The position numbers and the translations under genes are program-made. Shown piece by piece: positions 1-64,000 of a stretch of DNA of 64,000 nucleotides. Every line of letters starts with the position of its first letter. Within the stretch, counting starts at the first letter, position 1. The DNA lies in contig LLKB01000005.1 of assembly GCA_001414325.1 (NCBI GenBank), positions 1,239,033-1,303,032 of the forward strand. Reading direction: 5' to 3'. The notes under the pieces were generated by a model that was not told the DNA's origin, ran no database searches, and saw nothing but the letters and a program-made list of their open reading frames with translations. Origin of the DNA: Butyribacter intestini (GTDB lineage: Bacteria; Bacillota; Clostridia; Lachnospirales; Lachnospiraceae).

Positions 1-595
1 CCTCTCCTTCTTCTGTCAACCGTTCTATAGGACAACTAAGGAAATTAAATACATTATAAATAGGAACTAACGCCCATATGCAGGCGAGTGTCCGCCAGTT
101 TTCTATTCCAAATACAGCAAAGAATGCTGTCGATAAAAGTATGACTCCTACCGACCCCCAGCAGTAAAATGAATGAAGCAGGCTCATTACACTGCTTTTA
201 TTTTCAAACGGACAGGCTTCTACTATCGGACTTACAAGCACTTCTATAAGACCGCTTCCCATCGCATAAACAATAACGCTTATAATAATTCCTGCATACG
301 CATTTGGCAAAATCTCCGGCAATATTGCAAGTCCTATAAGTCCTGCTGCCGAAAATATTTCAGATGCAACAACGCACTTTCTATAACCGATGCGGTCAAC
401 AAATTTGGCACAGAACAAGTCTATTAAAAGCTGCGTGAAGAAAAATGTTGTTGATATAAATGCTATCTCGCTTATCGGTATTCCATATGTTCTTTTAAAA
501 GTTAAAAACAACAATGGTGCAAAATTCGCCGCTATCGCCTGTGTAATAAAACCAAGATAACACGCAATAAGAGTTTTTCCGTATTTGTCTTTCAT
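1..595 (-). CDS. MFS transporter, N-terminal part (runs off the window)
   Basis: The frame opens with ATG at 595 and stays open to base 1, giving 198 codons of an integral membrane protein; the C-terminal half lies outside the window. An AGGAGG-like site (TTGGAGGAAA) precedes the ATG. About six hydrophobic segments are visible. The loop after the second one reads FVDRIGYRKC, which matches major facilitator motif A (G-x-x-x-D-R-x-G-R-K). A Gly-rich segment with MGSGLIEVLVSP follows, as in the fucose-permease-like branch. It would carry a small solute by proton-coupled transport; the substrate cannot be told. No partner gene is visible upstream. Confidence 0.85.
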   Translation of the reverse strand, partial: MKDKYGKTLIACYLGFITQAIAANFAPLLFLTFKRTYGIPISEIAFISTTFFFTQLLIDLFCAKFVDRIGYRKCVVASEIFSAAGLIGLAILPEILPNAYAGIIISVIVYAMGSGLIEVLVSPIVEACPFENKSSVMSLLHSFYCWGSVGVILLSTAFFAVFGIENWRTLACIWALVPIYNVFNFLSCPIERLTEEGE

Positions 596-850
596 TTCTG
601 TTTCCTCCAATTTTTCCTATGTTTTACCGCAAATGTAAATATCAGCAACTAATTATGTATTGTGCTGTTTGAATATTTATACTTTTGCAGTTTTACCATA
701 ACCTGTTTATGTATTTATATTTTTTTGTATTATATTACATTTTTTTAGGAAATAATTGAAATATACAGTTAATTTCTAACATTATTTTATTATTTATATT
801 TTAACATATGTTATCTGACACAAACAATATTTTACTAAGACTTCCCATAC

Positions 851-1366
851 CTAAAATGGGATTCGCACCTTATTGGTGTGGGAAGTTTGAGTTATTAATA
901 TTTCCAGCTTCTCAAACACTTTTTCAGCATACAACAACTTAATCTCATGTCTGTCCATTCCCTTAACATCAGCATCAAACTCAAAAGAATTTACTTTTTC
1001 ACCTGCAATTATACAAAAATATACTTTTCCCTGAACACTGTCTGCATTATTGGGGTCAACATTTCCTGTCGTTCCCGTTATACCGATTGCTATATCCGTA
1101 TTCAATTTTTCCTTAACAGTCTGTGCCATTGCCTTAGCACACTCGTTTGAATACACACCGTATTTATTTATTATACCTTCATCCACACCGACAAAAATCT
1201 TAGTCTGATTAAGATAAGTCACATATCCGCCCGGAAAGATTGCTGATGCCCCCTCCGTGTCGGTTATCATGGATGCAATAAGACCTGATGTGCAGCTCTC
1301 CATCGTTGATATTGTAGTGCCGCTGCTTATCAGTTTTTTTATTAAATTGTCAATTTTATTTTTCAT
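851..1366 (-). CDS. CinA C-terminal domain family protein (nicotinamide-nucleotide amidase type)
   Basis: A 171-residue single-domain protein of the PncC/CinA-C family, which deamidates NMN to nicotinate mononucleotide in pyridine nucleotide salvage. Visible signatures are the catalytic-serine region STMESCTSGLIAS, GGYVTYLN, YGVYSNECA and IAIGITGTTG. The length fits a stand-alone CinA-C protein without the MoaB-like N-terminal domain. I place the start at ATG 1366, preceded by GGGGGCGAG; an in-frame ATG at 1423 would add 19 residues, but those derive from a decayed beta-galactosidase gene (next entry). Family assignment is firm, enzymatic activity is inferred. Confidence 0.85.
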   Translation of the reverse strand: MKNKIDNLIKKLISSGTTISTMESCTSGLIASMITDTEGASAIFPGGYVTYLNQTKIFVGVDEGIINKYGVYSNECAKAMAQTVKEKLNTDIAIGITGTTGNVDPNNADSVQGKVYFCIIAGEKVNSFEFDADVKGMDRHEIKLLYAEKVFEKLEILITQTSHTNKVRIPF

Positions 1367-1393
1367 GTTATTCTCACTCGCCCCCTGTAAATC

Positions 1394-1573
1394 AAACTTA
1401 AATACTTTCATGACTTTTTCCATATGGGAAAAATCAAAAACACCCTCCTACGGCTCACAAATGCTCCATGCAGCCTCGGCAATCCTCACAGTATTTATAC
1501 CTGCTTTTTTCATCATTTCAATATCTTCATCTAAATGCTCATATGGCATATATTCATCATAATATACCACTAC
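1394..1573 (-). pseudogene. Remnant of the N-terminus of a GH42-type beta-galactosidase
   Basis: Reading the minus strand from 1573 gives VVYYDEYMPYEHLDEDIEMM, then MKKAGINTVRIAEAAWSICEP, a stop codon (TAG at 1450-1448) where the family has Gln, then EGVFDFSHMEKVMK. This is the start of the TIM barrel of GH42/GH35-like galactosidases (xxWPxExxxxDxxxMKxAGxNxVRxxExAWSxxEPxEGxFDF). There is no start codon or RBS and the similarity stops after about 60 codons, so it is a dead fragment. It runs in frame into the CinA-like gene. Fragment identity is from motif recognition. Confidence 0.7.
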
Positions 1574-1622
1574 AAAAAGAATTTCTTAATTCAGAAATGA
1601 AGATTATTATGTTGAGTAAAAT

Positions 1623-1688
1623 AAAATTAACAAGGCTGTCACATTAAGTATATTCTATAGTACTTCTTGCGACATCCCTGTTAATTTT
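1623..1688. repeat. Imperfect inverted repeat, possible bidirectional terminator
   Basis: AAAATTAACAAGGCTGTCAC at 1623 is matched on the other strand by AAAATTAACAGGGATGTCGC ending at 1688, leaving a loop of about 25 bases. Both outer flanks are T-rich in the outgoing direction. It lies between two gene fragments and could be a terminator or the end of a lost mobile element. Confidence 0.45.
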
Positions 1689-1710
1689 TTGTGCAGATAA
1701 ATTATAAATT

Positions 1711-1920
1711 TTATCTTACATTATCATAATGAGTCCACATTCGGATAATTTTTATTGTTCCTTGATATTTTATATCATGTTCTGTAAACTCATCTTCATA
1801 TACCTGATAGACCAACCGATGTTGTATATTTATTCTCCTCGAAATAATCCCATCAAGATTTCCTACCAGTTTCTCATATCGTGGCGGAATCTGATAAGGG
1901 GCATTTTTAATAATAATATA
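1711..1920 (-). pseudogene. Txe/YoeB-family toxin remnant (C-terminal two thirds)
   Basis: The minus-strand frame ending at TAA 1711 encodes NAPYQIPPRYEKLVGNL, then ISRRINIQHRLVYQVYEDE and TIKIIRMWTHYDNVR. This is the core of the YoeB/Txe ribosome-dependent mRNA interferases: P-E-K-L-x-x-x-L-x-G-x-x-S-R-R-I-x-x-x-H-R-L-V-Y and the terminal H-Y. The frame is closed upstream by a stop at 1923 and has no start codon; the first about 25 residues and any YefM antitoxin gene are missing. A short insertion (EFTEHDIKYQG) sits between the last two strands. It is a dead toxin fragment. Confidence 0.75.
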
Positions 1921-2071
1921 TTATTCTCATCCGTAATTGTAAATCTATATATGTTTTGCTAATAAAACAAATATAGTTATCAATTTCATCAATAGTACAC
2001 ATACTTTTACAAATTGACGAAATCTATTATGTCATTTATATTATAGCGTACGCTTTGCCGTACATCAAGTA

Positions 2072-2281
2072 TTATTTATAAAATTGCAGAAAACCTATTT
2101 CGAGTCCGAGAATTTTTCCAAGTGATAATCTCGGAAATACCTCACTAAATGCGTACGGTACACTTGATATTGCCGATATTCCGGAACCTGATTGCAGCAT
2201 AAGCAATACGCCCATGCTGTTTATTATGATTACCAAAATAAGTGCTACCTCTCCTCTAAGTATAAGTCTTTTGTCTTTCAT
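2072..2281 (-). pseudogene. Truncated YitT/DUF6198-like membrane protein
   Basis: ATG at 2281 with RBS AAAGAGATG opens a 69-codon frame. The first 52 residues (LRGEVALILVIIINSMGVLL, then SGISAISSVPYAFSEVFPRL) look like the first transmembrane segment and loop of YczE/YitT/DUF6198 membrane proteins, which normally have about 200 residues. The last 15 residues do not continue the family pattern and the frame then stops. Promoter and RBS look intact, the rest of the gene is gone. Confidence 0.6.
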
Positions 2282-2374
2282 GTCTTACATCTCTTTTCTT
2301 TTTTATTGGATTTTTCCGCATGAAATTATAGTCCTTTTTTAGGAGATGGCAAGAGATATATTCACCAATGATTC

Positions 2375-2869
2375 CTAATATTTAAAATGCTTAACAAAAT
2401 TATTTTCCAATAATTCAGGAGTATAAATATATGCTTCTTTAAAAATATATTTTTCTAGTTTTCTCATGTAATCTGATTGAAACTTTTGACCAGCCAAAAG
2501 ACATTTACGCATCTTATCAGCATCTACAATATTTTTTTCCTCACTAACCACCAAAATATAAACTACATTTTCTTTTGCAAACGCAATAGGATTATCATAA
2601 TTAAATGTATTATATTGCATATTATTCTTATCTTTAAGTTCATATAATATATCTACAATCCAATACCAGTTTTGAAACGCTTTTTTTGTTACGCTGTCTT
2701 TTGCTTTTGATATTTTTTGATTTTTAAATTCTATAAAATACCATATATCCTCAGAACTGATTGCAAACGCATCTGCTGAAGCAAGTGATTCACTTTCCTT
2801 AACAGAATCCGGAAACCGTGCAATACGATATACATTATGTGCAATCTCATCCATATCAATTATTTTCAA
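2375..2869 (-). CDS. Putative PD-(D/E)XK-like nuclease, partner of the upstream ATPase (5' end frameshifted)
   Basis: The open frame starts at a TTG (2869) and gives 164 residues. Residues 32-50 read ADAFAISSEDIWYFIEFKNQ: an acidic residue, then beta-strand E-x-K, the spacing of PD-(D/E)XK nucleases. No other domain is recognised. Upstream in another frame, ATG 3018 overlaps the end of the ATPase gene and encodes MTNYEQIKGLFQKFADKYV before a stop at 2961. One single-base change near 2960 would join this to IETELSSASEDKAETK and on into the present frame, giving about 213 residues. The gene therefore appears to have suffered a frameshift. Its function is unproven; context suggests a two-gene ATPase/nuclease module. 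Confidence 0.55.
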   Translation of the reverse strand: MKIIDMDEIAHNVYRIARFPDSVKESESLASADAFAISSEDIWYFIEFKNQKISKAKDSVTKKAFQNWYWIVDILYELKDKNNMQYNTFNYDNPIAFAKENVVYILVVSEEKNIVDADKMRKCLLAGQKFQSDYMRKLEKYIFKEAYIYTPELLENNFVKHFKY

Positions 2870-3004
2870 ATCCTGCCTGTTATTTTCATAAACAAGTTTC
2901 TTATCACCCGTTCTTTTTGTTTCTGCCTTATCCTCTGAAGCACTTGAAAGCTCTGTTTCTATACATATTTGTCTGCAAATTTCTGAAACAACCCTTTAAT
3001 CTGC

Positions 3005-4294
3005 TCATAATTCGTCATCTTCTGTTTCCAGTTCCTCTCTTAACCTGCTTAATAATAAAGTTGGGTCAACCATCTGTTTATATATCTTACTTATATTTTT
3101 TGTTACATTTTCAAAAACTGCTCCATTCTCCTGCATATCTGCCAGATAATAATTACATCTTTCGGATATTTCATATTTTTTTGAATATAACTCTAAAGCC
3201 TCCATAAAATGAGCACTATGCGTTGTTACAACAATATGAAAATCAAATTTTTTCTGCAACAATACAATTGTTTCTGCATATAACAACTGCCATTCCGGAT
3301 GTAAATGTATTTCAGGCTCATCTAATACAATAACATCTTTATCGCTCAGATTTCCATTTAATAATAATTGTTTCAAAATCAAAAACGCTTTGACTCCCGT
3401 TGACAATGAAGCAACATCCAGTTCCTTAGAAGAATCATCAGCAAACTGGTACATATATTTTTGTTTTTTTACTACTTTTCCGGCAGCCACTCTGTTAATA
3501 ATCTTGATAATATCCTCAAGTTTATTTGCTACCAATAAATCAGAAAACGCCTTTTCCTCTACTTCTTTGTCTTCTTTTTGAATCAACTTTCGTAAAATAT
3601 TTCTCTTATGAAGCGAAAGTTCTGATATTCCAAATGTTAATATATGATTCATTTCGTCTATAACAAAAGGGTCATCTATATAAATGGAGTTATTTAAAAT
3701 TTCAAATTGATGTTTTTCTTCTATACACTCATCTTTTTTAAAAATTAATCGAATATCTTTTTCTTTTATTGACAAAACTATTTCTGCCAGACCCTCTTTA
3801 TCATATAAAGAATTTATCTCCCCATGAAATGATTCCTCAAAATAATTAGTATATATCGTCCTGCTAAATACTTCATCCGATATTTTTTTATTTTCCTCTA
3901 AATAACCAATTACTTTTTCTACAAAATCTGATTCGTCATCACTTTGTGGAAGCATACGCTCTTCATATTTTCTGCAGATTTCTTCCCGTTCTGCTGATTC
4001 ACATTCTAAAAGGACCTTAGCAAATTCACTATAAGTACGCATTGTATAATGTCTGAATCTTAAATCATGTTTATATCTGTTTTGCTCAATTTCATTGCGT
4101 AACATATGTGACAACGAATCAATTCTTGCATTATTCATCTTTTCATCTATATTATATGTTGCATTGAAAACAGCGTCTAAAGTTTTGCCTATCGTACTTT
4201 TACCAATATTATTATTTCCCGCAATAATTGTGATTCCATCAATCTCAATATCAGCTCTTAATATTTTTGCAAAGTTTCTAATACTTAATTTCAT
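3005..4294 (-). CDS. AAA family ATPase (AAA_15/AAA_21, OLD-like), possible defence protein
   Basis: A 429-residue SMC/ABC-like ATPase. Walker A is AGNNNIGKST near residue 26; a long, mostly helical middle (residues 50-280) takes the place of a coiled coil; the ABC-like signature is LSTGVKAFLIL; Walker B is DVIVLDEPEIHLHPEW; the switch histidine is VVTTHSAHF. No TOPRIM domain is present, so it is not a complete OLD nuclease. RBS GAGGTAG precedes ATG 4294. Its 3' end overlaps the start of the downstream putative nuclease gene by 14 bases, so the two are an operon. Such ATPase/nuclease pairs are frequent in anti-phage modules (Gabija and Septu are examples), but this pair is not one I recognise. 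Confidence 0.8.
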   Translation of the reverse strand: MKLSIRNFAKILRADIEIDGITIIAGNNNIGKSTIGKTLDAVFNATYNIDEKMNNARIDSLSHMLRNEIEQNRYKHDLRFRHYTMRTYSEFAKVLLECESAEREEICRKYEERMLPQSDDESDFVEKVIGYLEENKKISDEVFSRTIYTNYFEESFHGEINSLYDKEGLAEIVLSIKEKDIRLIFKKDECIEEKHQFEILNNSIYIDDPFVIDEMNHILTFGISELSLHKRNILRKLIQKEDKEVEEKAFSDLLVANKLEDIIKIINRVAAGKVVKKQKYMYQFADDSSKELDVASLSTGVKAFLILKQLLLNGNLSDKDVIVLDEPEIHLHPEWQLLYAETIVLLQKKFDFHIVVTTHSAHFMEALELYSKKYEISERCNYYLADMQENGAVFENVTKNISKIYKQMVDPTLLLSRLREELETEDDEL

Positions 4295-4406
4295 TATCCT
4301 ACCTCATTTTTAGCAACATTTTTTATTCAGTTATTATATCCTATATTATCCCAAAAATCCATCCGAAATACAAGTTGTAATTCACTATTCCCTCCCCATC
4401 TTAAAC

Positions 4407-4571
4407 CTATGTGACGGACAGTAAGATTAAAAATATCGCACCAGCCGTCACTATCGCATCCTCGATAATATATAAAATAAGCACTTTCTTACATCTTTTT
4501 AATTGCCCTGCACCATAATTCTGTACAGTAAATATTGTGCATGCCTGGCTGAACGAATTTAACACATCAGA
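4407..4571 (-). pseudogene. MATE transporter fragment
   Basis: The minus-strand frame ending at 4407 reads LNSFSQACTIFTVQNYGAG, then QLKRCKKVLILYIIEDAIVT. The first stretch matches the conserved MATE segment (S-x-x-Q-A-x-x-x-F-x-x-Q-N-x-G-A-G) that precedes a cytoplasmic loop and the next membrane helix. It has about 53 codons, with no start and with unrelated sequence on both sides; a full MATE has about 450. It is a decayed copy in a region with three intact MATE genes. Confidence 0.6.
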
Positions 4572-4750
4572 GGACATTTTATCACTTGTCGAGTCTTCAC
4601 CGCCGTATCGGTTTGCCGCAGAACATTGCAGACTGGGCAGATACGGATGTAGACCATCTGAATATAACGGCAACTTACAATGTCGTACACGGAAGTCCTG
4701 CCACATTTGTTAAAAATAATTACTTTATTTTTTTATATGCATGACTTTCT

Positions 4751-5287
4751 CTATTTCCTACCCAATATCTCCTTAATCTGCTCAAGGTTTTCTACAAAAT
4801 ATATGCCCTCCTGCCGTTCCTCTGAGGACAATCCCATTTTAATCATATGTTCAAGAAGTTCTTTAAGCCCATTATAATAACCGTTCAGATTATACAAAAT
4901 ACATGGTGCATCAAGCTGCTTTAAAGATACTTTTGACATAACCTCTGAAATTTCTTCCAAAGTGCCTGTTCCACCCGGAAATGCAATAAATGCGTCCCCA
5001 AGTTCAATCATCTTTGTTTTTCTTTCTTCCATATTTTCTGTGACTATAAGCTTAGTTATCTCATCGTATTGCAATTCGGCATCAACAAAAAACTGTGGTT
5101 CTACACCCGTCACATCTCCACCTGCTTCTAATACGCTCTCAGCTATCACCCCCATAAGTCCTGACTTAGAACCACCGTATATAAGGGAATGTCCACTCTC
5201 GCCAATCCATGTTCCAAGTTTCTTTACTTCATCTGCTAATGCCGGGTCATTTCCCTCAAAAGCCCCAAGATACACTGTAATGTTCAT
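4751..5287 (-). CDS. LOG family protein (TIGR00730), nucleoside 5'-monophosphate phosphoribohydrolase type
   Basis: A 178-residue Rossmann-fold protein. It has an N-terminal beta strand (MNITVYLGAFEG), a Gly-rich nucleotide loop (LIYGGSKSGLMGVIAESV) and the family hallmark AFPGGTGTLEEISEV. These are the marks of the LOG/lysine-decarboxylase-like family, whose studied members remove ribose phosphate from AMP or cytokinin nucleotides. RBS CGGAGAAC lies 8 bases upstream of ATG 5287. The start overlaps the tail of a gene remnant. The substrate in this organism is not known. Confidence 0.88.
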   Translation of the reverse strand: MNITVYLGAFEGNDPALADEVKKLGTWIGESGHSLIYGGSKSGLMGVIAESVLEAGGDVTGVEPQFFVDAELQYDEITKLIVTENMEERKTKMIELGDAFIAFPGGTGTLEEISEVMSKVSLKQLDAPCILYNLNGYYNGLKELLEHMIKMGLSSEERQEGIYFVENLEQIKEILGRK

Positions 5288-5495
5288 CTTTAATGTTCTC
5301 CGTTCTATTTTCTATTTTTTCTAAATACACAAAACCTTTATTCTCTGTTTTTGTTTTCTTAAATCTCACAAAACCTGACTTTTCGTACAACTCAATATTC
5401 TGTGAATATCTTTTTATCTCCTCAAATGCATTTGCACACATAAATAAAAAGCAAAAAAGGGACGGTTCATCCTTTGCGAAATGGATATACTCCAT
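5256..5495 (-). pseudogene. Chimeric remnant: TetR C-terminal piece joined to a GNAT acetyltransferase tail
   Basis: This 79-codon frame appears to be two unrelated fragments. Its start (MEYIHFAKDEPSLFCFLFM) resembles the helix in the ligand-binding domain of TetR regulators (xYxxFAxxExxLFxLLFM). Its second half (NIELYEKSGFVRFKK, then FVYLEKI) resembles the last strands of GNAT acetyltransferases (N-x-x-L-Y-E-K-x-G-F). Neither half is complete and no RBS is evident. It probably marks a deletion that fused two degenerate genes. Confidence 0.5.
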
Positions 5496-5513
5496 ATCAT
5501 AATTTGTCTGCTA

Positions 5514-6479
5514 TCACATCTCCTCAGGATATTTAAAATTTCTGACACCCGTCATCATATCCATAACATCCCATGTATAATCAAGATGCATACATCCATG
5601 TTCACCATTTATTGCCCTCTCCATATCTTCGAGTTCATATACAAGGGCATCTGCATTTTCACCTGCAGTTATCTTTTGTGTTTCACCTGACTCGACATAA
5701 TGTATCGCTGCTTCCCATGCTCTCGGATATTCCATAATCTCGATATATCCTTTCTCGCACGAAATCATTCCTCTTTTCGGCTGCTTTGAATGAAGTGAGA
5801 GCATGACCGACGCCATCTGACCTTCATCATTCATAAGCAATAATCCAACCTGTTCATCAACTCCAGTCGGTGCACTTTTTGTCTGTGACGCACATTTATC
5901 CGGTTTTGAATCCATAAACCAGCGTATAAATGAAAGGGCATACACTCCTATATCAAGCATTGCTCCTCCTGCAAGGTTTGGATTAAAGAAGCGGTTGTTC
6001 ATGTCATATTCTTTAAAGCTCCCAAAATTCATTGTGATAAGATTTACTTTTCCAAGAACTCCCGAGTTGAGCATTTCTTTTAATTTTTTATAAATCGGCA
6101 TATGATATATAGTCATTGCTTCTGCAACTACAACTCCCCTTTGTTCTGCCAAATTGATTACCCGGCTTAACTCACTTGTATTTAATGTTATGGATTTTTC
6201 CACAAGTATATGTTTTCCATTATTTATTGCCTTTATCATAAATTCATAATGAGTATTGTGCGGAGTTGTAATATATACAACATCCACCTCTGGATCTTCA
6301 AAAACATCATTCATATCCTCATACACTTTGTTAATATTGTATTTTTTTGCAAATTCAACGGCTTTCTGATGTGTCCTGTTCGCAACTGAATATATGCTCT
6401 TTCCCTTTTTTATCAAAGCTTGTGCCATCTCATTTGCGATTACTCCCGTACCTAAAACTGCCCATTTAATATCTTTCAT
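5514..6479 (-). CDS. Gfo/Idh/MocA family NAD(P)-dependent oxidoreductase
   Basis: A 321-residue two-domain dehydrogenase. The N-terminal Rossmann fold has KWAVLGTGVIANEMAQAL, then VYITTPHNTHYEFMIKAI and HILVEKSITLN (the K of the EKP-like motif is kept). The C-terminal domain includes GGAMLDIGVYALSFIRW. Family members oxidise or reduce sugars, inositols or trans-dihydrodiols; the substrate is unknown. The start is placed at ATG 6479, preceded by AAGGGGGC; the frame extends 16 codons upstream to 6527 without an RBS. It appears to be monocistronic. Confidence 0.9.
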   Translation of the reverse strand: MKDIKWAVLGTGVIANEMAQALIKKGKSIYSVANRTHQKAVEFAKKYNINKVYEDMNDVFEDPEVDVVYITTPHNTHYEFMIKAINNGKHILVEKSITLNTSELSRVINLAEQRGVVVAEAMTIYHMPIYKKLKEMLNSGVLGKVNLITMNFGSFKEYDMNNRFFNPNLAGGAMLDIGVYALSFIRWFMDSKPDKCASQTKSAPTGVDEQVGLLLMNDEGQMASVMLSLHSKQPKRGMISCEKGYIEIMEYPRAWEAAIHYVESGETQKITAGENADALVYELEDMERAINGEHGCMHLDYTWDVMDMMTGVRNFKYPEEM

Positions 6480-6798
6480 AAATAATGCCCCCTTAGATGC
6501 TAAAAAAATATATTTAATTATTTGCAAAACTACTTATAAGTTGTATTATATTTTTTGCAATTTAATTACGGATATAGACAGTTTTACAAATATCTGAGTT
6601 TATAAGATATATTTTAAATATAGTTTAAATCATGCTATAATTATTTTCAACATATAACTGAGCGAAAGCAAGATTTGTTCTCTAACTGAAAATCAAGATA
6701 AAAACTATAAGTTGAAGGCAAATACTGTTTCTTCCACAGAAACTCAAAATAATGAATATTTAAACAAGCAAAAATACAAATGAAATCGAGGTATAATC
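6480..6798 (+). promoter_or_regulatory. Intergenic region with a candidate promoter for the MATE gene
   Basis: The 319 bases between the divergent oxidoreductase and MATE genes hold no coding frame. A TATAAT at 6636-6641 with TTTAAA at 6613-6618 (17-base spacer) is the best plus-strand promoter. It would leave a leader of about 150 bases. The leader contains a weak pair CAACATATAA / CTATAAGTTG but no structure I can name. Confidence 0.4.
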
Positions 6799-8160
6799 AT
6801 GAAACGCATAAATTTTGAAACCGGCACTGTAACAGGAAATATCTTAAATGCCGCTCTCCCAATGCTTGTAGCACAGATTTTAAGTCTTCTCTACAATATA
6901 GTTGACCGTATTTATATCGGGCGTATTCCTGAAATCGGAACTGCCACTCTCGGAGCCGTCGGACTCTGTTTTCCTTTGATAATGATAATCACAGCGTGCA
7001 GCAATCTTTTCGGAAGCGGCGGTGCTCCGATTTTTTCTATTAATCGCGGCATGGGTGACGATAATAAGGCAAATACTATTTTAAATACATCTTTTACAAT
7101 GGTATGTGCAAGTGCAATATTCCTGATGCTAATCGGCATTGTATTTTCAAAACCGCTGCTCGTTCTTTTTGGAGCATCCCCAAACGCATTGACTTACGCA
7201 AGACCATATATTGTAATCTATTTGCTTGGAACTCTCCCCGCCATGGTATCTACCGGCATGAATCCGTTTATAAATGCACAGGGATATTCTACAACAGGAA
7301 TGTTCTCCGTAACAATCGGTGCAGTTGCAAATATTATACTCGACCCGCTGTTTATCTTTGTGTTCGGGCTTGGAGTAAACGGTGCTGCCATTGCCACCGT
7401 AATATCACAGATACTCTCTGCTGTTTTTGTTTTCTATTTTCTTCGCAAAAAAGCTGAGATAAAGGTCAGGCTGCTGCATAAAAACGAATTTTCTTCCTGC
7501 CTTTCCATTGCCAAAAATATCATAACTCTTGGCACGGCAGGATTTATAATGCAGCTCACAAACTGTCTTGTTTCAATCTGCTGCAATAATGTGCTTTATG
7601 TTACCGGCGGGGATGTGTATATCTCCGTTATGACTATTATTTCAAGTGTACGACAGATGGTCGAAACTCCTATCTATGCCATAACAGAGGGTTCTTCACC
7701 TATCATCAGTTATAATTATGGTGCAAGACGCCCGGAGCGTGTAAAAAAAGCCGGCATAGTAATGGCTGTCATGGCACTTATCTATACCGGCATAATGTGG
7801 AGTATTATCATACTTGCCCCTAAATATTTAATTATGATATTTAGTTCCGATGCAACACTTATAAAAGATGTTGTGCCTGCATTGAAACTTTATTTTGCTG
7901 CATTTATTTTTATGGATTTGCAATATATCGGTCAGACCGTTTTCAAATCACTTAACAAAAGAAAACAGGCAATTTTCTTTTCACTTTTACGCAAAGTATT
8001 TATTGTTGTGCCACTCACATATATACTTCCATACGCTCTCCACATGGGAACGGACGGTGTATTTATGGCAGAACCCGTATCTAATGTAATAGGTGGAAGT
8101 ATGTGTTTTATAACTATGCTGTTTACGGTACTGCCTGAACTTAACAGGATGAAAGAGTGA
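6799..8160 (+). CDS. MATE family efflux transporter
   Basis: A 453-residue, 12-helix multidrug and toxic compound extrusion protein in the cytoplasmic membrane. The start reads NFETGTVTGNILNAALPML, then QILSLLYNIVDRIYIGRIPE, the typical first helix and D-R-x-x-I-G motif. The second half contains EGSSPIISYNYGARRPERVK, the repeat-two equivalent of Q-N-x-G-A. MATE proteins exchange cationic drugs or toxins for Na+ or H+. It is transcribed alone. A weak hairpin followed by TTTTT after the stop (CTTGTAA ... TTGCAAGC, 8250-8280) may end it. Confidence 0.92.
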   Translation: MKRINFETGTVTGNILNAALPMLVAQILSLLYNIVDRIYIGRIPEIGTATLGAVGLCFPLIMIITACSNLFGSGGAPIFSINRGMGDDNKANTILNTSFTMVCASAIFLMLIGIVFSKPLLVLFGASPNALTYARPYIVIYLLGTLPAMVSTGMNPFINAQGYSTTGMFSVTIGAVANIILDPLFIFVFGLGVNGAAIATVISQILSAVFVFYFLRKKAEIKVRLLHKNEFSSCLSIAKNIITLGTAGFIMQLTNCLVSICCNNVLYVTGGDVYISVMTIISSVRQMVETPIYAITEGSSPIISYNYGARRPERVKKAGIVMAVMALIYTGIMWSIIILAPKYLIMIFSSDATLIKDVVPALKLYFAAFIFMDLQYIGQTVFKSLNKRKQAIFFSLLRKVFIVVPLTYILPYALHMGTDGVFMAEPVSNVIGGSMCFITMLFTVLPELNRMKE

Positions 8161-8197
8161 ACTTTCACCTGTTAAGAACTCTTACACTTTCTGTATT

Positions 8198-8297
8198 TTA
8201 TTTTGTTATCTTAGCTTTTTTATTCAATCCTTTCTGATATAGGAATTTCTTGTAAGTCTTTAAGCTCTTTGCAAGCTTTTTAATACCATTTTGTCAT
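8198..8297 (-). pseudogene. Possible frameshifted small protein gene after the MATE gene
   Basis: A perfect AAGGAGG lies 5 bases before ATG 8297, downstream of the second MATE gene. The frame stops after five codons (MTKWY). Removing one T joins it to KKLAKSLKTYKKFLYQKG and NKKAKITK with a stop at 8198, a 32-residue Lys-rich peptide. The strong RBS without a usable frame suggests a recently broken small gene. I do not recognise the peptide, and this may be chance. Confidence 0.3.
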
Positions 8298-8312
8298 TTT
8301 TTCCTCCTTAAT

Positions 8313-9674
8313 TCAAAAATCTACTTTATTCTTTCTGATTCTCTTTAAAAATATATATCCTGCCAGGCATGAAATCACCTCAGTTATTGGGAATGCCAAC
8401 CAGATTATAGAAACTCCCATCTGACCATTTCTGACAAACAGAGAAAAAATCCCAGCCAGTGGCAGGATAATGATAAGCTGTCTCAAAAACGAGATTACCA
8501 ATGATTCAATGCCCCCATCCAATGCCTGATAAATTCCCTGATAAGCAACATTTATTCCAGCAAACAGAAAGCTTACTGAAATTACCCTCATTGCTCCAAT
8601 AAAATATTCCCTTGACTGTCCTGCATTGAACAAAGTTGCAAAATCTCCCGGGAAAATTTCTGTAATTGCTACACCAACAATCATAAGGACAATCGTATAT
8701 ATCAATCCGTATTTGATTCCATCATGAATCCTCTTTTTGCTACGCATTCCGTATGCAAAAGCAATAATCGGTGTAATTGCATCTCTAAGTCCAAAGGCGA
8801 GGAACAATACAAACTGTTGTACTTTGTAGAACAATCCATATGCAGTCTGTGCGGAAGGATTGAATTTCAAAATCAGATTCATCATATACACCATAATAGA
8901 CATAAGTGTCTGTGCAATAATTGCAGGGAGTCCAATAGAATATATTTCCTTTATAATCCTTCCATCCGGCTTCATATACTTTGCTCCGTGCTCAAATTCT
9001 TTGTTAAGCTTTATATGGAATATAAACAAAAGTACCGCAGATGCCACCTGTCCGATTACTGTTGCATATGCAGCTCCCTTCACCCCCATTTCCGGAACTG
9101 GTCCAATACCATAAATCATAATTGGATCAAGAATAATATTCAACACTGCACCCACAACCTGCCCTATTGTAGAATATAGTGAACGCCCTGTTGCCTGTAA
9201 AAGTTTTTTAAATAACGAAAAGAAAATAATCCCAAATGAAATTACGCAGCATATTTTTAAGTAGTCTGTTCCCATTGAAATAACTTCAGGGGCAATTGTC
9301 TGTGATGAAATATATGCTCTTACTCCAAAAATTCCAAACAACAGGCACACCGCATAAATAATCACTCCAAGAAACAAACTGTTTCCAGCAACTTTTGCTG
9401 CTTTTTTGCTATTTCCCTGTCCAAGTGTTCTTGCAAGAAGTGCATTGGTTCCAACACCTGTTCCAATTCCAACTGCTACCATGAGCATCTGAACCGGAAA
9501 TACAAGTGTAAGTGCATTAAGTGCTGCCTCACTTCCTGATCTCATATTTCCAACAAAGGCACTGTCTACAATGTTGTAAACCGCCTGCAATGCCATAGAT
9601 AAAATCATTGGTATTCCCATCTGAACCATGAGCTTATTTACCGGCATCTCCTTCATCTTGTTACTTTCTGCCAT
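8313..9674 (-). CDS. MATE family efflux transporter
   Basis: A 453-residue MATE exporter of about 12 helices. The start is [20 protein letters not shown], then [40 protein letters not shown] is the second-half equivalent of the Q-N-x-G motif. AAGGAGGATTATAAA precedes ATG 9674. It is the closer to the NorM/DinF-like clostridial group with an A-A-L-N-A-L segment. The MerR regulator gene is divergent on the other side of a 423-base leader, and probably regulates it. Confidence 0.92.
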
Positions 9675-10097
9675 TTTATAATCCTCCTTGTTTTGCGAAG
9701 CAAAATCCGAACCTTCTGGTGAGGAGAGGATTTAGCCTCCTTTTTCTGCATAAAAAAAATGCGTAGATATCACATAAGCTGGACTTACGCTGATAAGCTA
9801 CACACTTTTAAATGCATTATATATTTTCATAATGTGCGACAACTGGTGCACAAAAAAGCGAGTAACAAAACTGGATTTACGCTAGTGTACTCGTTTAGAA
9901 GTTATTATATTTTTATTTTTGAAAAATGTCAAACAAAAATTTCTTGCTTTTTTGTCTTTATGCATTATAATAAGCAAGAAATTAAAAAAAACAATTTTGC
10001 CTGTTTTGAATCACATCATTTCATATGCTATACTAACACTAATCATTAAACCTTACTTTAAGTCGATATATTCAAAAAAATATTTTGGAGGTATGCC
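9675..10097 (-). promoter_or_regulatory. Structured divergent intergenic region between MATE and MerR genes
   Basis: No coding frame is convincing in these 423 bases. On the minus strand, leading to the MATE gene, there are two similar hairpin-forming blocks, one around 9866-9900 and one around 9768-9812. Each contains the core AGCGTAAxTCCAG and closing pairs (GAGTA/TACTC; TGTGTAG/CTACGCA). Next to the RBS sits ATTTTGCTTCGCAAAAC (9690-9706), a stable hairpin that could hide or expose it. The divergent MerR gene has GGAGG before its ATG. The layout suggests RNA-level control plus MerR control; both are inferred. Confidence 0.4.
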
Positions 10098-10547
10098 ATG
10101 TACACAATTGGACAAGTAGCAAAAATGTTTGATTTGCCAATTTCAACACTTCGCTATTACGATAATCAAGGACTTTTTCCGCAACTCATACGAGAATCCG
10201 GTATTCGTAAATTTAGCGAAAACGAAATTGAGGCATTACGGGTAATCGAGTGCCTAAAGAAATCCGGTCTTGAAATCAAGGATATCAAGCTCTTTATGGA
10301 TTGGTGTGCAGAAGGTCCTGCCACTTATTCCGATCGCTTTGATCTTATACAAAAACAAAAAGAACGCGTGGAAGTAGAAATCAAACAACTACACAAAACT
10401 CTGGATATGCTTAAGTACAAATGCTGGTATTACTCTCAGGCAACGAAAGATGGCAATGAGGACACCGCAAAAGCATTAACCCCAAACGGTCTTCCGGAAG
10501 ATATTCGCATAGCATATGACAATTCGCACACACACTCCTCTGATTGA
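10098..10547 (+). CDS. MerR family transcriptional regulator
   Basis: A 149-residue regulator. Residues 1-70 form the MerR winged helix: YTIGQVAKMFDLPISTLRYY, then DNQGLFPQLIRESGIRKFSE. Residues 75-125 form the coiled-coil dimerisation helix (YSDRFDLIQKQKERVEVEIK), then a short tail. The C-terminal drug-binding domain of BmrR/TipA is absent, so this is the small YfmP/AdhR-like form. RBS TTGGAGG lies 6 bases before the ATG. It is divergent from a MATE gene and is likely its regulator. Confidence 0.88.
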   Translation: MYTIGQVAKMFDLPISTLRYYDNQGLFPQLIRESGIRKFSENEIEALRVIECLKKSGLEIKDIKLFMDWCAEGPATYSDRFDLIQKQKERVEVEIKQLHKTLDMLKYKCWYYSQATKDGNEDTAKALTPNGLPEDIRIAYDNSHTHSSD

Positions 10548-10574
10548 GATAGTTATTCACCTGCAGTCTCTTTC

Positions 10575-11900
10575 TTACTCATATGAAAAAAAAAATATAA
10601 TATTCAAAACAATTCCGACAACCGTTGATGTAGGTGCTGCAATTCCGATATTTGTAAGGCTTGCGTTAGGCTGGATACTCATGATATAAGCCATCGGCAG
10701 ACGCACAAGAAGTGTCTGTGTAAGTCCCTGTATCATTACCCATAATGTCTTATTATTTCCGTTAAAATAACCTATCATACTAAACAACACGGCGGTCAAT
10801 ATCGTTTCCGGTGCAAATCCTTTCAAATATTCAAATCCCTTTTGTATAACTGCGGCATCATTTGAAAAGCATCCGGCAAGTACATCGCCCTTAAACATTA
10901 CTATACAAAACACAACACATCCAAATGCAGCACCGATTCCAATTCCTGTAAACATTGCCTGTCTTGCTCTTTTTTTGTTTCCTGCACCGACATTCTGCGA
11001 TACAAAAGATGCCATCGACTGCATAAGCGAACTTGGTATCAGCATCGCAAAGTTTACTATCTTGCAGGCAACTCCATATCCCGATGATGCCTCAAGACCA
11101 AGCCTGTTTACAAAAGCACAAAGTGCTAGAAATGAAAGCTGTGTCAGGAACTCCTGCAAGGCAAGCGGCAGACCGATTTCAAGGAATTTGCGGCACTGTT
11201 TGTTTAATCTAAAATCTGATTTCGCTATTGAAAATGGAAGTTTTTTCCTGAATAGCATCACAATCGCACACACAACGCTGACAGCCTGAGCAAGAACGGT
11301 GGCAAGTGCCGCACCTGCCGCATCCATATGAAGTCCAGCTACCAGAAGCATATCACCAACAATATTTACAATGCAGGCAACAAATACAAATATCAATGGG
11401 GACCTGCTGTCCCCAAGTCCCCTGAAAATTGCCGCAAGTACATTGTAGGCAACAATAAAAAATATTCCGCTTCCACAGATACGGACATAAACCGTTGTAA
11501 GACTAACTGCTTCCGTTGGTGCCTGCATCAAAACTGAAATAAGTCTTGCAAAACATACCATAAAAATAAACAATCCTATTGATATTATCGTAAAGACAAC
11601 AACACCCCCTCCAAGTACCTTTCCTATCTGCCCCGTTTTCTTCTCTCCAATATATCTTGCTATAAGAACCGTAATACCCATAGCAAACTGTGTGACAACA
11701 AATGTCACCAGATTAAGTACCTGACTTCCTGTTGAAACCGCTGAAAGTCCTGCTGTCGAGCCAAATTTTCCTACAACAAGCAAGTCCACTGCACCGTAAG
11801 CCGCTTGCAAAATAAGTGCCCCTAAAATCGGAAGCATAAACCAGAACAATTTTTTTAATATACTTCCCTGCGTAAAATCTGTTTTATTATTACTACTCAA
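10575..11900 (-). CDS. MATE family efflux transporter, second gene of the marR operon
   Basis: A 441-residue MATE protein from a TTG start at 11900, set by RBS GAGAGGAG 7 bases upstream and by overlap with the marR stop (TTGAGTAG). Upstream in-frame ATG 11942 lies inside marR. Visible motifs are FTQGSILKKLFWFMLPILGA, ALILQAAYGAVDLLVVGKFG and SFVSQNVGAGNKKRARQAMF. It has about 12 membrane helices. Translational coupling to a MarR repressor suggests drug-inducible export. Confidence 0.9.
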   Translation of the reverse strand: MSSNNKTDFTQGSILKKLFWFMLPILGALILQAAYGAVDLLVVGKFGSTAGLSAVSTGSQVLNLVTFVVTQFAMGITVLIARYIGEKKTGQIGKVLGGGVVVFTIISIGLFIFMVCFARLISVLMQAPTEAVSLTTVYVRICGSGIFFIVAYNVLAAIFRGLGDSRSPLIFVFVACIVNIVGDMLLVAGLHMDAAGAALATVLAQAVSVVCAIVMLFRKKLPFSIAKSDFRLNKQCRKFLEIGLPLALQEFLTQLSFLALCAFVNRLGLEASSGYGVACKIVNFAMLIPSSLMQSMASFVSQNVGAGNKKRARQAMFTGIGIGAAFGCVVFCIVMFKGDVLAGCFSNDAAVIQKGFEYLKGFAPETILTAVLFSMIGYFNGNNKTLWVMIQGLTQTLLVRLPMAYIMSIQPNASLTNIGIAAPTSTVVGIVLNIIFFFSYE

Positions 11901-12342
11901 TTGTAACACTCCTCTCTGACATAACTTTGTAAAGTTTTTCAATAGTCCTTATTGTACATTCCGCATCTTCATCTGAAATATCTTCAAGAAGCGGAAGTAA
12001 TCTGTTAAAATACTGTGTATTATATATCTTGGATAATTTTTTTCCATCCTCTGTAACAGTAATATAAGTAACACGACCGTCACTCTCGGATGTCTGTTTG
12101 CGAAGATAGCCTTTTGCCTGCATCTCTTTTACAGTGCGTGTCACCCCCGGTCTTGGAATATCAAGTGCGTCACTTATATCCGATACTTTTACGCTTACAC
12201 CCTGTTGTCCAAATGACTCAATCACATCCAGATAGTGAATATATGAAGGTGTAACACCCTTTGGAAGGGGAGGAAGTAAATCCCTTGACCGCTTTGCCAA
12301 ATAGCACGCATCAAATATTGCTTTTATCTTTTCGATAGTCAT
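11893..12342 (-). CDS. MarR family transcriptional regulator
   Basis: A 149-residue winged-helix regulator. VSVKVSDISDALDIPRPGVT, RTVKEMQAKGYLRKQTSESD and GRVTYITVTEDG are the recognition helix and wing (D-x-R-x-x-x-x-x-L-T). ATG 12342 has AAAGAGG upstream; the frame runs on to 12360 without an RBS. The gene is directly followed by, and overlaps, a MATE gene. It is preceded by a near-consensus promoter with direct repeats. It probably represses its own operon until bound by a toxic ligand. Confidence 0.9.
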   Translation of the reverse strand: MTIEKIKAIFDACYLAKRSRDLLPPLPKGVTPSYIHYLDVIESFGQQGVSVKVSDISDALDIPRPGVTRTVKEMQAKGYLRKQTSESDGRVTYITVTEDGKKLSKIYNTQYFNRLLPLLEDISDEDAECTIRTIEKLYKVMSERSVTIE

Positions 12343-12384
12343 AATAAAACCTCTTTCCACGATTTTTAAATAAACAAGCCCATA

Positions 12385-12441
12385 TAATTACCTTTGTTAA
12401 TTACCTTAGATAACTATATAGACTTTCATTCTATTTGTCAA
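12385..12441 (-). promoter_or_regulatory. Promoter and likely MarR operator of the marR-MATE operon
   Basis: On the minus strand TTGACA (12441-12436), a 17-base spacer and TATAGT (12418-12413) make a strong sigma-A promoter. Just downstream AAGGTAATTA occurs twice (12407-12398 and 12394-12385), 13 bases apart, within an AT-rich partly palindromic stretch (GTTATCTAAGGTAATTAAC). Binding there would block transcription start, as expected for autorepression. Confidence 0.65.
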
Positions 12442-12521
12442 GTTTTAAATGAATTTATCAGTTCATATTTGCATTTCCTAAATTCATATATTTATATACA
12501 ATTTTTATATTCACTTTAACT

Positions 12522-13046
12522 TTATGCCCTAACACCTGATTGTGACAATTTATTCTTAATCTCCCTGATTTCATTGTCCCCAAAACATCTCTCAGGCAAT
12601 ATAAATGCCTGCATTGCACCGTAAAATATGTAGATATAACCTTTCTCCTCATAAACATTAACTATATCACTGTACTTAACTACAGTTTCACCCTGCTCGC
12701 AAGTTTCAACAATCCTGTCATCTAAAAACTCAACCGAAGCTTTCTCATGATAAAGCAGCTTTCCGTCACTTTTCATTTTCATAATATCCTTTTTAATATT
12801 CCTACGCATCAAAACAGGCACGATAAACCACCACAAAACAGTTGATAAAACTGCAACTGCAGCAACCGATATGACAAGACCTATTTCTATCTTGATAATC
12901 AGTAGTGCCAAAACAAAAACAAACATTGCAATAGGAAAAGAAATTCTTGTAGCTAAAAGAGAATACTTCCCAATCTTTGAATGTTTCAGATACGAATAAT
13001 TAAACTCAATGTAATCGTTGTCATTTAAATCAATATTGTATTTCAT
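12522..13046 (-). CDS. YcxB family membrane protein
   Basis: A 174-residue protein with an N-terminal acidic segment (residues 1-30), two close transmembrane helices (about 31-75: RISFPIAMFVFVLALLII and VISVAAVAVLSTVLWWFIV) and a C-terminal soluble domain. That domain contains HEKASVEFLDDRIVETCEQG, then YSDIVNVYEEKGYIYIFYGA and FILPERCF, the pattern of the YcxB-like C-terminal domain. The molecular role is unknown. It starts 10 bases after the NhaC stop, so the two are co-transcribed. Confidence 0.8.
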   Translation of the reverse strand: MKYNIDLNDNDYIEFNYSYLKHSKIGKYSLLATRISFPIAMFVFVLALLIIKIEIGLVISVAAVAVLSTVLWWFIVPVLMRRNIKKDIMKMKSDGKLLYHEKASVEFLDDRIVETCEQGETVVKYSDIVNVYEEKGYIYIFYGAMQAFILPERCFGDNEIREIKNKLSQSGVRA

Positions 13047-13056
13047 AAAAATCCTC

Positions 13057-14358
13057 CTATCTTTTTACACCAATCCAAATTAAAGAACTTACCAGCAGAA
13101 AAAACGGATAAAACATATATGGAATAATATCAAATGCCGATATACTTTTCCCTAATTCCGTAACCGCTGATATTGCAACAAGCATCTGTGCTCCATAAGG
13201 CAAAATCCCCTGTGTTATGCAGGAAAATGTGTCCAGCAGCGATGCTGTTTTTTTCGGTGTAATCTCATATGTCTGTGCCATTTCTTTTGCTATCGGATTT
13301 GCCATTACTATAGCCACCGTATTATTAGCAGTCGCTATATCCATAGCACCAACTAAAATCCCCATACCAAGCTGTCCGCCCTGTTTTCCTTTGAATACAT
13401 GATGTATTCCATGTAAAAGTGCATCAAAACCGCCATATACACGAATTAATGCACACAATGCAGCTACAAGGACTGCTACGATACAGGTTTCAAACATACC
13501 CGATACACCATTTCCCATATTTGTGACAAGTTCCACAGCAGAAGTCTGTCCCGTAACTAACATTATAACCGCTCCTGATACAATACCCGTCAGCAGTACA
13601 AGAAACACATTCCAGCCGATTATCCCTCCCATCAATACAAGTACATACGGTATTATCTGTACCAGATTGTAATTATGATGCACGCTTCCGTTTATATTGG
13701 TATTCATCGATAAAACCCCGATGATAATAACAGTCACAACAGCCGCCGGAAATGCAATCCGGAAATTCTGCCTGAATTTATCTTTCATTGCACAACCCTG
13801 CCCATTGCACGCTGCAATAGTCGTATCTGAAATAAATGACAGATTATCTCCAAACATAGAACCACCCATTACCACAGCCACGCAAAGCGGCACTGAAAAA
13901 CCAGAAGCATCCGCCACCGCAACAGCAATTGGCGTTATAAGTGTTATTGTTCCAACAGAAGTTCCCATTGCAACAGACACAAAACACGCAACGATAAAAA
14001 GAACAATAACTGCAAACCGTGCCGGAATTAACTGTAGCATAAAATATGCGACACTTTCTGCACTATCCCGACCTACAACACCAACAAACACTCCGGCTGT
14101 CAGAAATATAAGCAGCATTGTTATTATATTTTTGTCTGCCATTCCCTGTGCCATGATTTCAAGTTTTTCGTCAAAAGATACCTCTCTGTTTTGCAGACAG
14201 GCAGTTAAAATAGCTACTAAAAAAGCCACAATTATTGGGATATTATAAAATCCCATTGGAATTTTCATTATATATTCAAATACAATTCCAAGCCCCAGAT
14301 ATAATGCCAAAAATACAAAAATCGGCAAAAGTGCCACCGGATTTACTTTCCTTTTCAT
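13057..14358 (-). CDS. NhaC-type Na+/H+ antiporter family protein
   Basis: A 433-residue membrane protein with about 11-12 helices. The motifs FVSVAMGTSVGTITLITPIA, GGSMFGDNLSFISDTTIAAC and ATANNTVAIVMANPIAKEMA (Asn-rich re-entrant) are the signatures of NhaC/ArsB-like ion transporters. It probably exchanges Na+ or an organic ion (some members exchange malate/lactate) for H+. First gene of a two-gene operon with the YcxB-like protein. Confidence 0.88.
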   Translation of the reverse strand: MKRKVNPVALLPIFVFLALYLGLGIVFEYIMKIPMGFYNIPIIVAFLVAILTACLQNREVSFDEKLEIMAQGMADKNIITMLLIFLTAGVFVGVVGRDSAESVAYFMLQLIPARFAVIVLFIVACFVSVAMGTSVGTITLITPIAVAVADASGFSVPLCVAVVMGGSMFGDNLSFISDTTIAACNGQGCAMKDKFRQNFRIAFPAAVVTVIIIGVLSMNTNINGSVHHNYNLVQIIPYVLVLMGGIIGWNVFLVLLTGIVSGAVIMLVTGQTSAVELVTNMGNGVSGMFETCIVAVLVAALCALIRVYGGFDALLHGIHHVFKGKQGGQLGMGILVGAMDIATANNTVAIVMANPIAKEMAQTYEITPKKTASLLDTFSCITQGILPYGAQMLVAISAVTELGKSISAFDIIPYMFYPFFLLVSSLIWIGVKR

Positions 14359-14636
14359 GCTCTATCCTCATTTCTAAATACATTGTAAACTGCACACGAA
14401 ACTAATGCTCCGATACTTATTGTTCAAATATTTCCGTTTTTATATTTAACTATTTTTAAGTTATTCTGTCAAGGATGCAAACCTATAAAAAGAGCCGGAT
14501 ATTCCATAACATCCCAGAACCTTACAAATACCGAAGCCAGTCGATAACAAAGTATTTTTAGTAAAATTATACAGACATAAAACTTAATATTTCTTGCCTT
14601 AAATTTCATTTTTGTGTATATTATTATTAAATAACT
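14359..14636. other. Intergenic stretch before the MITE-like repeat
   Basis: AT-rich, and I see no gene, RNA or promoter that I can support. A minus-strand frame through here (14469-14798) is mostly made of the adjacent repeat and has no RBS. Confidence 0.5.
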
Positions 14637-14799
14637 AATGTACTCTCGGAATCTTCTGAACGAAGAATTTCGAGATGGATTTTTGATATACAATGACATT
14701 TTCGCAGTGCGTACACGGTGTGTACGACGAGAAAATGGAAACAGTATATCAGAAATGCAGCCGAAATGACTCGTTTTGAGAAGATACCGACAGTACATT
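14637..14799 (+). repeat. MITE-like palindromic repeat, copy A
   Basis: A 163-bp element with terminal inverted repeats AATGTACTCTCGGAATCTTC and AATGTACTGTCGGTATCTTC (read inward from each end), flanked by the 4-bp direct repeat AACT (14633-14636 and 14800-14803). Inside are nested inverted pairs: TTGATATAC/GTATATCA, CATTTTC/GAAAATG and the central hairpin CGTACAC-GGT-GTGTACG. The whole folds as one long hairpin. It encodes nothing. A second, longer copy in the opposite orientation is at 37035-37313. Confidence 0.8.
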
Positions 14800-14822
14800 A
14801 ACTACAAGGAAGGATGTCATTT

Positions 14823-15944
14823 TTGAATACAGAACTTAAAAATTCAATAACTGCTACTGATAAAGAAGCTCAGTATGATGAAAGTGCTAAAAGGCTGCTT
14901 GGTCAGAAAATTATACTTGCACATATATTAGCAAAAACAGTTCCTGAATTTAAGGACATGAAACCTACGGATATTGTCCCTCTCATAGAGGGTGAACCTT
15001 ATATCAGCTCTGTTCCTGTTGAACCCGGACTTACAAACACCGAAAAAGAAAGCAACAGCGAATGCATTGCAAGTGAACTTGCAAACACTGATAAAGAAGT
15101 AAACGGCGGACGCATTGTAGGTCTAAACAGTGAAAATACTGAAATCAATGAAGGTATGATAAGATTTGACATTATCTTTTATGTCAGGATGCCATCAAAA
15201 AGTAACACAGCAGACAACAATGCAACAGACAAAGAAAGCAGATTATCACAGATAATCATAAATGTGGAAGCACAAAAATCGGAACCCCAAAAGTACGATA
15301 TTCTAAACAGGGCAATCTTTTATGTGAGCAGAATGATTTCCTCGCAAAAGGGGCGTGATTTTGAAAATTCAGACTATAATAATATTAAACAGGTCTATTC
15401 CATCTGGGTTTGCATGAATATGCCTGAAAACAGCATGAGCCATATTCATCTTACAAAAGATGACCTGATTGCCCGACACAACTGGCATGGAAACCTTGAA
15501 CTGCTGAATATTATCATGATAGGACTTGCAAACAGTCTTCCGCCACACGATAACACTTACGAAATGCACCGTCTTTTAAGTGCGTTGCTTTCAAAAGATT
15601 TAACTGTAAACGAAAAAATAAATATAATAGGAAATGAATATGATATTCCTGTTGAAAATAATTTAAGAGAGGATGTGAATGTTATGTGCAATTTAAGTCA
15701 GGGTATAAAAGAAGATGGTATTGCCATCGGCGAGGCACGGGGCATTGCCATCGGCGAGGCACGGGGCATTGCCATCGGTGAAGCACAGGGCGAAAAACGC
15801 GGCATTGCCACGGCTGAAACCAAGATAGTCCTAAATATGCATAACAACGGACTCACTCCTGAACAGATAGCTACTTTTACAGACAAGAGCATTGGTGATG
15901 TAAAAGCCATCATAGAGGGTAAAATTCCGGCTACCGTTGATTAA
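14823..15944 (+). CDS. Rpn family (PDDEXK_2) recombination-promoting nuclease / putative transposase
   Basis: About 373 residues. The nuclease core has MIRFDIIFYVRMP, then IIINVEAQKSEPQKYDILN and RAIFYVSRMISSQKGRDF. The D ... E-x-Q pattern is that of Rpn proteins, which nick DNA and promote RecA-independent recombination. After the core comes a repeat of 8 residues (GIAIGEAR three times; 24-bp DNA repeat at 15717-15790) and a C-terminal helix-turn-helix-like piece (NNGLTPEQIATFTDKS). TTG 14823 has AAGGAAGG at 9 bases; ATG 14814 has no spacing to the same site, so TTG is preferred. The RBS is only 7 bases from the end of the MITE-like repeat. Confidence 0.8.
   Translation: MNTELKNSITATDKEAQYDESAKRLLGQKIILAHILAKTVPEFKDMKPTDIVPLIEGEPYISSVPVEPGLTNTEKESNSECIASELANTDKEVNGGRIVGLNSENTEINEGMIRFDIIFYVRMPSKSNTADNNATDKESRLSQIIINVEAQKSEPQKYDILNRAIFYVSRMISSQKGRDFENSDYNNIKQVYSIWVCMNMPENSMSHIHLTKDDLIARHNWHGNLELLNIIMIGLANSLPPHDNTYEMHRLLSALLSKDLTVNEKINIIGNEYDIPVENNLREDVNVMCNLSQGIKEDGIAIGEARGIAIGEARGIAIGEAQGEKRGIATAETKIVLNMHNNGLTPEQIATFTDKSIGDVKAIIEGKIPATVD
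15717..15790 (+). repeat. 24-bp tandem repeat inside the Rpn gene
   Basis: Three near-identical units begin GGCATTGCCATCGGCGAGGC, encoding GIAIGEAR. The first two are almost identical and the third has drifted. Unit number is likely to vary between strains. Confidence 0.85.
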
Positions 15945-15982
15945 AACAACTATTGTATAATAGCCAAATCCCATAAACTAAA

Positions 15983-16040
15983 AACTGTGGACTGGTTATC
16001 CATTAAAAATTCTTAAAAGATAACAATCCACAGTTTTTTT
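15983..16040 (+). terminator. Rho-independent terminator after the Rpn gene
   Basis: AACTGTGGACTGGTTATC pairs with GATAACAATCCACAGTT and is followed by TTTTTTT. It lies 40 bases after the stop. The A-run on the other side also lets it work in the minus direction. Confidence 0.85.
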
Positions 16041-16143
16041 CATAGTATAAAACATCATTTACATTTTGCCAAACAGCTTGTGCAAAATCACAGTTCGATG
16101 CCGCCCCAAATTAACATTTTCAAAATAAATGCCGCCGCAAAAA

Positions 16144-16824
16144 CTACTTAGACGGAATTCTGCTTGCAACCCTTCCCGCAAAATCATTAAAGTTCTGCGT
16201 CTGGAGTATAACCTTTCCCGGTCCTACAAGTCTTGTCAGGAAAAGTCCCTCTCCGCCAAGGAATATGTTCTTAAGACCTTTTACTGTCTCTATTTCATAG
16301 CTTACAGTCTTTTCAAATCCGACCACATTACCCGTGTCAACTTTTAAAACCTCACCCGGTGCAAGTTCTTTGATAACTTTATCACCGTCAATTTCAAGAA
16401 ATACCATACCTGTTCCTGTGATATCCTGGAGTATAAAACCCTCTCCGCCAAAGAAACCTGATGAAAATCTCTTTGTAAATGCAACTGATAGTTCTACTGA
16501 AGGCTCAGCACAAAGAAATGCCCCTTTCTGGCAGATAAATCCACCTGTCTCGCCAATATTTATAGGAAGAACTTCACCTGCAACAGTTGATGCAAATGCA
16601 ATTTCTGCCCCTGCTTTAGTTGCCGTGTATGTTGCCATAAACATTGATTCACCCGCAAACATACGACCAACACCCTTTAAAAGACCGCCTTTCGTATTTG
16701 TGTCCATCCGAATCCCCTCGGTCATCCATGCCATGCCACCTGACTGTGTGTACATAGACTCTCCCGGTGAATCAAAAAGCACCTCAACTGCCGGCATTGT
16801 ATTTCCTACTAATCTGTATTGCAT
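16144..16824 (-). CDS. AIM24 / TIGR00266 family protein
   Basis: A 226-residue beta-rich protein of the AIM24 family (mitochondrial biogenesis AIM24 homologues in bacteria). QYRLVGNTMPAVEVLFDSPG at the start, SGGMAWMTEGIRMDTNTKGG, AGESMFMATYTATKAGAEIA and GGEGLFLTRLVGPGKVILQT are family signatures, with the repeated G-x-F-x-G-E-G-F elements. The bacterial function is unknown. RBS GAGAGGGAG lies before ATG 16824. Transcribed alone, between two terminators. Confidence 0.9.
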   Translation of the reverse strand: MQYRLVGNTMPAVEVLFDSPGESMYTQSGGMAWMTEGIRMDTNTKGGLLKGVGRMFAGESMFMATYTATKAGAEIAFASTVAGEVLPINIGETGGFICQKGAFLCAEPSVELSVAFTKRFSSGFFGGEGFILQDITGTGMVFLEIDGDKVIKELAPGEVLKVDTGNVVGFEKTVSYEIETVKGLKNIFLGGEGLFLTRLVGPGKVILQTQNFNDFAGRVASRIPSK

Positions 16825-16960
16825 AACTCCCTCTCTTTCCGCACTTTAAGTGCAATCTTTTCAACCAACTTCTTTACCACTTAGTGTAAGGTTCTAAAAC
16901 ATACATTGCCATTTATTTTTGACCCTTGCATCATTATATTAACATATATTGGTATTTATG

Positions 16961-17010
16961 AAAAGAAAAACTGCTGTCACTGACACATCTATATAGTACA
17001 GTAACAACAG
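16961..17010 (-). terminator. Terminator of the M23 protein gene
   Basis: Read on the minus strand, CTGTTGTTACTG pairs with CAGTGACAGCAG (two mismatches), then TTTTTCTTTT follows. It lies about 75 bases after the stop of the M23 gene. Confidence 0.7.
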
Positions 17011-17012
17011 TT

Positions 17013-17070
17013 ATCAATTATATTTAACTCTATCAAGGAAGTAACAGAACAGGTTACGAATATCCGCTTG
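17013..17070 (-). repeat. 50-bp repeat family, copy 1
   Basis: On the minus strand, ACAAGCGGATATTCGTAACC is followed by CTGTTACTTCCTTGATAG and TTAAAT. The same order of words occurs on the plus strand at 38885-38933 and 52369-52417. It begins right after the M23 stop codon. Confidence 0.55.
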
Positions 17071-17085
17071 TCTTCTAAAAAATAT

Positions 17086-18012
17086 CTATTTCAAAAGCAG
17101 CAGAGGATCTACGCTCTTTCCGTTTTCTTTAACTTCAAAATAAAGATTTGTTCCTTCTTCTGTATAATATTTCGTAGGTTTTGCTATATGACCTACTATA
17201 TCACCTTTGGCAATCTTCTGACCGTTCTTTACATTTAAGTTTTTAAGCTGACCATATATAGCTTCATATCCGTTTCCTATATCAACGGTTACCGTTGTTC
17301 CTGTTTCGTCACTTGTCTTTATACTTTTTACAATACCTGCTGCCGCAGCTTTTACCTTTTCATCAGCTTTTGCCGCTATAACGACGGCAGGATTTACTTT
17401 GTACTGTGCAAGTGTCTTAAAATATACCGTATTGCTGTTGCTAAATTTAAGGATTATGTCCTTTTCGCCGCTTCCAACAGGCCATATCATTCCCTTTTCT
17501 GCATCAAATTTAAGAGAATTATCCTTTGACATTGTGCTTACCGTTTTATTCTTATCTGTGTTTCTATTCTTTTTTATGTTGCCATCATGCTGTTTTGTAT
17601 CTGTACTTTTCTTTTTATCATCCGTTTTAGCTGCTGTTTTTTTTACATAAACATCATTATTGTTTTTGTCCGATTTAATTTCTGCCTTTGCATCGTTTAA
17701 TTTTTCTCTTGCACTTTTAATATTTTTCTTTTTGATGTTTTTTACAGCACCCGAACCTGCCGCTACTGTTTTATTTTCAGTATTTTTGTCTGCTGCATTG
17801 TCTTTTTTATCTGACGATGTTTCCTTTTTATCATTTGTATCTGCTGATTTTGTACCTGTCGATGAGTCTGAAAAAAGTTTTGTCCCGTCACTCTGCGGTG
17901 CTTTATTCATCTTGTAATATACCCCGCCTATTCCAAGACCACATACAAGTGCAGCACATAATGACACGCAAAGCCCTTTTTTCTTAAAGTTGTTTTCTTT
18001 CTTATCATACAT
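17086..18012 (-). CDS. SpoIIQ-like membrane protein with degenerate M23 (LytM) domain
   Basis: A 308-residue protein. Residues 13-34 are a signal anchor (GLCVSLCAALVCGLGIGGVY). Residues 38-165 are a Lys/Asp/Thr-rich low-complexity linker. Residues 175-308 are a LytM/M23 fold: AAAAGIVKSIKTSDETGTTV, NGYEAIYGQLKNLNVKNGQK and TNLYFEVKENGKSVDP. The family's zinc ligands (H-x-x-x-D and H-x-H in HLHFEV) are missing; here HLH is NLY. So it is unlikely to cut peptidoglycan, and a scaffold role as in Bacillus SpoIIQ is more likely. The order (anchor, linker, LytM) fits SpoIIQ; sporulation involvement is inferred. Confidence 0.75.
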   Translation of the reverse strand: MYDKKENNFKKKGLCVSLCAALVCGLGIGGVYYKMNKAPQSDGTKLFSDSSTGTKSADTNDKKETSSDKKDNAADKNTENKTVAAGSGAVKNIKKKNIKSAREKLNDAKAEIKSDKNNNDVYVKKTAAKTDDKKKSTDTKQHDGNIKKNRNTDKNKTVSTMSKDNSLKFDAEKGMIWPVGSGEKDIILKFSNSNTVYFKTLAQYKVNPAVVIAAKADEKVKAAAAGIVKSIKTSDETGTTVTVDIGNGYEAIYGQLKNLNVKNGQKIAKGDIVGHIAKPTKYYTEEGTNLYFEVKENGKSVDPLLLLK

Positions 18013-18073
18013 ACGGCAATCCCTCCATTAGTTATTGTTCACACCTACGGTGCGACCGGCAACAATTACTTTT

Positions 18074-18110
18074 AAACAAAACAGACACCTCAATGCCATC
18101 AAGGTGTCTG
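18074..18110 (-). terminator. Terminator downstream of the ABC exporter operon
   Basis: On the minus strand CAGACACCT pairs with AGGTGTCTG (9 bp) across an 11-base loop, then TTTTGTTT. It sits between the ABC operon and the M23 gene. Confidence 0.8.
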
Positions 18111-18115
18111 ATAGT

Positions 18116-18149
18116 ATCTGTTAATATTCTTAACAGATTTCTTTTTTTT
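18116..18149 (+). terminator. Terminator-like hairpin on the plus strand without an obvious gene
   Basis: ATCTGTTAA-TATTC-TTAACAGAT is a perfect 9-bp stem followed by TTCTTTTTTTT. No plus-strand gene is visible upstream, so it may only be an AT-rich palindrome or may stop antisense transcription. Confidence 0.5.
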
Positions 18150-18199
18150 ATTCAAAATTATTGTTTAAAATATAATTGCCATATGACTGTATGATTACT

Positions 18200-18300
18200 T
18201 CTCTATTTCACAACATCCTCAAACTGTAAAAAATATCATGTTGCAGCCAAAATGCCATTGTATAACTTTCTCTACGCCACAACATCCTCAAACTGTGAAT
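18200..18300 (-). repeat. Duplicated 3' end of the ABC transporter gene
   Basis: The last codons of the ABC gene (ACAGTTTGAGGATGTTGTGG, encoding QFEDVV, 18274-18295) recur about 69 bases downstream (18205-18228) as ACAGTTTGAGGATGTTGTGA with a stop. The intervening sequence ends with a similar TAxAGAGAAxT. It looks like a small tandem duplication; the second copy is beyond the stop codon and is not translated. Confidence 0.65.
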
Positions 18301-20125
18301 TATAAAGATTTGCATAAAATCCGTTTGCCGCAAGAAGCTCATCGTGATTTCCCTGCTCTATTATATCTCCGTCTTTCATAACAAGTATAAGGTCGGCATC
18401 ACGAATTGTTGAAAGCCTGTGTGCAATGACAAAACTCGTGCGTCCTTTCATAAGATTATCCATAGCTTTCTGTATCTCTATCTCGGTTCTTGTATCAACC
18501 GAAGATGTTGCTTCATCAAGGATAAGTATCTTATTGTCCGCAAGAATTGCTCTCGCTATCGTAAGAAGCTGCTTCTGTCCCTGTGACACATTGCTTGCAT
18601 CTTCGTTAAGTTCCATCTGGTAACCGCCCGGAAGTGTCTGGATAAAGTGATGTGCTCTCGCCGCTTTTGCCGCTGCGATTACTTCCTCGTCTGTCGCATC
18701 AAGTCTTCCGTAACGGATATTTTCCATTATCGTCCCCTTAAAAAGCCATGTGTCCTGAAGTACCATTCCAAATGCGTCACGGAGTTCACGCCTGTTAAAG
18801 TCTTTTATATCTCTGCCGTCTAATTTTATCGCACCGCTGTTTACATCATAAAAACGCATAAGAAGTTTTACCATAGTTGTCTTTCCTGCACCGGTAGGGC
18901 CTACTATCGCTATCTTTTGTCCCGGTTTTACCTTTGCACTGAAATCGTTAATGATTATCTGCTCAGGATTGTAACCGAAATGAACATTTTCAAATGATAC
19001 CTCTCCTGTTACTTTTGAAATATCGGCAGGATTTTCTACTACCTGCTGTTCTTCCTCCTCGTCAAGAAATTCAAAAACTCTCTCCGATGCCGCAGACATT
19101 GACTGAACCATGTTTATTACCTGTGCTATCTGCTGTATCGGCTGTGTGAAGTTCTTTACATACTGGATAAATGCCTGTATATCACCTATCGTAATTACAT
19201 TTTTTATTGCGAGCATCCCACCTGCAAGTGCAACTGACGCATAGCCTAAGTTTCCGACAAACATCATTATAGGCTGCATCATTCCTGAAAGAAACTGCGA
19301 TTTCCATGCTGAGTCATATAAAATTTTGTTTGTTTTTTCAAATTCCTCTATAGTATCTTTTTCACGGTTAAATGCTTTTATTACAAGATGACCGCCGTAA
19401 ACTTCCTCGACCTGACCGTTTATGTGACCGAGATATTCCTGCTGTGCACGGAAAAATTTTTGTGATTTCTTTGTCACAAGACTTATAAGTGCAAGTGATA
19501 TAGGAAGTATGACAAGTGCGATAAGTGTCATAAGCGGCGAGATACTGAGCATCATTACAAGGACACCGATAAGTGTTGCAACGGATGTAATTATCGTTGT
19601 TATGCTCTGGTTAAGCCCCTGTCCGAGTGTATCTACATCATTTGTAATTCGTGATAACACCTCGCCGTAAGTGCGGCTCTCAAAATATTTCATCGGCATC
19701 CTGTTTATCTTTTCTGATATTTCCTGTCGAAGTTTATAACATACTTTCTGCGTGATGCCGGTCATTATCCAGCCTTGAATAAAGCTAAACAATGCACTGC
19801 AAAGATAAAGACCGAGCACAATAAGAAGTATGCGTCCTATCTTATCAAAATCAATGCTTCCTGTTCCGCTTATCTTTGCCATAAGACCCTCAGATAATGC
19901 CGTTGTCGCTTTACCTAATATCTTCGGTCCTGCTACGGTAAAGACGGTTGAGCACACCGCACAAAACATTACGACAAATATGCCTGCCTTATATTTTGCG
20001 ATATATTTTACAAGTGTTTTTAATGATTTTTTGAGATTCTTAGGCTTTTCGCCCGGCTGCATACCTCTGCCCATAGGCCCTCTCCTGCGTGGCTGTGGCT
20101 TTTTAAATTGTTCCTCATTACTCAT
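18272..20125 (-). CDS. Heterodimeric ABC multidrug exporter, second subunit
   Basis: A 617-residue half-transporter: six membrane helices (about 45-345), then an ATPase domain (about 375-610). Walker A is VGPTGAGKTTMV, signature VSQGQKQLL (Q for the usual first G), Walker B ILILDEATSSVD with the catalytic Glu, and switch IAHRLSTI. The N-terminus is basic and Pro/Gly-rich (PQPRRRGPMGRG). The start at 20125 overlaps the upstream ABC gene by 8 bases (ATGAGTAA) with RBS GAGGTG. It pairs with that subunit, which carries the degenerate ATP site, as in TM287/288, BmrCD and LmrCD. Confidence 0.92.
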   Translation of the reverse strand: MSNEEQFKKPQPRRRGPMGRGMQPGEKPKNLKKSLKTLVKYIAKYKAGIFVVMFCAVCSTVFTVAGPKILGKATTALSEGLMAKISGTGSIDFDKIGRILLIVLGLYLCSALFSFIQGWIMTGITQKVCYKLRQEISEKINRMPMKYFESRTYGEVLSRITNDVDTLGQGLNQSITTIITSVATLIGVLVMMLSISPLMTLIALVILPISLALISLVTKKSQKFFRAQQEYLGHINGQVEEVYGGHLVIKAFNREKDTIEEFEKTNKILYDSAWKSQFLSGMMQPIMMFVGNLGYASVALAGGMLAIKNVITIGDIQAFIQYVKNFTQPIQQIAQVINMVQSMSAASERVFEFLDEEEEQQVVENPADISKVTGEVSFENVHFGYNPEQIIINDFSAKVKPGQKIAIVGPTGAGKTTMVKLLMRFYDVNSGAIKLDGRDIKDFNRRELRDAFGMVLQDTWLFKGTIMENIRYGRLDATDEEVIAAAKAARAHHFIQTLPGGYQMELNEDASNVSQGQKQLLTIARAILADNKILILDEATSSVDTRTEIEIQKAMDNLMKGRTSFVIAHRLSTIRDADLILVMKDGDIIEQGNHDELLAANGFYANLYNSQFEDVVA

Positions 20126-22439
20126 TGTCTGACACCTCACTTTCATCCATGCCAAGTTCTTTAGCGGACAACTGGGATTTTGCAATCTCACGATACACAT
20201 CACAGTTTTTAAGAAGCTGTTCATGCGTTCCCTTTCCGACTACTTTTCCGTCATCGAGAACAAGTATCTGCTCTGCGTGTAATATTGTGCTTATTCTCTG
20301 TGCAACAATGATAACCGTGCTGTCCTTTACATTTTCAGATAACGCTTTTCTAAGTGCTGCATCCGTCTTTAAATCAAGTGCCGAAAAACTGTCATCAAAT
20401 ATAAATATCTTTGGATTTTTGGCTATCGCTCTCGCTATCGCAAGACGCTGTTTCTGACCTCCTGATACATTACTTCCACCCTGTGATATTGAGCTTTCGT
20501 ATTTATCATCTTTCGCCTCGATAAACTCTGTCGCCTGTGCTATCCTGGCGGCTTTCTTTATCTCCTCATCAGTTGCATCATCATTTCCAAAGCGGAGATT
20601 TGAAGCTATAGTTCCTGAGAAAAGAACTCCTTTCTGAGGTACAAATCCGATTTCTTCCCTGAGATCTGACATTGAAATATTTCTTATATCTTTTCCGTCA
20701 AGCAATATCTTTCCATCCGAAACATCGTATAATCTCGGAATAAGATTTACCAATGTTGATTTGCCGCATCCCGTACTGCCTATGATAGCAGTTGTCTCCC
20801 CCGGTCTTGCCACAAAATCAATATCGTGAAGTACATCTTCCTCTGCTCCCGGATATTTAAAGTTTACATGCTCAAATGATATTACACCGTCATGGCTTGT
20901 AAGTTTTTCCGGCTCGTCAGCATCTTTAATAGAAGATTCTGTGCGGACAACCTCGTCAATACGCTCTGCTGCGACAGCCGCACGAGGGAGCATTATCGAC
21001 ATCATCGTAAGCATAAGGAATGACATGACTATCATCATCGCATATGTTATAAATGCAGTCATAGCTCCAACCTGCATATTTCCACCGTCAATCTTTTTAG
21101 CACCAAACCACACAATGCCGACTGTAAGAATATTCATTATCATCATCATGCCCGGCATCATAAATGTCATAACCCTGTTTGTAAAAAGCATTGTCTTTGT
21201 GAGGTCTTTATTTGCCTCGTCAAATCTTTCTTCTTCTTTTTTCTCCCTGCCAAATGCACGGATAACTGAAAGTCCGGTAAGAATTTCTCTTGAAACAAGG
21301 TTGATATTATCGACCAGCTTCTGCATAAGTTTGAACTTAGGCATAGCGGCAGACATAAGTACCATGACATATCCGAGTATAACAGCTATCGCAAGCACGA
21401 TTATCCATCCCATGCCTGCTCCCGTCTGCACAACTTTTAACACACCGCCGATTCCAAGAATAGGTGCATATGCAACCATCCTTAAGAGCATTACCGATAC
21501 CATCTGTATCTGCTGGATGTCATTTGTACTTCTCGTGATAAGTGATGCAGTTGAGAACTTATCCATCTCAGCATTTGAAAATCCGACAACATTTTTAAAT
21601 ACTTTTTCCCTGAGTGTCATACCGATTCCTGCTCCGACTCTCGAAGCAAAGAAACCGACGAGCACTGTCACCACACCCATAAGAAGTGCCATTCCAAGCA
21701 TTTTTAGTCCCGCAAACAAAAGATATGATTTCTGGATATGGTCAACATCAATGCCTGCCGCCTTATCACAGGAAACCGCATAGGCAACACCCATTGATTT
21801 AACAAGAGAACTTCCCATTGCATCTATAGTATCACTCATCTTATCCCTCATAGACAAAATGCTCTTTTTATCCATCTTGCCACTCTGCATCATTCCGGCA
21901 AAAAACGGTCTTGCGTCAACACAGTCAACCTTAACTTTGTTTCCGTCATCATCCTCTTTTTCCTGTTTGAAACTCTTAAGTTTCACACCGAGTGACTCGC
22001 CAAGCTGCTCGACACTTACATTTTCAAGTTCAGACTCTTTCTTTCCCATCTGATTTGCAATCGTCTTTTTGAAGCTGCTTACCTCTAAAGTGCTCATCTG
22101 ATAATTCATGATAAGCGGCAAATTAAGTTTTTCATCCGCTTCATCAAGCTCCTTAGATGACTTATCCTTAAGTTTATAAAACTCTCCATCCGCTTTATAC
22201 AGACCTTTCCACAAATCAGCTTCATCATCCGTCATGATAAACTGTGCCGCTTTAAACTCACTCTTTGTAAGTTTCTCAGGCACAATATGTTCAACACCGC
22301 TGTTCTGAATACCCACATCGATAATATCCGATGTGTAAGACGGAAGCGACAGATCACACCACGCCTGCACAAACAGCAAAGCAATGATAATAATAACCGC
22401 TTTCCGGTAAGGAAGCATATTTTTAAAAATTTTACCCAT
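20118..22439 (-). CDS. Heterodimeric ABC multidrug exporter, first subunit with large extracellular insertion
   Basis: 773 residues. Helix 1 (about 13-30) is followed by a charged insertion of about 200 residues (31-235) before helix 2, so it is presumably outside the cell. Then come the remaining helices (240-480) and the ATPase domain (520-760): Walker A IGSTGCGKSTLV, signature NVSGGQKQRLA, Walker B IFIFDDSFSALD. The Walker B has Asp in place of the catalytic Glu, marking the non-hydrolysing site of a heterodimer. A short acidic tail follows. RBS AGAAAGGAT before ATG 22439. It sits 250 bases downstream of a marR gene that probably controls both ABC genes. Confidence 0.92.
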   Translation of the reverse strand: MGKIFKNMLPYRKAVIIIIALLFVQAWCDLSLPSYTSDIIDVGIQNSGVEHIVPEKLTKSEFKAAQFIMTDDEADLWKGLYKADGEFYKLKDKSSKELDEADEKLNLPLIMNYQMSTLEVSSFKKTIANQMGKKESELENVSVEQLGESLGVKLKSFKQEKEDDDGNKVKVDCVDARPFFAGMMQSGKMDKKSILSMRDKMSDTIDAMGSSLVKSMGVAYAVSCDKAAGIDVDHIQKSYLLFAGLKMLGMALLMGVVTVLVGFFASRVGAGIGMTLREKVFKNVVGFSNAEMDKFSTASLITRSTNDIQQIQMVSVMLLRMVAYAPILGIGGVLKVVQTGAGMGWIIVLAIAVILGYVMVLMSAAMPKFKLMQKLVDNINLVSREILTGLSVIRAFGREKKEEERFDEANKDLTKTMLFTNRVMTFMMPGMMMIMNILTVGIVWFGAKKIDGGNMQVGAMTAFITYAMMIVMSFLMLTMMSIMLPRAAVAAERIDEVVRTESSIKDADEPEKLTSHDGVISFEHVNFKYPGAEEDVLHDIDFVARPGETTAIIGSTGCGKSTLVNLIPRLYDVSDGKILLDGKDIRNISMSDLREEIGFVPQKGVLFSGTIASNLRFGNDDATDEEIKKAARIAQATEFIEAKDDKYESSISQGGSNVSGGQKQRLAIARAIAKNPKIFIFDDSFSALDLKTDAALRKALSENVKDSTVIIVAQRISTILHAEQILVLDDGKVVGKGTHEQLLKNCDVYREIAKSQLSAKELGMDESEVSDNE

Positions 22440-22511
22440 TGTTCTATCCTTTCTTTACTTTCTATCTTCTAATTCTTATAGACATTTGTGAAACTGTCAT
22501 AATTTTAAATT

Positions 22512-22657
22512 GATTGTGGAGATATAACAAAGAATGTTAGCCGACATTTTTGTCACCGTCAGCACTTAGTCAGTGTCTTTTACTGACTTATGTACTGCTA
22601 CGAGTGACAACATAGCGCAAGCGTGCCGGCGGTATTCTTTGCTATATCCACACAATC
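22512..22657. repeat. 146-bp inverted-repeat element between marR and the ABC genes
   Basis: The ends are inverted copies of one another: GATTGTGGAGATATAACAAA at the left and, read inward from the right, GATTGTGTGGATATAGCAAA (24 bases, 3 mismatches including the following GAAT). Inside are TGTCAC/GTGACA and AGTCAGT/ACTGACT pairs, so the entire element can fold as a long hairpin. It encodes nothing. It may be a MITE or a leader structure in the marR-ABC transcript. Confidence 0.65.
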
Positions 22658-22688
22658 TTCACAGCCTACAATCAGTTTCGCATCATAT

Positions 22689-23138
22689 CTATTTCTTAAT
22701 CTTTCTAATTTCAATCTCCTTTTTCGCAATATCATATATGTTATTCAGATATGCTACGAGTTGTGAAAGTTCATCCTCATCAAGTTTTGATAAAACTGCT
22801 TCTCCGAAATTATGCATCGTTTCTTTTACTTCCTGCATAACTTCTATTCCCCTGTCAGTCATCTCAACATAAGTATTTCTCCTGTCATTTTTATTTATTG
22901 TCCTTTCGACATATCCTTTGTCCTCAAGACCTCTGATAGTTCTCGATATTGCAGATGGAAGTACATTTGTCTTTTTAGCAAGTTCAGAAATGGTTATCTT
23001 TCCATCTTCGCTCTTATTTACAATATTGTTCATCGCCCAAAAATCAGCACCGCTGACATTTGGCATCATCTCACCAATCCTCAGTTTATGAAACTGATGC
23101 ATAGCCTTAAAAAGTTCCTCAAATTTATCATTCATCAT
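22689..23138 (-). CDS. MarR family transcriptional regulator
   Basis: A 149-residue winged-helix protein. ITISELAKKTNVLPSAISRT, IRGLEDKGYVERTINKNDRR and NTYVEMTDRG give the recognition helix and wing with the D-R-R motif. ATG 23138 is preceded by TGAGGTGAG. It heads an operon with the two ABC exporter genes and probably represses them until a drug binds. Confidence 0.92.
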   Translation of the reverse strand: MMNDKFEELFKAMHQFHKLRIGEMMPNVSGADFWAMNNIVNKSEDGKITISELAKKTNVLPSAISRTIRGLEDKGYVERTINKNDRRNTYVEMTDRGIEVMQEVKETMHNFGEAVLSKLDEDELSQLVAYLNNIYDIAKKEIEIRKIKK

Positions 23139-23541
23139 CTCACCTCATCAAAAAAATAATAATGTTTACACCTGTAATGTAATCAGTTGGCAGCAAAAAA
23201 TATCATTTAAAAACTTATCATATTTAATATAATGTACTGCATAATATATAACCTTTTCAAAACTTAACATTGTTATATATTGCGTATGTGAAATAATAAC
23301 ACCGTTAATTGCAAATGTCAACCACCAAAAATGTCAACCACCAAATATCCATGCACCACAACAACACCGAACTCAGCACTTTTACTTTATCTGTTTTAAT
23401 GCTACAATTAACTTAATACTTTTAAACAACACCGGCATACTATATCACTGACTTACATTTAAATACACGACAATCTGTAATTTATATATTGAATATCAAT
23501 GACACAATAAACATATATTGAGGGGATGAAGGAGAATATAT
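23139..23541. promoter_or_regulatory. Divergent intergenic region with a 16-bp tandem repeat
   Basis: The 403 bases between the marR gene and the histidine kinase gene hold no coding frame. AAATGTCAACCACCAA occurs twice back to back (23313-23328 and 23329-23344), a perfect tandem that could be a regulator site for either gene. The rest is AT-rich. Promoters for both directions must lie here, but none stands out. Confidence 0.45.
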
Positions 23542-26175
23542 ATGAGCACATACATGGAAAATATTTATAATAACAACGAAAATAATAATTTTCAAAGTAC
23601 TTACGATTCGATAATCAATGAATTGATTAACTTAGAAAATCTTACACCAGACAAAAGCAGAGCAACATTCTTAGAGTCAATTTTCAAACAGCTTTGCACT
23701 GTTACAAACAGCAGTGCAGCTTTTATTTTTGAATTATTTAACAAAAATATATATGAACTTAAATTTAAGTATTTGAAAAACGGCTATCATTTATCTGATA
23801 CTCTGCCTGACATATTTTCGGCAGAAACAATCCCTGACTGGCACAGCCGTTTGTCCAAGCGTCAGATAATCATCGAAACAGATATTAAGGACAGTCCTAC
23901 TGCCATGACTGATGAGAATAATAAACTTCTTAATGCCGGTATAAATTCTGTTATTGCATTTCCTATATCATATGCCGGAAACCTTCTCGGATATATCAGA
24001 CTTGATGCACCTTCCTTTCCAATTTCGCCTTTCCACCTGATGCTTATGCGTACGATAGGTATGCATCTTGGCAGTATATGGCAAAACATAGATAAGGATT
24101 TTCTCCTTATGCAGCGTCAGGACATTATAAATGAAAATAAATCTGAGCTTGAAAAAGAAAAACAGTTTCTTGATGTTTTGTGCCGTGACTATACCTCCGT
24201 GTATTATGTCGATCTTGAAAAAAACACTCTGGAACTGCTCAAGCTTGACAGAATTGCAAATGCCGCTAATTTCATTCCGGTTGAAAATCCAAAACCGCTC
24301 GACTATACTGAGACAATTAAAATTTACGCTGAAAAATATATAGCATCTGAAAGTATTGATTTCTTTAAGAAAACAATGGATATACAAAATCTTAAAGATG
24401 AGCTAAAAAATAAAGAACGATTGGTATTCAGGTATCGAAGCGTACCAAATCTTTTAAGACAACAGTATTTTGAAACTGTCATTGTACGAATTTCACTAAC
24501 TGTTTCAGACTACAAACTCTTACTCGGTTTCAGACATATTGATGACATTGTGGCGATTGAGCAGAAAAAACAGTTTGAACTTGAACAGGCACTTGCAGAA
24601 GCCAATCTTAAAAATGAAGTTATATCTGCACTAAGCCAGATATATTATACAATTTTTCTTATAGACTTGGAAAAAGATACATTTAAAGAAATATCCGGAA
24701 AAAGCGGCTCCCATAGACTTGCAGGAAAAACAGGCTGTGCATCCTATGAAATGAACAAATTGTGCAATGAATTTATTGTTCCCGAATACAAAGACAGACT
24801 GCTGCAGTTCTTTGATATATCGACACTTGCAAAACGCCTTGAAAATGAGGAAACCATAGCAACAGAGTACCTGACTACTGACAATAACTGGCACACTGCA
24901 AGATTTATAGTAAGAAAACGAAACGAAGCAAATACCGTAACAGATGTTTTATATGTCACACAGATAATAAGTGCGAGCAAACGCCGTGAACAAAGCTGGA
25001 TTTCAATAGCTGAAGAAGCAAACAAAGCAAATGTTGCAAAAACAGAATTTATATCACAGATAGCACACGACATAAGAACACCGATGAATGCAATTATGGG
25101 ATTTACAGATATTGCCGCAACGCATTTAACCGAACCTGACAAAGTAAAATACAGTCTTGAAAAAATTAAACTTTCAGGCAACTTTTTATTAGAGCTTGTC
25201 AATGAAGTTCTCGATATTTCAAAAATAGAAAACGGACAGATGAAAATTACACCAAAGGAAATAAATATCTGTGAAATTTTTGATGAATTTCCTCCATCAT
25301 TGGAACAGATAAAACTTGGTAAAGACCTTGACATCAAATGTTTTAAACATGATATTTTATATAGTGAATTATTTGCCGACCCACTCCGTATCAAGCAGAT
25401 ATACACAAATATACTATCTAATGCCATAAAATACACTCCTGACGGAGGAAGTATTGTTTTTGAAATGTATCAACAAGAAATACCAGGCAGCAAAAACATA
25501 CGGCTTATCGCTAAAGTCAGTGACACCGGCATCGGTATGTCAAAAGAATATATTGAAAATATGTATTCAAAATTCACGCGTGAAACTGATTCAAGAATAA
25601 ATAAAGTTCCCGGATATGGGCTTGGTCTGTCGATTGTTAAATATCTTACTGATATAATGAACGGCAGCATAGATGTTCAGAGCGAACTCGGCAAAGGAAC
25701 TACTTTTACCGTAACATTGGAACTTCCATATCTTAAGGAGCGTTCAAAAAATGCCACTGAAACTTTGACAATAGAATATTATTCAAAAATCTGCTCCGGA
25801 ATGAATCTGCTTATAGCGGAAGACAATGAATTAAATTACGAAGTCATATCTGAACTTTTGAAAATGCATGGCATAACCTGTGAACACGCCTCCGACGGTT
25901 CTATATGTGTTGAAATGCTTAAAAATTCTAAAAAGCATACCTATGATGCGATACTTATGGATATGCAAATGCCCGTAATGAACGGACTTTACGCAACAAC
26001 CGCCATAAGAAACATGAATAGTTCCGAAGCTCATACTATTCCTATCATAGCAATGACTGCAAATGCCTTTAAAGAAGATATTGAAAAATGTCTTAATGCC
26101 GGCATGAACAAGTATTTATCAAAGCCTGTTGATATTTTCAAACTTTTAAAAGTACTGTCAGAATTTAGAAATTAG
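23542..26175 (+). CDS. Hybrid sensor histidine kinase/response regulator with GAF and PAS-like domains
   Basis: 877 residues, no membrane helix, so a cytoplasmic sensor. Order: GAF-like domain (about 20-185), coiled link, two divergent PAS-like domains (about 210-340 and 355-480), HisKA with FISQIAHDIRTPMNAIMGFT and phospho-acceptor H509, HATPase (NILSNAIKYTPDGG, VSDTGIGMS, GYGLGLSIVKYL; about 615-735), and a C-terminal receiver (about 750-875) with acidic pair AEDNE, D807 in ILMDMQMPVMNG, and lysine in YLSKP. RBS GAAGGAG. No output domain or adjacent response regulator is visible, so the signal must pass to a partner elsewhere. Confidence 0.93.
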   Translation: MSTYMENIYNNNENNNFQSTYDSIINELINLENLTPDKSRATFLESIFKQLCTVTNSSAAFIFELFNKNIYELKFKYLKNGYHLSDTLPDIFSAETIPDWHSRLSKRQIIIETDIKDSPTAMTDENNKLLNAGINSVIAFPISYAGNLLGYIRLDAPSFPISPFHLMLMRTIGMHLGSIWQNIDKDFLLMQRQDIINENKSELEKEKQFLDVLCRDYTSVYYVDLEKNTLELLKLDRIANAANFIPVENPKPLDYTETIKIYAEKYIASESIDFFKKTMDIQNLKDELKNKERLVFRYRSVPNLLRQQYFETVIVRISLTVSDYKLLLGFRHIDDIVAIEQKKQFELEQALAEANLKNEVISALSQIYYTIFLIDLEKDTFKEISGKSGSHRLAGKTGCASYEMNKLCNEFIVPEYKDRLLQFFDISTLAKRLENEETIATEYLTTDNNWHTARFIVRKRNEANTVTDVLYVTQIISASKRREQSWISIAEEANKANVAKTEFISQIAHDIRTPMNAIMGFTDIAATHLTEPDKVKYSLEKIKLSGNFLLELVNEVLDISKIENGQMKITPKEINICEIFDEFPPSLEQIKLGKDLDIKCFKHDILYSELFADPLRIKQIYTNILSNAIKYTPDGGSIVFEMYQQEIPGSKNIRLIAKVSDTGIGMSKEYIENMYSKFTRETDSRINKVPGYGLGLSIVKYLTDIMNGSIDVQSELGKGTTFTVTLELPYLKERSKNATETLTIEYYSKICSGMNLLIAEDNELNYEVISELLKMHGITCEHASDGSICVEMLKNSKKHTYDAILMDMQMPVMNGLYATTAIRNMNSSEAHTIPIIAMTANAFKEDIEKCLNAGMNKYLSKPVDIFKLLKVLSEFRN

Positions 26176-26182
26176 AAAAAAA

Positions 26183-26233
26183 GTCCCCACTCACCACTTC
26201 TATTGCATAGACCAATAAGTGGTGGGTGGGGAC
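26183..26233 (-). terminator. Strong bidirectional terminator between convergent genes
   Basis: GTCCCCACTCACCACTT pairs with AAGTGGTGGGTGGGGAC (one mismatch). TTTTTTT follows on the minus strand, and the plus side is AT-rich. It separates the histidine kinase gene from the convergent RDD gene and serves at least the latter. Confidence 0.9.
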
Positions 26234-26260
26234 CTATTAAAATAAAACTTTTACCTGATT

Positions 26261-27094
26261 TTATTTTCCATCTTTATCGTCAGCGTCCTCAAAATATCCA
26301 CTCGGCATATTCTGTGGATGAACCGTTTTTACCGATGATACTTCAGCATTATCCGTATTGTCAAAATCTTCCGTATCATTTGAATATACAGATTTATTAT
26401 CCTGATTTTGTGGCTGCGTATTTACTTTTTCATATGGATTTTGGTTCTGTGGCTGTCCATTTACTTCTCCATATGGATTTTGGTTCTGTGGCTGCACATT
26501 TACCTCTCCATATGGATTTGGACTTTGTGACTGTGCATTTACCTCTCCGTGTGAATTTGGATTCTGTGGCTGTGCCACAGCCTGCACATTTGCATCAACC
26601 ATGTTTCTGTAATGTATATCCGCATGAGTGTAAACCTTTTTCTCATGATAATATACAACATTTGTATCACTTAAAATATCGTGAAGTCCTCTTTTTTTCT
26701 TGTCAATAGCAATCATGATATATCCTATCGAGAGTATAAGTGCAGACAAAAATCTTCCTACTGTCTCTCTGAATGTCACTTCAAAAAATGTCATTTTTCT
26801 ATCCTCGGCACTCACCACCCTTATCTGAAAAAGTTTCTTTCCAAGCGTTGAACCCGTAAAATATGTGAGCAGGACAAAGTATGCCGCCTGCATAATGTAA
26901 AACAATATATCTTTGATAGAATATTGAAAGATAAAATCTTTTACCAAAAAGTTATCGGGGCTTGAAATCGTTATGACCCATACGGGAATCCTGACGATAA
27001 GCATAGCCGCCCAGACAATTACAGTATCAACTATATATGCTGCAAGACGAACAAAAAAGCCTGCATATATACGATTATCCGGTCTATTTTGCAT
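26261..27094 (-). CDS. RDD family membrane protein with C-terminal 13-residue repeats
   Basis: A 277-residue protein. The RDD domain spans about 10-160: YAGFFVRLAAYIVDTVIVWA (R and D of the name), FLVKDFIFQYSIKDILFYIM, TLGKKLFQIRVVSAEDRKMT and a final helix with DKKKRGLHDILSDTNVVY. It has three membrane helices. Residues about 175-240 are Gln/Asn/Pro-rich tandem repeats of QPQNQNPYGEVNG (39-bp DNA repeats, 26393-26571). The start at 27094 overlaps the sppA stop by 11 bases. RDD proteins are poorly understood, some are Na+/H+ antiporters. It is in an operon with sppA. Confidence 0.88.
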   Translation of the reverse strand: MQNRPDNRIYAGFFVRLAAYIVDTVIVWAAMLIVRIPVWVITISSPDNFLVKDFIFQYSIKDILFYIMQAAYFVLLTYFTGSTLGKKLFQIRVVSAEDRKMTFFEVTFRETVGRFLSALILSIGYIMIAIDKKKRGLHDILSDTNVVYYHEKKVYTHADIHYRNMVDANVQAVAQPQNPNSHGEVNAQSQSPNPYGEVNVQPQNQNPYGEVNGQPQNQNPYEKVNTQPQNQDNKSVYSNDTEDFDNTDNAEVSSVKTVHPQNMPSGYFEDADDKDGK

Positions 27095-28106
27095 AATATT
27101 TAAGCACCCCATTTCCATTGTTTTTAACAATGTCCTCTGCAAGATCAATATCTGACTTAGGAACAATGTCTTTTACTGCACCAAATATACTGCTAAACAT
27201 TCCTGATAATGAATCCTTTTCAGGTGTATAATAAGTTATGTCCTCCGAAAATCCTGCTTCTTTTGCAAATGCTTTCTTTTCGTCTTTGAGAGAGCCAACC
27301 TCATCCACGAGATTTATTTCCTTTGCCTGCTTTGCTGAATAGATACGACCATCTGCTATTTTCTTTACTGCCGACTTATCCATCTTTCTGCCATCTGCAA
27401 CAATTCCCACAAACTGGTCATAAGCTTCATCTACAAGTGACTGTAAGATACCTCTCTGTTCTTTTGTAAGCTCAAGTCCCTGAGAACCCATAGCTTTATT
27501 TTTTCCGCTTGTTATATCAATCTCTTTTATACCAAGTTTGTCATAAAGTTTCTTGCAATTTGTAAGTGAAACTATAACGCCGATAGAACCCGTCCAGCAA
27601 TTCCTGTTTGCATAAATCTTATCTGCCGCCATTGAGATATAATATCCGCCTGAGCAAGCCTGTGATGCAAAATATGCCCATATCGGTCTTTTTGTCTTTT
27701 CTTTATATTCCATAAGTTTAAGATACATCTCATCACTCTCATAAACAGCTCCTCCCGGACTGTCAACATAAAGAAGTATTCCCTTATTTTTATCTGACTG
27801 TTCCATCTTTTCAATATATTTTAAATAAAAGTCATGATTGTATGTGCTGTCTGATGTAAGACTGTTAGATGAAGAAGCTCCGATTTCCCCCTCAATATTT
27901 ATGACACCGACAAAATCTTTATTCGGAAGCTCTATATTTGAATCTCCCGAAACTGACGAAAACATATCTTTCACTATACTACTTGTTTCTGTTTTGTTTT
28001 GCTTAATAAGTTTTGAACCTATCACATTTGATGCAACACCTGTGATTCCAACCGCTATTATCACAACTCCGGTAATCACGATGCTGATAATTTGTTTTGT
28101 TTTCAT
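27084..28106 (-). CDS. sppA: Signal peptide peptidase SppA (S49 family)
   Basis: 340 residues. An N-terminal membrane anchor (residues 6-25) precedes the S49 peptidase domain (about 65-300). Motifs: FVGVINIEGEIGAS, LLYVDSPGGAVYESDEMY, the nucleophile serine in ACSGGYYISMAADKIYAN, and the general-base lysine in ITSGKNKAMG. SppA cuts leftover signal peptides in the membrane. Its length matches the short Gram-positive single-domain form. RBS AAAGGAAAA. First gene of an operon with the RDD protein. Confidence 0.93.
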   Translation of the reverse strand: MKTKQIISIVITGVVIIAVGITGVASNVIGSKLIKQNKTETSSIVKDMFSSVSGDSNIELPNKDFVGVINIEGEIGASSSNSLTSDSTYNHDFYLKYIEKMEQSDKNKGILLYVDSPGGAVYESDEMYLKLMEYKEKTKRPIWAYFASQACSGGYYISMAADKIYANRNCWTGSIGVIVSLTNCKKLYDKLGIKEIDITSGKNKAMGSQGLELTKEQRGILQSLVDEAYDQFVGIVADGRKMDKSAVKKIADGRIYSAKQAKEINLVDEVGSLKDEKKAFAKEAGFSEDITYYTPEKDSLSGMFSSIFGAVKDIVPKSDIDLAEDIVKNNGNGVLKYYAK

Positions 28107-28293
28107 AAAATTTTCCTTTCCCTACTAATCTGCAATATGCACTTTCATGCATTTTGTGCACTTTCATGCATTTATTGTATGCAACATGGATAATTTTACC
28201 ACAATGAAGCTATTCGGTCAAAAAACATAAAATTAATTACACTGTAGTCCTGTAAAATCCGGTTATTTTGTTTAGCCGGCAGCTAATGTTAAA
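28107..28293 (-). promoter_or_regulatory. Upstream region of sppA with a 17-bp direct repeat
   Basis: TGCACTTTCATGCATTT occurs at 28138-28154 and again at 28157-28173, 19 bases apart, immediately upstream of the sppA RBS. Each copy contains the palindrome ATGCAT. It may be an operator; I cannot name the regulator. Confidence 0.4.
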
Positions 28294-28426
28294 ATTTAAA
28301 AAACGGCATCACACTATGTTATTTGCATTTTTCTATACATTTAAAAACAGCATCACTCTACATTATATGCTTTTTCATATACATTTAAAAATGACATCAC
28401 TCTACATTATGTGCTTTTTCCTATGC
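28294..28426. repeat. Tandem repeat, three units of about 44 bp
   Basis: Three head-to-tail units start at 28294, 28339 and 28383, each beginning ATTTAAAAA and containing CATCACTCTACATTAT and GCTTTTTC. The units are 80-90% alike, and a fourth start (ATTTAAAAA at 28427) runs into the terminator. No spacer of constant length separates an invariant repeat, so it is not CRISPR. It lies downstream of glgP, beyond its terminator. Confidence 0.8.
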
Positions 28427-28436
28427 ATTTAAAAAA

Positions 28437-28472
28437 ATCCCCCGTTACTGCTATCGCAGTAAAACGGGGGAT
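28437..28472 (-). terminator. Terminator of glgP
   Basis: On the minus strand ATCCCCCGTT pairs with AACGGGGGAT around a further TTACTGC/GCAGTAA pair, then TTTTTTT. It lies about 180 bases after the glgP stop. The stretch between (28473-28652) holds no gene; it contains GTAACAGTTCAGC (28542-28554), identical to the end of the cruciform element at 40929-41112. Confidence 0.88.
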
Positions 28473-28652
28473 GATTTGTAACATTCTCTTTTGCACATTT
28501 TGAAGTCTTTACTAAAACCCTTAATATATGCAATTTAGAGTGTAACAGTTCAGCTATAAAAATATAATCGGTAATATCAGGGCTTGCTCATTCTATAATA
28601 ATTTGCTATTACACATTATAATGAACCAGCCGGCACTCATATAGACTCACAA

Positions 28653-31115
28653 TTAGTCAGCGTCCGTAACCTCAACTTTAACTTTGTCAAGATGCCAGAT
28701 TTCTTTTGCATACTCCTCAATAGTTCTATCTGATGAGAATTTACCGCTCTTTGCTGTATTTAACATAGCTGAACGAGCCCACTTCTTCTCATCCTTGTAA
28801 GCTGCTTCAACTCTTTCCTGAGCTTCTGCATATGATCTGAAATCTTTAAGGATAAAGTACATATCAGGTCTGCCGCCCTGTCCGTCAAGAAGTGAATTGT
28901 AAATATCTCTAAACTCTTCAAAATTGCCCTGTGAGTATGTCCCGTCTACAAGCTGTGTAAGAACGGCACGGATGTCTGCATCCGAATTGTATATATCTCT
29001 TGGATTGTACTGTCCGTTGTGCTCATATGCGATTACCTCATCTGATGAAAGACCGAAGATAAATGCATTTTCCTCGCCAACTTCGTCAACTATCTCAACA
29101 TTTGCACCATCCATCGTACCAAGTGTGAGTGCACCGTTTAACATAAACTTCATGTTTCCTGTTCCTGATGCTTCTTTACTTGCTGTTGAAATCTGCTCTG
29201 AAACATCTGCTGCCGCAAAGATAATCTCGGCATTTGATACTCTGTAGTTCTCAATAAATACAACCTTAATCTTTCCATTGATTGAAGCATCATTATTGAT
29301 AACATCACCAACGCTGTTGATCAGCTTAATAATTGATTTTGCTCTCATATATCCTGCCGATGCCTTTGCACCGAATATAAATGTTCTAGGATAGAAGTCC
29401 ATTCCCGGATTCTGTTTTAATTTATTGTAAAGGTACATTACATGAAGAATATTTAAAAGCTGACGCTTATACTCATGTAAACGCTTTACCTGCACATCAA
29501 AGATAGAACGAGGATCTACTTCGATTCCATTATGCTCTTTGATATATTTTGCGAGTCTTACTTTATTCTTATACTTGATATTCATAAACTCTTTCTGGCT
29601 GAGTTCATCATCAGCATAAACAGAAAGTTCATTGATATGTTTAAGATTTGTAATCCAGTCATCACCAATCTTATCTGTAATCCACTGTGCAAGCAACGGA
29701 TTTCCATGAAGTAAAAATCTTCTCTGCGTGATACCATTTGTCTTATTGTTGAACTTCTCAGGCATCATCTCATAGAAATCTTTAAGTTCCTGATGTTTAA
29801 GAATCTCAGTATGTAGTTTAGCAACACCATTAACAGAAAAACCTGCTGCTATTGCAAGATGTGCCATCTTAACCTGACCGTCATAAATGATAGCCATTTT
29901 CTCAACCTTGCTGTTATCATCAGGATATGCAGCCTGAATCTGAAGTACAAATCTTCTGTTTATTTCTTCTATAATCTGATAAATTCTTGGAAGAAGTCTT
30001 GAGAACAGCTCTAAAGGCCATTTTTCAAGTGCTTCTGACATGATTGTATGGTTTGTGTATGCACATGACTTTGTGGTAACATCCCATGCTTCATCCCATG
30101 AAAGATTATACTCATCCATAAGGATACGCATAAGCTCTGCAACAGTAACTGTAGGATGTGTATCATTTAACTGGAATACGACTTTTTCATGAATTTTACG
30201 AATATCATCATGCTTTTCCATATATTTCATAACTGCACGCTGAATACTTGCAGATACAAAGAAATACTGCTGCTTTAATCTAAGCTCTTTACCTGCCATA
30301 TGGTTATCATTTGGATAAAGTACCTCGCAGATAGTTCTTGCAAGATTTTCCTGCTCAACTGCTTTCTGATAATCCCCCTTATCAAATGAGTCAAGATTGA
30401 ATGTATCAATAGGCTCTGCATCCCAAATTCTCAATGTATTTACAACATTATTATTGTAGCCAACGATTGGAAGATCATAAGGAATGGCTCTTACTGACTG
30501 ATAATTCTCCTGAACAAACTTATCCCTGCCGCACTCATCCTTGCGGATAGCAACATAACCGCCAAACTTAACCTCGACTGCATACTCAGGTCTTTTAATT
30601 TCAAATGGATTTCCATATTTGAGCCAGTCATCCGGCTTTTCAAGCTGATAACCATTTTCAATAACCTGCTTAAACATTCCATACTTATAACGGATACCAC
30701 ATCCATATGCCGGATATCCAAGTGTTGACAACGAGTCAAGGAAACAAGCTGCAAGTCTTCCAAGACCACCATTTCCAAGTGCAGCATCCGGCTCCTGATC
30801 CTCGATCACATCAAGATCCATACCAAGTTCTTCGATAGCATCTTTTATTGCCTGATTTCCTTTTAAGTTAATGATAATATTTCCTAAAGCTCTACCTGTA
30901 AGGAACTCCATTGACAAATAATAAACTGTCTTAACATCCTGTTCCTCATAAGTTCTGTGTGTAGCCATCCACTGATCTACGATAAAATCCTTAACTGCAT
31001 ATGCTACAGCCTGAAACTTCTGCTGATCATCAGCTTCATTGATAGATTTTCTAAATAAAACTTTTAAATAATCCTCGACTTCCTTTTTAAACTCTACCTT
31101 GTTCAATTCTTTCAT
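28653..31115 (-). CDS. glgP: Glycogen/maltodextrin phosphorylase
   Basis: 820 residues, full length for the GT35 family. It splits alpha-1,4-glucan with phosphate to give glucose-1-phosphate. Motifs: YYLSMEFLTGRALGNIIINL at the start, DAALGNGGLGRLAACFLDSL, FQLNDTHPTVTVAELMRIL, and the PLP site EASGTGNMKFMLNGALTLGT with K656 as the Schiff-base lysine. Acts in the cytosol in glycogen or maltodextrin use. No glg neighbours are present, and it has its own terminator. Confidence 0.96.
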   Translation of the reverse strand: MKELNKVEFKKEVEDYLKVLFRKSINEADDQQKFQAVAYAVKDFIVDQWMATHRTYEEQDVKTVYYLSMEFLTGRALGNIIINLKGNQAIKDAIEELGMDLDVIEDQEPDAALGNGGLGRLAACFLDSLSTLGYPAYGCGIRYKYGMFKQVIENGYQLEKPDDWLKYGNPFEIKRPEYAVEVKFGGYVAIRKDECGRDKFVQENYQSVRAIPYDLPIVGYNNNVVNTLRIWDAEPIDTFNLDSFDKGDYQKAVEQENLARTICEVLYPNDNHMAGKELRLKQQYFFVSASIQRAVMKYMEKHDDIRKIHEKVVFQLNDTHPTVTVAELMRILMDEYNLSWDEAWDVTTKSCAYTNHTIMSEALEKWPLELFSRLLPRIYQIIEEINRRFVLQIQAAYPDDNSKVEKMAIIYDGQVKMAHLAIAAGFSVNGVAKLHTEILKHQELKDFYEMMPEKFNNKTNGITQRRFLLHGNPLLAQWITDKIGDDWITNLKHINELSVYADDELSQKEFMNIKYKNKVRLAKYIKEHNGIEVDPRSIFDVQVKRLHEYKRQLLNILHVMYLYNKLKQNPGMDFYPRTFIFGAKASAGYMRAKSIIKLINSVGDVINNDASINGKIKVVFIENYRVSNAEIIFAAADVSEQISTASKEASGTGNMKFMLNGALTLGTMDGANVEIVDEVGEENAFIFGLSSDEVIAYEHNGQYNPRDIYNSDADIRAVLTQLVDGTYSQGNFEEFRDIYNSLLDGQGGRPDMYFILKDFRSYAEAQERVEAAYKDEKKWARSAMLNTAKSGKFSSDRTIEEYAKEIWHLDKVKVEVTDAD

Positions 31116-31347
31116 ACTATTTACTATCCTCCTGCTTTTACTTCCACAGCCAACGATGTCTGATATTTACTATTATAAACCACAGTCCTCTAAAAATCAA
31201 TGAAAGCAATTACAACATATACTATCTTTCTGACGCTGATTTTTTGATAATTTTTTCGGTTCTTTGTACCTTATTTCCTTAAAAATATACATAAAAAGCA
31301 TTTTTTATTCATAATATTTTACTAATATAATAAAGTGAGGCAGCCCT

Positions 31348-31785
31348 ATGTTCAATCGAAAAAAAAACTCATTTCACCGAATTCAAGTTTATATTTTTCT
31401 CCTATCAGCCGCATTATCACCAACTCTTTTGTTTAGCGGATGCAGCAAACAGGATGATTATCCAAAAACTAGGGATATAGATTACACTGTCGTAACCGGT
31501 AGCGAAATCCCACAGGAACTCAGAAAAATGATAAGGGAACGCAAAGAAAATGCCTTTGAACTCAGTTTTTCATGTGAGGGAGAACTCTATATAGTAAAAG
31601 GCTACGGCAAACAGCTTTCACCTGATTTCAGCATTACCGTCAATGAACTTTATCTTTCAGATAACTATATCGTATTTGACACGGAATTATATGGTCCTAA
31701 GCAAAAATCAACTTCTAAAGCCAAGAGTTATCCGTATATTGTAGTTAAAACAGAATATATCAACAAATCTATTGTTTTTAAGTAG
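31348..31785 (+). CDS. Small lipoprotein
   Basis: 145 residues with a lipoprotein signal: basic start, hydrophobic stretch (YIFLLSAALSPTLLF) and lipobox LFSGC-S, Cys at about 31. The mature part is about 115 residues with alternating polar strands (FELSFSCEGELYIVKGYGKQ, LYLSDNYIVFDTELYG). I do not recognise the family. RBS GTGAGG 7 bases upstream. It is divergent from glgP and convergent with the end of the tad operon. Confidence 0.7.
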   Translation: MFNRKKNSFHRIQVYIFLLSAALSPTLLFSGCSKQDDYPKTRDIDYTVVTGSEIPQELRKMIRERKENAFELSFSCEGELYIVKGYGKQLSPDFSITVNELYLSDNYIVFDTELYGPKQKSTSKAKSYPYIVVKTEYINKSIVFK

Positions 31786-31877
31786 TATTATGCAAGTGAC
31801 AAAATCAGACAGCAATGGAACAATACACGGCATCAGTTGATTTCAAAATGTCTTTTAGCTCCAGAACCCTGGTGTAC

Positions 31878-33131
31878 TCAAACAACAATAAAACATATAT
31901 CCGCAAATGTAATCTCATCCCTGACACTACACTTTGTTTTTACATTTGCGGCAATTTTTTTGCCATTTATAAAAGTCCCGTTTAAAGAACCTTTATCGGT
32001 AACATACAAAAAATTTTCATCTGCCTCAAGTACTGCGTGTATCCTGCTGATATAATTATGTGGAAATACAACCTCATTTTTTACACTTCTGCCTATATGC
32101 ACACACTCCTCCATTCCACAGCCAAATGAAACAGACTTCTTTATATCTATGGCTCTTGGAACGAACTCCCTCACCAGCACATCTTTTATATTTCCTCTCA
32201 CCAGCGTAAATTTTTTACTTCTATCCCGACAGACTTCGCCAACTTGATAATCTTTGCCCGTCATGCAGATTTCACCGTCTTGATAAGACTTTCTATTTTT
32301 AAAAATCTTACTATATTTAGGGCTTTTTCCTGCCTTACGGACTTTGCCATCGCTATAATCTTTTCTGTACAAACCTGTTTTATTAACTTTACAGACTTTT
32401 TCCTCCACACCGATTATATCAGATTGATAAATTTTATCATTACAGTTATTTCTTTCTCTCCGGCACTCACCGGAAAGTTCCTTTTTCGTCTGCTCCGACT
32501 GTATTCTTCTGCCTTTATCTTCCACAGATATTTTGTCTTCACATATCTCACTATTCTTTAAATCATGAATTTTCTTTTTTTCATCTACAAACTCCTCAAT
32601 GTCACCAATAAAAAAACTATCTGTTGAAACAATTTCATATAATTCATAAATAAATTCCGCCCCCTCCCTGTCCTCATGCTCTACTGCCCTCATAAGTTCT
32701 TCCGTCATATCTTTCAACTGTTTTCTATATGATATATCATGGTCCGGAAAAATACAGAAAGCAAACTCCCTAAACTTTCTTTTAGTATATATAAGCTCCA
32801 TTTTAAACATAATTGAATCAAATGATATAAGATATTTTTTACAACTTTTTGCAATCTGTATAACCGCAGTATATATACGACACAGCTCATTATACCCAAC
32901 ACTTTTTATATTTATCGCATCTTTCATGGAAATCATATCTTTTATATCATAATACAGACAAAATTTATCATCCATATATCTAATGTCATATGTAAGCACT
33001 CCCGGTATCTTGTTATTTTTAAGCATTTTCAGTTCTATCGTTTCATTTTCTGCTGTTTCACTGTCCACATCATCAATCTCATACACAATATATGAACCAA
33101 ATGCACCATCTTTTTTTTCATATTTAACCAT
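31878..33131 (-). CDS. FHA domain protein (DUF6382 type) of the tad operon
   Basis: 417 residues. The N-terminal part (about 1-180) is a DUF6382-like domain (YDIRYMDDKFCLYYDIKDMI, FDSIMFKMELIYTKRKFREF). A Lys-rich linker with short repeats (KDYQVGEVCRDRSKK) covers about 185-330. The C-terminal FHA domain (about 335-417) has HIGRSVKNEV, YISRIHAVLE and DKGSLNGTFINGKKI, the phosphothreonine-binding residues. The start is ATG 33131 because GGAGGTG lies 12 bases upstream; a TTG at 33152 would overlap that site. Last gene of the operon; it may link pilus assembly to Ser/Thr phosphorylation (inferred). Confidence 0.85.
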   Translation of the reverse strand: MVKYEKKDGAFGSYIVYEIDDVDSETAENETIELKMLKNNKIPGVLTYDIRYMDDKFCLYYDIKDMISMKDAINIKSVGYNELCRIYTAVIQIAKSCKKYLISFDSIMFKMELIYTKRKFREFAFCIFPDHDISYRKQLKDMTEELMRAVEHEDREGAEFIYELYEIVSTDSFFIGDIEEFVDEKKKIHDLKNSEICEDKISVEDKGRRIQSEQTKKELSGECRRERNNCNDKIYQSDIIGVEEKVCKVNKTGLYRKDYSDGKVRKAGKSPKYSKIFKNRKSYQDGEICMTGKDYQVGEVCRDRSKKFTLVRGNIKDVLVREFVPRAIDIKKSVSFGCGMEECVHIGRSVKNEVVFPHNYISRIHAVLEADENFLYVTDKGSLNGTFINGKKIAANVKTKCSVRDEITFADICFIVV

Positions 33132-33169
33132 AATTTCTATTTTCACCTCCAAAAGCCATTTGCAGCTTT

Positions 33170-33793
33170 TTACTGCTTAGTATTTTTTCTCCAAAGCATA
33201 CTTTCCGGTTTCAATTTCAAGCATCTTGTTTTTAAGCAGATTTTGTTTTTCTTTTTCATAAAGTAAGCTATAACGGGAATATTCATATTCGCAACAGCAT
33301 TTGCCTTAGCTGTCACATACTTAATACCAACATTGCAATCCGCATTTTTGACTTTTAGGACTATTAAATTTTTTGATACCTGTTCTTTATAGCCTGTTAC
33401 GGTATTTCCTTTTTTTCCTAACGAACTCTCAGCACCTTTCTCAATCTTTTCTGCTAAATTGTCAGTAACTACATTCCTGCCAGATACATTTTCATTCTGT
33501 GCAGCACTCAACACTACTGTCCTTAGATTTTCCTGCAAAACCACTTTATCATGCAGAAAAAAGAGCATATACATGATTGCAAAGACAATACCCAGTATCA
33601 TTGGAACAATAAAAGCAGCTTCAACCGTGTAATTACCTGATATATCATATTTTTTAACCATTTTTCTTTTTTTGCCTACCTCCTCATATTCAACAGATGT
33701 ATCTTCTTTCTGATTTGCATCTTTACATTTTTTATAACTTCTCATATTTTTATTATTATAATCAATCTTTTCCAATAACCCTCCCCCTGTCAA
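33170..33793 (-). CDS. TadE-like pseudopilin
   Basis: Up to 207 residues. After a Lys-rich segment (about 1-50) comes the TadE motif and membrane helix SGNYTVEAAFIVPMILGIVF, then AIMYMLFFLHDKVVLQENLR, with an external domain of about 130 residues. The start is uncertain: TTG 33793 overlaps the previous stop (TTGA), TTG 33775 follows GGGGGAGGG, and ATG 33661 would give the short N-terminus usual for TadE. TadE-type proteins are minor pilins cut by a TadV peptidase. Sixth or later gene of the tad operon. Confidence 0.75.
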   Translation of the reverse strand: MTGGGLLEKIDYNNKNMRSYKKCKDANQKEDTSVEYEEVGKKRKMVKKYDISGNYTVEAAFIVPMILGIVFAIMYMLFFLHDKVVLQENLRTVVLSAAQNENVSGRNVVTDNLAEKIEKGAESSLGKKGNTVTGYKEQVSKNLIVLKVKNADCNVGIKYVTAKANAVANMNIPVIAYFMKKKNKICLKTRCLKLKPESMLWRKNTKQ

Positions 33794-34206
33794 ACCATAA
33801 AGCTGCTTACATATGCCATAAAAATAAACGGTACCAGCGGTATTTCATATTTTTTTTCTTTTCTTTTAACTATCACAAGATATAATGCAGCAAAAAACGC
33901 AAACATCACCGACATAAAAATAATGTAAAAAGCTTTTTCCATGCCCACAAAACACACAATACATGAATACAGTAAGGCATCTCCCATGCCGATTGCTCCT
34001 TTTGAAACAAAAGATAATGCCGCAAATAAAGCAGCCGCAAACAAACCTGTTGTAATATTATGAATACTGATGTTTTTTTCAATAAATCCACAAATCATAA
34101 GCATACAAAAAAATAATATCAGCACTCTTATATCAACCGTTCTTTTTATAATATCCGTTATCATACATATAGCAAGACATAATCCAAGTAATATCGTTAC
34201 TGCCAT
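33790..34206 (-). CDS. Prepilin peptidase, A24 family (TadV/CpaA-like), second copy
   Basis: 138 residues with four to five membrane helices. The two catalytic aspartates of A24 peptidases are visible in MITDIIKRTVD and AIGMGDALLYSC (G-x-G-D motif). This is the short TadV form without the methyltransferase domain. It would remove the leader from Flp or TadE-type prepilins at the membrane. A second A24 gene stands at the head of the operon (42254-42748). It begins 4 bases after the preceding TadE-like gene. Confidence 0.88.
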   Translation of the reverse strand: MAVTILLGLCLAICMITDIIKRTVDIRVLILFFCMLMICGFIEKNISIHNITTGLFAAALFAALSFVSKGAIGMGDALLYSCIVCFVGMEKAFYIIFMSVMFAFFAALYLVIVKRKEKKYEIPLVPFIFMAYVSSFMV

Positions 34207-34210
34207 ATAT

Positions 34211-34951
34211 CTATCCCCTTTCCATACATTTATTGCACTCTAACATTCCTCCTACTTTTGATTTTTTTACCTTTTTTATATTTCTTTTTATTCCTGAACA
34301 ATGTCCTGACATATGATACCGGTCTCCATAATCTGTTATGTAAATATAAATCCCTACAGTTTTAGAGTATTTTAAACAATGCTCACATCTTTTGTATTTC
34401 CCTCCTGAAAGATTTCTCATTCCGTCAATTTTATCTGCAAAAACTCTCTTTACACTCGGTTTTAAATATGTGCAGTCAGAATGTGTATGATAGACTTTGC
34501 CTGTCTCCGTTATATAAACATCTTCATCCCCTGCCGTTTCATCAGTCAGCATACTTTTTCCAGCATACTCACTCACAACCATCTGGTGGTAAAAGTTCTG
34601 TCCAAACCCTGCCATTCCAAATGGAACTTTCTTTTTGTATTTCATATAACAGACCTTATATCCGCCTTTATCTGTCCAGCTTATTATATTTTTACCATTT
34701 AAAAACGAAGCTATATTATCTGTAAGCATTCTGATTTTTTCATATGAATATTCAGATTTGTCCGAATTATTTTCATTGGTATCATGACTGTATATCGCAT
34801 ATCTGTCTGCCGCATCATACAATTTTGCATAATTTTCATTTATTCCAAATAGAATATTAAATTCATACAACAATGAAAACAACACCAGAAAAAATATAGG
34901 AACACAAAATGATGCTTCAACCGTAATTGATGCTTTTATATTTTTATCCAT
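34211..34951 (-). CDS. TadE-like protein with two Cys/His metal-binding motifs
   Basis: 246 residues. ASITVEASFCVPIFFLVLFS at the start is the TadE/pseudopilin motif and helix. The external part ends in two similar units: VYHTHSDCTYLKPS ... KRCEHCLKY (about 150-193) and RYHMSGHCSGIKRN ... LECNKCMERG (about 210-246). Each has the pattern Y-H-x(4)-C ... C-x2-C, a small metal-binding motif also found on secreted Firmicute nucleases. The start overlaps the DUF5702 stop (ATGGATAA). It is a pilus-associated or surface protein; the role of the motif is unknown. Confidence 0.82.
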   Translation of the reverse strand: MDKNIKASITVEASFCVPIFFLVLFSLLYEFNILFGINENYAKLYDAADRYAIYSHDTNENNSDKSEYSYEKIRMLTDNIASFLNGKNIISWTDKGGYKVCYMKYKKKVPFGMAGFGQNFYHQMVVSEYAGKSMLTDETAGDEDVYITETGKVYHTHSDCTYLKPSVKRVFADKIDGMRNLSGGKYKRCEHCLKYSKTVGIYIYITDYGDRYHMSGHCSGIKRNIKKVKKSKVGGMLECNKCMERG

Positions 34952-36818
34952 ATCTGTAACTAACGCTCACCTGCCTTCTAAATTTTTTATACTTCAAATC
35001 CTTTCCATACATATTCCATAAAAACGGAAATGCAAATTTCATACTATATGTAATATTGTAATCCGCTGCTACTATACAATCATGGATGCGAAAACTCTCA
35101 TTATATCTTGTTCTCAAATCATGTTGGATAATATCAAATAGTCTGCTTTTTATTTTTTCTTCCGGAACCACCGCAAGAAATGCAAAAAGATATTCCCTGT
35201 AATCTATAAAATTTGCTGTTATCTTTCCATCACTTTCTTGATACTGCCGTGCTTTCTCTCTAAAAAAACTGCCTGATACGGTACATATTTCTTCATATTT
35301 TATTTTTATATCAGTTGTATTTTTTAACAGTGGAATTTTTTTACCGTCAAGAAGTGCTGCTGTATCTATACATGACTCCTCAAACGCTAAGATTGCAATT
35401 ATTGCATACTGAACCCCTTTTATGACCGGCTCTATTCCTGTTATTCCTGCTATTGCAGTCGCTGTGGCAAGTGCTTTTGCTTTTATCACTTCATCTTTTG
35501 AAATGATTGCAAAATTTATAAGCATACGCATAGAAATTAACCTATTTATAACTCCAGTCAGATTATCCCTTTCGTTTTCTTTTCCGCATATCAGATATTC
35601 CATACCATAATCAACTGCACTTGCAGAACTCTTTGCATAAGATGTAAGTTTCTTTTCCGCATAAATCATCTCTGACAATTTATTTGTTCCACAGCTTCCT
35701 ATAGCCTTAAAGTCAGTATCCTGCATATCAGTGTTTGAGAATATATTTTTTAAAAATGAACCGGCACTCTCATAATCCTCTGTTTTCTCATGTTTTTTTG
35801 ATTTTGAAATTTTCTTCTCTCTATCTTCCGATAAAACATTTTTTCTAGCTTTATTCTCTCCACCGCCTTTCAATAAAACATTTTTTCTGACTTTATTTGT
35901 TTCACTGCCTTCCAATAAAACATTTTTTCCAGCTTTATTCTTTTTACTGCTTTCCGATAAGACATTTTCTTTAACTTTTTTTTCTTCACTGACATAACCA
36001 TCTTCTACAAGTGCTTTTTCTATGTTCTCATTTGAAACTTCAGAAATATCACACACCAGCGAAAGATAACCATTCTGTACTAGTTCCTTAAACATTTCTA
36101 ATGGGTTTCCAATATCCGCATCTTCCATGTCATTTCTTTTTTCATCAGCTTTATCCTTTTTGGCTTCTGTTTTATCGTTTTTCTCAGATTTATTTCCATC
36201 TTTATCCGAATTTTCAATCTCTGTTTTTCCTTGCTTTTCCTCACTCCCCTTTTCATTCTTATCAGCATATTTTTCCTTATATTTTCCCGTTTCATAACTG
36301 TCTGCATCATCAAGTTTTTTATAAACTTCCTTTTCATCATATGTACCATCCTCAGAATGTTTATTTTTTATCTTGTCTGCAATTTCATCGACAGTATCGC
36401 TCACAAGACACGCCTTTATCTGCCTGTCCCAATTATCACCATCTTTAAATCCCTGACTTTTTTCAGTCTTTACAGTTATATTTTTTATTTTATATATGTC
36501 CGTATATGTCAATAACGCATTTTCCGGCTTTACGCAAAGATTTTTTTTAACAATTTCCCTAAATTCCTGACACATATCATCGTAATCAATCCCATTATAA
36601 CCACCATATCCAAACAAGCCATACTCCTTATAAAGTTCCAGATTGTAATCACCAAACAAGGTCTTTTCTGCACTAAGCGATGCATTTTTCATATAGCCTG
36701 TTGAAGATATGATTCTTGTATTTTCAAATATATCAAGTATGAGACTTAATATAATCATAAAAATAAAGGTCATAAAAACGGTTATGCTTCCCTGTGCTGT
36801 TAATTTTTTCTTATTCAT
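34944..36818 (-). CDS. DUF5702 protein of the tad operon
   Basis: 624 residues. GSITVFMTFIFMIILSLILD is a membrane helix right at the N-terminus, as in TadG-like proteins. SSTGYMKNASLSAEKTLFGD and LELYKEYGLFGYGGYN are the DUF5702 signature. A highly charged region (about 150-380) includes four 14-residue repeats of KNVLLEGSETNKVR type (42-bp DNA repeats, 35826-35990). A helical C-terminal part (380-624) ends with a mostly hydrophilic tail. The start at 36818 overlaps the flp stop (ATGAATAA). Takes the place of TadG in clostridial tad loci; function unknown. Confidence 0.8.
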   Translation of the reverse strand: MNKKKLTAQGSITVFMTFIFMIILSLILDIFENTRIISSTGYMKNASLSAEKTLFGDYNLELYKEYGLFGYGGYNGIDYDDMCQEFREIVKKNLCVKPENALLTYTDIYKIKNITVKTEKSQGFKDGDNWDRQIKACLVSDTVDEIADKIKNKHSEDGTYDEKEVYKKLDDADSYETGKYKEKYADKNEKGSEEKQGKTEIENSDKDGNKSEKNDKTEAKKDKADEKRNDMEDADIGNPLEMFKELVQNGYLSLVCDISEVSNENIEKALVEDGYVSEEKKVKENVLSESSKKNKAGKNVLLEGSETNKVRKNVLLKGGGENKARKNVLSEDREKKISKSKKHEKTEDYESAGSFLKNIFSNTDMQDTDFKAIGSCGTNKLSEMIYAEKKLTSYAKSSASAVDYGMEYLICGKENERDNLTGVINRLISMRMLINFAIISKDEVIKAKALATATAIAGITGIEPVIKGVQYAIIAILAFEESCIDTAALLDGKKIPLLKNTTDIKIKYEEICTVSGSFFREKARQYQESDGKITANFIDYREYLFAFLAVVPEEKIKSRLFDIIQHDLRTRYNESFRIHDCIVAADYNITYSMKFAFPFLWNMYGKDLKYKKFRRQVSVSYRYG

Positions 36819-37011
36819 CAAGTTCAATATCTTCATTTATCGTTTCCGAATCCTCATTTATATTTGAAAATGCACTGCTTACAATACCTGTTATCTGTTT
36901 TCTAAATATAACCACCAGCATTATAAGCACTACAAGAATAAGAATAATCTCAACGACACCTATTCCATCTTCCTCATAAATCAAATCTCTTAAATCGTTC
37001 TTTCTTATCAT
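36811..37011 (-). CDS. Flp-like major pilin
   Basis: 66 residues. MIRKNDLRDLIYEEDGIGVV is a short leader ending at the processing site G-I-G; VEIILILVVLIMLVVIF is the single helix with the E at +5-like position of type IV prepilins; the tail is short and acidic (INEDSETINEDIELDE). This is the typical composition of Firmicute Flp pilins. ATG 37011 has AGAGAGGG upstream; the longer frame to 37131 lies in the adjoining repeat element and is not expected to be translated. Confidence 0.85.
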   Translation of the reverse strand: MIRKNDLRDLIYEEDGIGVVEIILILVVLIMLVVIFRKQITGIVSSAFSNINEDSETINEDIELDE

Positions 37012-37034
37012 AATTTTTCCCTCTCTTTCTCTAC

Positions 37035-37313
37035 AATGTACTCTCGGTATCTCCTCAAAACGAGCATTTCGGCCAGTGTACTGTATCAATGACATTTCGC
37101 CAAATAACTTGCATAAATTTTCATTCTGCAAGGCGGAGGAATGAAAATTTACCCTGCGTTATTTAGCTGAAAATCAATGATACACTACACTAGATTTCCG
37201 ATTTATTGTTTCAATTTTCTCGTCGTACATACCGTGTACGCACTTTGAAAATGTCATTGTATATCAAAACTTCATCTCTAAATTCTTCGTCCAGAAGATT
37301 TTGAGAGTACATT
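37035..37313 (-). repeat. MITE-like palindromic repeat, copy B (with internal extension)
   Basis: This 279-bp copy is read on the minus strand. It matches copy A (14637-14799) from both ends: AATGTACTCTCAAAATCTTC, GATATACAATGACATTTTC, GTGCGTACACGGTATGTACG and ACGAGAAAAT on one side, and GCCGAAATG, CTCGTTTTGAGGAGATACCG, AGAGTACATT on the other. Between them it has about 115 extra bases with their own hairpin (AAATTTTCATTC ... GAATGAAAATTT). It fills the gap between flp and tadC, and its last two bases form part of the tadC stop codon. Confidence 0.8.
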
Positions 37314-38817
37314 ACATACCTGCAAAAGCAGCGTACATTATTATTGCAAATATTATCACCATCATTATCATCATGGGAAGAAGAAGCTTTGTTCCTGCTT
37401 CCTCTCCAAGTATTTTGACATTCTCCTTTCTCTCGTTAAATACATCTGCGGATTCATACTCCAAAATCCTTATCAGGTCTGCGGTTCCTTTTTTCATATT
37501 TTGCACAAGTAATGTGCAAAACTTCATATAGCTTAAAAGTCCTATCCTCCTCCCAAACAGCTCATATGCCTTTTCTTCACTAAGTCCATTTTCCATCTGC
37601 CTTCTTGTCAGAAGCATTTCTTCTATAAGATAATAATTATCCCGATAATTCTTACTCAAATAATTTTTATCAGTATAATTATTAGCTTTTGATTTCTCAC
37701 CCTCTGTTTCCGTTATACGAATCCACGCATTTTTTACCGGTAATCCTGCATTTACCAGCAATACAAACTTTTCTATCATCTCAGGATATGCAAGTTTTAA
37801 CTGCTTTTCCCTGTCTGACACTTTACTTTTTGTCATGCTTTCAAGTAAATATGGAACAATAATAAACATAACTGCCATAATTGCCGTAAGTTTCCACAAA
37901 GGCTCATATCTATTTATGCCATATTTGATTTTTTTCCCTGCGACTTTTTCAGGAAGTTTAAAATATCTCAGACTTTTTGTTTTTTCCATAGCATCTGAAA
38001 GAAGTTTATCCAACTCGTCCCATATACTTTGCTCGTTTCCTTTTTTTACTGGAGTTACAATAACATTAAACCTTAATTTTTCCTTGAATGCCTCATATTT
38101 TATAACAGCCGTAAGTCCGACCTGCTGCGGCTTACTTATCCTGCTGCCATATACTTTTCCCTGTTCCGATATAATTTTCTCATCATCAGAAAACCACGAC
38201 ACCACAAACATACTTCCTTTAACTTTTTTCATAAGATACAGATTTTTACAGACTTTATCAGAGGATTTATTTTTTCCAAGATAATGTGCATAAATATATT
38301 TTTTTACCTTTTCTGACTGTATCTTAATTTCCTCGTCACTATATTTTCTCTCTGGTAATGTTATATCTAATTCTTTTTCTAACCCACCTATTTTTGTCTC
38401 TACCTTTATCTCTTTTTGTTCGCCACCAATGTCATTTTTCTCAATATAATAACCGCAAACCAGTTCCCGGTCATTCTGACATGATAACAACGTCACAAAA
38501 AACAATACCTGACATATTCCAAGCATATATAAAAATACCGATATATGTTTTATGTAATAATCCCGTTTTATATCATCATCACTTTTTCCAACATACAATT
38601 TTCTGTATCTTTTTAAGGTTTCTTCCTTTAACTCCATATAAAGTCTATTCTGCAAAATACTTAAAATCCTTTTTGCCGCCGGTAGTATAAAATTATATGT
38701 TTTATCAGTTTCAGCCCGCATTTTCTTTTTATTTAAAAACCATTCATAAAGCAGAAATGCAAAATATAAACATAATACTCCGACACTAACACCAAATAAA
38801 ATAATATCCCTCAACAT
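37312..38817 (-). CDS. tadC: TadC-like pilus membrane protein (T2SSF family)
   Basis: 501 residues. An N-terminal helix, a long cytoplasmic or external middle (about 130-310), then a type II secretion F-domain (about 340-500): QLKLAYPEMIEKFVLLVNAG, LPVKNAWIRITETEGEKSKA and LGEEAGTKLLLPMMIMMVII. Longer than a canonical TadC (about 300) because of the insertion at residues 100-300. Inner-membrane platform for pilus assembly with TadB. The stop TAA at 37312 is partly supplied by the repeat element. Confidence 0.85.
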   Translation of the reverse strand: MLRDIILFGVSVGVLCLYFAFLLYEWFLNKKKMRAETDKTYNFILPAAKRILSILQNRLYMELKEETLKRYRKLYVGKSDDDIKRDYYIKHISVFLYMLGICQVLFFVTLLSCQNDRELVCGYYIEKNDIGGEQKEIKVETKIGGLEKELDITLPERKYSDEEIKIQSEKVKKYIYAHYLGKNKSSDKVCKNLYLMKKVKGSMFVVSWFSDDEKIISEQGKVYGSRISKPQQVGLTAVIKYEAFKEKLRFNVIVTPVKKGNEQSIWDELDKLLSDAMEKTKSLRYFKLPEKVAGKKIKYGINRYEPLWKLTAIMAVMFIIVPYLLESMTKSKVSDREKQLKLAYPEMIEKFVLLVNAGLPVKNAWIRITETEGEKSKANNYTDKNYLSKNYRDNYYLIEEMLLTRRQMENGLSEEKAYELFGRRIGLLSYMKFCTLLVQNMKKGTADLIRILEYESADVFNERKENVKILGEEAGTKLLLPMMIMMVIIFAIIMYAAFAGM

Positions 38818-38884
38818 ACCCCTCCTTCTTATTTGTAGATTTACATCTTGTCCTAATCAATGATGCAGCCTGCCATCTACAGCC

Positions 38885-38933
38885 AGGCGGATATTCACAA
38901 TCCACTCTGCCATTTCCCTGATAGCATTAAATT
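38885..38933 (+). repeat. 50-bp repeat family, copy 2
   Basis: AGGCGGATATTCACAATCCA then CTCTGCCATTTCCCTGATAG and CATTAAAT. It matches the copies at 17013-17070 (minus strand) and 52369-52417. It fills the tadC-tadB gap and overlaps the end of tadB by a few bases. Confidence 0.55.
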
Positions 38934-39718
38934 TTTATATTTGCTATCTTATTGCTGAGCATACAGCCGAATATGTATATCAAAAACAATATTGTCATAA
39001 AAATATGCCCGCCCACCGTATAAAGACAATCCAAAAAACCTGGTGAGGTTATCCAGAAATATACGATTATCAAAAGCGGTACTACATTCATTATCCTGCT
39101 TTCCATCTTTTTTGCCGCTATCATTGTTTTTATCTCCCTATTGACTTCTATCTTACTGCTTATCTTATCTGCCGTAGATTTAACTATTTCAACCATATTT
39201 CCACCTGTTTTCTGTGCAATACAAAATATATCCGAAAAGCACTTTATATCCTCAACATCACACCCTGATGCAAACTCCGATATTGCCTTTTCCATAGGAA
39301 TACTGTTTTCTACGGATAAAATCATTCTGTCTACCTCAGGCAAAAGCAGCGATTTTTTCCCATACAATAATTCTATGTCTTTTCTTGACTCCCTTATGGA
39401 ATTTTCAATAGAATAACCCGCTGAAAGAGCAGCCGACACACTCAACATCATTTCCTTAAATTCAAGATTTACATTCCATTTCCAGTGTTCATTATTTCTT
39501 TTTATTTCAACTTTTATATTAAGCCACCCATATATAACAGATATGAATAAACATATGATAACTGACTTGTAAAATAACATTGATACCAAAAACATCTTTC
39601 CAAATCCACAAAAAAAGTATTTTATCAACTTTGTTTTATCTGATTTGAATAAATTTATAACTCTATCCCGGCTCTTTGAAGCTTTTCCGTGTGGATAAGC
39701 CCCTTTTCTCTCCTGCAT
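38927..39718 (-). CDS. tadB: TadB-like pilus membrane protein (T2SSF family)
   Basis: 263 residues. Two hydrophobic helices near the N-terminus, then the type II secretion F-domain: EFKEMMLSVSAALSAGYSIE, NSIRESRKDIELLYGKKSLL, FSDIFCIAQKTGGNMVEIVK. Two C-terminal helices follow. It pairs with TadC as the inner-membrane platform. ATG 39718 has AAGGAAG upstream and overlaps the cpaF gene by 64 bases; a later start is possible but would have no RBS. Confidence 0.88.
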   Translation of the reverse strand: MQERKGAYPHGKASKSRDRVINLFKSDKTKLIKYFFCGFGKMFLVSMLFYKSVIICLFISVIYGWLNIKVEIKRNNEHWKWNVNLEFKEMMLSVSAALSAGYSIENSIRESRKDIELLYGKKSLLLPEVDRMILSVENSIPMEKAISEFASGCDVEDIKCFSDIFCIAQKTGGNMVEIVKSTADKISSKIEVNREIKTMIAAKKMESRIMNVVPLLIIVYFWITSPGFLDCLYTVGGHIFMTILFLIYIFGCMLSNKIANIKI

Positions 39719-40881
39719 AAACTTCCTTTCACCCTCCCGTCTTTATCCTCACCTTCCTCAACGAACTCAAATAAAGTCTGAAGCTTTATCCTGTCCCCCT
39801 CCATACCAACAATCTCTGCTATCTCTAAAACCTTTCTGGTCTTATCACGAATCCTCCCAAGATGGATTATTATGTCAAGTGCAGATGCTATTTGATTTCT
39901 TATTGCCATCACCGGTATATCCATTCCTGACAATACCAATGTTTCCATTCTTGAAAGCATATCCTTTGAACTGTTTGCATGACCGGTGCAAAGACTTCCG
40001 TCATGACCGGTGTTCATTATGTTTAGCAACTCACATGCCGCAGCATCTCTTATCTCGCCCAAGATTATTCTATCAGGCCGCATCCTCAACGATGACTTTA
40101 AGAGATCTCTTATTGTTACCGCATTTTTGCCTTCAACATTTGCATTTCTTACTTCCAGCCTTACAAGATTTTGTATATTTCTTATCTGAAGCTCTGCCGC
40201 ATCTTCTATCGTGATTATCCTTTCATCTTTTGGAATATAATCTGACAGTGCATTTAAAAATGTTGTTTTGCCACTGCCTGTTCCTCCACTTATAAAAATG
40301 TTGTATCCCGCTTTCACAAGCTTTTCCAAAAAGCTCGCTGCATCTTTTGTAAGTGAACCTATCTCTATAAGCTTCTCCATTGTCATTGGACTCTCCGGAA
40401 ATTTTCTTATAGTTACAACAGGTCCGCTAAGGCTTACAGGCGGCAGTACAACATTCACTCTTGAACCGTCAACAAGCCTGAAATCTACAATAGGACTTGT
40501 CTCATTCACAACCCTGTTTACCTTTGATACTATCTGCTGGATAACATCTTCAAGTTTATTAACATCTACAAACTTTTCCGGATACCTGCTTATCCTGCCA
40601 TTCTTTTCAATAAAAATATTATCGCAGCCGTTCACCATAATCTCAGTAATATCAGGATTATCTACAAGTTCCTGAAGTACATCCATTCCGCGTATTGAAT
40701 TAAAAATTCCTCTGACAAGTATTTCCTTATTATTCTGTGATATGTATGTACTATGGCTTTTTTCAAATACCCGTTCCTCTATCAATTCATATAATTCTTC
40801 ATCACTGCACTCCCCTCCATCAATCATTTTTTCAACAAGTTCCCTATAAATCTCTGTTTTTATTTTGCTTATATTCTCCAT
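39655..40881 (-). CDS. tadA: CpaF/TadA family pilus assembly ATPase
   Basis: 408 residues, type II/IV secretion ATPase. Motifs: EIMVNGCDNIFIEKNGR, VDFRLVDGSRVNVVLPP, Walker A FISGGTGSGKTTFLNAL, Asp box ITIEDAAELQI, Walker B RMRPDRIILGEIRDAAACEL and the His box HDGSLCTGHANSSKDMLSR. It powers export of the Flp pilus through TadB/TadC from the cytoplasm. Preceded by the cruciform element at 40929-41112 rather than directly joined to the TadZ-like gene. Confidence 0.95.
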   Translation of the reverse strand: MENISKIKTEIYRELVEKMIDGGECSDEELYELIEERVFEKSHSTYISQNNKEILVRGIFNSIRGMDVLQELVDNPDITEIMVNGCDNIFIEKNGRISRYPEKFVDVNKLEDVIQQIVSKVNRVVNETSPIVDFRLVDGSRVNVVLPPVSLSGPVVTIRKFPESPMTMEKLIEIGSLTKDAASFLEKLVKAGYNIFISGGTGSGKTTFLNALSDYIPKDERIITIEDAAELQIRNIQNLVRLEVRNANVEGKNAVTIRDLLKSSLRMRPDRIILGEIRDAAACELLNIMNTGHDGSLCTGHANSSKDMLSRMETLVLSGMDIPVMAIRNQIASALDIIIHLGRIRDKTRKVLEIAEIVGMEGDRIKLQTLFEFVEEGEDKDGRVKGSLCRREKGLIHTEKLQRAGIEL

Positions 40882-40928
40882 ATATCCACTTACAATCCAT
40901 GTTTTTACCTTAAATCAGAATTTTTGTC

Positions 40929-41112
40929 GTAACAGTTCAGCCTTTCATTTCTTACATTCATAAACCTGCCAGCGAGCTGTCAGTCGCTGCTTTGCAGCTT
41001 TTGTTTATTTCATTTCAGAAATGAAAGGCTATTCTACCATAAAAAGGTACTTAACAATACAATGAACAAGCTCATTGTATTGCCAATTATCTTTTTATGG
41101 CTGAACTGTTAC
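40929..41112. repeat. Cruciform-forming inverted-repeat element inside the tad operon
   Basis: 184 bp in the gap between the TadZ-like gene and cpaF. The outer ends are a perfect 14-bp inverted pair (GTAACAGTTCAGCC / GGCTGAACTGTTAC). Arm 1 pairs GCCTTTCATTTCT (40940-40952) with AGAAATGAAAGGC (41017-41029). Arm 2 pairs CCATAAAAAG (41037-41046) with CTTTTTATGG (41091-41100) and, within it, CAATACAATGA with TCATTGTATTG (41055-41082). The flanks TTTTTGTC and TTTTTGAT are nearly the same, as an 8-bp target duplication would be. It may be mobile, and in RNA it would fold as a three-way junction. Confidence 0.8.
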
Positions 41113-41187
41113 TTTTTGATCAGTTATTTAAAATTTTTTATTGCTCATATTTTTAACTTTTAATCAGGAAGTTCCTCTCTTTTTTGC

Positions 41188-42180
41188 TCAATCAATCACT
41201 GATTTTTCTGATGCATAAAACATAATATTATCAAGACTTCCTGCTAGACCATCACGCATCAGCGTCTTTTCAAAAGAACTAAATCTCTGCCTGTCAATCT
41301 CATCCTGCACAGCAGAAAAATACAATTTATCACACCTTTGCATCAACTCAATAAATGTTTCATTGAGATAACCTATTACAAAAATAATCGTTTCATACTC
41401 CATCTGACCTGAAAGAATACTGATAAACTCCTCTACTCCCTCAATATCAAAGTATTTAAGATCTCTGTAATCTTCCACCGAATATATACAATCCACGCCA
41501 CCTCTGTGACATATTATAGACTGTAATTTCAGGGCAAGCTTACTGCCCTTTTTATTCAGATAATATATGACTTCTGACATTCCTCTTACATATGAAGTTT
41601 CATAAGTCATATTCTCTCCCTCATATGAAAAAAACTGTTCACACATATTATTTTCCAGCCTTAATGCACCATCAAGACCGTTTAACTGGTCAAGACATAC
41701 AAGAAGTGTCTTTTTTACTTTTGCCGTCTTTATCGCAAGATCAACACCATATTTCAATGCCAGATTTACGCTGTCTGACGAATACACTCCTATTAACTCC
41801 GTATTGATTTTGACCGGATTTTTATTATTTTCTTCCAATCGGATTTTCTCGTCATCAGCTATATTTTCAAGCACCTCGTTAATAATATTTTCTACCGACT
41901 GATACTTAAACACAACCGGATATTTTTCACCCTCCATCACATAATTTCCTTCTGACAAAACAATTATCTTACCAATTTCTTTTGTGTTTTTAATCTCATC
42001 AACATACTCCTGACCCAAAAGTAATACATCCAGCTTTCCCTTTTTTACAAATTCTGAAATTTTGTCAAACACTGTAAATATCATGAAATCTATACAATTA
42101 TTTTTATTATTATAAAAGTATTCTGCAAACCTCTCTGAATAGACCGTCTTATCATATAGACCTATTACTACTTTCTCCAA
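41188..42180 (-). CDS. TadZ/CpaE-like protein, ATPase motif lost
   Basis: 330 residues. The N-terminal part is receiver-like (DVLLLGQEYVDEI). The second half has a MinD-like topology (LIGVYSSDSVNLALKYGVDL, KKTLLVCLDQLNGLDGAL, YETIIFVIGYLNETFIELMQ). The deviant Walker A of MinD/CpaE (KGGVGKT) is replaced by YSSDSVN, so ATP binding is doubtful. TadZ proteins mark the pole where the pilus machine assembles. The start is TTG 42180 with GGAGGG 6 bases upstream. Confidence 0.75.
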   Translation of the reverse strand: MEKVVIGLYDKTVYSERFAEYFYNNKNNCIDFMIFTVFDKISEFVKKGKLDVLLLGQEYVDEIKNTKEIGKIIVLSEGNYVMEGEKYPVVFKYQSVENIINEVLENIADDEKIRLEENNKNPVKINTELIGVYSSDSVNLALKYGVDLAIKTAKVKKTLLVCLDQLNGLDGALRLENNMCEQFFSYEGENMTYETSYVRGMSEVIYYLNKKGSKLALKLQSIICHRGGVDCIYSVEDYRDLKYFDIEGVEEFISILSGQMEYETIIFVIGYLNETFIELMQRCDKLYFSAVQDEIDRQRFSSFEKTLMRDGLAGSLDNIMFYASEKSVID

Positions 42181-42253
42181 ACTATCCCTCCTCTTACAAT
42201 AAGTTTGTCTTTATCTGCCTGAAAAACAACTTACAAACTCAATTTTTTAACAA

Positions 42254-42748
42254 TTACAACAACACTAAAAAATATGCTGCTGCCGTCAATGGTGCCATGC
42301 GGATAATCACTGCTCTTTCTGACTTATCCGCTGCAAAATAATGCCCGGCACCACAAACACCATATAACAGGTAATTTTTTAATTCAAAAAATCTGTTTAG
42401 CAAATACGGATACTTTAAAACACGATATACCGCCGCGACTCCTGCAAACATAATAGTGAGTGCAGCCACTTTTATACCAAAAATAAATCCGTAGAATCCG
42501 GTAATCATACAAAATAATTTTATATCTCCTGCCCCTATTCCCCGCAGCTTAAACACCGGTAGAAATATCAGACATATTAAAGTCATATCTTTTATCCCAC
42601 GCATTGCATACAAAAATCCATCAAAATACACTTTGTATATAACCGACAAAATTATTGCCGGAATCACTATACAATTACTTATTCTGTTTCTTTTCATATC
42701 ATCAATTCCTGCCATTAAAAGCATACCGCACACAAATATTTCTCTCAT
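42254..42748 (-). CDS. Prepilin peptidase, A24 family (TadV-like), first gene of the tad operon
   Basis: 164 residues, about five membrane helices. Catalytic aspartates are in MLLMAGIDDMKRNRISNCI and KLRGIGAGDIKLFCMITGF. GGAGGTG lies 6 bases before ATG 42748; the frame continues to 42766 through the RBS. It stands 24 bases after the predicted transcription start, so it is the first gene. With the A24 gene at 33790 the locus has two peptidases. Confidence 0.88.
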   Translation of the reverse strand: MREIFVCGMLLMAGIDDMKRNRISNCIVIPAIILSVIYKVYFDGFLYAMRGIKDMTLICLIFLPVFKLRGIGAGDIKLFCMITGFYGFIFGIKVAALTIMFAGVAAVYRVLKYPYLLNRFFELKNYLLYGVCGAGHYFAADKSERAVIIRMAPLTAAAYFLVLL

Positions 42749-42778
42749 GTCTTTCACCTCCTCCATTTGCGTGGGCTA

Positions 42779-42807
42779 ACTTTAACATCACACAAAATGT
42801 ATGTCAA
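42779..42807 (-). promoter_or_regulatory. Promoter of the tad operon
   Basis: On the minus strand TTGACA (42807-42802), 17 bases, TAAAGT (42784-42779). Transcription would start near 42772 with a short leader into the prepilin peptidase gene. The remaining 340 bases up to 43151 are AT-rich; TATACT at 43102-43107 is a possible -10 for the divergent DUF2508 gene. Confidence 0.65.
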
Positions 42808-43151
42808 CACCCCCTGTTTTTATCTAAAATCGCCAAAATTTCATCTTTATTTTTGTTAATATCTGACTAAAATTTTTCTTAGTTTGTTATTTATTCTGCA
42901 CAACATCTGCCTCACTCCTAAGGCAAAAATTTCGTTAAACTTTTTTTAATTTTTTTGATATGATACTTCACTGTATTTTGTAATCACGTCATCTTCTCTT
43001 TTCTAAAGACTTAAATTTTAATTTGTCGTTTTTTAAGAGAAAATGACAAAAAATTTTTTTAACTTTTTTATAAAATTGCATATTTTTTCCAACCCTTGTC
43101 TATACTTATTTATAAATGATATTAGAGTCAAATAATGAGAAAGGAATTTTT

Positions 43152-43373
43152 ATGATTTTTTCAAACAAAAAAAGAAACCCTCCCAAAAGAGAAGAGTTCC
43201 TTAAAAATGCACTAAAAGAGACACAAAAAAGCTTTGAAAATGCTTACAAAGGACTCGAAAGTGTAGATGACCCGGACCTTATAGACCTTTTTATATATGA
43301 AATAAATGCTGCAAACCTCAGATACAAAGTGCTGCTTCGTGACATAAAAAACTCTGACACTGGCAACACATAG
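43152..43373 (+). CDS. DUF2508 family protein (YaaL-like)
   Basis: 73 residues, small, soluble and highly charged. The core KNALKETQKSFENAYKGLES, then DDPDLIDLFIYEINAANLRY and KVLLRDIK match DUF2508. ATG 43152 has GAAAGGAA 7 bases upstream; an upstream ATG at 43116 has none. In Bacillus the related yaaL lies next to bofA and recR, but here it stands alone. Function unknown. Confidence 0.8.
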   Translation: MIFSNKKRNPPKREEFLKNALKETQKSFENAYKGLESVDDPDLIDLFIYEINAANLRYKVLLRDIKNSDTGNT

Positions 43374-43469
43374 ACCGTCAGTGCAGTAAATCCATAAATT
43401 TATCCAAAAAATTACAACATAGTCAAACTGAAATAGGATATACCTGTCATATGATAAAATATATTAAAA

Positions 43470-44902
43470 TCATATTCTTCCCCGCATTGTCTGAAACACA
43501 CCATAAAGATCAATGCCGCCGTAACCACATATCCTGTTTGGGACTTCCACCCCCGTGTTTATCGTACCACGGATAAGATATTTCTTGACGGACACGGTGT
43601 CCATCGTTATGTCATTTTTTCTTATTATCCCCCATTCCATCAAAAGTGCTGCTGCCCCGGCTGTTATTGCCGTAGCGGCACTTGAACCGCTCATATAACC
43701 ATATCTTGCCAATGACACATCACCTTTTTGTGTCCTGTCTGTAATGACACTTGCCATCGGTCCAAATATGTCTATTCCCGGACTGCATATATCGGGTTTT
43801 ATATATCCAGACCTTGTGTAGCCACGGCTTGAGTCTGCAACGGCACTGGTCGTATATGAATTATAGTAGGCATTTGACAATATAGCTATATTGTTTGCCG
43901 GATTGCATATCGTCACATCAGGGTCACTTTCAAGAAAATAAGTTTCATCAGTTATAAAATTTTTTATCGGCAGCCACATATCAAAGAAACCATCACCCCG
44001 GTTGTCATTGAAAACCCTTATTTTCCATAACCCCGGTTCAACTGAGCTGAATCTTAGCCTTACACACTCGTCGCCGCTCTCATATGCCGTTATCAGATAA
44101 TCTATGTCAACCACTGTTTTTTCAAGTACAAACCTTATCCTGTGCTGCTCACCGAGTTTTGCCGTTGTCTTTCCGCTGTATTCACCGCTTGGAGATATGA
44201 TACCTATCGCATAAAGATTTGGTGCATCTCCCCACAACTCTATCGTAAATCCATCATCACTTCCCGTCCGCAGTTCGACCTCAACATCCTGCCCCGACCT
44301 GAGCAGTCCGCTCCTGTAATGATGTCCGGCATTAGCTTCATTTCCACACGCAGCCACCGCACACACACCGCTGTAATTTCCTCTACTTTCGAGATATTCT
44401 CCAAGACATCCTCCTCTCTCATGCCCTCCTATATTTGTTCCTATTCCAAAGCATATGATAAGCGGTTTTTCGGCTTTTACTGCAGTCTGCCACAAATATT
44501 TTATGCCAAGCATTATATCCTGCTCACCGTAGACTACTTTATCACCGCCTATGCGGAAATATCTTTTAAGACCGTCTTTTGCTTCACGGCACTTAACGAC
44601 GCATATATCGGCAAGCGGGGCAACCCCCGAAAAATTTCTCTCATCAATCTTATTGCCACAGGCAACCCCTGCAAGAAATGTTCCATGTCCGTTTGTGTCT
44701 ACACTCGGAACTATGTTTTTAGGATTATCAGACATAAGTGCTTCATTAATATTACTTCTTAAATATTCTGCCCCGAACAAAAATCCGTCGGGAATTCTGC
44801 CGCTTTTCATATTTTCAATGGGTATTGTCTGATCCCATATTGAATATATCCTGCTTGTTCCGTCAGCATTTAAAAAAGCGGGGTGACCGTAGTCTATCCC
44901 CG
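43470..44902 (-). pseudogene. S8 subtilase (CspB-like), C-terminal piece of a split gene
   Basis: About 477 codons with no start of their own. The frame enters from upstream sequence at GGG(44901)-ATA-GAC, encoding GIDYGHPAFLNADGTSRIYS, which must follow D-T-G in an intact subtilase. The catalytic histidine (VDTNGHGTFLAGVACG), oxyanion Asn (AVAACGNEANAGHH) and serine (YMSGSSAATAITAGAAALL) are present. The catalytic Asp is on the N-terminal piece at 50150-50488. Together they make about 590 residues like the germination-type CspB proteases of clostridia. The piece is not expected to be translated or active as it stands. Confidence 0.85.
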
Positions 44903-44925
44903 CTGGTGTGCGAATAAAAATATTA

Positions 44926-45624
44926 TTATTTGCCCTGACCGTAATATGCGTTAGCACCGTGTTTACGATAGTAATGTTTGTCCTGAAGCTCCTGTGGTGC
45001 AGGCTGGATTCTAGGATTGATAGTCTCAGCACGATATGCCATCTTTCCGACTTCCTCAAGAACTACTGCATTGTGAACTGCCTCGTGAGCATCTTTGCCC
45101 CATGCAAATGGTCCGTGGTTTTTGCAAAGAACAGCAGGAACAGCTACAGGATCAAGATTTCTTGCATTGAACTCGCTAACGATAAGTTTTCCCGTATTCT
45201 CTTCATATGCATCCTCAATCTCGTCCTTTGTAAGACAGCGTACACATGGAACTTCACCATAAATATAATCAGCGTGTGTTGTTCCATAGCATGGAATTGA
45301 TCTTCCTGCCTGTGCCCAGCTTGTAGCATATGATGAGTGAGTATGTACGACTCCTCCGATGTCCTTGAATGCTTTGTAAAGCTCTACATGAGTTGCCGTA
45401 TCTGATGACGGATTATATTTTCCTTCAACTTTGTTTCCGTTGAGGTCAACAAGCACCATATCTTCAGGTGTAAGCTTGTCATATTCAACACCACTTGGCT
45501 TGATAGCAAAAATTCCACTCTCTCTGTCAATCTCACTTACATTTCCCCAGGTAAATGTTACAAGACCGTACTTTGGTAAAAGCATATTTGCCTCATAAAC
45601 TCTTTTCTTTAATTCCTCTAACAT
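44926..45624 (-). CDS. araD: L-ribulose-5-phosphate 4-epimerase
   Basis: 232 residues, the full length of AraD. It turns L-ribulose-5-phosphate into D-xylulose-5-phosphate in L-arabinose use. Class II aldolase motifs: FTWGNVSEIDRESGIFAIKP, GKYNPSSDTATHVELYK, zinc ligands VVHTHSSYATSWAQAGR and VLCKNHGPFAWGKDAHEA. RBS AAGGAGG 7 bases before ATG 45624. No araA or araB is nearby. It is the last gene within the block that splits the subtilase gene, its stop being 22 bases from the border. Confidence 0.95.
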   Translation of the reverse strand: MLEELKKRVYEANMLLPKYGLVTFTWGNVSEIDRESGIFAIKPSGVEYDKLTPEDMVLVDLNGNKVEGKYNPSSDTATHVELYKAFKDIGGVVHTHSSYATSWAQAGRSIPCYGTTHADYIYGEVPCVRCLTKDEIEDAYEENTGKLIVSEFNARNLDPVAVPAVLCKNHGPFAWGKDAHEAVHNAVVLEEVGKMAYRAETINPRIQPAPQELQDKHYYRKHGANAYYGQGK

Positions 45625-45661
45625 ATTTTTCCTCCTTCTCAGTGAAAATTTTTAATAAGTG

Positions 45662-45699
45662 TTATAGAAAAAAGTAAATTTATTTAGTTTTTTCTATAA
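45662..45699 (-). terminator. AT-rich hairpin at the end of the transglutaminase gene
   Basis: TTATAGAAAAAA and TTTTTTCTATAA are a perfect 12-bp inverted pair spaced by 14 bases, spanning the stop codon of the transglutaminase gene. It may end that transcript before araD, but it has no G/C-rich stem, so efficiency is doubtful. Confidence 0.5.
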
Positions 45700-48166
45700 T
45701 AAAGTTCTGTAACAAGTTTAACTCAAAATAAAGACAATGTAAAGACCTTTCGGCTCTAATCTTTGATGCAATTTCATTCATTATACAAAGACAACACAAC
45801 AGTTCGCTCTCTGATATATCCTCCGCCGAAAAAGCAGCCTTTTCAAGTATCTCCCTAAGATTTCCTATATCACACACCTCGGACAGTTTTTTGATATATT
45901 CATCATCGGAAAGCTTTTCCATTTTCCTGCCTTCACATCCCATATACAGGGTCAAAAATCTTCTTGCCACAAAAAGCTTTGCTGAATTGTTTTCTGCTCT
46001 TGAAATCTTCTTTTTATATAAAAGATAAAACATTTTTTGTCTGCCATAAAAAATATATATCAGAAAAAGTACAAATGCCACCGCAAAAACAAGCAGTAAT
46101 CTTACATACAACGGCAAGCCTGTTCTGTTTTTTGCTGCAGTCTTTTCCGACTGGCTTTTCTTAATATTGCTTTCCATCTTGTCCTTAACTTTTGTTTTGT
46201 TCTTTACTGTCTTGTTATCGGACTTTTTCCTGTTGTCTTTTTTCTTTTTTACATTCCCGTTATCATTTTTAACTTTATTTTTCTTTGGCTTTGCCGTATT
46301 TTTTGCCCTGTGTTGAGCTTTATCTGCCGCTTTAGTGCTTTTCGGTACAGTATCAAAAGAAACTTGTGGCGGTTCTTCATCGGCATATTCCTTTGAGATT
46401 GCAGATGTTTTTGTCATATCTACCGGCAGCCAGCCCACCCCCTCTTTATATATCTCAGACCATGCGTGTGCATCCTCATCATGTACCTGTGCCACATAGT
46501 ACACTTTATTTTTCCCAAAAGCACTCTTTCTCACTACCTTTTTAAACTGACTTGGAAAAACCATATAACCTGCGGCATATCTTGCCGGAATATTTTTCAA
46601 TCTTAAAAGAATCGTCGATGCCGTTGCATAATGCTCACAGTAGCCCTTTTTATTTTCAAAAAGAAAATAGTCAAGATAATCTTTCGTCAGAGGAAGTCTG
46701 CCCGGATTTTTTGTATATGTCGTATCAGCTTGCAATGCAGACTCTATTTCCTGACATTTAAGGCTTAACTGTTCAGACAATTCTATTTCATCTGCAAATT
46801 TTTTTAACTTGTCATCATCAGGCACTCCAAGGTAATTTTCTCTGACATATTCGCTATATTTTGTATCTGTCACATAACTTTTATCACTGTTTAAAAGATA
46901 ATTATATTCTGAATACGCCACATCATAATACTTTATATTGTAATCATCAGCTTTTCTTGTTATGCTTCTCTCCAAATCATCTAATTTTATCCCATTATCA
47001 ACAGTTGTTACATTTTTATCATCAGATTTTTTATTTGTATTTATATTTTTTACATCACTGTAATAAGGCAGAGCCAGTTTTTTATCTCTCTGATTTGCCT
47101 TATTGTCATATTGGACACGCATATTTATAAGTTTTGTTTCACTACTTTTGTCCGCCATATCCTTAACAGACTTGTATCCATAAGAAAAAATACTTTTCAA
47201 ACGATAAGAATAAAATCCTGATTCCTCTGCTTCACTCGTCCATTTGCCGTTATTGTATGTGTCCGCACTAAATTCTTTAAAATAAATTTTTGACCCGGGC
47301 TTTTTGTCGAGCACTATTTCAAACATATTTTTCCCCGTGTAAACAGGTGAAACATTTGATAATCTTCCACGATAACTCATATCCTGTATCTGTTCAACGA
47401 TATTATCAGCAATCTTTTTTGCAATCTTTTCATATTGCTGTTGTTTTCTTAAAATCTGATTGTTTTTCGACATAATCTTTTCTTCGGTCTGATCTGTAAC
47501 ACAGACTGAAACTGCCATACAGGCTGCCATTATAACTGAAATGACCGCATATCCCACCGCCTTATTTTTCATTTTACGGTTTGTAATAGAAAATGCTATA
47601 CCCGCACCACCTGCAACAAGCATCGCAAAAGTCTCCACAGATGGTGTTTTTCCGTACATCATTCCCATGATAACCACTACCGCCGCCGGAATATAACTCC
47701 ACACCCTGCTTTTCAGACTAAAAATACATATTGCCATGGCAAGAACCATCATCCCTATTATCACGATAATGGCTGCTTTTCCACTATGCCCAAGCCGTGA
47801 ACCGTGCAAAACGGAAGTTACATCTGTCATTTCATGAGACTGTAAATACTCCTGTTTTTTTATGTTCACATAATTAAGAAGTATATTTAAACTCCCTTTC
47901 AAATAATCACGCCTTAATAGCATAAAACCAAAAAAGGCAATCGTATATCCGGCAAATAATATATTTTTGGGAATTGATTTTAACATCCCCGTCAATGTAA
48001 ATATCAACGAGAAGATGAAGATTGCCAGATACACCTCTCTATAATTTGCCGGATAACTAAACTCATCACAAAAACTGCGGTAAACTCCAACGGCAGTTAT
48101 CGCCATAAAAATCCCCGCTAAAGGCATTGTCTGTCTTTTCTTTTGCCTGATTCCATACAATTCCAT
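45680..48166 (-). CDS. Transglutaminase-like membrane protein
   Basis: 828 residues. About six N-terminal membrane helices (residues 15-215). A large external domain contains the transglutaminase core (about 480-590): Cys in ENKKGYCEHYATASTILLRL, PARYAAGYMVFP, His in VHDEDAHAWSEIY and Asp in GVGWLPVDMT. A Lys-rich linker (about 610-680: KKNKVKNDNGNVKKKKDN) precedes one more helix and a cytoplasmic DUF4129-like tail. Third gene of the moxR-DUF58-transglutaminase operon; these membrane systems act on envelope proteins, but the substrate is unknown. Confidence 0.9.
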   Translation of the reverse strand: MELYGIRQKKRQTMPLAGIFMAITAVGVYRSFCDEFSYPANYREVYLAIFIFSLIFTLTGMLKSIPKNILFAGYTIAFFGFMLLRRDYLKGSLNILLNYVNIKKQEYLQSHEMTDVTSVLHGSRLGHSGKAAIIVIIGMMVLAMAICIFSLKSRVWSYIPAAVVVIMGMMYGKTPSVETFAMLVAGGAGIAFSITNRKMKNKAVGYAVISVIMAACMAVSVCVTDQTEEKIMSKNNQILRKQQQYEKIAKKIADNIVEQIQDMSYRGRLSNVSPVYTGKNMFEIVLDKKPGSKIYFKEFSADTYNNGKWTSEAEESGFYSYRLKSIFSYGYKSVKDMADKSSETKLINMRVQYDNKANQRDKKLALPYYSDVKNINTNKKSDDKNVTTVDNGIKLDDLERSITRKADDYNIKYYDVAYSEYNYLLNSDKSYVTDTKYSEYVRENYLGVPDDDKLKKFADEIELSEQLSLKCQEIESALQADTTYTKNPGRLPLTKDYLDYFLFENKKGYCEHYATASTILLRLKNIPARYAAGYMVFPSQFKKVVRKSAFGKNKVYYVAQVHDEDAHAWSEIYKEGVGWLPVDMTKTSAISKEYADEEPPQVSFDTVPKSTKAADKAQHRAKNTAKPKKNKVKNDNGNVKKKKDNRKKSDNKTVKNKTKVKDKMESNIKKSQSEKTAAKNRTGLPLYVRLLLVFAVAFVLFLIYIFYGRQKMFYLLYKKKISRAENNSAKLFVARRFLTLYMGCEGRKMEKLSDDEYIKKLSEVCDIGNLREILEKAAFSAEDISESELLCCLCIMNEIASKIRAERSLHCLYFELNLLQNFIIEKTK

Positions 48167-48170
48167 AACT

Positions 48171-49154
48171 CTAACCTGTTTTCTCCATTTCTATAAGCGT
48201 ATATTTATCAATAACAGGATTATTTCCTGTTGACCGCAAATTCATTTCATCATAAACATTTATCTCACATAATGCCCGGTATAATTCTTCCTCATTTGAT
48301 ACATATGCTCTTTTCACCTGCTTCTGTCTTGCATCATACCAGACATAGACTATATTTTCACCATTTTCGATAGTCCCAAATCCTACCTTGTTCCATTTAT
48401 CAAATTCTCTTGCAATTTCTTCTCTTTTTAACGGTCTTGTCTCAATATAATAACAATAATAATTTTTACTATCATCCAAAAATTCCTTTACATAGAGTGT
48501 ATTACTTTTTGATGAAAGCTTCCAATGTATATTTCTAAGCCTGTCGCCATTTCTATACTCTCTGACATGGCTGAAATCTCCGTTATTTTTCTTATTCCCG
48601 CTAATCATAACACAGTTGTCATCACTATCTTTTTCTGCGGTTTCAATATATTTTCCATCTGTCACAGGCACTATACAAACTGCTTCACTTTTATTTTTCA
48701 TATGTTTGTTTAACTTGAAAAATCCCAGATAGTCGTATATTCCCGCCTTTTTAACAGAAACTATATAATTTCCGGATAAGATTTCATCATCCCTAAAACT
48801 GTACGAACATCTCTCTGTCCTTTTTGCCGAACACCACTGCTTAACAACAACTTTTTTCTGCTTCATATTATATGGGTCAAGGCAGTTCAATATGAGCAGT
48901 ATTTTTCCACTTGGCAAAATACTCCTGTTTTCAAGAACAAGTTCAAAATTTATCCGCCCGCATTTGTTTATGACAGGCTTTGTTTCAAGCTTTATCTTAA
49001 GCTTGAAAAACAATATCATATTCATGATAAACAACATACTTCCTATTAAAATTTCAGCATAAAACACAAACAAAAAACCATTGCTGTTATATAAAACTGA
49101 CATATATAAAGTAAACAATACACTCAAAATAAATGTAAAAATCCTACCTGCCAT
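48171..49154 (-). CDS. DUF58 domain protein
   Basis: 327 residues. Two N-terminal helices (about 5-50), then a beta-rich region, and the DUF58 signature HVREYRNGDRLRNIHWKLSS, KSNTLYVKEFLDDSKNY (about 195-230). The von Willebrand-like C-terminal portion follows. It starts 7 bases after moxR and ends 4 bases before the transglutaminase gene, so all three are co-transcribed. The family works with a MoxR ATPase, probably as a chaperone pair for envelope proteins. Confidence 0.9.
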   Translation of the reverse strand: MAGRIFTFILSVLFTLYMSVLYNSNGFLFVFYAEILIGSMLFIMNMILFFKLKIKLETKPVINKCGRINFELVLENRSILPSGKILLILNCLDPYNMKQKKVVVKQWCSAKRTERCSYSFRDDEILSGNYIVSVKKAGIYDYLGFFKLNKHMKNKSEAVCIVPVTDGKYIETAEKDSDDNCVMISGNKKNNGDFSHVREYRNGDRLRNIHWKLSSKSNTLYVKEFLDDSKNYYCYYIETRPLKREEIAREFDKWNKVGFGTIENGENIVYVWYDARQKQVKRAYVSNEEELYRALCEINVYDEMNLRSTGNNPVIDKYTLIEMEKTG

Positions 49155-49161
49155 TTTCTCC

Positions 49162-50127
49162 TCATTTCTTCTTTTTAATTCCCGGTGCTTTTATGCCGTT
49201 ACTTATTTTTTTGATAGCCATCTGCGAAGAAATCCTTTCTCCTGATGCTCTTCCCGACATGACAATCCTGTGCGGAGCAATCTTTTCAAATGCCTCCTTG
49301 ACATCTTTTGGTGTCACATAATCTCTATCATCAAGAAATGCAAATGCTTTTGAAAGCTTCGTAAGTGCGATTGTTCCTCTCGGACTTACGCCAAGTCTTA
49401 TATAATCGCTTCCCCTGGTAGCTCTGATAAGTCTGCATATATAATCATAAACTTCATCAGCTATAAAAATATCTTTCACATATTTTCTTATATTTAAGAG
49501 TTCTTCCCCGTCAATAACAGACGCAACACTTTCTGACATACGCACATTTTCATAATCTTTTTCACAATTTTTTGCAATCTTTATCTCATCCTCAAGTGAA
49601 GGATAACCCATGGAAATACATATCATAAATCTGTCAAGCTGTGATTCCGGCAAAAGCTGTGTTCCTATACTTCCCTCCGGATTTTGCGTAGCTATGACTA
49701 TAAACGGTTCAGGAACTTTTCTCGTCACACCGTCAACGGTCACACTCTTTTCCTCCATCACTTCAAGAAGTGCCGACTGCGTTTTCGGTGAGGTTCTGTT
49801 GATTTCATCCGCGAGAAAAAAATTGCACATTACAGGTCCAGGCTGATAAATGAATTCCTGACTCTTGTTGTCATACATATTAAATCCGATAATATCTGCC
49901 GGCATTACATCCGATGTAAACTGTGTTCTTTTGTTTTCAAGACCCATTGCTTTCGCAAATGCCGTTGCGAGCGATGTTTTTCCGACACCCGGAACATCAT
50001 CAATAAGTATATGTCCCTCAGCCAAAACTGCCGCCATAACACTTCTTATGCAGTCGTCTTTTCCTATAACAACCTTTCCCACTTCATCTAAAACCTTAAT
50101 ACAATCTGAATAATATTTTTCTTTCAT
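49162..50127 (-). CDS. MoxR family AAA+ ATPase
   Basis: 321 residues. VGKVVIGKDDCIRSVMAAVL, Walker A DDVPGVGKTSLATAFAK, Walker B MCNFFLADEINRTSPKTQSA, sensor 1 VIATQNPEGSIGTQLLPESQ, and the lid LGVSPRGTIALTKLSKAFAF. MoxR ATPases help fold or insert proteins handled by the adjacent DUF58 and transglutaminase partners. ATG 50127 has ACAGGAG upstream; a longer frame starts at 50166 inside the split subtilase gene and is rejected. First gene of the operon, without its own clear promoter. Confidence 0.93.
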   Translation of the reverse strand: MKEKYYSDCIKVLDEVGKVVIGKDDCIRSVMAAVLAEGHILIDDVPGVGKTSLATAFAKAMGLENKRTQFTSDVMPADIIGFNMYDNKSQEFIYQPGPVMCNFFLADEINRTSPKTQSALLEVMEEKSVTVDGVTRKVPEPFIVIATQNPEGSIGTQLLPESQLDRFMICISMGYPSLEDEIKIAKNCEKDYENVRMSESVASVIDGEELLNIRKYVKDIFIADEVYDYICRLIRATRGSDYIRLGVSPRGTIALTKLSKAFAFLDDRDYVTPKDVKEAFEKIAPHRIVMSGRASGERISSQMAIKKISNGIKAPGIKKKK

Positions 50128-50149
50128 ACTCCTGTTATATCCCTTTCTT

Positions 50150-50488
50150 CTATTTTCGCACGGCATACCCCGTATCTATAAACCCAACCATAACTCCCTG
50201 TCCGTACATAGACAGATTCGGCTGATTTCTGACTTTTGTTATCCCCGCCGACGCAAGAGCAGGCTCTGATGACATAAGACCATAGCAGGCGGGCACAAAA
50301 AATGCTCCGCCGTTTATGCCACTTCTAACTTCATCTCCCTTTACATATGCAATCGCAAACCGCTCAGAGATTATCTGATAACATCCCTCACCATATTTAT
50401 CGGTCAGGTATTTTTCATCTCCATAATACTCTACAAGATAATCCTGATACTCCTGCGAAACCGCCGCCTCCATACACAACCTGTTCAT
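50150..50488 (-). pseudogene. S8 subtilase (CspB-like), N-terminal piece of a split gene
   Basis: About 112 codons from ATG 50488 (GGAG 9 bases upstream; the frame itself extends to 50515). It includes the Csp-type prodomain (AAVSQEYQDYLVEYYGDEKY, then GEGCYQIISERFAIAYVKGD) and the start of the peptidase domain, YGQGVMVGFIDTG with the catalytic Asp. After D-T-G it turns into unrelated YAVRK and a stop. The sequence that should follow starts at 44902. Without the His and Ser parts it cannot be active. Confidence 0.85.
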
Positions 50489-50618
50489 ACAAATAATCTC
50501 CGCTTCTTTTTCCATATTTCAATAATATCAAATTGCGAAACTCTCATAATACTTTATTAAATTGTGCAATTAACACAACATATAATCAGTTTCGCAATCA
50601 CCCTCACTATATAAATAT

Positions 50619-50654
50619 GAAAAAAAGACCGGAGTGACAATCCACTCCGATCCG
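50619..50654 (-). terminator. Terminator of the carboxypeptidase gene
   Basis: On the minus strand CGGAGTG-GATTGT-CACTCCG is followed by GTCTTTTTTT. It lies just after the D,D-carboxypeptidase stop. Confidence 0.85.
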
Positions 50655-50658
50655 ATAT

Positions 50659-52323
50659 TTAAAAGTCAAAGAAATTCTTTCCAAAACTCTCACGCGTTTT
50701 CTTACGGCGTCTTGAATAATTTGTGTTTTTTCTTGTAGACGGCTTATCACTTGTTGAAGCAGATGTTTTCTTTGTATAATGCTTACTATGATTTCTTCTC
50801 ACATTCTTATTAGAAGAATCTTTTCTGTTCTGCCTTACTCTTTTAGCATGATTTCTTCTACCCATTTTACTCTGGTAGCCACCATGCCTTTTTCTGCTCC
50901 TTGACATTACAATGGACTTACCTGTAATGGCAAAAATTATAAACATCACAATAACTATTATCGCTAAAAGTATGACTATCGAAAGAACAATGTTGTTTAC
51001 GATAAAATCAATCACTCCATAAATTCCACCTGAAATGCCATCTCTTATTCCGGTAAATATCTTATGAAACAATGATGGATTTGAATTTGTCTTTTCGATT
51101 GATTTTATTTCTTTGTTTACAACTTTTCTTGATGCTTCATCAAGATATGTTTTCTTTGTACTGTCATAAATAATATTGCTTGAACCAACCGTTTTTCCCG
51201 CATAAGTGTAGGTTACTTTTCCTATAATATTCTTTCCAGTCTTAATTTTAACATTTTTATTGTAAATTATTTTCTGCTTAGCCTTTGAAAGTTTAACATT
51301 CTTTGGAAGTACAACACTTGACTCACCCTCAAATCTCACCGGGGAATTTGAACTGTTAAAGAAACTTCCGTAATTGTCAAACAAATCTTCACTTATCTTT
51401 GAATCGGAACCACCGACATTATGCTTTTTGTACTTTCCAAAACAATAATTTAAAAGTTTAATCGTATCCGTGTACTGATTAGGCTCTCCTGCTTTCTGGC
51501 TTGTCGACTTCATGACAACGCAGACAAGCTGCATACCGTCTTTTTCCGCAAATGTAACAAGCGTATTTCCTGCTGCGTGTGTAAATCCTGTCTTTCCACC
51601 GATACAATATTTGTATCCGTACTGAGGATACTCGTCCGGATTGATAGCCTCATGATGATTGAGCCATATTCTCTTCATCTTATGCTTATTTGTCTTTGCA
51701 CAAGTATATCTCGGTGTATTGCTGACCTTTCTAAATACGGAATTCTGTAAAGCTGCTCTTCCTATCATCGCCATATCATATGCCGTAGTATAATGATTAG
51801 GATCAGGCAGACCGTTTGGATTATTGAAATGTGTGTCTTTAAGACCAAGCTGCTTAACACGCCTGTTCATCAGCTTAACAAAGTTCTTTACACTTCCTGA
51901 AACATGTTCTCCTGCCGCAAGACAAACCTCATTTGCGGACTCAAGCATGATGGCATAAAGGCACTGTTCCATCGTCATTTTCTCACCCGGCTCAGAACTT
52001 ACCGTCGAATCTCCCGGACTTATACCGTATGCTGCCGTCTTTGAAAATGTTACAACATCACTCGGTGAACTGTTCTCAGCAGCTAAAAGTGCCGTAAGAA
52101 TTTTGGTGATACTTGCCGGATAGCGTTTTTTGTGAATATTCTTTCCATATAATACCGTACCCGTGGAAACTTCCATAACTATTGCCGAACCGCTGACAAG
52201 ACTGTCCGTTGACGGTCCTTTCGGCCATGAACCACCCTTTGCCTGTGCACTGACTCCCGACAACATTGCGGAAAACATGATAATTACAGTCAAAAACGAC
52301 GATAAAACTCTTTTTCTGTTCAT
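50659..52323 (-). CDS. D-alanyl-D-alanine carboxypeptidase (PBP5/DacF type)
   Basis: 554 residues. A signal peptide (residues 1-28) is followed by the S11 peptidase domain (about 40-300): nucleophile S71 in YPASITKILTALL, S-x-N in LESANEVCLAAGEH, and K-T-G in GGKTGFTHAAGNTLV. A beta-rich C-terminal domain (about 320-400), a membrane helix near 445-470 and a strongly basic tail (KRVRQNRKDSSNKNVRRNHS) follow. It trims the terminal D-Ala from peptidoglycan stem peptides outside the cell. The tail helix and basic end are longer than in Bacillus DacA. Confidence 0.93.
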   Translation of the reverse strand: MNRKRVLSSFLTVIIMFSAMLSGVSAQAKGGSWPKGPSTDSLVSGSAIVMEVSTGTVLYGKNIHKKRYPASITKILTALLAAENSSPSDVVTFSKTAAYGISPGDSTVSSEPGEKMTMEQCLYAIMLESANEVCLAAGEHVSGSVKNFVKLMNRRVKQLGLKDTHFNNPNGLPDPNHYTTAYDMAMIGRAALQNSVFRKVSNTPRYTCAKTNKHKMKRIWLNHHEAINPDEYPQYGYKYCIGGKTGFTHAAGNTLVTFAEKDGMQLVCVVMKSTSQKAGEPNQYTDTIKLLNYCFGKYKKHNVGGSDSKISEDLFDNYGSFFNSSNSPVRFEGESSVVLPKNVKLSKAKQKIIYNKNVKIKTGKNIIGKVTYTYAGKTVGSSNIIYDSTKKTYLDEASRKVVNKEIKSIEKTNSNPSLFHKIFTGIRDGISGGIYGVIDFIVNNIVLSIVILLAIIVIVMFIIFAITGKSIVMSRSRKRHGGYQSKMGRRNHAKRVRQNRKDSSNKNVRRNHSKHYTKKTSASTSDKPSTRKNTNYSRRRKKTRESFGKNFFDF

Positions 52324-52368
52324 AATCTCCCCACTTCCTGTGTAAATAACATACCTCTTATCTGATAG

Positions 52369-52417
52369 TCAAGCGGATATTCGCAATTTGCTGTGCTGCT
52401 TGCTCATAACACTAAAT
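52369..52417 (+). repeat. 50-bp repeat family, copy 3
   Basis: TCAAGCGGATATTCGCAATT then TGCTGCTTGCTCATAACACTAAAT. It shares the word order of the copies at 17013-17070 and 38885-38933. It lies in the 260-base gap between the carboxypeptidase gene and tRNA-Arg, which otherwise holds nothing I can name. Confidence 0.5.
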
Positions 52418-52584
52418 CTATCGTTTAATTCAATTTATAAAAATCTTAATCTATTTATAAAAAAATGCTAATCTTTTACTAAGTTGCATTGCATATTTTA
52501 AATATATAAGCTATCATGATGTTACGGTTTGCTAAATTGTAAACAATTTTGCCACCGCATAAACACATCCAGATAAACAAAAAG

Positions 52585-52656
52585 CACTCCCAGTAGGAAT
52601 CGAACCTACAACTGCCCCTTAGGAGGGGGCTGTTATATCCATTTAACTATGGGAGC
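52585..52656 (-). tRNA. tRNA-Arg (anticodon CCT)
   Basis: Read on the minus strand, a 72-base cloverleaf can be folded: acceptor GCTCCCA/TGGGAGT (one G-U), D arm GTTA...TAAC, anticodon arm GCCCC-CTCCTAA-GGGGC with anticodon CCT (reads AGG), and T arm GTAGG-TTCGATT-CCTAC. CCA is not encoded. Confidence 0.93.
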
Positions 52657-52712
52657 ACACAATTCATATTTTAACACACTACAGCATAGTAGTCAAGAAA
52701 AGGAGATAATTT

Positions 52713-54167
52713 ATGTCAGATAATAATAATAGTGATAATATAAACGCATCAGATAACAATAATAACAACGATAGTTATGAAGAAATCTGTTATATATGCC
52801 GCCGTCCTGAAAGCAAAGCAGGCAAAATGATACATATTCCAAATAATATATGTATCTGTAATGACTGTATGCAGAAAACTTTTGATTCAATGAACAATAT
52901 GAACCTGAACGGCACATTTCCAAATATGCCTTATATGGATATGTTCGGATTTGGTATGCCAAATATGCCGGGCGGTGACAATATCCCTAAAAATCAGAAG
53001 ATTAAAAAGAAAAAAGCTGCAAAAGAAAAGAAAAAAGATAATATACAGACAGGTGTCTTTGACATAAAACATCTTCCTGCACCTCATATAATTAAATCAA
53101 AACTCGATGAATATGTAGTCGGTCAGGAATTTGCAAAAAAAGTAATGTCTGTCGCAGTTTATAACCATTATAAGCGTGTACTCTCAGATGATATTGAGGA
53201 AGATGACGGAATCGAAATCGAAAAGTCAAATATGCTTATGGTAGGTCCAACAGGCTGCGGTAAAACATATCTTGTTAAAACACTTGCTAAAATACTTCAG
53301 GTTCCTCTTGCCATAACTGATGCGACTTCACTTACAGAAGCCGGATATATAGGCGATGATGTAGAGAGCGTTTTATCAAAGCTTCTCGCCGCAGCCGACA
53401 ACGATGTTGAAAAAGCCGAACATGGAATTATCTTTATAGATGAAATTGACAAGATTGCTAAAAAAAGAAACACAAACAGCAGAGATGTAAGTGGAGAATC
53501 CGTTCAGCAGGGAATGTTAAAACTTCTTGAAGGCAGTGATGTCGAAGTTCCGGTCGGTGCTACAAGCAAAAATGCGATGGTTCCGCTTACAACGGTTAAT
53601 ACGAGAAATATTTTATTTATCTGTGGCGGTGCTTTTCCTGAACTTGAAAAAGTTATTAAAAACAGACTTACAAAACAGTCGTCCATTGGATTTGAAGCTG
53701 AACTTAAAGATAAATATGATAACGACGAAAATATTCTCTCAAAAGTTACTACTGAGGATCTCAGAGAATTTGGTATGATTCCTGAATTTCTAGGCAGACT
53801 TCCTATAGTATTTACACTTCAGGCAATGACTGAGGATATGCTCGCACAGATACTCACACAGCCCAAAAATGCAATCTTAAAGCAGTACAAAAAGCTTCTC
53901 GCACTTGATGAAGTTGACCTTAAATTTGACGATGAAGCCGTTCACTGCATAGCAAAAAAAGCCTTAAAGAAAAACACCGGGGCAAGAGCTCTTCGTGCCA
54001 TTATTGAAGACTTTATGCTTGATATAATGTATGAAATTCCTAAGGATGACATGATAGGACGGGTAACTATCACTGATGATTATATAAACCACAAAGGTTC
54101 TCCGGTTATTGAAATGCGTGAAAGTGGCGAAGCAAAAATCCTCACCCAGAGAGATTTGATTGAATAA
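52713..54167 (+). CDS. clpX: ATP-dependent Clp protease ATP-binding subunit ClpX
   Basis: 484 residues, somewhat longer than usual (about 420) because of an Asn-rich N-terminal start (about 1-22) and a Met/Asn/Pro-rich linker (about 56-110). The zinc-binding domain has Cys26, Cys29, Cys49, Cys52. AAA+ module: Walker A LMVGPTGCGKTYLVKTL (about 180), Walker B GIIFIDEIDKIAKKR, and sensor/arginine-finger and pore loops as in ClpX (GYIGDDVESVLSKLL). It unfolds proteins for ClpP; no clpP lies next to it. RBS AAGGAG. It has its own terminator. Confidence 0.96.
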   Translation: MSDNNNSDNINASDNNNNNDSYEEICYICRRPESKAGKMIHIPNNICICNDCMQKTFDSMNNMNLNGTFPNMPYMDMFGFGMPNMPGGDNIPKNQKIKKKKAAKEKKKDNIQTGVFDIKHLPAPHIIKSKLDEYVVGQEFAKKVMSVAVYNHYKRVLSDDIEEDDGIEIEKSNMLMVGPTGCGKTYLVKTLAKILQVPLAITDATSLTEAGYIGDDVESVLSKLLAAADNDVEKAEHGIIFIDEIDKIAKKRNTNSRDVSGESVQQGMLKLLEGSDVEVPVGATSKNAMVPLTTVNTRNILFICGGAFPELEKVIKNRLTKQSSIGFEAELKDKYDNDENILSKVTTEDLREFGMIPEFLGRLPIVFTLQAMTEDMLAQILTQPKNAILKQYKKLLALDEVDLKFDDEAVHCIAKKALKKNTGARALRAIIEDFMLDIMYEIPKDDMIGRVTITDDYINHKGSPVIEMRESGEAKILTQRDLIE

Positions 54168-54235
54168 AGTGCTATTTGCCTGACCGTGATAAATAAACGC
54201 AGAATTATATAAATATTGTACTTTTTTAATCCACA

Positions 54236-54277
54236 AGCACAGCAGTATTTAAAAAAACTGCTGTGCTGTTTTTATTT
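54236..54277 (+). terminator. Terminator of clpX
   Basis: AGCACAGCAGT pairs with ACTGCTGTGCT across a short AT-rich loop, followed by GTTTTTATTT. Lies about 70 bases after the clpX stop. Confidence 0.9.
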
Positions 54278-54387
54278 ATCTCTCAACTGCTTTCAAATTA
54301 TAATACAATTTTAGATTTTTCACATCTGCAAACATCAACATTGCTGTCTGTTTTCCTATCTGCACTAATATAGATAATACTTTTCTT

Positions 54388-56190
54388 TCAGCCCCGGCTC
54401 TGCTCCTTTATCCAAGTATCAAGCCTTTCATTTAATAATGAGAAAGGTGCTTCCCCTATCGACAATATATATTCATGAAATTTCTTCGGTGTGAACTTCT
54501 TTCCAAGCTTCTTCTCTGCCTTTTTATACATCTGCTCTATCTCTAAATAACCCATAGTATATTTAAGATAATTTGCCGGCTCTGAAACCATACTGTTATA
54601 CACTGTTTTACTCTGTTCTATATCAAATCCATATGCCGTGAGATATTTTGCCAATTTTGTAAGACTCCAGCCGTTATAATTTATTCCTATATCAGCCTGT
54701 GCATAAATACAAAGCGTTGCGATAGTGTTTTCCCGAAGTATCTCTGCCGTTTTCTCATCCAACCCGGCATATTTGTAACTGTAAAGCTCTGCATAAGTCC
54801 CCCATCCTTCAACATAACCGCCTATATTAACAACACTTCTGAAAGGAACCGGTGATTTTGAATAGAAAAAGCAGTTCTGGTACAAATGTCCCGGATAACT
54901 TTCATGTGCTATTGTTGTAAACGCTTTGCTAAGGTCGTATTTTTTATTTCCGTTAAGATAAACCACATTATTATTATAATTATCTATCGCAGGTGTCAGA
55001 TAAAAAGCGGGACTTAGACTTTCTTCAAGAGAACGGTCAACGTACTTTACCTGACACTTTATGTCATCGGAAAGTGACGGAAAATCCTCTTTCATTGCAC
55101 TCTTTAAATGTTTTATAACTTCATTTGGCTCAGTATATTTATACTTTACATTTACGGCACTATCATAAATCTTTGAATTTTTTGCAATAATCTCCGAAAT
55201 TTTCTTCTGTGCCTGCTTCAATTCCTTATCTATTAATATTTCCATTTCTTTAATGCTTCTGTCAGACCCCGTCTTTCGCCTTACAAGATATTCATAATAC
55301 TTTTTACCATTTTTAAAACCGCAAAGACCTCCATTATTCTTTCCATTACCCTTAAGTGACTCCAATCCAAATACAAGATTTTTGTATGCCGGGATAACTT
55401 TATTAAGTACAGCATCTCTATTTTTAGCAATATAATTTTGTTTATCAGTATCATTTATATTGGCAAATCCTGATATTCTCTTTTCAAAAGTCGTAATAAG
55501 ATAATTTTTATCCGGATTTTTAACAAACGCATTACACTGTTTTATCACCAGATTCACACAAGTATCACTCATAAAAGTTCCCTTACTTGCCTTATATTTT
55601 TCATATTTAATGACATTATTAAAATACTCCGGAATAAGATTTAACAGCTTTATGTAATCTTTAATATCATTTTCCGTATAAAAATTATATTCAACAAGCA
55701 AAACAGGAAGCTGTGCCTGGATACCCGAAGTCTCACTTAAATACTCCTCAAAGTCCGGATATTTTGACGATTCCAGATTTAGTTTCATCATGTACTCTGC
55801 AAGATCATAACAGATTTTCTGTTCCTCTTTCAATTTATCATAATCAAAACTTCTAAGAGTCTCCATCATATTTTCATAAACCGAATAAGTCCCCTTCTGT
55901 TCATCAAAATCCATATTTCCAAAACTGACCTCCATATTATCAAGACCATATATCTTTTTATTTTTTAAAGTATAATTCATTGTCAGGGTATCCTGCGAAA
56001 CGCTGTCAATAAAAATCTGATTTAAAAAAGCATCAAAATCCTCCTGCATCTTTTCAACAGACCTTGAATTATCATAGTCGACACTTTTTTGTAAAACATC
56101 AATAACAGAAAAATAATCCCCCCTGACTGCTCCTATCGCCAACAAAATAAAACATAATGAAATAATTACTTTTATTATCCTATTTTTCAC
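54388..56190 (-). CDS. DUF885 family protein, probable membrane-anchored or secreted metallopeptidase-like
   Basis: 600 residues from GTG 56190, which has GAGGAG 4-5 bases upstream; ATG 56202 and the longer frame to 56298 have no RBS. An N-terminal helix (RIIKVIISLCFILLAIGAVR) is a signal or anchor. The rest is a helical DUF885 domain with TTIAHESYPGHLYQNCFFYS (H-E-x-x-P-G-H, a zinc-peptidase-like motif), GGYVEGWGTYAELYSYKYAG and FHEYILSIGEAPFSLLNERL. DUF885 proteins are related to M32-type carboxypeptidases; the substrate is unknown. Single gene. Confidence 0.88.
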   Translation of the reverse strand: MKNRIIKVIISLCFILLAIGAVRGDYFSVIDVLQKSVDYDNSRSVEKMQEDFDAFLNQIFIDSVSQDTLTMNYTLKNKKIYGLDNMEVSFGNMDFDEQKGTYSVYENMMETLRSFDYDKLKEEQKICYDLAEYMMKLNLESSKYPDFEEYLSETSGIQAQLPVLLVEYNFYTENDIKDYIKLLNLIPEYFNNVIKYEKYKASKGTFMSDTCVNLVIKQCNAFVKNPDKNYLITTFEKRISGFANINDTDKQNYIAKNRDAVLNKVIPAYKNLVFGLESLKGNGKNNGGLCGFKNGKKYYEYLVRRKTGSDRSIKEMEILIDKELKQAQKKISEIIAKNSKIYDSAVNVKYKYTEPNEVIKHLKSAMKEDFPSLSDDIKCQVKYVDRSLEESLSPAFYLTPAIDNYNNNVVYLNGNKKYDLSKAFTTIAHESYPGHLYQNCFFYSKSPVPFRSVVNIGGYVEGWGTYAELYSYKYAGLDEKTAEILRENTIATLCIYAQADIGINYNGWSLTKLAKYLTAYGFDIEQSKTVYNSMVSEPANYLKYTMGYLEIEQMYKKAEKKLGKKFTPKKFHEYILSIGEAPFSLLNERLDTWIKEQSRG

Positions 56191-56541
56191 TTTACTCCTC
56201 ATTTCTGCACACATTTTTTTGCATATTAAGTTTGTGTCAAGTGTGCACAGACACAAATCTTGTGTGCGAAAAATCCTGTATATATAGATTTTTCGCACTA
56301 CTCCCCTGATTTATTGTGAATTTTTCGACATGTTTCTGCACAAAAATATAAAATATTTTAATTATTTATGTTACAATTTTACAAAAGTATGTTAAAATAA
56401 ATATAGAACTAATTTTAAATAGCCTATGTAACCAATAACAATTTATATAACCCTATTGGATTTAAAATGTATCTGACCCTAAACTGGTACTACGGCTTAC
56501 AACATTGCTATACCACACAAAGAAATGAGGTTTCAATTTTC
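56191..56541 (-). promoter_or_regulatory. Leader region of the DUF885 gene with two hairpins
   Basis: Two inverted repeats lie one after the other upstream of the DUF885 start: GTGCGAAAAATC / GATTTTTCGCAC (56264-56298, perfect 12 bp) and TTTGTGT / ACACAAA (56231-56257). The rest of the 350-base region is AT-rich, and it must also contain the plus-strand promoter for the 56542 gene. No known riboswitch is recognised. Confidence 0.45.
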
Positions 56542-56787
56542 ATGAATACATACTCTGAAAACCAAAATACATTACTGCAAACCAACAAATACCAGAAAAT
56601 GCTGGTATCCTTTTTTGCTGTCTTTAAAATTGACAAAACCATAAATCCAATTCAGTATATTATGTCCAATATTGATATACATGATGAAACTGTCCCTGAT
56701 TATATTCCATTTCTTATCAACTATAACAATTCTGATTATCTCTTAGATATTATGTTATGGGATTATTCTGAACTTCAATCCTTATAA
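56542..56787 (+). CDS. Small protein of unknown function upstream of the cotJ genes
   Basis: 81 residues from ATG 56542 (GAGG upstream). Soluble, with no membrane helix: MNTYSENQNTLLQTNKYQKM, then a hydrophobic and acidic second half ending LDIMLWDYSELQSL. I do not recognise it. It lies 150 bases upstream of cotJA on the same strand and may be a sporulation gene. Confidence 0.5.
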   Translation: MNTYSENQNTLLQTNKYQKMLVSFFAVFKIDKTINPIQYIMSNIDIHDETVPDYIPFLINYNNSDYLLDIMLWDYSELQSL

Positions 56788-56940
56788 TATAAGTTTTCTT
56801 AATATCTACCTAACTATCCCGTCAGTAATATGCTATCTCAGTAACATTTTTCTTATTTCTTCATAAAAATATATAGATTAGATATATAAATATATTCTAA
56901 TTCTTAAAATATATGATTCCGATAACGAAAGGAATTTCCT

Positions 56941-57390
56941 ATGAATAACATGAATTTCAGATTACAGGCAGGCTGTCAGCATTGTGGTAACTGCAGCTGC
57001 TGCTCTCAAAAACCAAATAATACGGTTCCGGGATGCAATAGTCATTCTCAAAACCAGAGCAATATGACTTCCGGTTGCAACAGTTGTTCTTCAAATCAAA
57101 ATAACATTGCTTCCGGTTGCAACAACCACCATCAAAATCAACCACGAACATGCGATTCCGGTTGTGAGCGACCACATTACAGACCACCTGAAAATTGTGC
57201 TGATTCAATATCACATATTGATATGCACAATATTCCTATTGGAATAGGCTATGTTCCTTGGCAAAAGTGGAGAAATGTCTATGCCCTCTGCGAAGGTCTT
57301 TCACAGGGAACTATTTTTAAAGAACTTGACTATCCGTTTTACGGCTGTATTCCAAATGGATTTTGCAGTCAAAAAGGAGGTGCGAGATGA
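56941..57390 (+). CDS. cotJA: Spore coat-associated protein CotJA with a Cys/Asn-rich N-terminal extension
   Basis: 149 residues, almost twice the length of Bacillus CotJA. Residues 10-85 are a Cys/Asn/Gln/Ser-rich segment with repeated SGCNSCSSNQNN-like units. The C-terminal part (about 90-145) is the CotJA domain: IPIGIGYVPWQKWRNVYALC, then LSQGTIFKELDYPFYGC. RBS GAAAGGAA before ATG 56941. Its stop overlaps the start of cotJB (ATGA). The Cys-rich part could cross-link or bind metal in the coat (inferred). Confidence 0.9.
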   Translation: MNNMNFRLQAGCQHCGNCSCCSQKPNNTVPGCNSHSQNQSNMTSGCNSCSSNQNNIASGCNNHHQNQPRTCDSGCERPHYRPPENCADSISHIDMHNIPIGIGYVPWQKWRNVYALCEGLSQGTIFKELDYPFYGCIPNGFCSQKGGAR

Positions 57391-57632
57391 ATAGAGAAAA
57401 GCATAACCTCTTGGCATATATCACCCAGGTAAGCTTCGCAATGGACGATACAGTTCTTTTTTTAGACACACACCCATGTGACAAAGATGCTCTGTGTTAT
57501 TACAACAAATTAAAAAAAGAAAGAAAAGAAGCAGTAAATGAATATACACAGAAATATGGTCCACTTTCTAAATATGATGTCCCGGACTCATGTTACTGGG
57601 AATGGGTAAAAGACCCGTGGCCATGGGAATAA
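57387..57632 (+). CDS. cotJB: Spore coat protein CotJB
   Basis: 81 residues. LLAYITQVSFAMDDTVLFLD, THPCDKDALCYYNKLKKERK and YGPLSKYDVPDSCYWEWVKD, then PWPWE are the CotJB signature. RBS AAAGGAGG 6 bases before ATG 57387, which overlaps the cotJA stop by 4 bases. Between cotJA and the cut-off cotJC. Confidence 0.92.
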   Translation: MNREKHNLLAYITQVSFAMDDTVLFLDTHPCDKDALCYYNKLKKERKEAVNEYTQKYGPLSKYDVPDSCYWEWVKDPWPWE

Positions 57633-57728
57633 AAAATAAACTATTGTTGTTTATTATGGATTTTTAAAGTTTCTGTAAATTTCACCAAAAACAAATATCA
57701 TTGCGTTTGACGCAGAAATGAGGAGTTT

Positions 57729-57827
57729 ATGTTTAATTATGAAAAGCGATTGCAATACCCTGTCAATATAACAAGGTGCGACCCAAAAGCTGCAATGGTA
57801 ATAATGAGTCAATACGGTGGTCTGTAG
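57729..57827 (+). pseudogene. cotJC: CotJC (manganese catalase-like coat protein), cut off after 31 codons
   Basis: GAGGAG precedes ATG 57729. The product FNYEKRLQYPVNITRCDPKA, then MVIMSQYGG is a clear CotJC start, normally followed by D-G-E-L-x-A and about 155 more residues of di-manganese catalase. Here it reads L and a stop (TAG 57825). The sequence after that is AT-rich and then phage-like, so the gene is interrupted here by the prophage end. Confidence 0.85.
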
Positions 57828-57905
57828 TCGAGAACTTATAATATATTAAAATGTATTATATTATCTTTTATCGTATTATATCATATTTTATTATATTTAT
57901 GTATA

Positions 57906-57934
57906 TTGAAATCTGCTTTTACATATGATATAAT
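57906..57934 (+). promoter_or_regulatory. Strong promoter of the candidate antitoxin RNA
   Basis: TTGAAA (57906-57911), 17 bases, TATAAT (57929-57934). Perfect -10 and a near-perfect -35. It points towards the small toxin gene. Confidence 0.75.
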
Positions 57935-57940
57935 GTCGTC

Positions 57941-58015
57941 AGACAAAGAGAAGCTATTGTTCCGTAGTGAACACAAAACAAAATCCCCGATGCTGCCAAC
58001 ATCGGGGATTTTTAT
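57941..58015 (+). ncRNA. Candidate type I antitoxin RNA
   Basis: From the promoter to the terminator is an RNA of about 70-75 bases with no coding frame of note. Its segment GCTATTGTTCCGTAGTGAAC (57953-57972) is nearly the same as GCTATATACTCCGTAGTAAAC in the toxin gene's 5' region (58133-58153, same strand), so it is antisense to the toxin mRNA there. This is the plan of par/Fst-type RNAs: convergent, a shared terminator and direct repeats that provide the pairing. Confidence 0.65.
57982..58010. terminator. Shared bidirectional terminator
   Basis: AATCCCCGATG-CTGCCAA-CATCGGGGATT is a perfect 11-bp stem. Plus: TTTTATT follows; minus: TTTGTTTTG. It ends both the candidate antitoxin RNA and the toxin mRNA. 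Confidence 0.9.
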
Positions 58016-58059
58016 TCCTATTTAGCGTGGAAGGCTTAATACCACAGGCTAATTGCCAA

Positions 58060-58155
58060 TCATTTATCACCATCTAACCATTTGATAATGTAATGAGAAA
58101 TCACACTACCCATAACAGTGACAAAAAGAGCTGCTATATACTCCGTAGTAAACAC
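58060..58155 (-). CDS. Small hydrophobic peptide, candidate Fst-like type I toxin
   Basis: 31 residues if begun at GTG 58155: EYIAALFVTVMGSVISHYII, then KWLDGDK. One membrane helix followed by a short charged tail, as in Fst/Ldr-type toxins and the holin-like toxins next to phage lysis modules. GGAAGGAGG lies immediately upstream. The start codon is uncertain (GTG close to the RBS, or the ACG four codons later). Not long enough for most gene finders. The small RNA at 57941-58015 is complementary to its RBS/start region. Confidence 0.6.
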   Translation of the reverse strand: MFTTEYIAALFVTVMGSVISHYIIKWLDGDK

Positions 58156-58231
58156 CTCCTTCCCTTGCCGGTATAGGAGATGGCAACGAATCTATTCTAT
58201 CATATAAATTGACAATTTTCTACATTCAAAC

Positions 58232-58801
58232 TCAATGCACCTTATTATAATTAAGAATCGCCTGCACTATAGCTTTTGCTACGGCATCTCTGTTCTTCTT
58301 GTAAAGTTTTGCATCGTCAGGGTCAGATACAAAACACACCTCAATAAGAAGTGCCGGCTTTGTTGTCTTATTTAAAACCCATAATCCCGATGTTGTTTTC
58401 ACACCTCTGTTTCTAAAACCTACTTTTGAAAGCTGGTTGCATATTCTCTTTGACAAATCTCCTTTGATACCTAAGGTATCTCTCACCCATACCTCTGTTC
58501 CTGTTGTTTTTCCATCCTGTACTTTCTGATGAGCTGCTGAGTTGAAATGAATTGAGATGTCAATATCTCTCGTCTTTGAATTGCACTTGGTACAAATTTT
58601 CCTGAGCACATCCGTCTGGCTTGTTCCGTTGTTCACGGTACAATTATATGCCTTGATACGATTCTTTTTCAAAAGTCTTATTACCTTTTTGGTAATAATT
58701 CTGTCCTCTCTGCTCTCGTCAATATAGTCAGATGCTCCACAAGCTATCTTACCCTGTGGATTGTGACCTCCGTGCACTGTTACTGCTTTTATCTTACTCA
58801 T
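58232..58801 (-). CDS. N-acetylmuramoyl-L-alanine amidase (Amidase_3), phage endolysin
   Basis: 189 residues, a single catalytic domain. Zinc ligands in VTVHGGHNPQGK, ISIHFNSAAH, and the catalytic glutamate in PALLIEVCFVSDPDDAKLY. No signal peptide and no separate wall-binding domain. It cuts the amide between MurNAc and L-Ala at the end of infection. It lies downstream of the holin gene, as in other phage lysis modules. Confidence 0.93.
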   Translation of the reverse strand: MSKIKAVTVHGGHNPQGKIACGASDYIDESREDRIITKKVIRLLKKNRIKAYNCTVNNGTSQTDVLRKICTKCNSKTRDIDISIHFNSAAHQKVQDGKTTGTEVWVRDTLGIKGDLSKRICNQLSKVGFRNRGVKTTSGLWVLNKTTKPALLIEVCFVSDPDDAKLYKKNRDAVAKAIVQAILNYNKVH

Positions 58802-58849
58802 AATCTTTTTCCTCGCTTTCCGTATACTTTATTTACATTATTATTTATT

Positions 58850-59080
58850 CTATTCTTCACACTTTACTTCCGGAAGTCCTGCAACTGATGTCAGAATACT
58901 TACAACTCCGGCTACTACTGCCGAAGATGCTGCCAGTTTCCAATCAACATTTGCCACTGTGCTTCCAACTGCTATTACAGAAACTGCAGTCTGAGCCATT
59001 GTTTTAATCGCTCTGACTGTCGCAGATTTTACCCATTTCTGAGTATCAACACTTACCTTTAACACACAATTTTTAAACAT
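58850..59080 (-). CDS. Phage holin (r1t-like)
   Basis: 76 residues, two membrane segments (RAIKTMAQTAVSVIAVGSTV and AASSAVVAGVVSILTSVAGL) with TQKWVKSATV at the start and GLPEVKCEE at the end, the signature of r1t/LLH-like holins. It makes the membrane hole that lets the endolysin out. Lies 49 bases upstream of the endolysin gene. Confidence 0.9.
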   Translation of the reverse strand: MFKNCVLKVSVDTQKWVKSATVRAIKTMAQTAVSVIAVGSTVANVDWKLAASSAVVAGVVSILTSVAGLPEVKCEE

Positions 59081-59094
59081 AAATAAAAACCTCC

Positions 59095-59340
59095 CTATTT
59101 CTTTTCTAAATCTTCTATTCTGTGATTTGCTACTTTTATATCTTCCGAGTTTAAAGCTACTGATTTTTCAAGCTCATAGACCCGGTCGATTACCTGATTA
59201 TGTACATCCTGCTTTTTCTCCAACTGTTCCAAGCGGTATGCTACAAGAGCCGTTGACCTCTTATTTGCAAAATATGCTCCGCTTGCTGTTCCGAGCATTG
59301 AAATAACTGCTATTATTATTTCTATTGCGTATGCTGCCAT
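59095..59340 (-). CDS. Phage lysis-associated protein (XhlA-like), membrane helix plus coiled coil
   Basis: 81 residues. An N-terminal helix (AIEIIIAVISMLGTASGAYF) is followed by a coiled coil with YRLEQLEKKQDVHNQVIDRV and NHRIEDLEKK. This order and the terminal motif occur in phage hemolysin XhlA-type proteins next to holins. Probably helps lysis. Ends 15 bases before the holin gene. Confidence 0.75.
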   Translation of the reverse strand: MAAYAIEIIIAVISMLGTASGAYFANKRSTALVAYRLEQLEKKQDVHNQVIDRVYELEKSVALNSEDIKVANHRIEDLEKK

Positions 59341-59382
59341 TTGTGTCTCCTTTCCTGCCTTTAGGCATTAAAAAAGAAGCCT

Positions 59383-59496
59383 TTACGCTTCACTATGCTG
59401 TTCGATATATTTTTTTACTTTTACTCTTAATTTCGCCGGAACTTCGTCAATACGATTCAAATCGTATGCAATTCTCTCAGACCAAAATTTCACCAT
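59383..59496 (-). CDS. Small phage protein (CD1375-like)
   Basis: 37 residues from ATG 59496 (AAAGGGGGTGG upstream): VKFWSERIAYDLNRIDEVPA, then KLRVKVKKYIEQHSEA. The A-x-x-I-x-x-x-x-x-x-I-x-x-V-P pattern is that of the short CD1375/XkdX-like proteins between tail and lysis genes of clostridial phages. A frame extending to 59589 lacks an RBS and overlaps the upstream gene. Confidence 0.65.
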   Translation of the reverse strand: MVKFWSERIAYDLNRIDEVPAKLRVKVKKYIEQHSEA

Positions 59497-59512
59497 ATCG
59501 TCCACCCCCTTT

Positions 59513-59875
59513 CTATTCACTATAAATAACCTCTGACATCTCAGCAATGGCATCATTCTGAGTAGTCTGCCCTGCTTCGACTGCCGCAAGTCTCACCTCT
59601 ATATTGCTGAACTGACGGATGTTAAATGACGCTTCAAAAACACTCTTTTCCTCTGAATATAGATATGACACTGTTTCAAAAGTATAATTTTTGTACTCGC
59701 CTATGATTTCGCCAGTATCGTCTTTTATGTACCTAAATGCTGCCAGATTTTCGTCAGTCAGTTTCTTGCGGAAGTTTTCAATATCTTCAGCAGAAGAAAA
59801 ATCTGCTGTGATTTTTGTTGCTGTGCTGCTTTCGGTAACGGTAAGTTCTGTGTTGTCTTTTAATTTGATTTTCAT
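59513..59875 (-). CDS. Phage tail-region protein of unknown function
   Basis: 120 residues from ATG 59875 (AAAGGA 9 bases upstream; an in-frame ATG at 59884 is too close to it). Beta-rich start (IKLKDNTELTVTESSTATKI), C-terminal helix (VRLAAVEAGQTTQNDAIAEM). Typical of small proteins downstream of baseplate genes; not recognised. Confidence 0.65.
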   Translation of the reverse strand: MKIKLKDNTELTVTESSTATKITADFSSAEDIENFRKKLTDENLAAFRYIKDDTGEIIGEYKNYTFETVSYLYSEEKSVFEASFNIRQFSNIEVRLAAVEAGQTTQNDAIAEMSEVIYSE

Positions 59876-59920
59876 AATAGTCATTCCTTTCTTTATATAA
59901 AATCAATATAGAGTTAAATA

Positions 59921-61456
59921 CTATTTGCAATGGTAAAAAAATGCAGCATAAGCATTAAATTCATTGCATGGCGGAGCATATATGCATATGTTTTGTCCGG
60001 ATACATATCCATACGATAATACTATATTTCCGGTTGTACCATCCCAAGCACTAACGGGGAATCTATATTTATCAGTATCTATGGTATGAGCATTGTCGTT
60101 AAGTATAACTAGACTTGTTGGTTCATTTACACGAGCTATATTATAATTAAAACTCACAAACATCATTTTTGTAATTGAATTATAAAACGCTATAACGTTT
60201 TGTGTTCCACTAGCAACATTTGTAAATGTGAATGGCGTTAGGGCATTGTTTAATGCAGAGATACTCTTATCAACACTATCGGCGAAACTGCCCGCCACAC
60301 TTTTATTCAACTGTCTGGCATCCGCAACATATCCCTCTTCGGTCGTAACAAGGTTGTTTGCAATGCCATTTGGTATTCTGCCTTGTGCCTGCCACTGAGT
60401 TAATGTGCCATTCGCAACATCTGCCTGATAACTTGCACTGTTAATTTCAGCAGTTACTACTTTGTTCTGTACTGGATTTGTGCTTGTTGTCGATAACTCG
60501 CTGTCAACTTCTATAACTTCTGCTATTTCTGTCTTTTTAGCATATGTCTCTTGAATGTTGTTACCATTTTCATCTGCTACCGCTTTTTCAACTGCTAAGT
60601 TAGCATTTAATACAGCTACACCGCCTGCAATTCCCTTTTCAGAGTTAGGTATGAAGTTACCGCCTACTATCTGTTGTGCTTCGTCTGCATACTTTTTAGC
60701 CTGTTGACTATAATATTTTGCATTGTCAATATCTTCATTATCTCTCGCCGATGTTTCTCCAACAGCATAAGATTTTGCAATGTTTGAATTATTTTCAACT
60801 TCAGATGCAAGTTGTTCTATCTCTTTCCGGCAACTTGCTGTATATTCAGCCGCAGATGTTGCCGTACTTGAACTCTTTAATGTTGCCGCTGCTGCTTCCT
60901 GTGCTTCTGTTGCTCTATCGCCTGCTATATTAGCACTCTCCTTTGCAGCAGTCGCTGAACTTTCTGCCTCTTGTGCTTTCTCTGTTGTTTTTTGTGCCAA
61001 TGTGCTAACATCTGCAGTTGTCTCTTTTGCACTATCAGCATACTTCTTTGCCTCTGCCACATAATCAGTCAAAGCACTCACATCATCCATCTGCCCTGCA
61101 GCAGTATATGATGGATTTTGAGTAGCTTTAAGGATAAACGGAAATGTACTTATCACAGTGTTATTCTTTGTATTTGAAAATCTGATACAAAATTTTATAT
61201 CTCCTGCTTCATCAGTTTCATTCTTTGTCATTTTGACACTAACTGTATTTCCACTTATGCTTGCATTTATCGTTACTGCTTTATGCTTAGCTGTTTCACC
61301 CTCGCAAACACACAAATCAAATTCAGCTTTATTAACGACAAATTTTTCAGTACCGTTCATTATCGTACAAACAAGGATCGGTGTATCTCCCTGCATACAA
61401 GATATTACAGGTATTGCATTTGCAGATTTTACATTCAATGTTACCGGTATGTTCAT
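59921..61456 (-). CDS. BppU-like phage baseplate upper protein
   Basis: 511 residues. The N-terminal domain (about 1-120; VISCMQGDTPILVCTIMNGT, VKMTKNETDEAGDIKFCIRF) is the BppU immunoglobulin-like fold. Residues 125-270 are an Ala/Ser/Glu-rich coiled coil (TEKAQEAESSATAAKESANI), probably the fibre shaft. A bridging region (STTSTNPVQNKVVTAEINSA) and a C-terminal beta-rich domain follow. It probably attaches receptor-binding proteins to the phage baseplate. Confidence 0.85.
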   Translation of the reverse strand: MNIPVTLNVKSANAIPVISCMQGDTPILVCTIMNGTEKFVVNKAEFDLCVCEGETAKHKAVTINASISGNTVSVKMTKNETDEAGDIKFCIRFSNTKNNTVISTFPFILKATQNPSYTAAGQMDDVSALTDYVAEAKKYADSAKETTADVSTLAQKTTEKAQEAESSATAAKESANIAGDRATEAQEAAAATLKSSSTATSAAEYTASCRKEIEQLASEVENNSNIAKSYAVGETSARDNEDIDNAKYYSQQAKKYADEAQQIVGGNFIPNSEKGIAGGVAVLNANLAVEKAVADENGNNIQETYAKKTEIAEVIEVDSELSTTSTNPVQNKVVTAEINSASYQADVANGTLTQWQAQGRIPNGIANNLVTTEEGYVADARQLNKSVAGSFADSVDKSISALNNALTPFTFTNVASGTQNVIAFYNSITKMMFVSFNYNIARVNEPTSLVILNDNAHTIDTDKYRFPVSAWDGTTGNIVLSYGYVSGQNICIYAPPCNEFNAYAAFFYHCK

Positions 61457-61488
61457 AACTGTCCCCTTTCTAAAATTTATCTGATGAT

Positions 61489-61734
61489 TTAACTCTGTGT
61501 TGTCTCATTATTACTCAACAACAATGAATAAATATAATTATCAAATGTTGTAAAATCTTCCATAACCATTTGCATATTTGCTTCAAAAGCTTCTCTGTCC
61601 TGAATCGCATGCCCTATTGTTGGATTTCCCTCCTGCGGCACGGTTGCGTTCATAAAGGCTATTCTTGTCTCCTTATCACCGTCTTTTAATACACTTACTC
61701 CTGTTACTGTTGTCTGCTTGCTTAATATAACCAT
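61489..61734 (-). CDS. Small phage tail protein of unknown function
   Basis: 81 residues from ATG 61734 (GGGAGG about 10 bases upstream; the frame goes on to 61752). VILSKQTTVTGVSVLKDGDK, then ETRIAFMNATVPQEGNPTIG. Lies between the tail spike and BppU-like genes; not recognised. Confidence 0.6.
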   Translation of the reverse strand: MVILSKQTTVTGVSVLKDGDKETRIAFMNATVPQEGNPTIGHAIQDREAFEANMQMVMEDFTTFDNYIYSLLLSNNETTQS

Positions 61735-61753
61735 ATTATCAATTCCTCCCATG

Positions 61754-64000
61754 TTAATTGTTCAATTTTGCTTTTATTGTCATAACTTCACACTGCAGTT
61801 TTAGAAGTTCAGACTGCAGTTGTCTGTTTCTTTCTATTTCCTGCTTCAAATCTCTTTTTAAACACTGACAATATTTCGTCAGAGGTGCGATAAATTCCTC
61901 GTACCGCAATGCAGCATAGTCTTTTTTATCTTCATCAATTTGAACTGTTGCATATGCGGCAAAATCATCTACCGTACCCAAAACTTTCTCAGCAGTCATT
62001 TTAACTTCATCTGCTATAAATCCGCTGTGAGTTCTTTTGCCATCTATCATTGTGTATGTTGATGGTTTTAATCCGTCTATCAGGTCATTGGCATATTGTT
62101 CATCTATTTCAGTTATATTTGTTTTTAATCGTCTGTCTGATGCCGTAAATGCTCCTGTGTTTGTTGTCACAACTCCATTTTCAGTGCCTACAGCAAACAA
62201 ATACCCGCTGCTCATTTTTTTATCTTTAGCAAAAATTCCGGCAACTGAAAAATCACAATATCCCCTTGTCGTATCAGGAACAGCCTCGTCTAAAGCTCCG
62301 CTTTGGATTCCACATATAAGTTTACCCTGCATTATAGTTGCTTTATAAGGAAACCCATCCCAGCTATAATACCCAGTTCTGGAATGTGTTGAAATAAATG
62401 CCTCTCCGTCTGAATACATATATCCCCTGCCAAACTGCCATCCACCAATTGAGCCATTTCCCGAATCGTCAAGTTTGAAGTTTGTGCTATTAACAACCAA
62501 ACGATTTGAATTAAGTGCAATCTGCTCTGATGATTGATTTATCTCGCTACACACATCACCGACAGAAACCTTACTGCTTATTTGATTTTGTGCCCATGTT
62601 GTAGTGGCATAACTGCTCATCCCGGCTATCGTCTGGTAGTTTCCAAGTATTGCCGAATCTGCTTTCAATGCAAGTTCTGACGCCTTTGCATAATTATTCA
62701 TTCCATCTATTGTCTGATATGTCTCAGAAACCTTTGCATTTATCTCATCTGCTTTAAGATTTAATGCTGCACTTGTTACATAATCTCCCTGGATTACTCC
62801 GACAGTTTCCTTAATACCATCAATGTTCACATCTATTTGCGAAAATTTCTGCTGATTTTCCTCATTCTTTTCATAGAGTTCATACTTAAGGTTTGTGTTG
62901 CTCACTTCAAAGTTTGCCATCTGAACCCTGCCTTCTCTTTCTTCCTCATCAGCACTCAGACAAAATTCTGTCATTGCTCCGCCATATTCAAGTTTTATCG
63001 CATATATCTCTATTACTCCGTCGTCATCTGCCGGAGTAAATACCGGCTTTCCTTTTGTACTGTCATACACAAAATCGTATTTTACCCTTGTTGTTTCTGC
63101 ATTATCAAATACATCTCCTGTTTCAAGAGCAGTCGGATAATATATCATTGCTCTGCCTTTTATGTAAGCTGACAATGTATAAGCCGTACCATCTAAAGGC
63201 ATAAATGAATTATTTACATAAGAATATTTCTTCGACAAACTTATAATGTCACACTCATAATGCTTATGTTCCCTGTCCCATTGCACATTTCCACTATGAG
63301 CGTATTCTCCGACATATATCCATCCCTCCTGCATTTTCTGTGCATCGTAATACTGGTTAAATCCTATGTCGTCAAGAAGCTGCGACACAATCTTATTAAA
63401 TGCGATATTAAGACTCTGTCCCGTAGGATCATAATTTATCGCGCTTGATTTGATAGTCTCAGTTCCATTGTTTATCTCTCTTACCAAAGATGGAATATTT
63501 ACCTTTTTGGCATTGATGTTTGCATCATCCGCCACCATCCTGTCATTGATAAGACCATCTCTTACGGCATTTTCAGTAATTCCACCCTCGCCCCAGAGCA
63601 CATTTCCGTTTTCATCATAAATTATAATAGTATAATTGTTATTTGCATCCTTACCTACCTGGACTCTCACTTTCTTTCCGTCAGAAATCTGCATGGTAGA
63701 GTCTTTCAGCACCATAGTCCCGTCTTTTGACTGTATCTGAACATTATCCGTATAGATTGTACCGGATGCTATCTTATCCGCAGTCAATGACTTGATAAGA
63801 GCATTTGTAATAACTCCGTCACTCATTCTTCCGACAACTGCATCTGAAAAATCCGTTGTGATAATCGTACTTCTGATATTGTTAATAAGTGCCGACTCAG
63901 AAGTAAGATTTTTTATATTTCCAACTGCCGCCGAAATATTATCAGTCGTAATAGTCTGTGCAATAATATTCTTTATGATTGCATCATTAGCCGTAAGACT
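61754..64000 (-). CDS. Phage tail spike/fibre protein with C-terminal S74 chaperone domain (5' end outside window)
   Basis: At least 749 residues; the frame is open to base 64000, so an internal ATG at 63826 is not the true start. Early part: repeated ALIKSLTADKIASGTIYTDN-like units typical of tail proteins. Middle: shaft repeats. End: AFTASDRRLKTNITEIDEQY, then ANDLIDGLKPSTYTMIDGKR and HSGFIADEV, the self-cleaving S74 intramolecular chaperone (its Ser is in AFTASDRRLK), then a coiled coil. Probably the receptor-binding fibre. Confidence 0.88.
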   Translation of the reverse strand, partial: SLTANDAIIKNIIAQTITTDNISAAVGNIKNLTSESALINNIRSTIITTDFSDAVVGRMSDGVITNALIKSLTADKIASGTIYTDNVQIQSKDGTMVLKDSTMQISDGKKVRVQVGKDANNNYTIIIYDENGNVLWGEGGITENAVRDGLINDRMVADDANINAKKVNIPSLVREINNGTETIKSSAINYDPTGQSLNIAFNKIVSQLLDDIGFNQYYDAQKMQEGWIYVGEYAHSGNVQWDREHKHYECDIISLSKKYSYVNNSFMPLDGTAYTLSAYIKGRAMIYYPTALETGDVFDNAETTRVKYDFVYDSTKGKPVFTPADDDGVIEIYAIKLEYGGAMTEFCLSADEEEREGRVQMANFEVSNTNLKYELYEKNEENQQKFSQIDVNIDGIKETVGVIQGDYVTSAALNLKADEINAKVSETYQTIDGMNNYAKASELALKADSAILGNYQTIAGMSSYATTTWAQNQISSKVSVGDVCSEINQSSEQIALNSNRLVVNSTNFKLDDSGNGSIGGWQFGRGYMYSDGEAFISTHSRTGYYSWDGFPYKATIMQGKLICGIQSGALDEAVPDTTRGYCDFSVAGIFAKDKKMSSGYLFAVGTENGVVTTNTGAFTASDRRLKTNITEIDEQYANDLIDGLKPSTYTMIDGKRTHSGFIADEVKMTAEKVLGTVDDFAAYATVQIDEDKKDYAALRYEEFIAPLTKYCQCLKRDLKQEIERNRQLQSELLKLQCEVMTIKAKLNN

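Follow-up and report, generated by a model that had tools for sequence, protein, structure and literature searches.

Few bacterial genes are known to undergo developmental rearrangement; in the accessible text of the reports cited here, the sporulation genes named as carrying such elements are sigK, spsM, spoVFB, spoVR, gerE, yabG and kamA. For SPbeta, which resides in spsM of Bacillus subtilis, both the excision and the sporulation-timed factor SprB have been proven (PMC4191935, PMC6957869). The skin element interrupts sigK in B. subtilis and in C. difficile (PMC4191935, PMC5025042), and further elements are vfbin (spoVFB), vrin (spoVR), gin (gerE), yin (yabG) and phi12-5 (kamA) (PMC4191935, PMC5595907, PMC10747680, PMC6957869). 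The proven elements excise in the mother cell (PMC4191935, PMC5595907, PMC6957869), and excised yin is described as present at all time points and rising with time (PMC10747680). Distant large serine recombinases (LSRs) have been described to converge on one target gene, e.g. that for Mg-chelatase or for prolyl isomerase (PMC10083194); in the main text of that paper the word "catalase" is absent and "sporulation" occurs in a reference only.

The prophage analyzed here, which interrupts cotJC, resembles SPbeta in that a phage with a serine recombinase sits in a mother-cell sporulation gene which its excision is predicted to restore. It differs in the target gene and in the class of the host, and while excision and a timed factor are proven for SPbeta they are predicted for the cotJC element. 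With skin it has in common that a serine recombinase element occupies a late mother-cell gene, but the target is a sigma factor there and a coat protein here, and the host's own sigK-like gene is uninterrupted. Like vfbin, vrin, gin, yin and phi12-5 it is a mobile element which cuts a sporulation gene, and gin and yin also have short core repeats and a recombinase. As far as the accessible text of these reports goes, none of the five lies in cotJC and none shares its gene with other elements, whereas cotJC has five docking points and can be found in up to four pieces. In the use of one gene by distant LSRs, cotJC resembles the targets described in PMC10083194.

The window, i.e. the whole stretch of 64,000 nucleotides that was analyzed, corresponds to positions G000:C5:1239033-1303032 of the host genome (3.61 Mb, 12 contigs). 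The relevant features, including two which lie beyond the window on the same contig, are as follows.

56941..57390, + strand: cotJA, intact (PF11007, 1.8e-15)
57387..57632, + strand: cotJB, intact (PF12652, 2.6e-31)
57729..57827, + strand: cotJC 5' piece, 31 CotJC codons, one codon into the phage, and TAG (PF05067 positions 1-31, 24.2 bits)
57813..57822, + strand: attL core TACGGTGGTC; second copy (attR) at G000:C5:1336519-1336528
57823..64000: left part of the prophage (39,674 bp as a whole, up to G000:C5:1336518), late genes leftward
58232..58801, - strand: endolysin (amidase) (phrog_435, 6.4e-55)
58850..59080, - strand: holin (phrog_443, 2.4e-16)
61754..64000, - strand: tail protein / tail fibre gene, 1175 aa, start past the window (phrog_3558, 4.7e-71)
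G000:C5:1332542-1334035: LSR, 497 aa (PF00239, PF07508 and PF13408; Resolvase, Recombinase, zinc ribbon)

The original prediction had read cotJA and cotJB as intact, which the Pfam matches bear out, and cotJC as a gene with a ribosome site and a correct start which stops at the phage boundary. Indeed, cotJC starts at 57729 downstream of a GAGGAG ribosome site, reads MFNYEKRLQYPVNITRCDPKAAMVIMSQYGGL and ends with a TAG at 57825, after 32 codons. The missing C-terminal part had been expected past position 64000, at the other end of the phage and in the matching frame. A PF05067 search of the host genome located it at G000:C5:1336519-1336989 (profile positions 29-199, 129.4 bits), on the same contig, of 1.47 Mb, and on the same strand as the 5' piece; it reads GGPDGEAGAAMRYL... 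and can be joined to the 5' piece in frame and without a gap. A third, weak match on another contig (13.9 bits, positions 103-147) was rejected as a second cotJC. The genome thus has one cotJC, which is split in two. The host is probably a spore former, as judged from its gene content, which includes spoIVA and a sigK-like gene (one open frame; 283.8 bits, below the curated cut-off of 298.65). To judge from its boundaries, the element lies within the coding sequence of a mother-cell sporulation gene.

The two junction regions have two 10-base words in common, TACGGTGGTC and TTTACATATG. The latter was discarded as the core since it lies outside the reading-frame register. In the in-frame register no match is longer than the former, and an equal length was reached in none of 90 other registers. 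A core repeat near CAATACGGTGGT had been anticipated at both phage ends; it is present at both and in the predicted place, but the first three letters of CAATACGGTGGT do not occur in both ends. The distance from core to core is 39,674 bp, and the phage interrupts cotJC at the GGTGGT codons, close to codon 30. The att site is within the gene and not elsewhere. When the flanks are joined, a CotJC frame of 203 codons without a stop is obtained. Its product is 77-83% identical, over about 201 residues, to intact CotJC from six genomes of the same genus and aligns without gaps to five of these six. A short core repeat at both ends and restoration of the frame are also what is expected of elements of the skin and SPbeta type. 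The reconstructed attP has a dyad on the core, with 12 of 16 positions paired and the centre between the two G of GGTG/GTCT, which was matched in quality by 3 of 500 shuffles. In the same comparison, attB, attL and attR had no dyad. The attP sites of serine integrases usually look like this. A search of the viral_contigs collection with a degenerate pattern of the palindromic attP gave 0 matches and thus no attP of a free phage. All predictions on the prophage-split cotJC that are accessible to sequence comparison are supported.

The prophage has PHROGs matches for terminase, portal, protease, major head, major tail, tape measure, tail, holin and endolysin as well as for replication initiation, HNH and CI/Cro-type genes. 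By genes alone, it looks like a complete temperate phage with packaging, head, tail, lysis, replication and repressor functions. Its G+C content is 36.4%, compared to 35.8% for the host part of the window. The LSR is encoded 2.5 kb from the right end, and from its domains the element has a site-specific serine recombinase of its own. A candidate for the directionality factor is a 64-aa protein (L005:9551-9742, - strand), which is found in this element and in three related site-I elements. Three relatives tested had no Pfam match, a profile built from the four sequences had no hit in a further element when 15,036 small frames were searched, and the protein was not found in the complete element that was examined in G004. 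Its assignment as a recombination directionality factor is suggestive.

Promoters upstream of LSRs were scanned for 50 of the 53 LSRs described below, three having no usable upstream stretch. The scan for sigma-E and sigma-K promoters found no good sigma-E site upstream of the prophage's own LSR. A sigma-E score of at least 12 was reached for 14 of the 50, while 4.2 are expected from shuffles; the controls gave 3 of 50 on the reverse strand, 6-10 of 50 with wrong spacings and 20 of 171 for control genes. Thirteen of the 14 positive LSRs belong to sites I and IIb, a grouping that was seen post hoc. Numbers were 11 versus 3.4 in shuffles for sigma-K (score at least 8) and 8 versus 1.8 for sigma-A (score at least 10). 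The excess of sigma-E-like sites is modest and may be taken as suggestive.

A scan of the genome_contigs collection with the LSR of the prophage yielded eight confirmed loci. Five are 59-88% identical; the three others, from Gastranaerophilales, have 26-30% identity. One locus (L012), with an LSR of 88% identity, is from Eubacterium sp. MSJ-13, which is placed by NCBI in the Eubacteriaceae, class Clostridia. There, the cotJC 5' piece ends at the cut point of the host, near a contig end, and the remainder was not found in that assembly. This relative of the phage codes upstream of the LSR for a 625-aa protein (L012:7357-9234, + strand) which by eye has the look of an NTPase-type (nucleotide-binding) protein and has no PADLOC match. 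The LSR loci L013-L016 are likewise located at cotJC. The viral_contigs collection contains as relatives only an identical copy of the LSR (L109) and L110, in which a piece of cotJC, codons 24-64, lies between a site-I and a IIa-type LSR.

Within the genus, 26 of 28 genomes have a PF05067 match, and the cotJ operons are of two kinds. The cotJC of one kind is 78-100% identical to the reference and was intact in all nine cases of which the full length could be read; the copies of G027 and G007 are truncated by a contig end, so that a cut is possible there. In G027, the second copy of cotJC (L048:4949-5461) starts with codon 32 right at the edge of a contig, and a cut at site I may be present here as well. 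The other kind, with 58-65% for six whole copies, has cuts in many genomes; these lie near codon 30 (site I), at codons 61-68 (site II) and, for G004, close to codon 174 (site IV). Two cuts in one cotJC are present in at least G004, G005, G018 and G027. The docking region of site IV (L014:18073-19745) contains a very divergent LSR, and the match of the C-terminal piece also ends near codon 174 in several genomes, e.g. G013, G246 and G257. In G018, the 5' piece (L024:8398, + strand) and the middle piece (L025:9682, - strand) are about 91 kb apart on one contig; their opposite orientation perhaps reflects an inversion of the stretch, and perhaps one caused by an LSR.

For the family of the host, 396 genomes from 280 genera were drawn evenly, and 250 of these, the host's included, have a cotJC match. 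Copies with a best match of at least 3e-43 quality were counted as full length, including G106, G306 and G355 (1e-43 to 3e-43), which were not re-queried, and the 87 further genomes without a better match were re-queried. Of these, 71 have a cotJC split into complementary pieces at common points, 9 have unpaired or odd pieces, 6 are full length and one is without cotJC. Eight of the nine odd cases are at the same cut points, and the ninth (G056) resembles a frame shift. Fifteen rows, either divergent catalase relatives or pieces without a partner, were removed by hand, which left G136 without a row. The number of 71 is a floor since the search for split copies covered the 87 genomes, with the other 162 matching ones outside it. 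In total there are 80 junctions, 31 at site I, 37 at site II and 12 at site III (profile position about 150, codon about 134), and two sites are cut in nine genomes. The two sides of a junction are on the same contig and strand in 45 cases and on different contigs in 35; none are on the same contig with opposite strands. In the family sample and the class sample described below, split copies also occur in single-contig genomes (G262, G294, G353, G369, G538 and G583). SpoIVA, which is similar in length, was chosen as splitting control in place of sigK because sigma paralogues blur the latter. It has a match in 265 of the 396 genomes (260 over the cut-off and 5 under it), with more than one match in four; best matches far below the rest are found in G061, G256 and G362. 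By eye, 69 of the 71 genomes with split cotJC are in the SpoIVA list, G369 and G418 being missing. To judge from these matches, the control gene is rarely cut.

In the regions of 34 family genomes, an LSR frame was found in all 35 gaps between cotJC pieces, which belong to 33 split genomes; the 34th, G056, has neither a gap nor an LSR. Three LSR frames are short (278, 344 and 355 aa in L072, L085 and L084), so that some of the elements are perhaps no longer mobile. In a tree of 53 LSRs, with those from the genus included, the five site labels require four changes, which is the minimum. Sites I (18), IIa (16), IIb (10) and III (8) each form one side of a branch with 100% bootstrap support, and site IV is a single row. 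The tree omits the distant L028, which had grouped with site II in an earlier tree, and the labels IIa and IIb, while derived from junctions (G030 and G353 span both), were assigned after that tree had been seen. With undivided labels, the earlier tree, which did not include the LSR of our prophage, requires two changes for site II and one each for sites I and III. As judged from these trees, LSR clades follow the cut site within the family, and the long branches between the groups point to several distant LSR lineages having reached cotJC. A second set consists of 16 LSRs which come from families other than the host's and from one viral contig; in 13 cases, the closest LSR with a label has the right site (I, II or III). 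The three exceptions (L111:15943-17568, L112:1164-2759 and L123:3964-5565) are all at site I and belong to other lineages than the site-I LSRs of the family.

By an automatic rule, 43 of 49 junctions rejoin cleanly, i.e. in frame and with neither gap nor stop. The failures are L069, L074, L111 and L115 at site I and L116 and L092 at site II; those at site I were joined by the script at codon 26, the end of its search range, and L074 is clean in another junction analysis. A row for G295 at codon 76 was rejected as an element, as it is a partial duplicate of cotJC: this genome (L075) has a partial second copy of the segment after site I about 1 kb before the main C-terminal part. Within the genus, no stop was found in the 13 split C-terminal parts. 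The median dN/dS is 0.022 for pairs of split copies (6 of 78 pairs with dS below 1.5), 0.030 for pairs of intact copies (1 of 15) and 0.028 for mixed pairs (7 of 78). These values argue that split cotJC is undecayed and under strong purifying selection in the genus, part of which may predate the insertions.

We propose that the prophage is an element of the skin and SPbeta type in a new target gene, to which we assign a probability of roughly three quarters. A temperate siphophage would have used its own LSR to enter cotJC at the GGTGGT codons close to codon 30. The LSR together with a directionality factor would recombine attL and attR, releasing a 39.7-kb circle and giving back the full-length CotJC frame. 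Excision is predicted to occur in the mother cell. This location is likely since a table of PMC3416734 lists cotJC under sigma-E and the proven elements behave in this way.

Alternatively, cotJC might serve the phage as a safe harbour, being dispensable in growth, with excision only on induction and most spores left without CotJC. The complete look of the phage and an LSR lacking a clear sporulation promoter would be consistent with this, and loss of CotJC is tolerated elsewhere, as C. difficile mutants of two CotJC homologues are described as having less catalase activity and otherwise no significant coat defect (PMC11222575). However, the split copies show no decay, the gene is the sole copy in the genome, and small elements of 1.6-4 kb, a size insufficient for a phage, still have an LSR frame and gene halves that rejoin in frame. 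We thus regard a mere harbour as unlikely. That integration inactivated cotJC and left the halves as relics would agree with the interrupted gene and the early stop in the assembled chromosome; it is highly improbable given the gapless in-frame rejoining, the stop-free C-terminal parts in the genus and a dN/dS near 0.02. An assembly artefact, or a true att site elsewhere, has next to no credibility even though 35 of the 80 family junctions are on different contigs, as the halves of the host gene are on one contig, single-contig genomes agree, the breakpoints are recurrent and these assemblies rarely have a broken SpoIVA.

Split cotJC genes are also found beyond the family. In a sample of 243 genomes of the class, 168 have a match, 164 of them outside the family, and the 39 without a strong match were re-queried. 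By our own reading of the rows, 24 of these are split at matching points, in 17 families besides that of the host. G478, G627 and G643 have the look of frame shifts, and the other 12 are single or unpaired pieces or catalase relatives. G557 is cut at sites I, II and III and has four cotJC pieces. The closed chromosome of G538 has three pieces in the correct order, and both gaps between them contain an LSR.

On balance, it seems probable that cotJC is a class-wide docking gene of Clostridia, with at least four distant LSR lineages having converged on five points of about 200 codons, and that in about one quarter of the family species with a cotJC-type match the spore catalase needs one to three programmed excisions in the mother cell. 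In the open literature, as covered by titles and the beginning of abstracts, with subscription papers, preprints and supplements outside this scope, no element in cotJC was found. Should excision restore cotJC in this many anaerobes, programmed rearrangement would be a common trait of anaerobic spore formers. Class-wide docking at cotJC would then amount to a bacterial counterpart of programmed gene assembly, and one that occurs much more often than the scattered known cases. Comparing the many natural replicates could then test why phages and islands choose mother-cell genes. Annotations that list cotJC as missing or as a pseudogene may conceal a functional gene. The survey also supplies dozens of serine recombinases with their natural attL/attR pairs, sorted by target.

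At the right end of the prophage, the LSR is followed by a three-gene cargo of PIN/STAS type (L006:2126-3958, - strand), which codes for a PIN-domain protein, a STAS-like DUF4325 protein and a 306-aa protein with a weak STAS match. Its sole PADLOC matches are weak ones to DrmA for two of the three proteins, and as these are only weak the cargo was not accepted as a defence system on this basis. It possibly represents a toxin-antitoxin or defence module.
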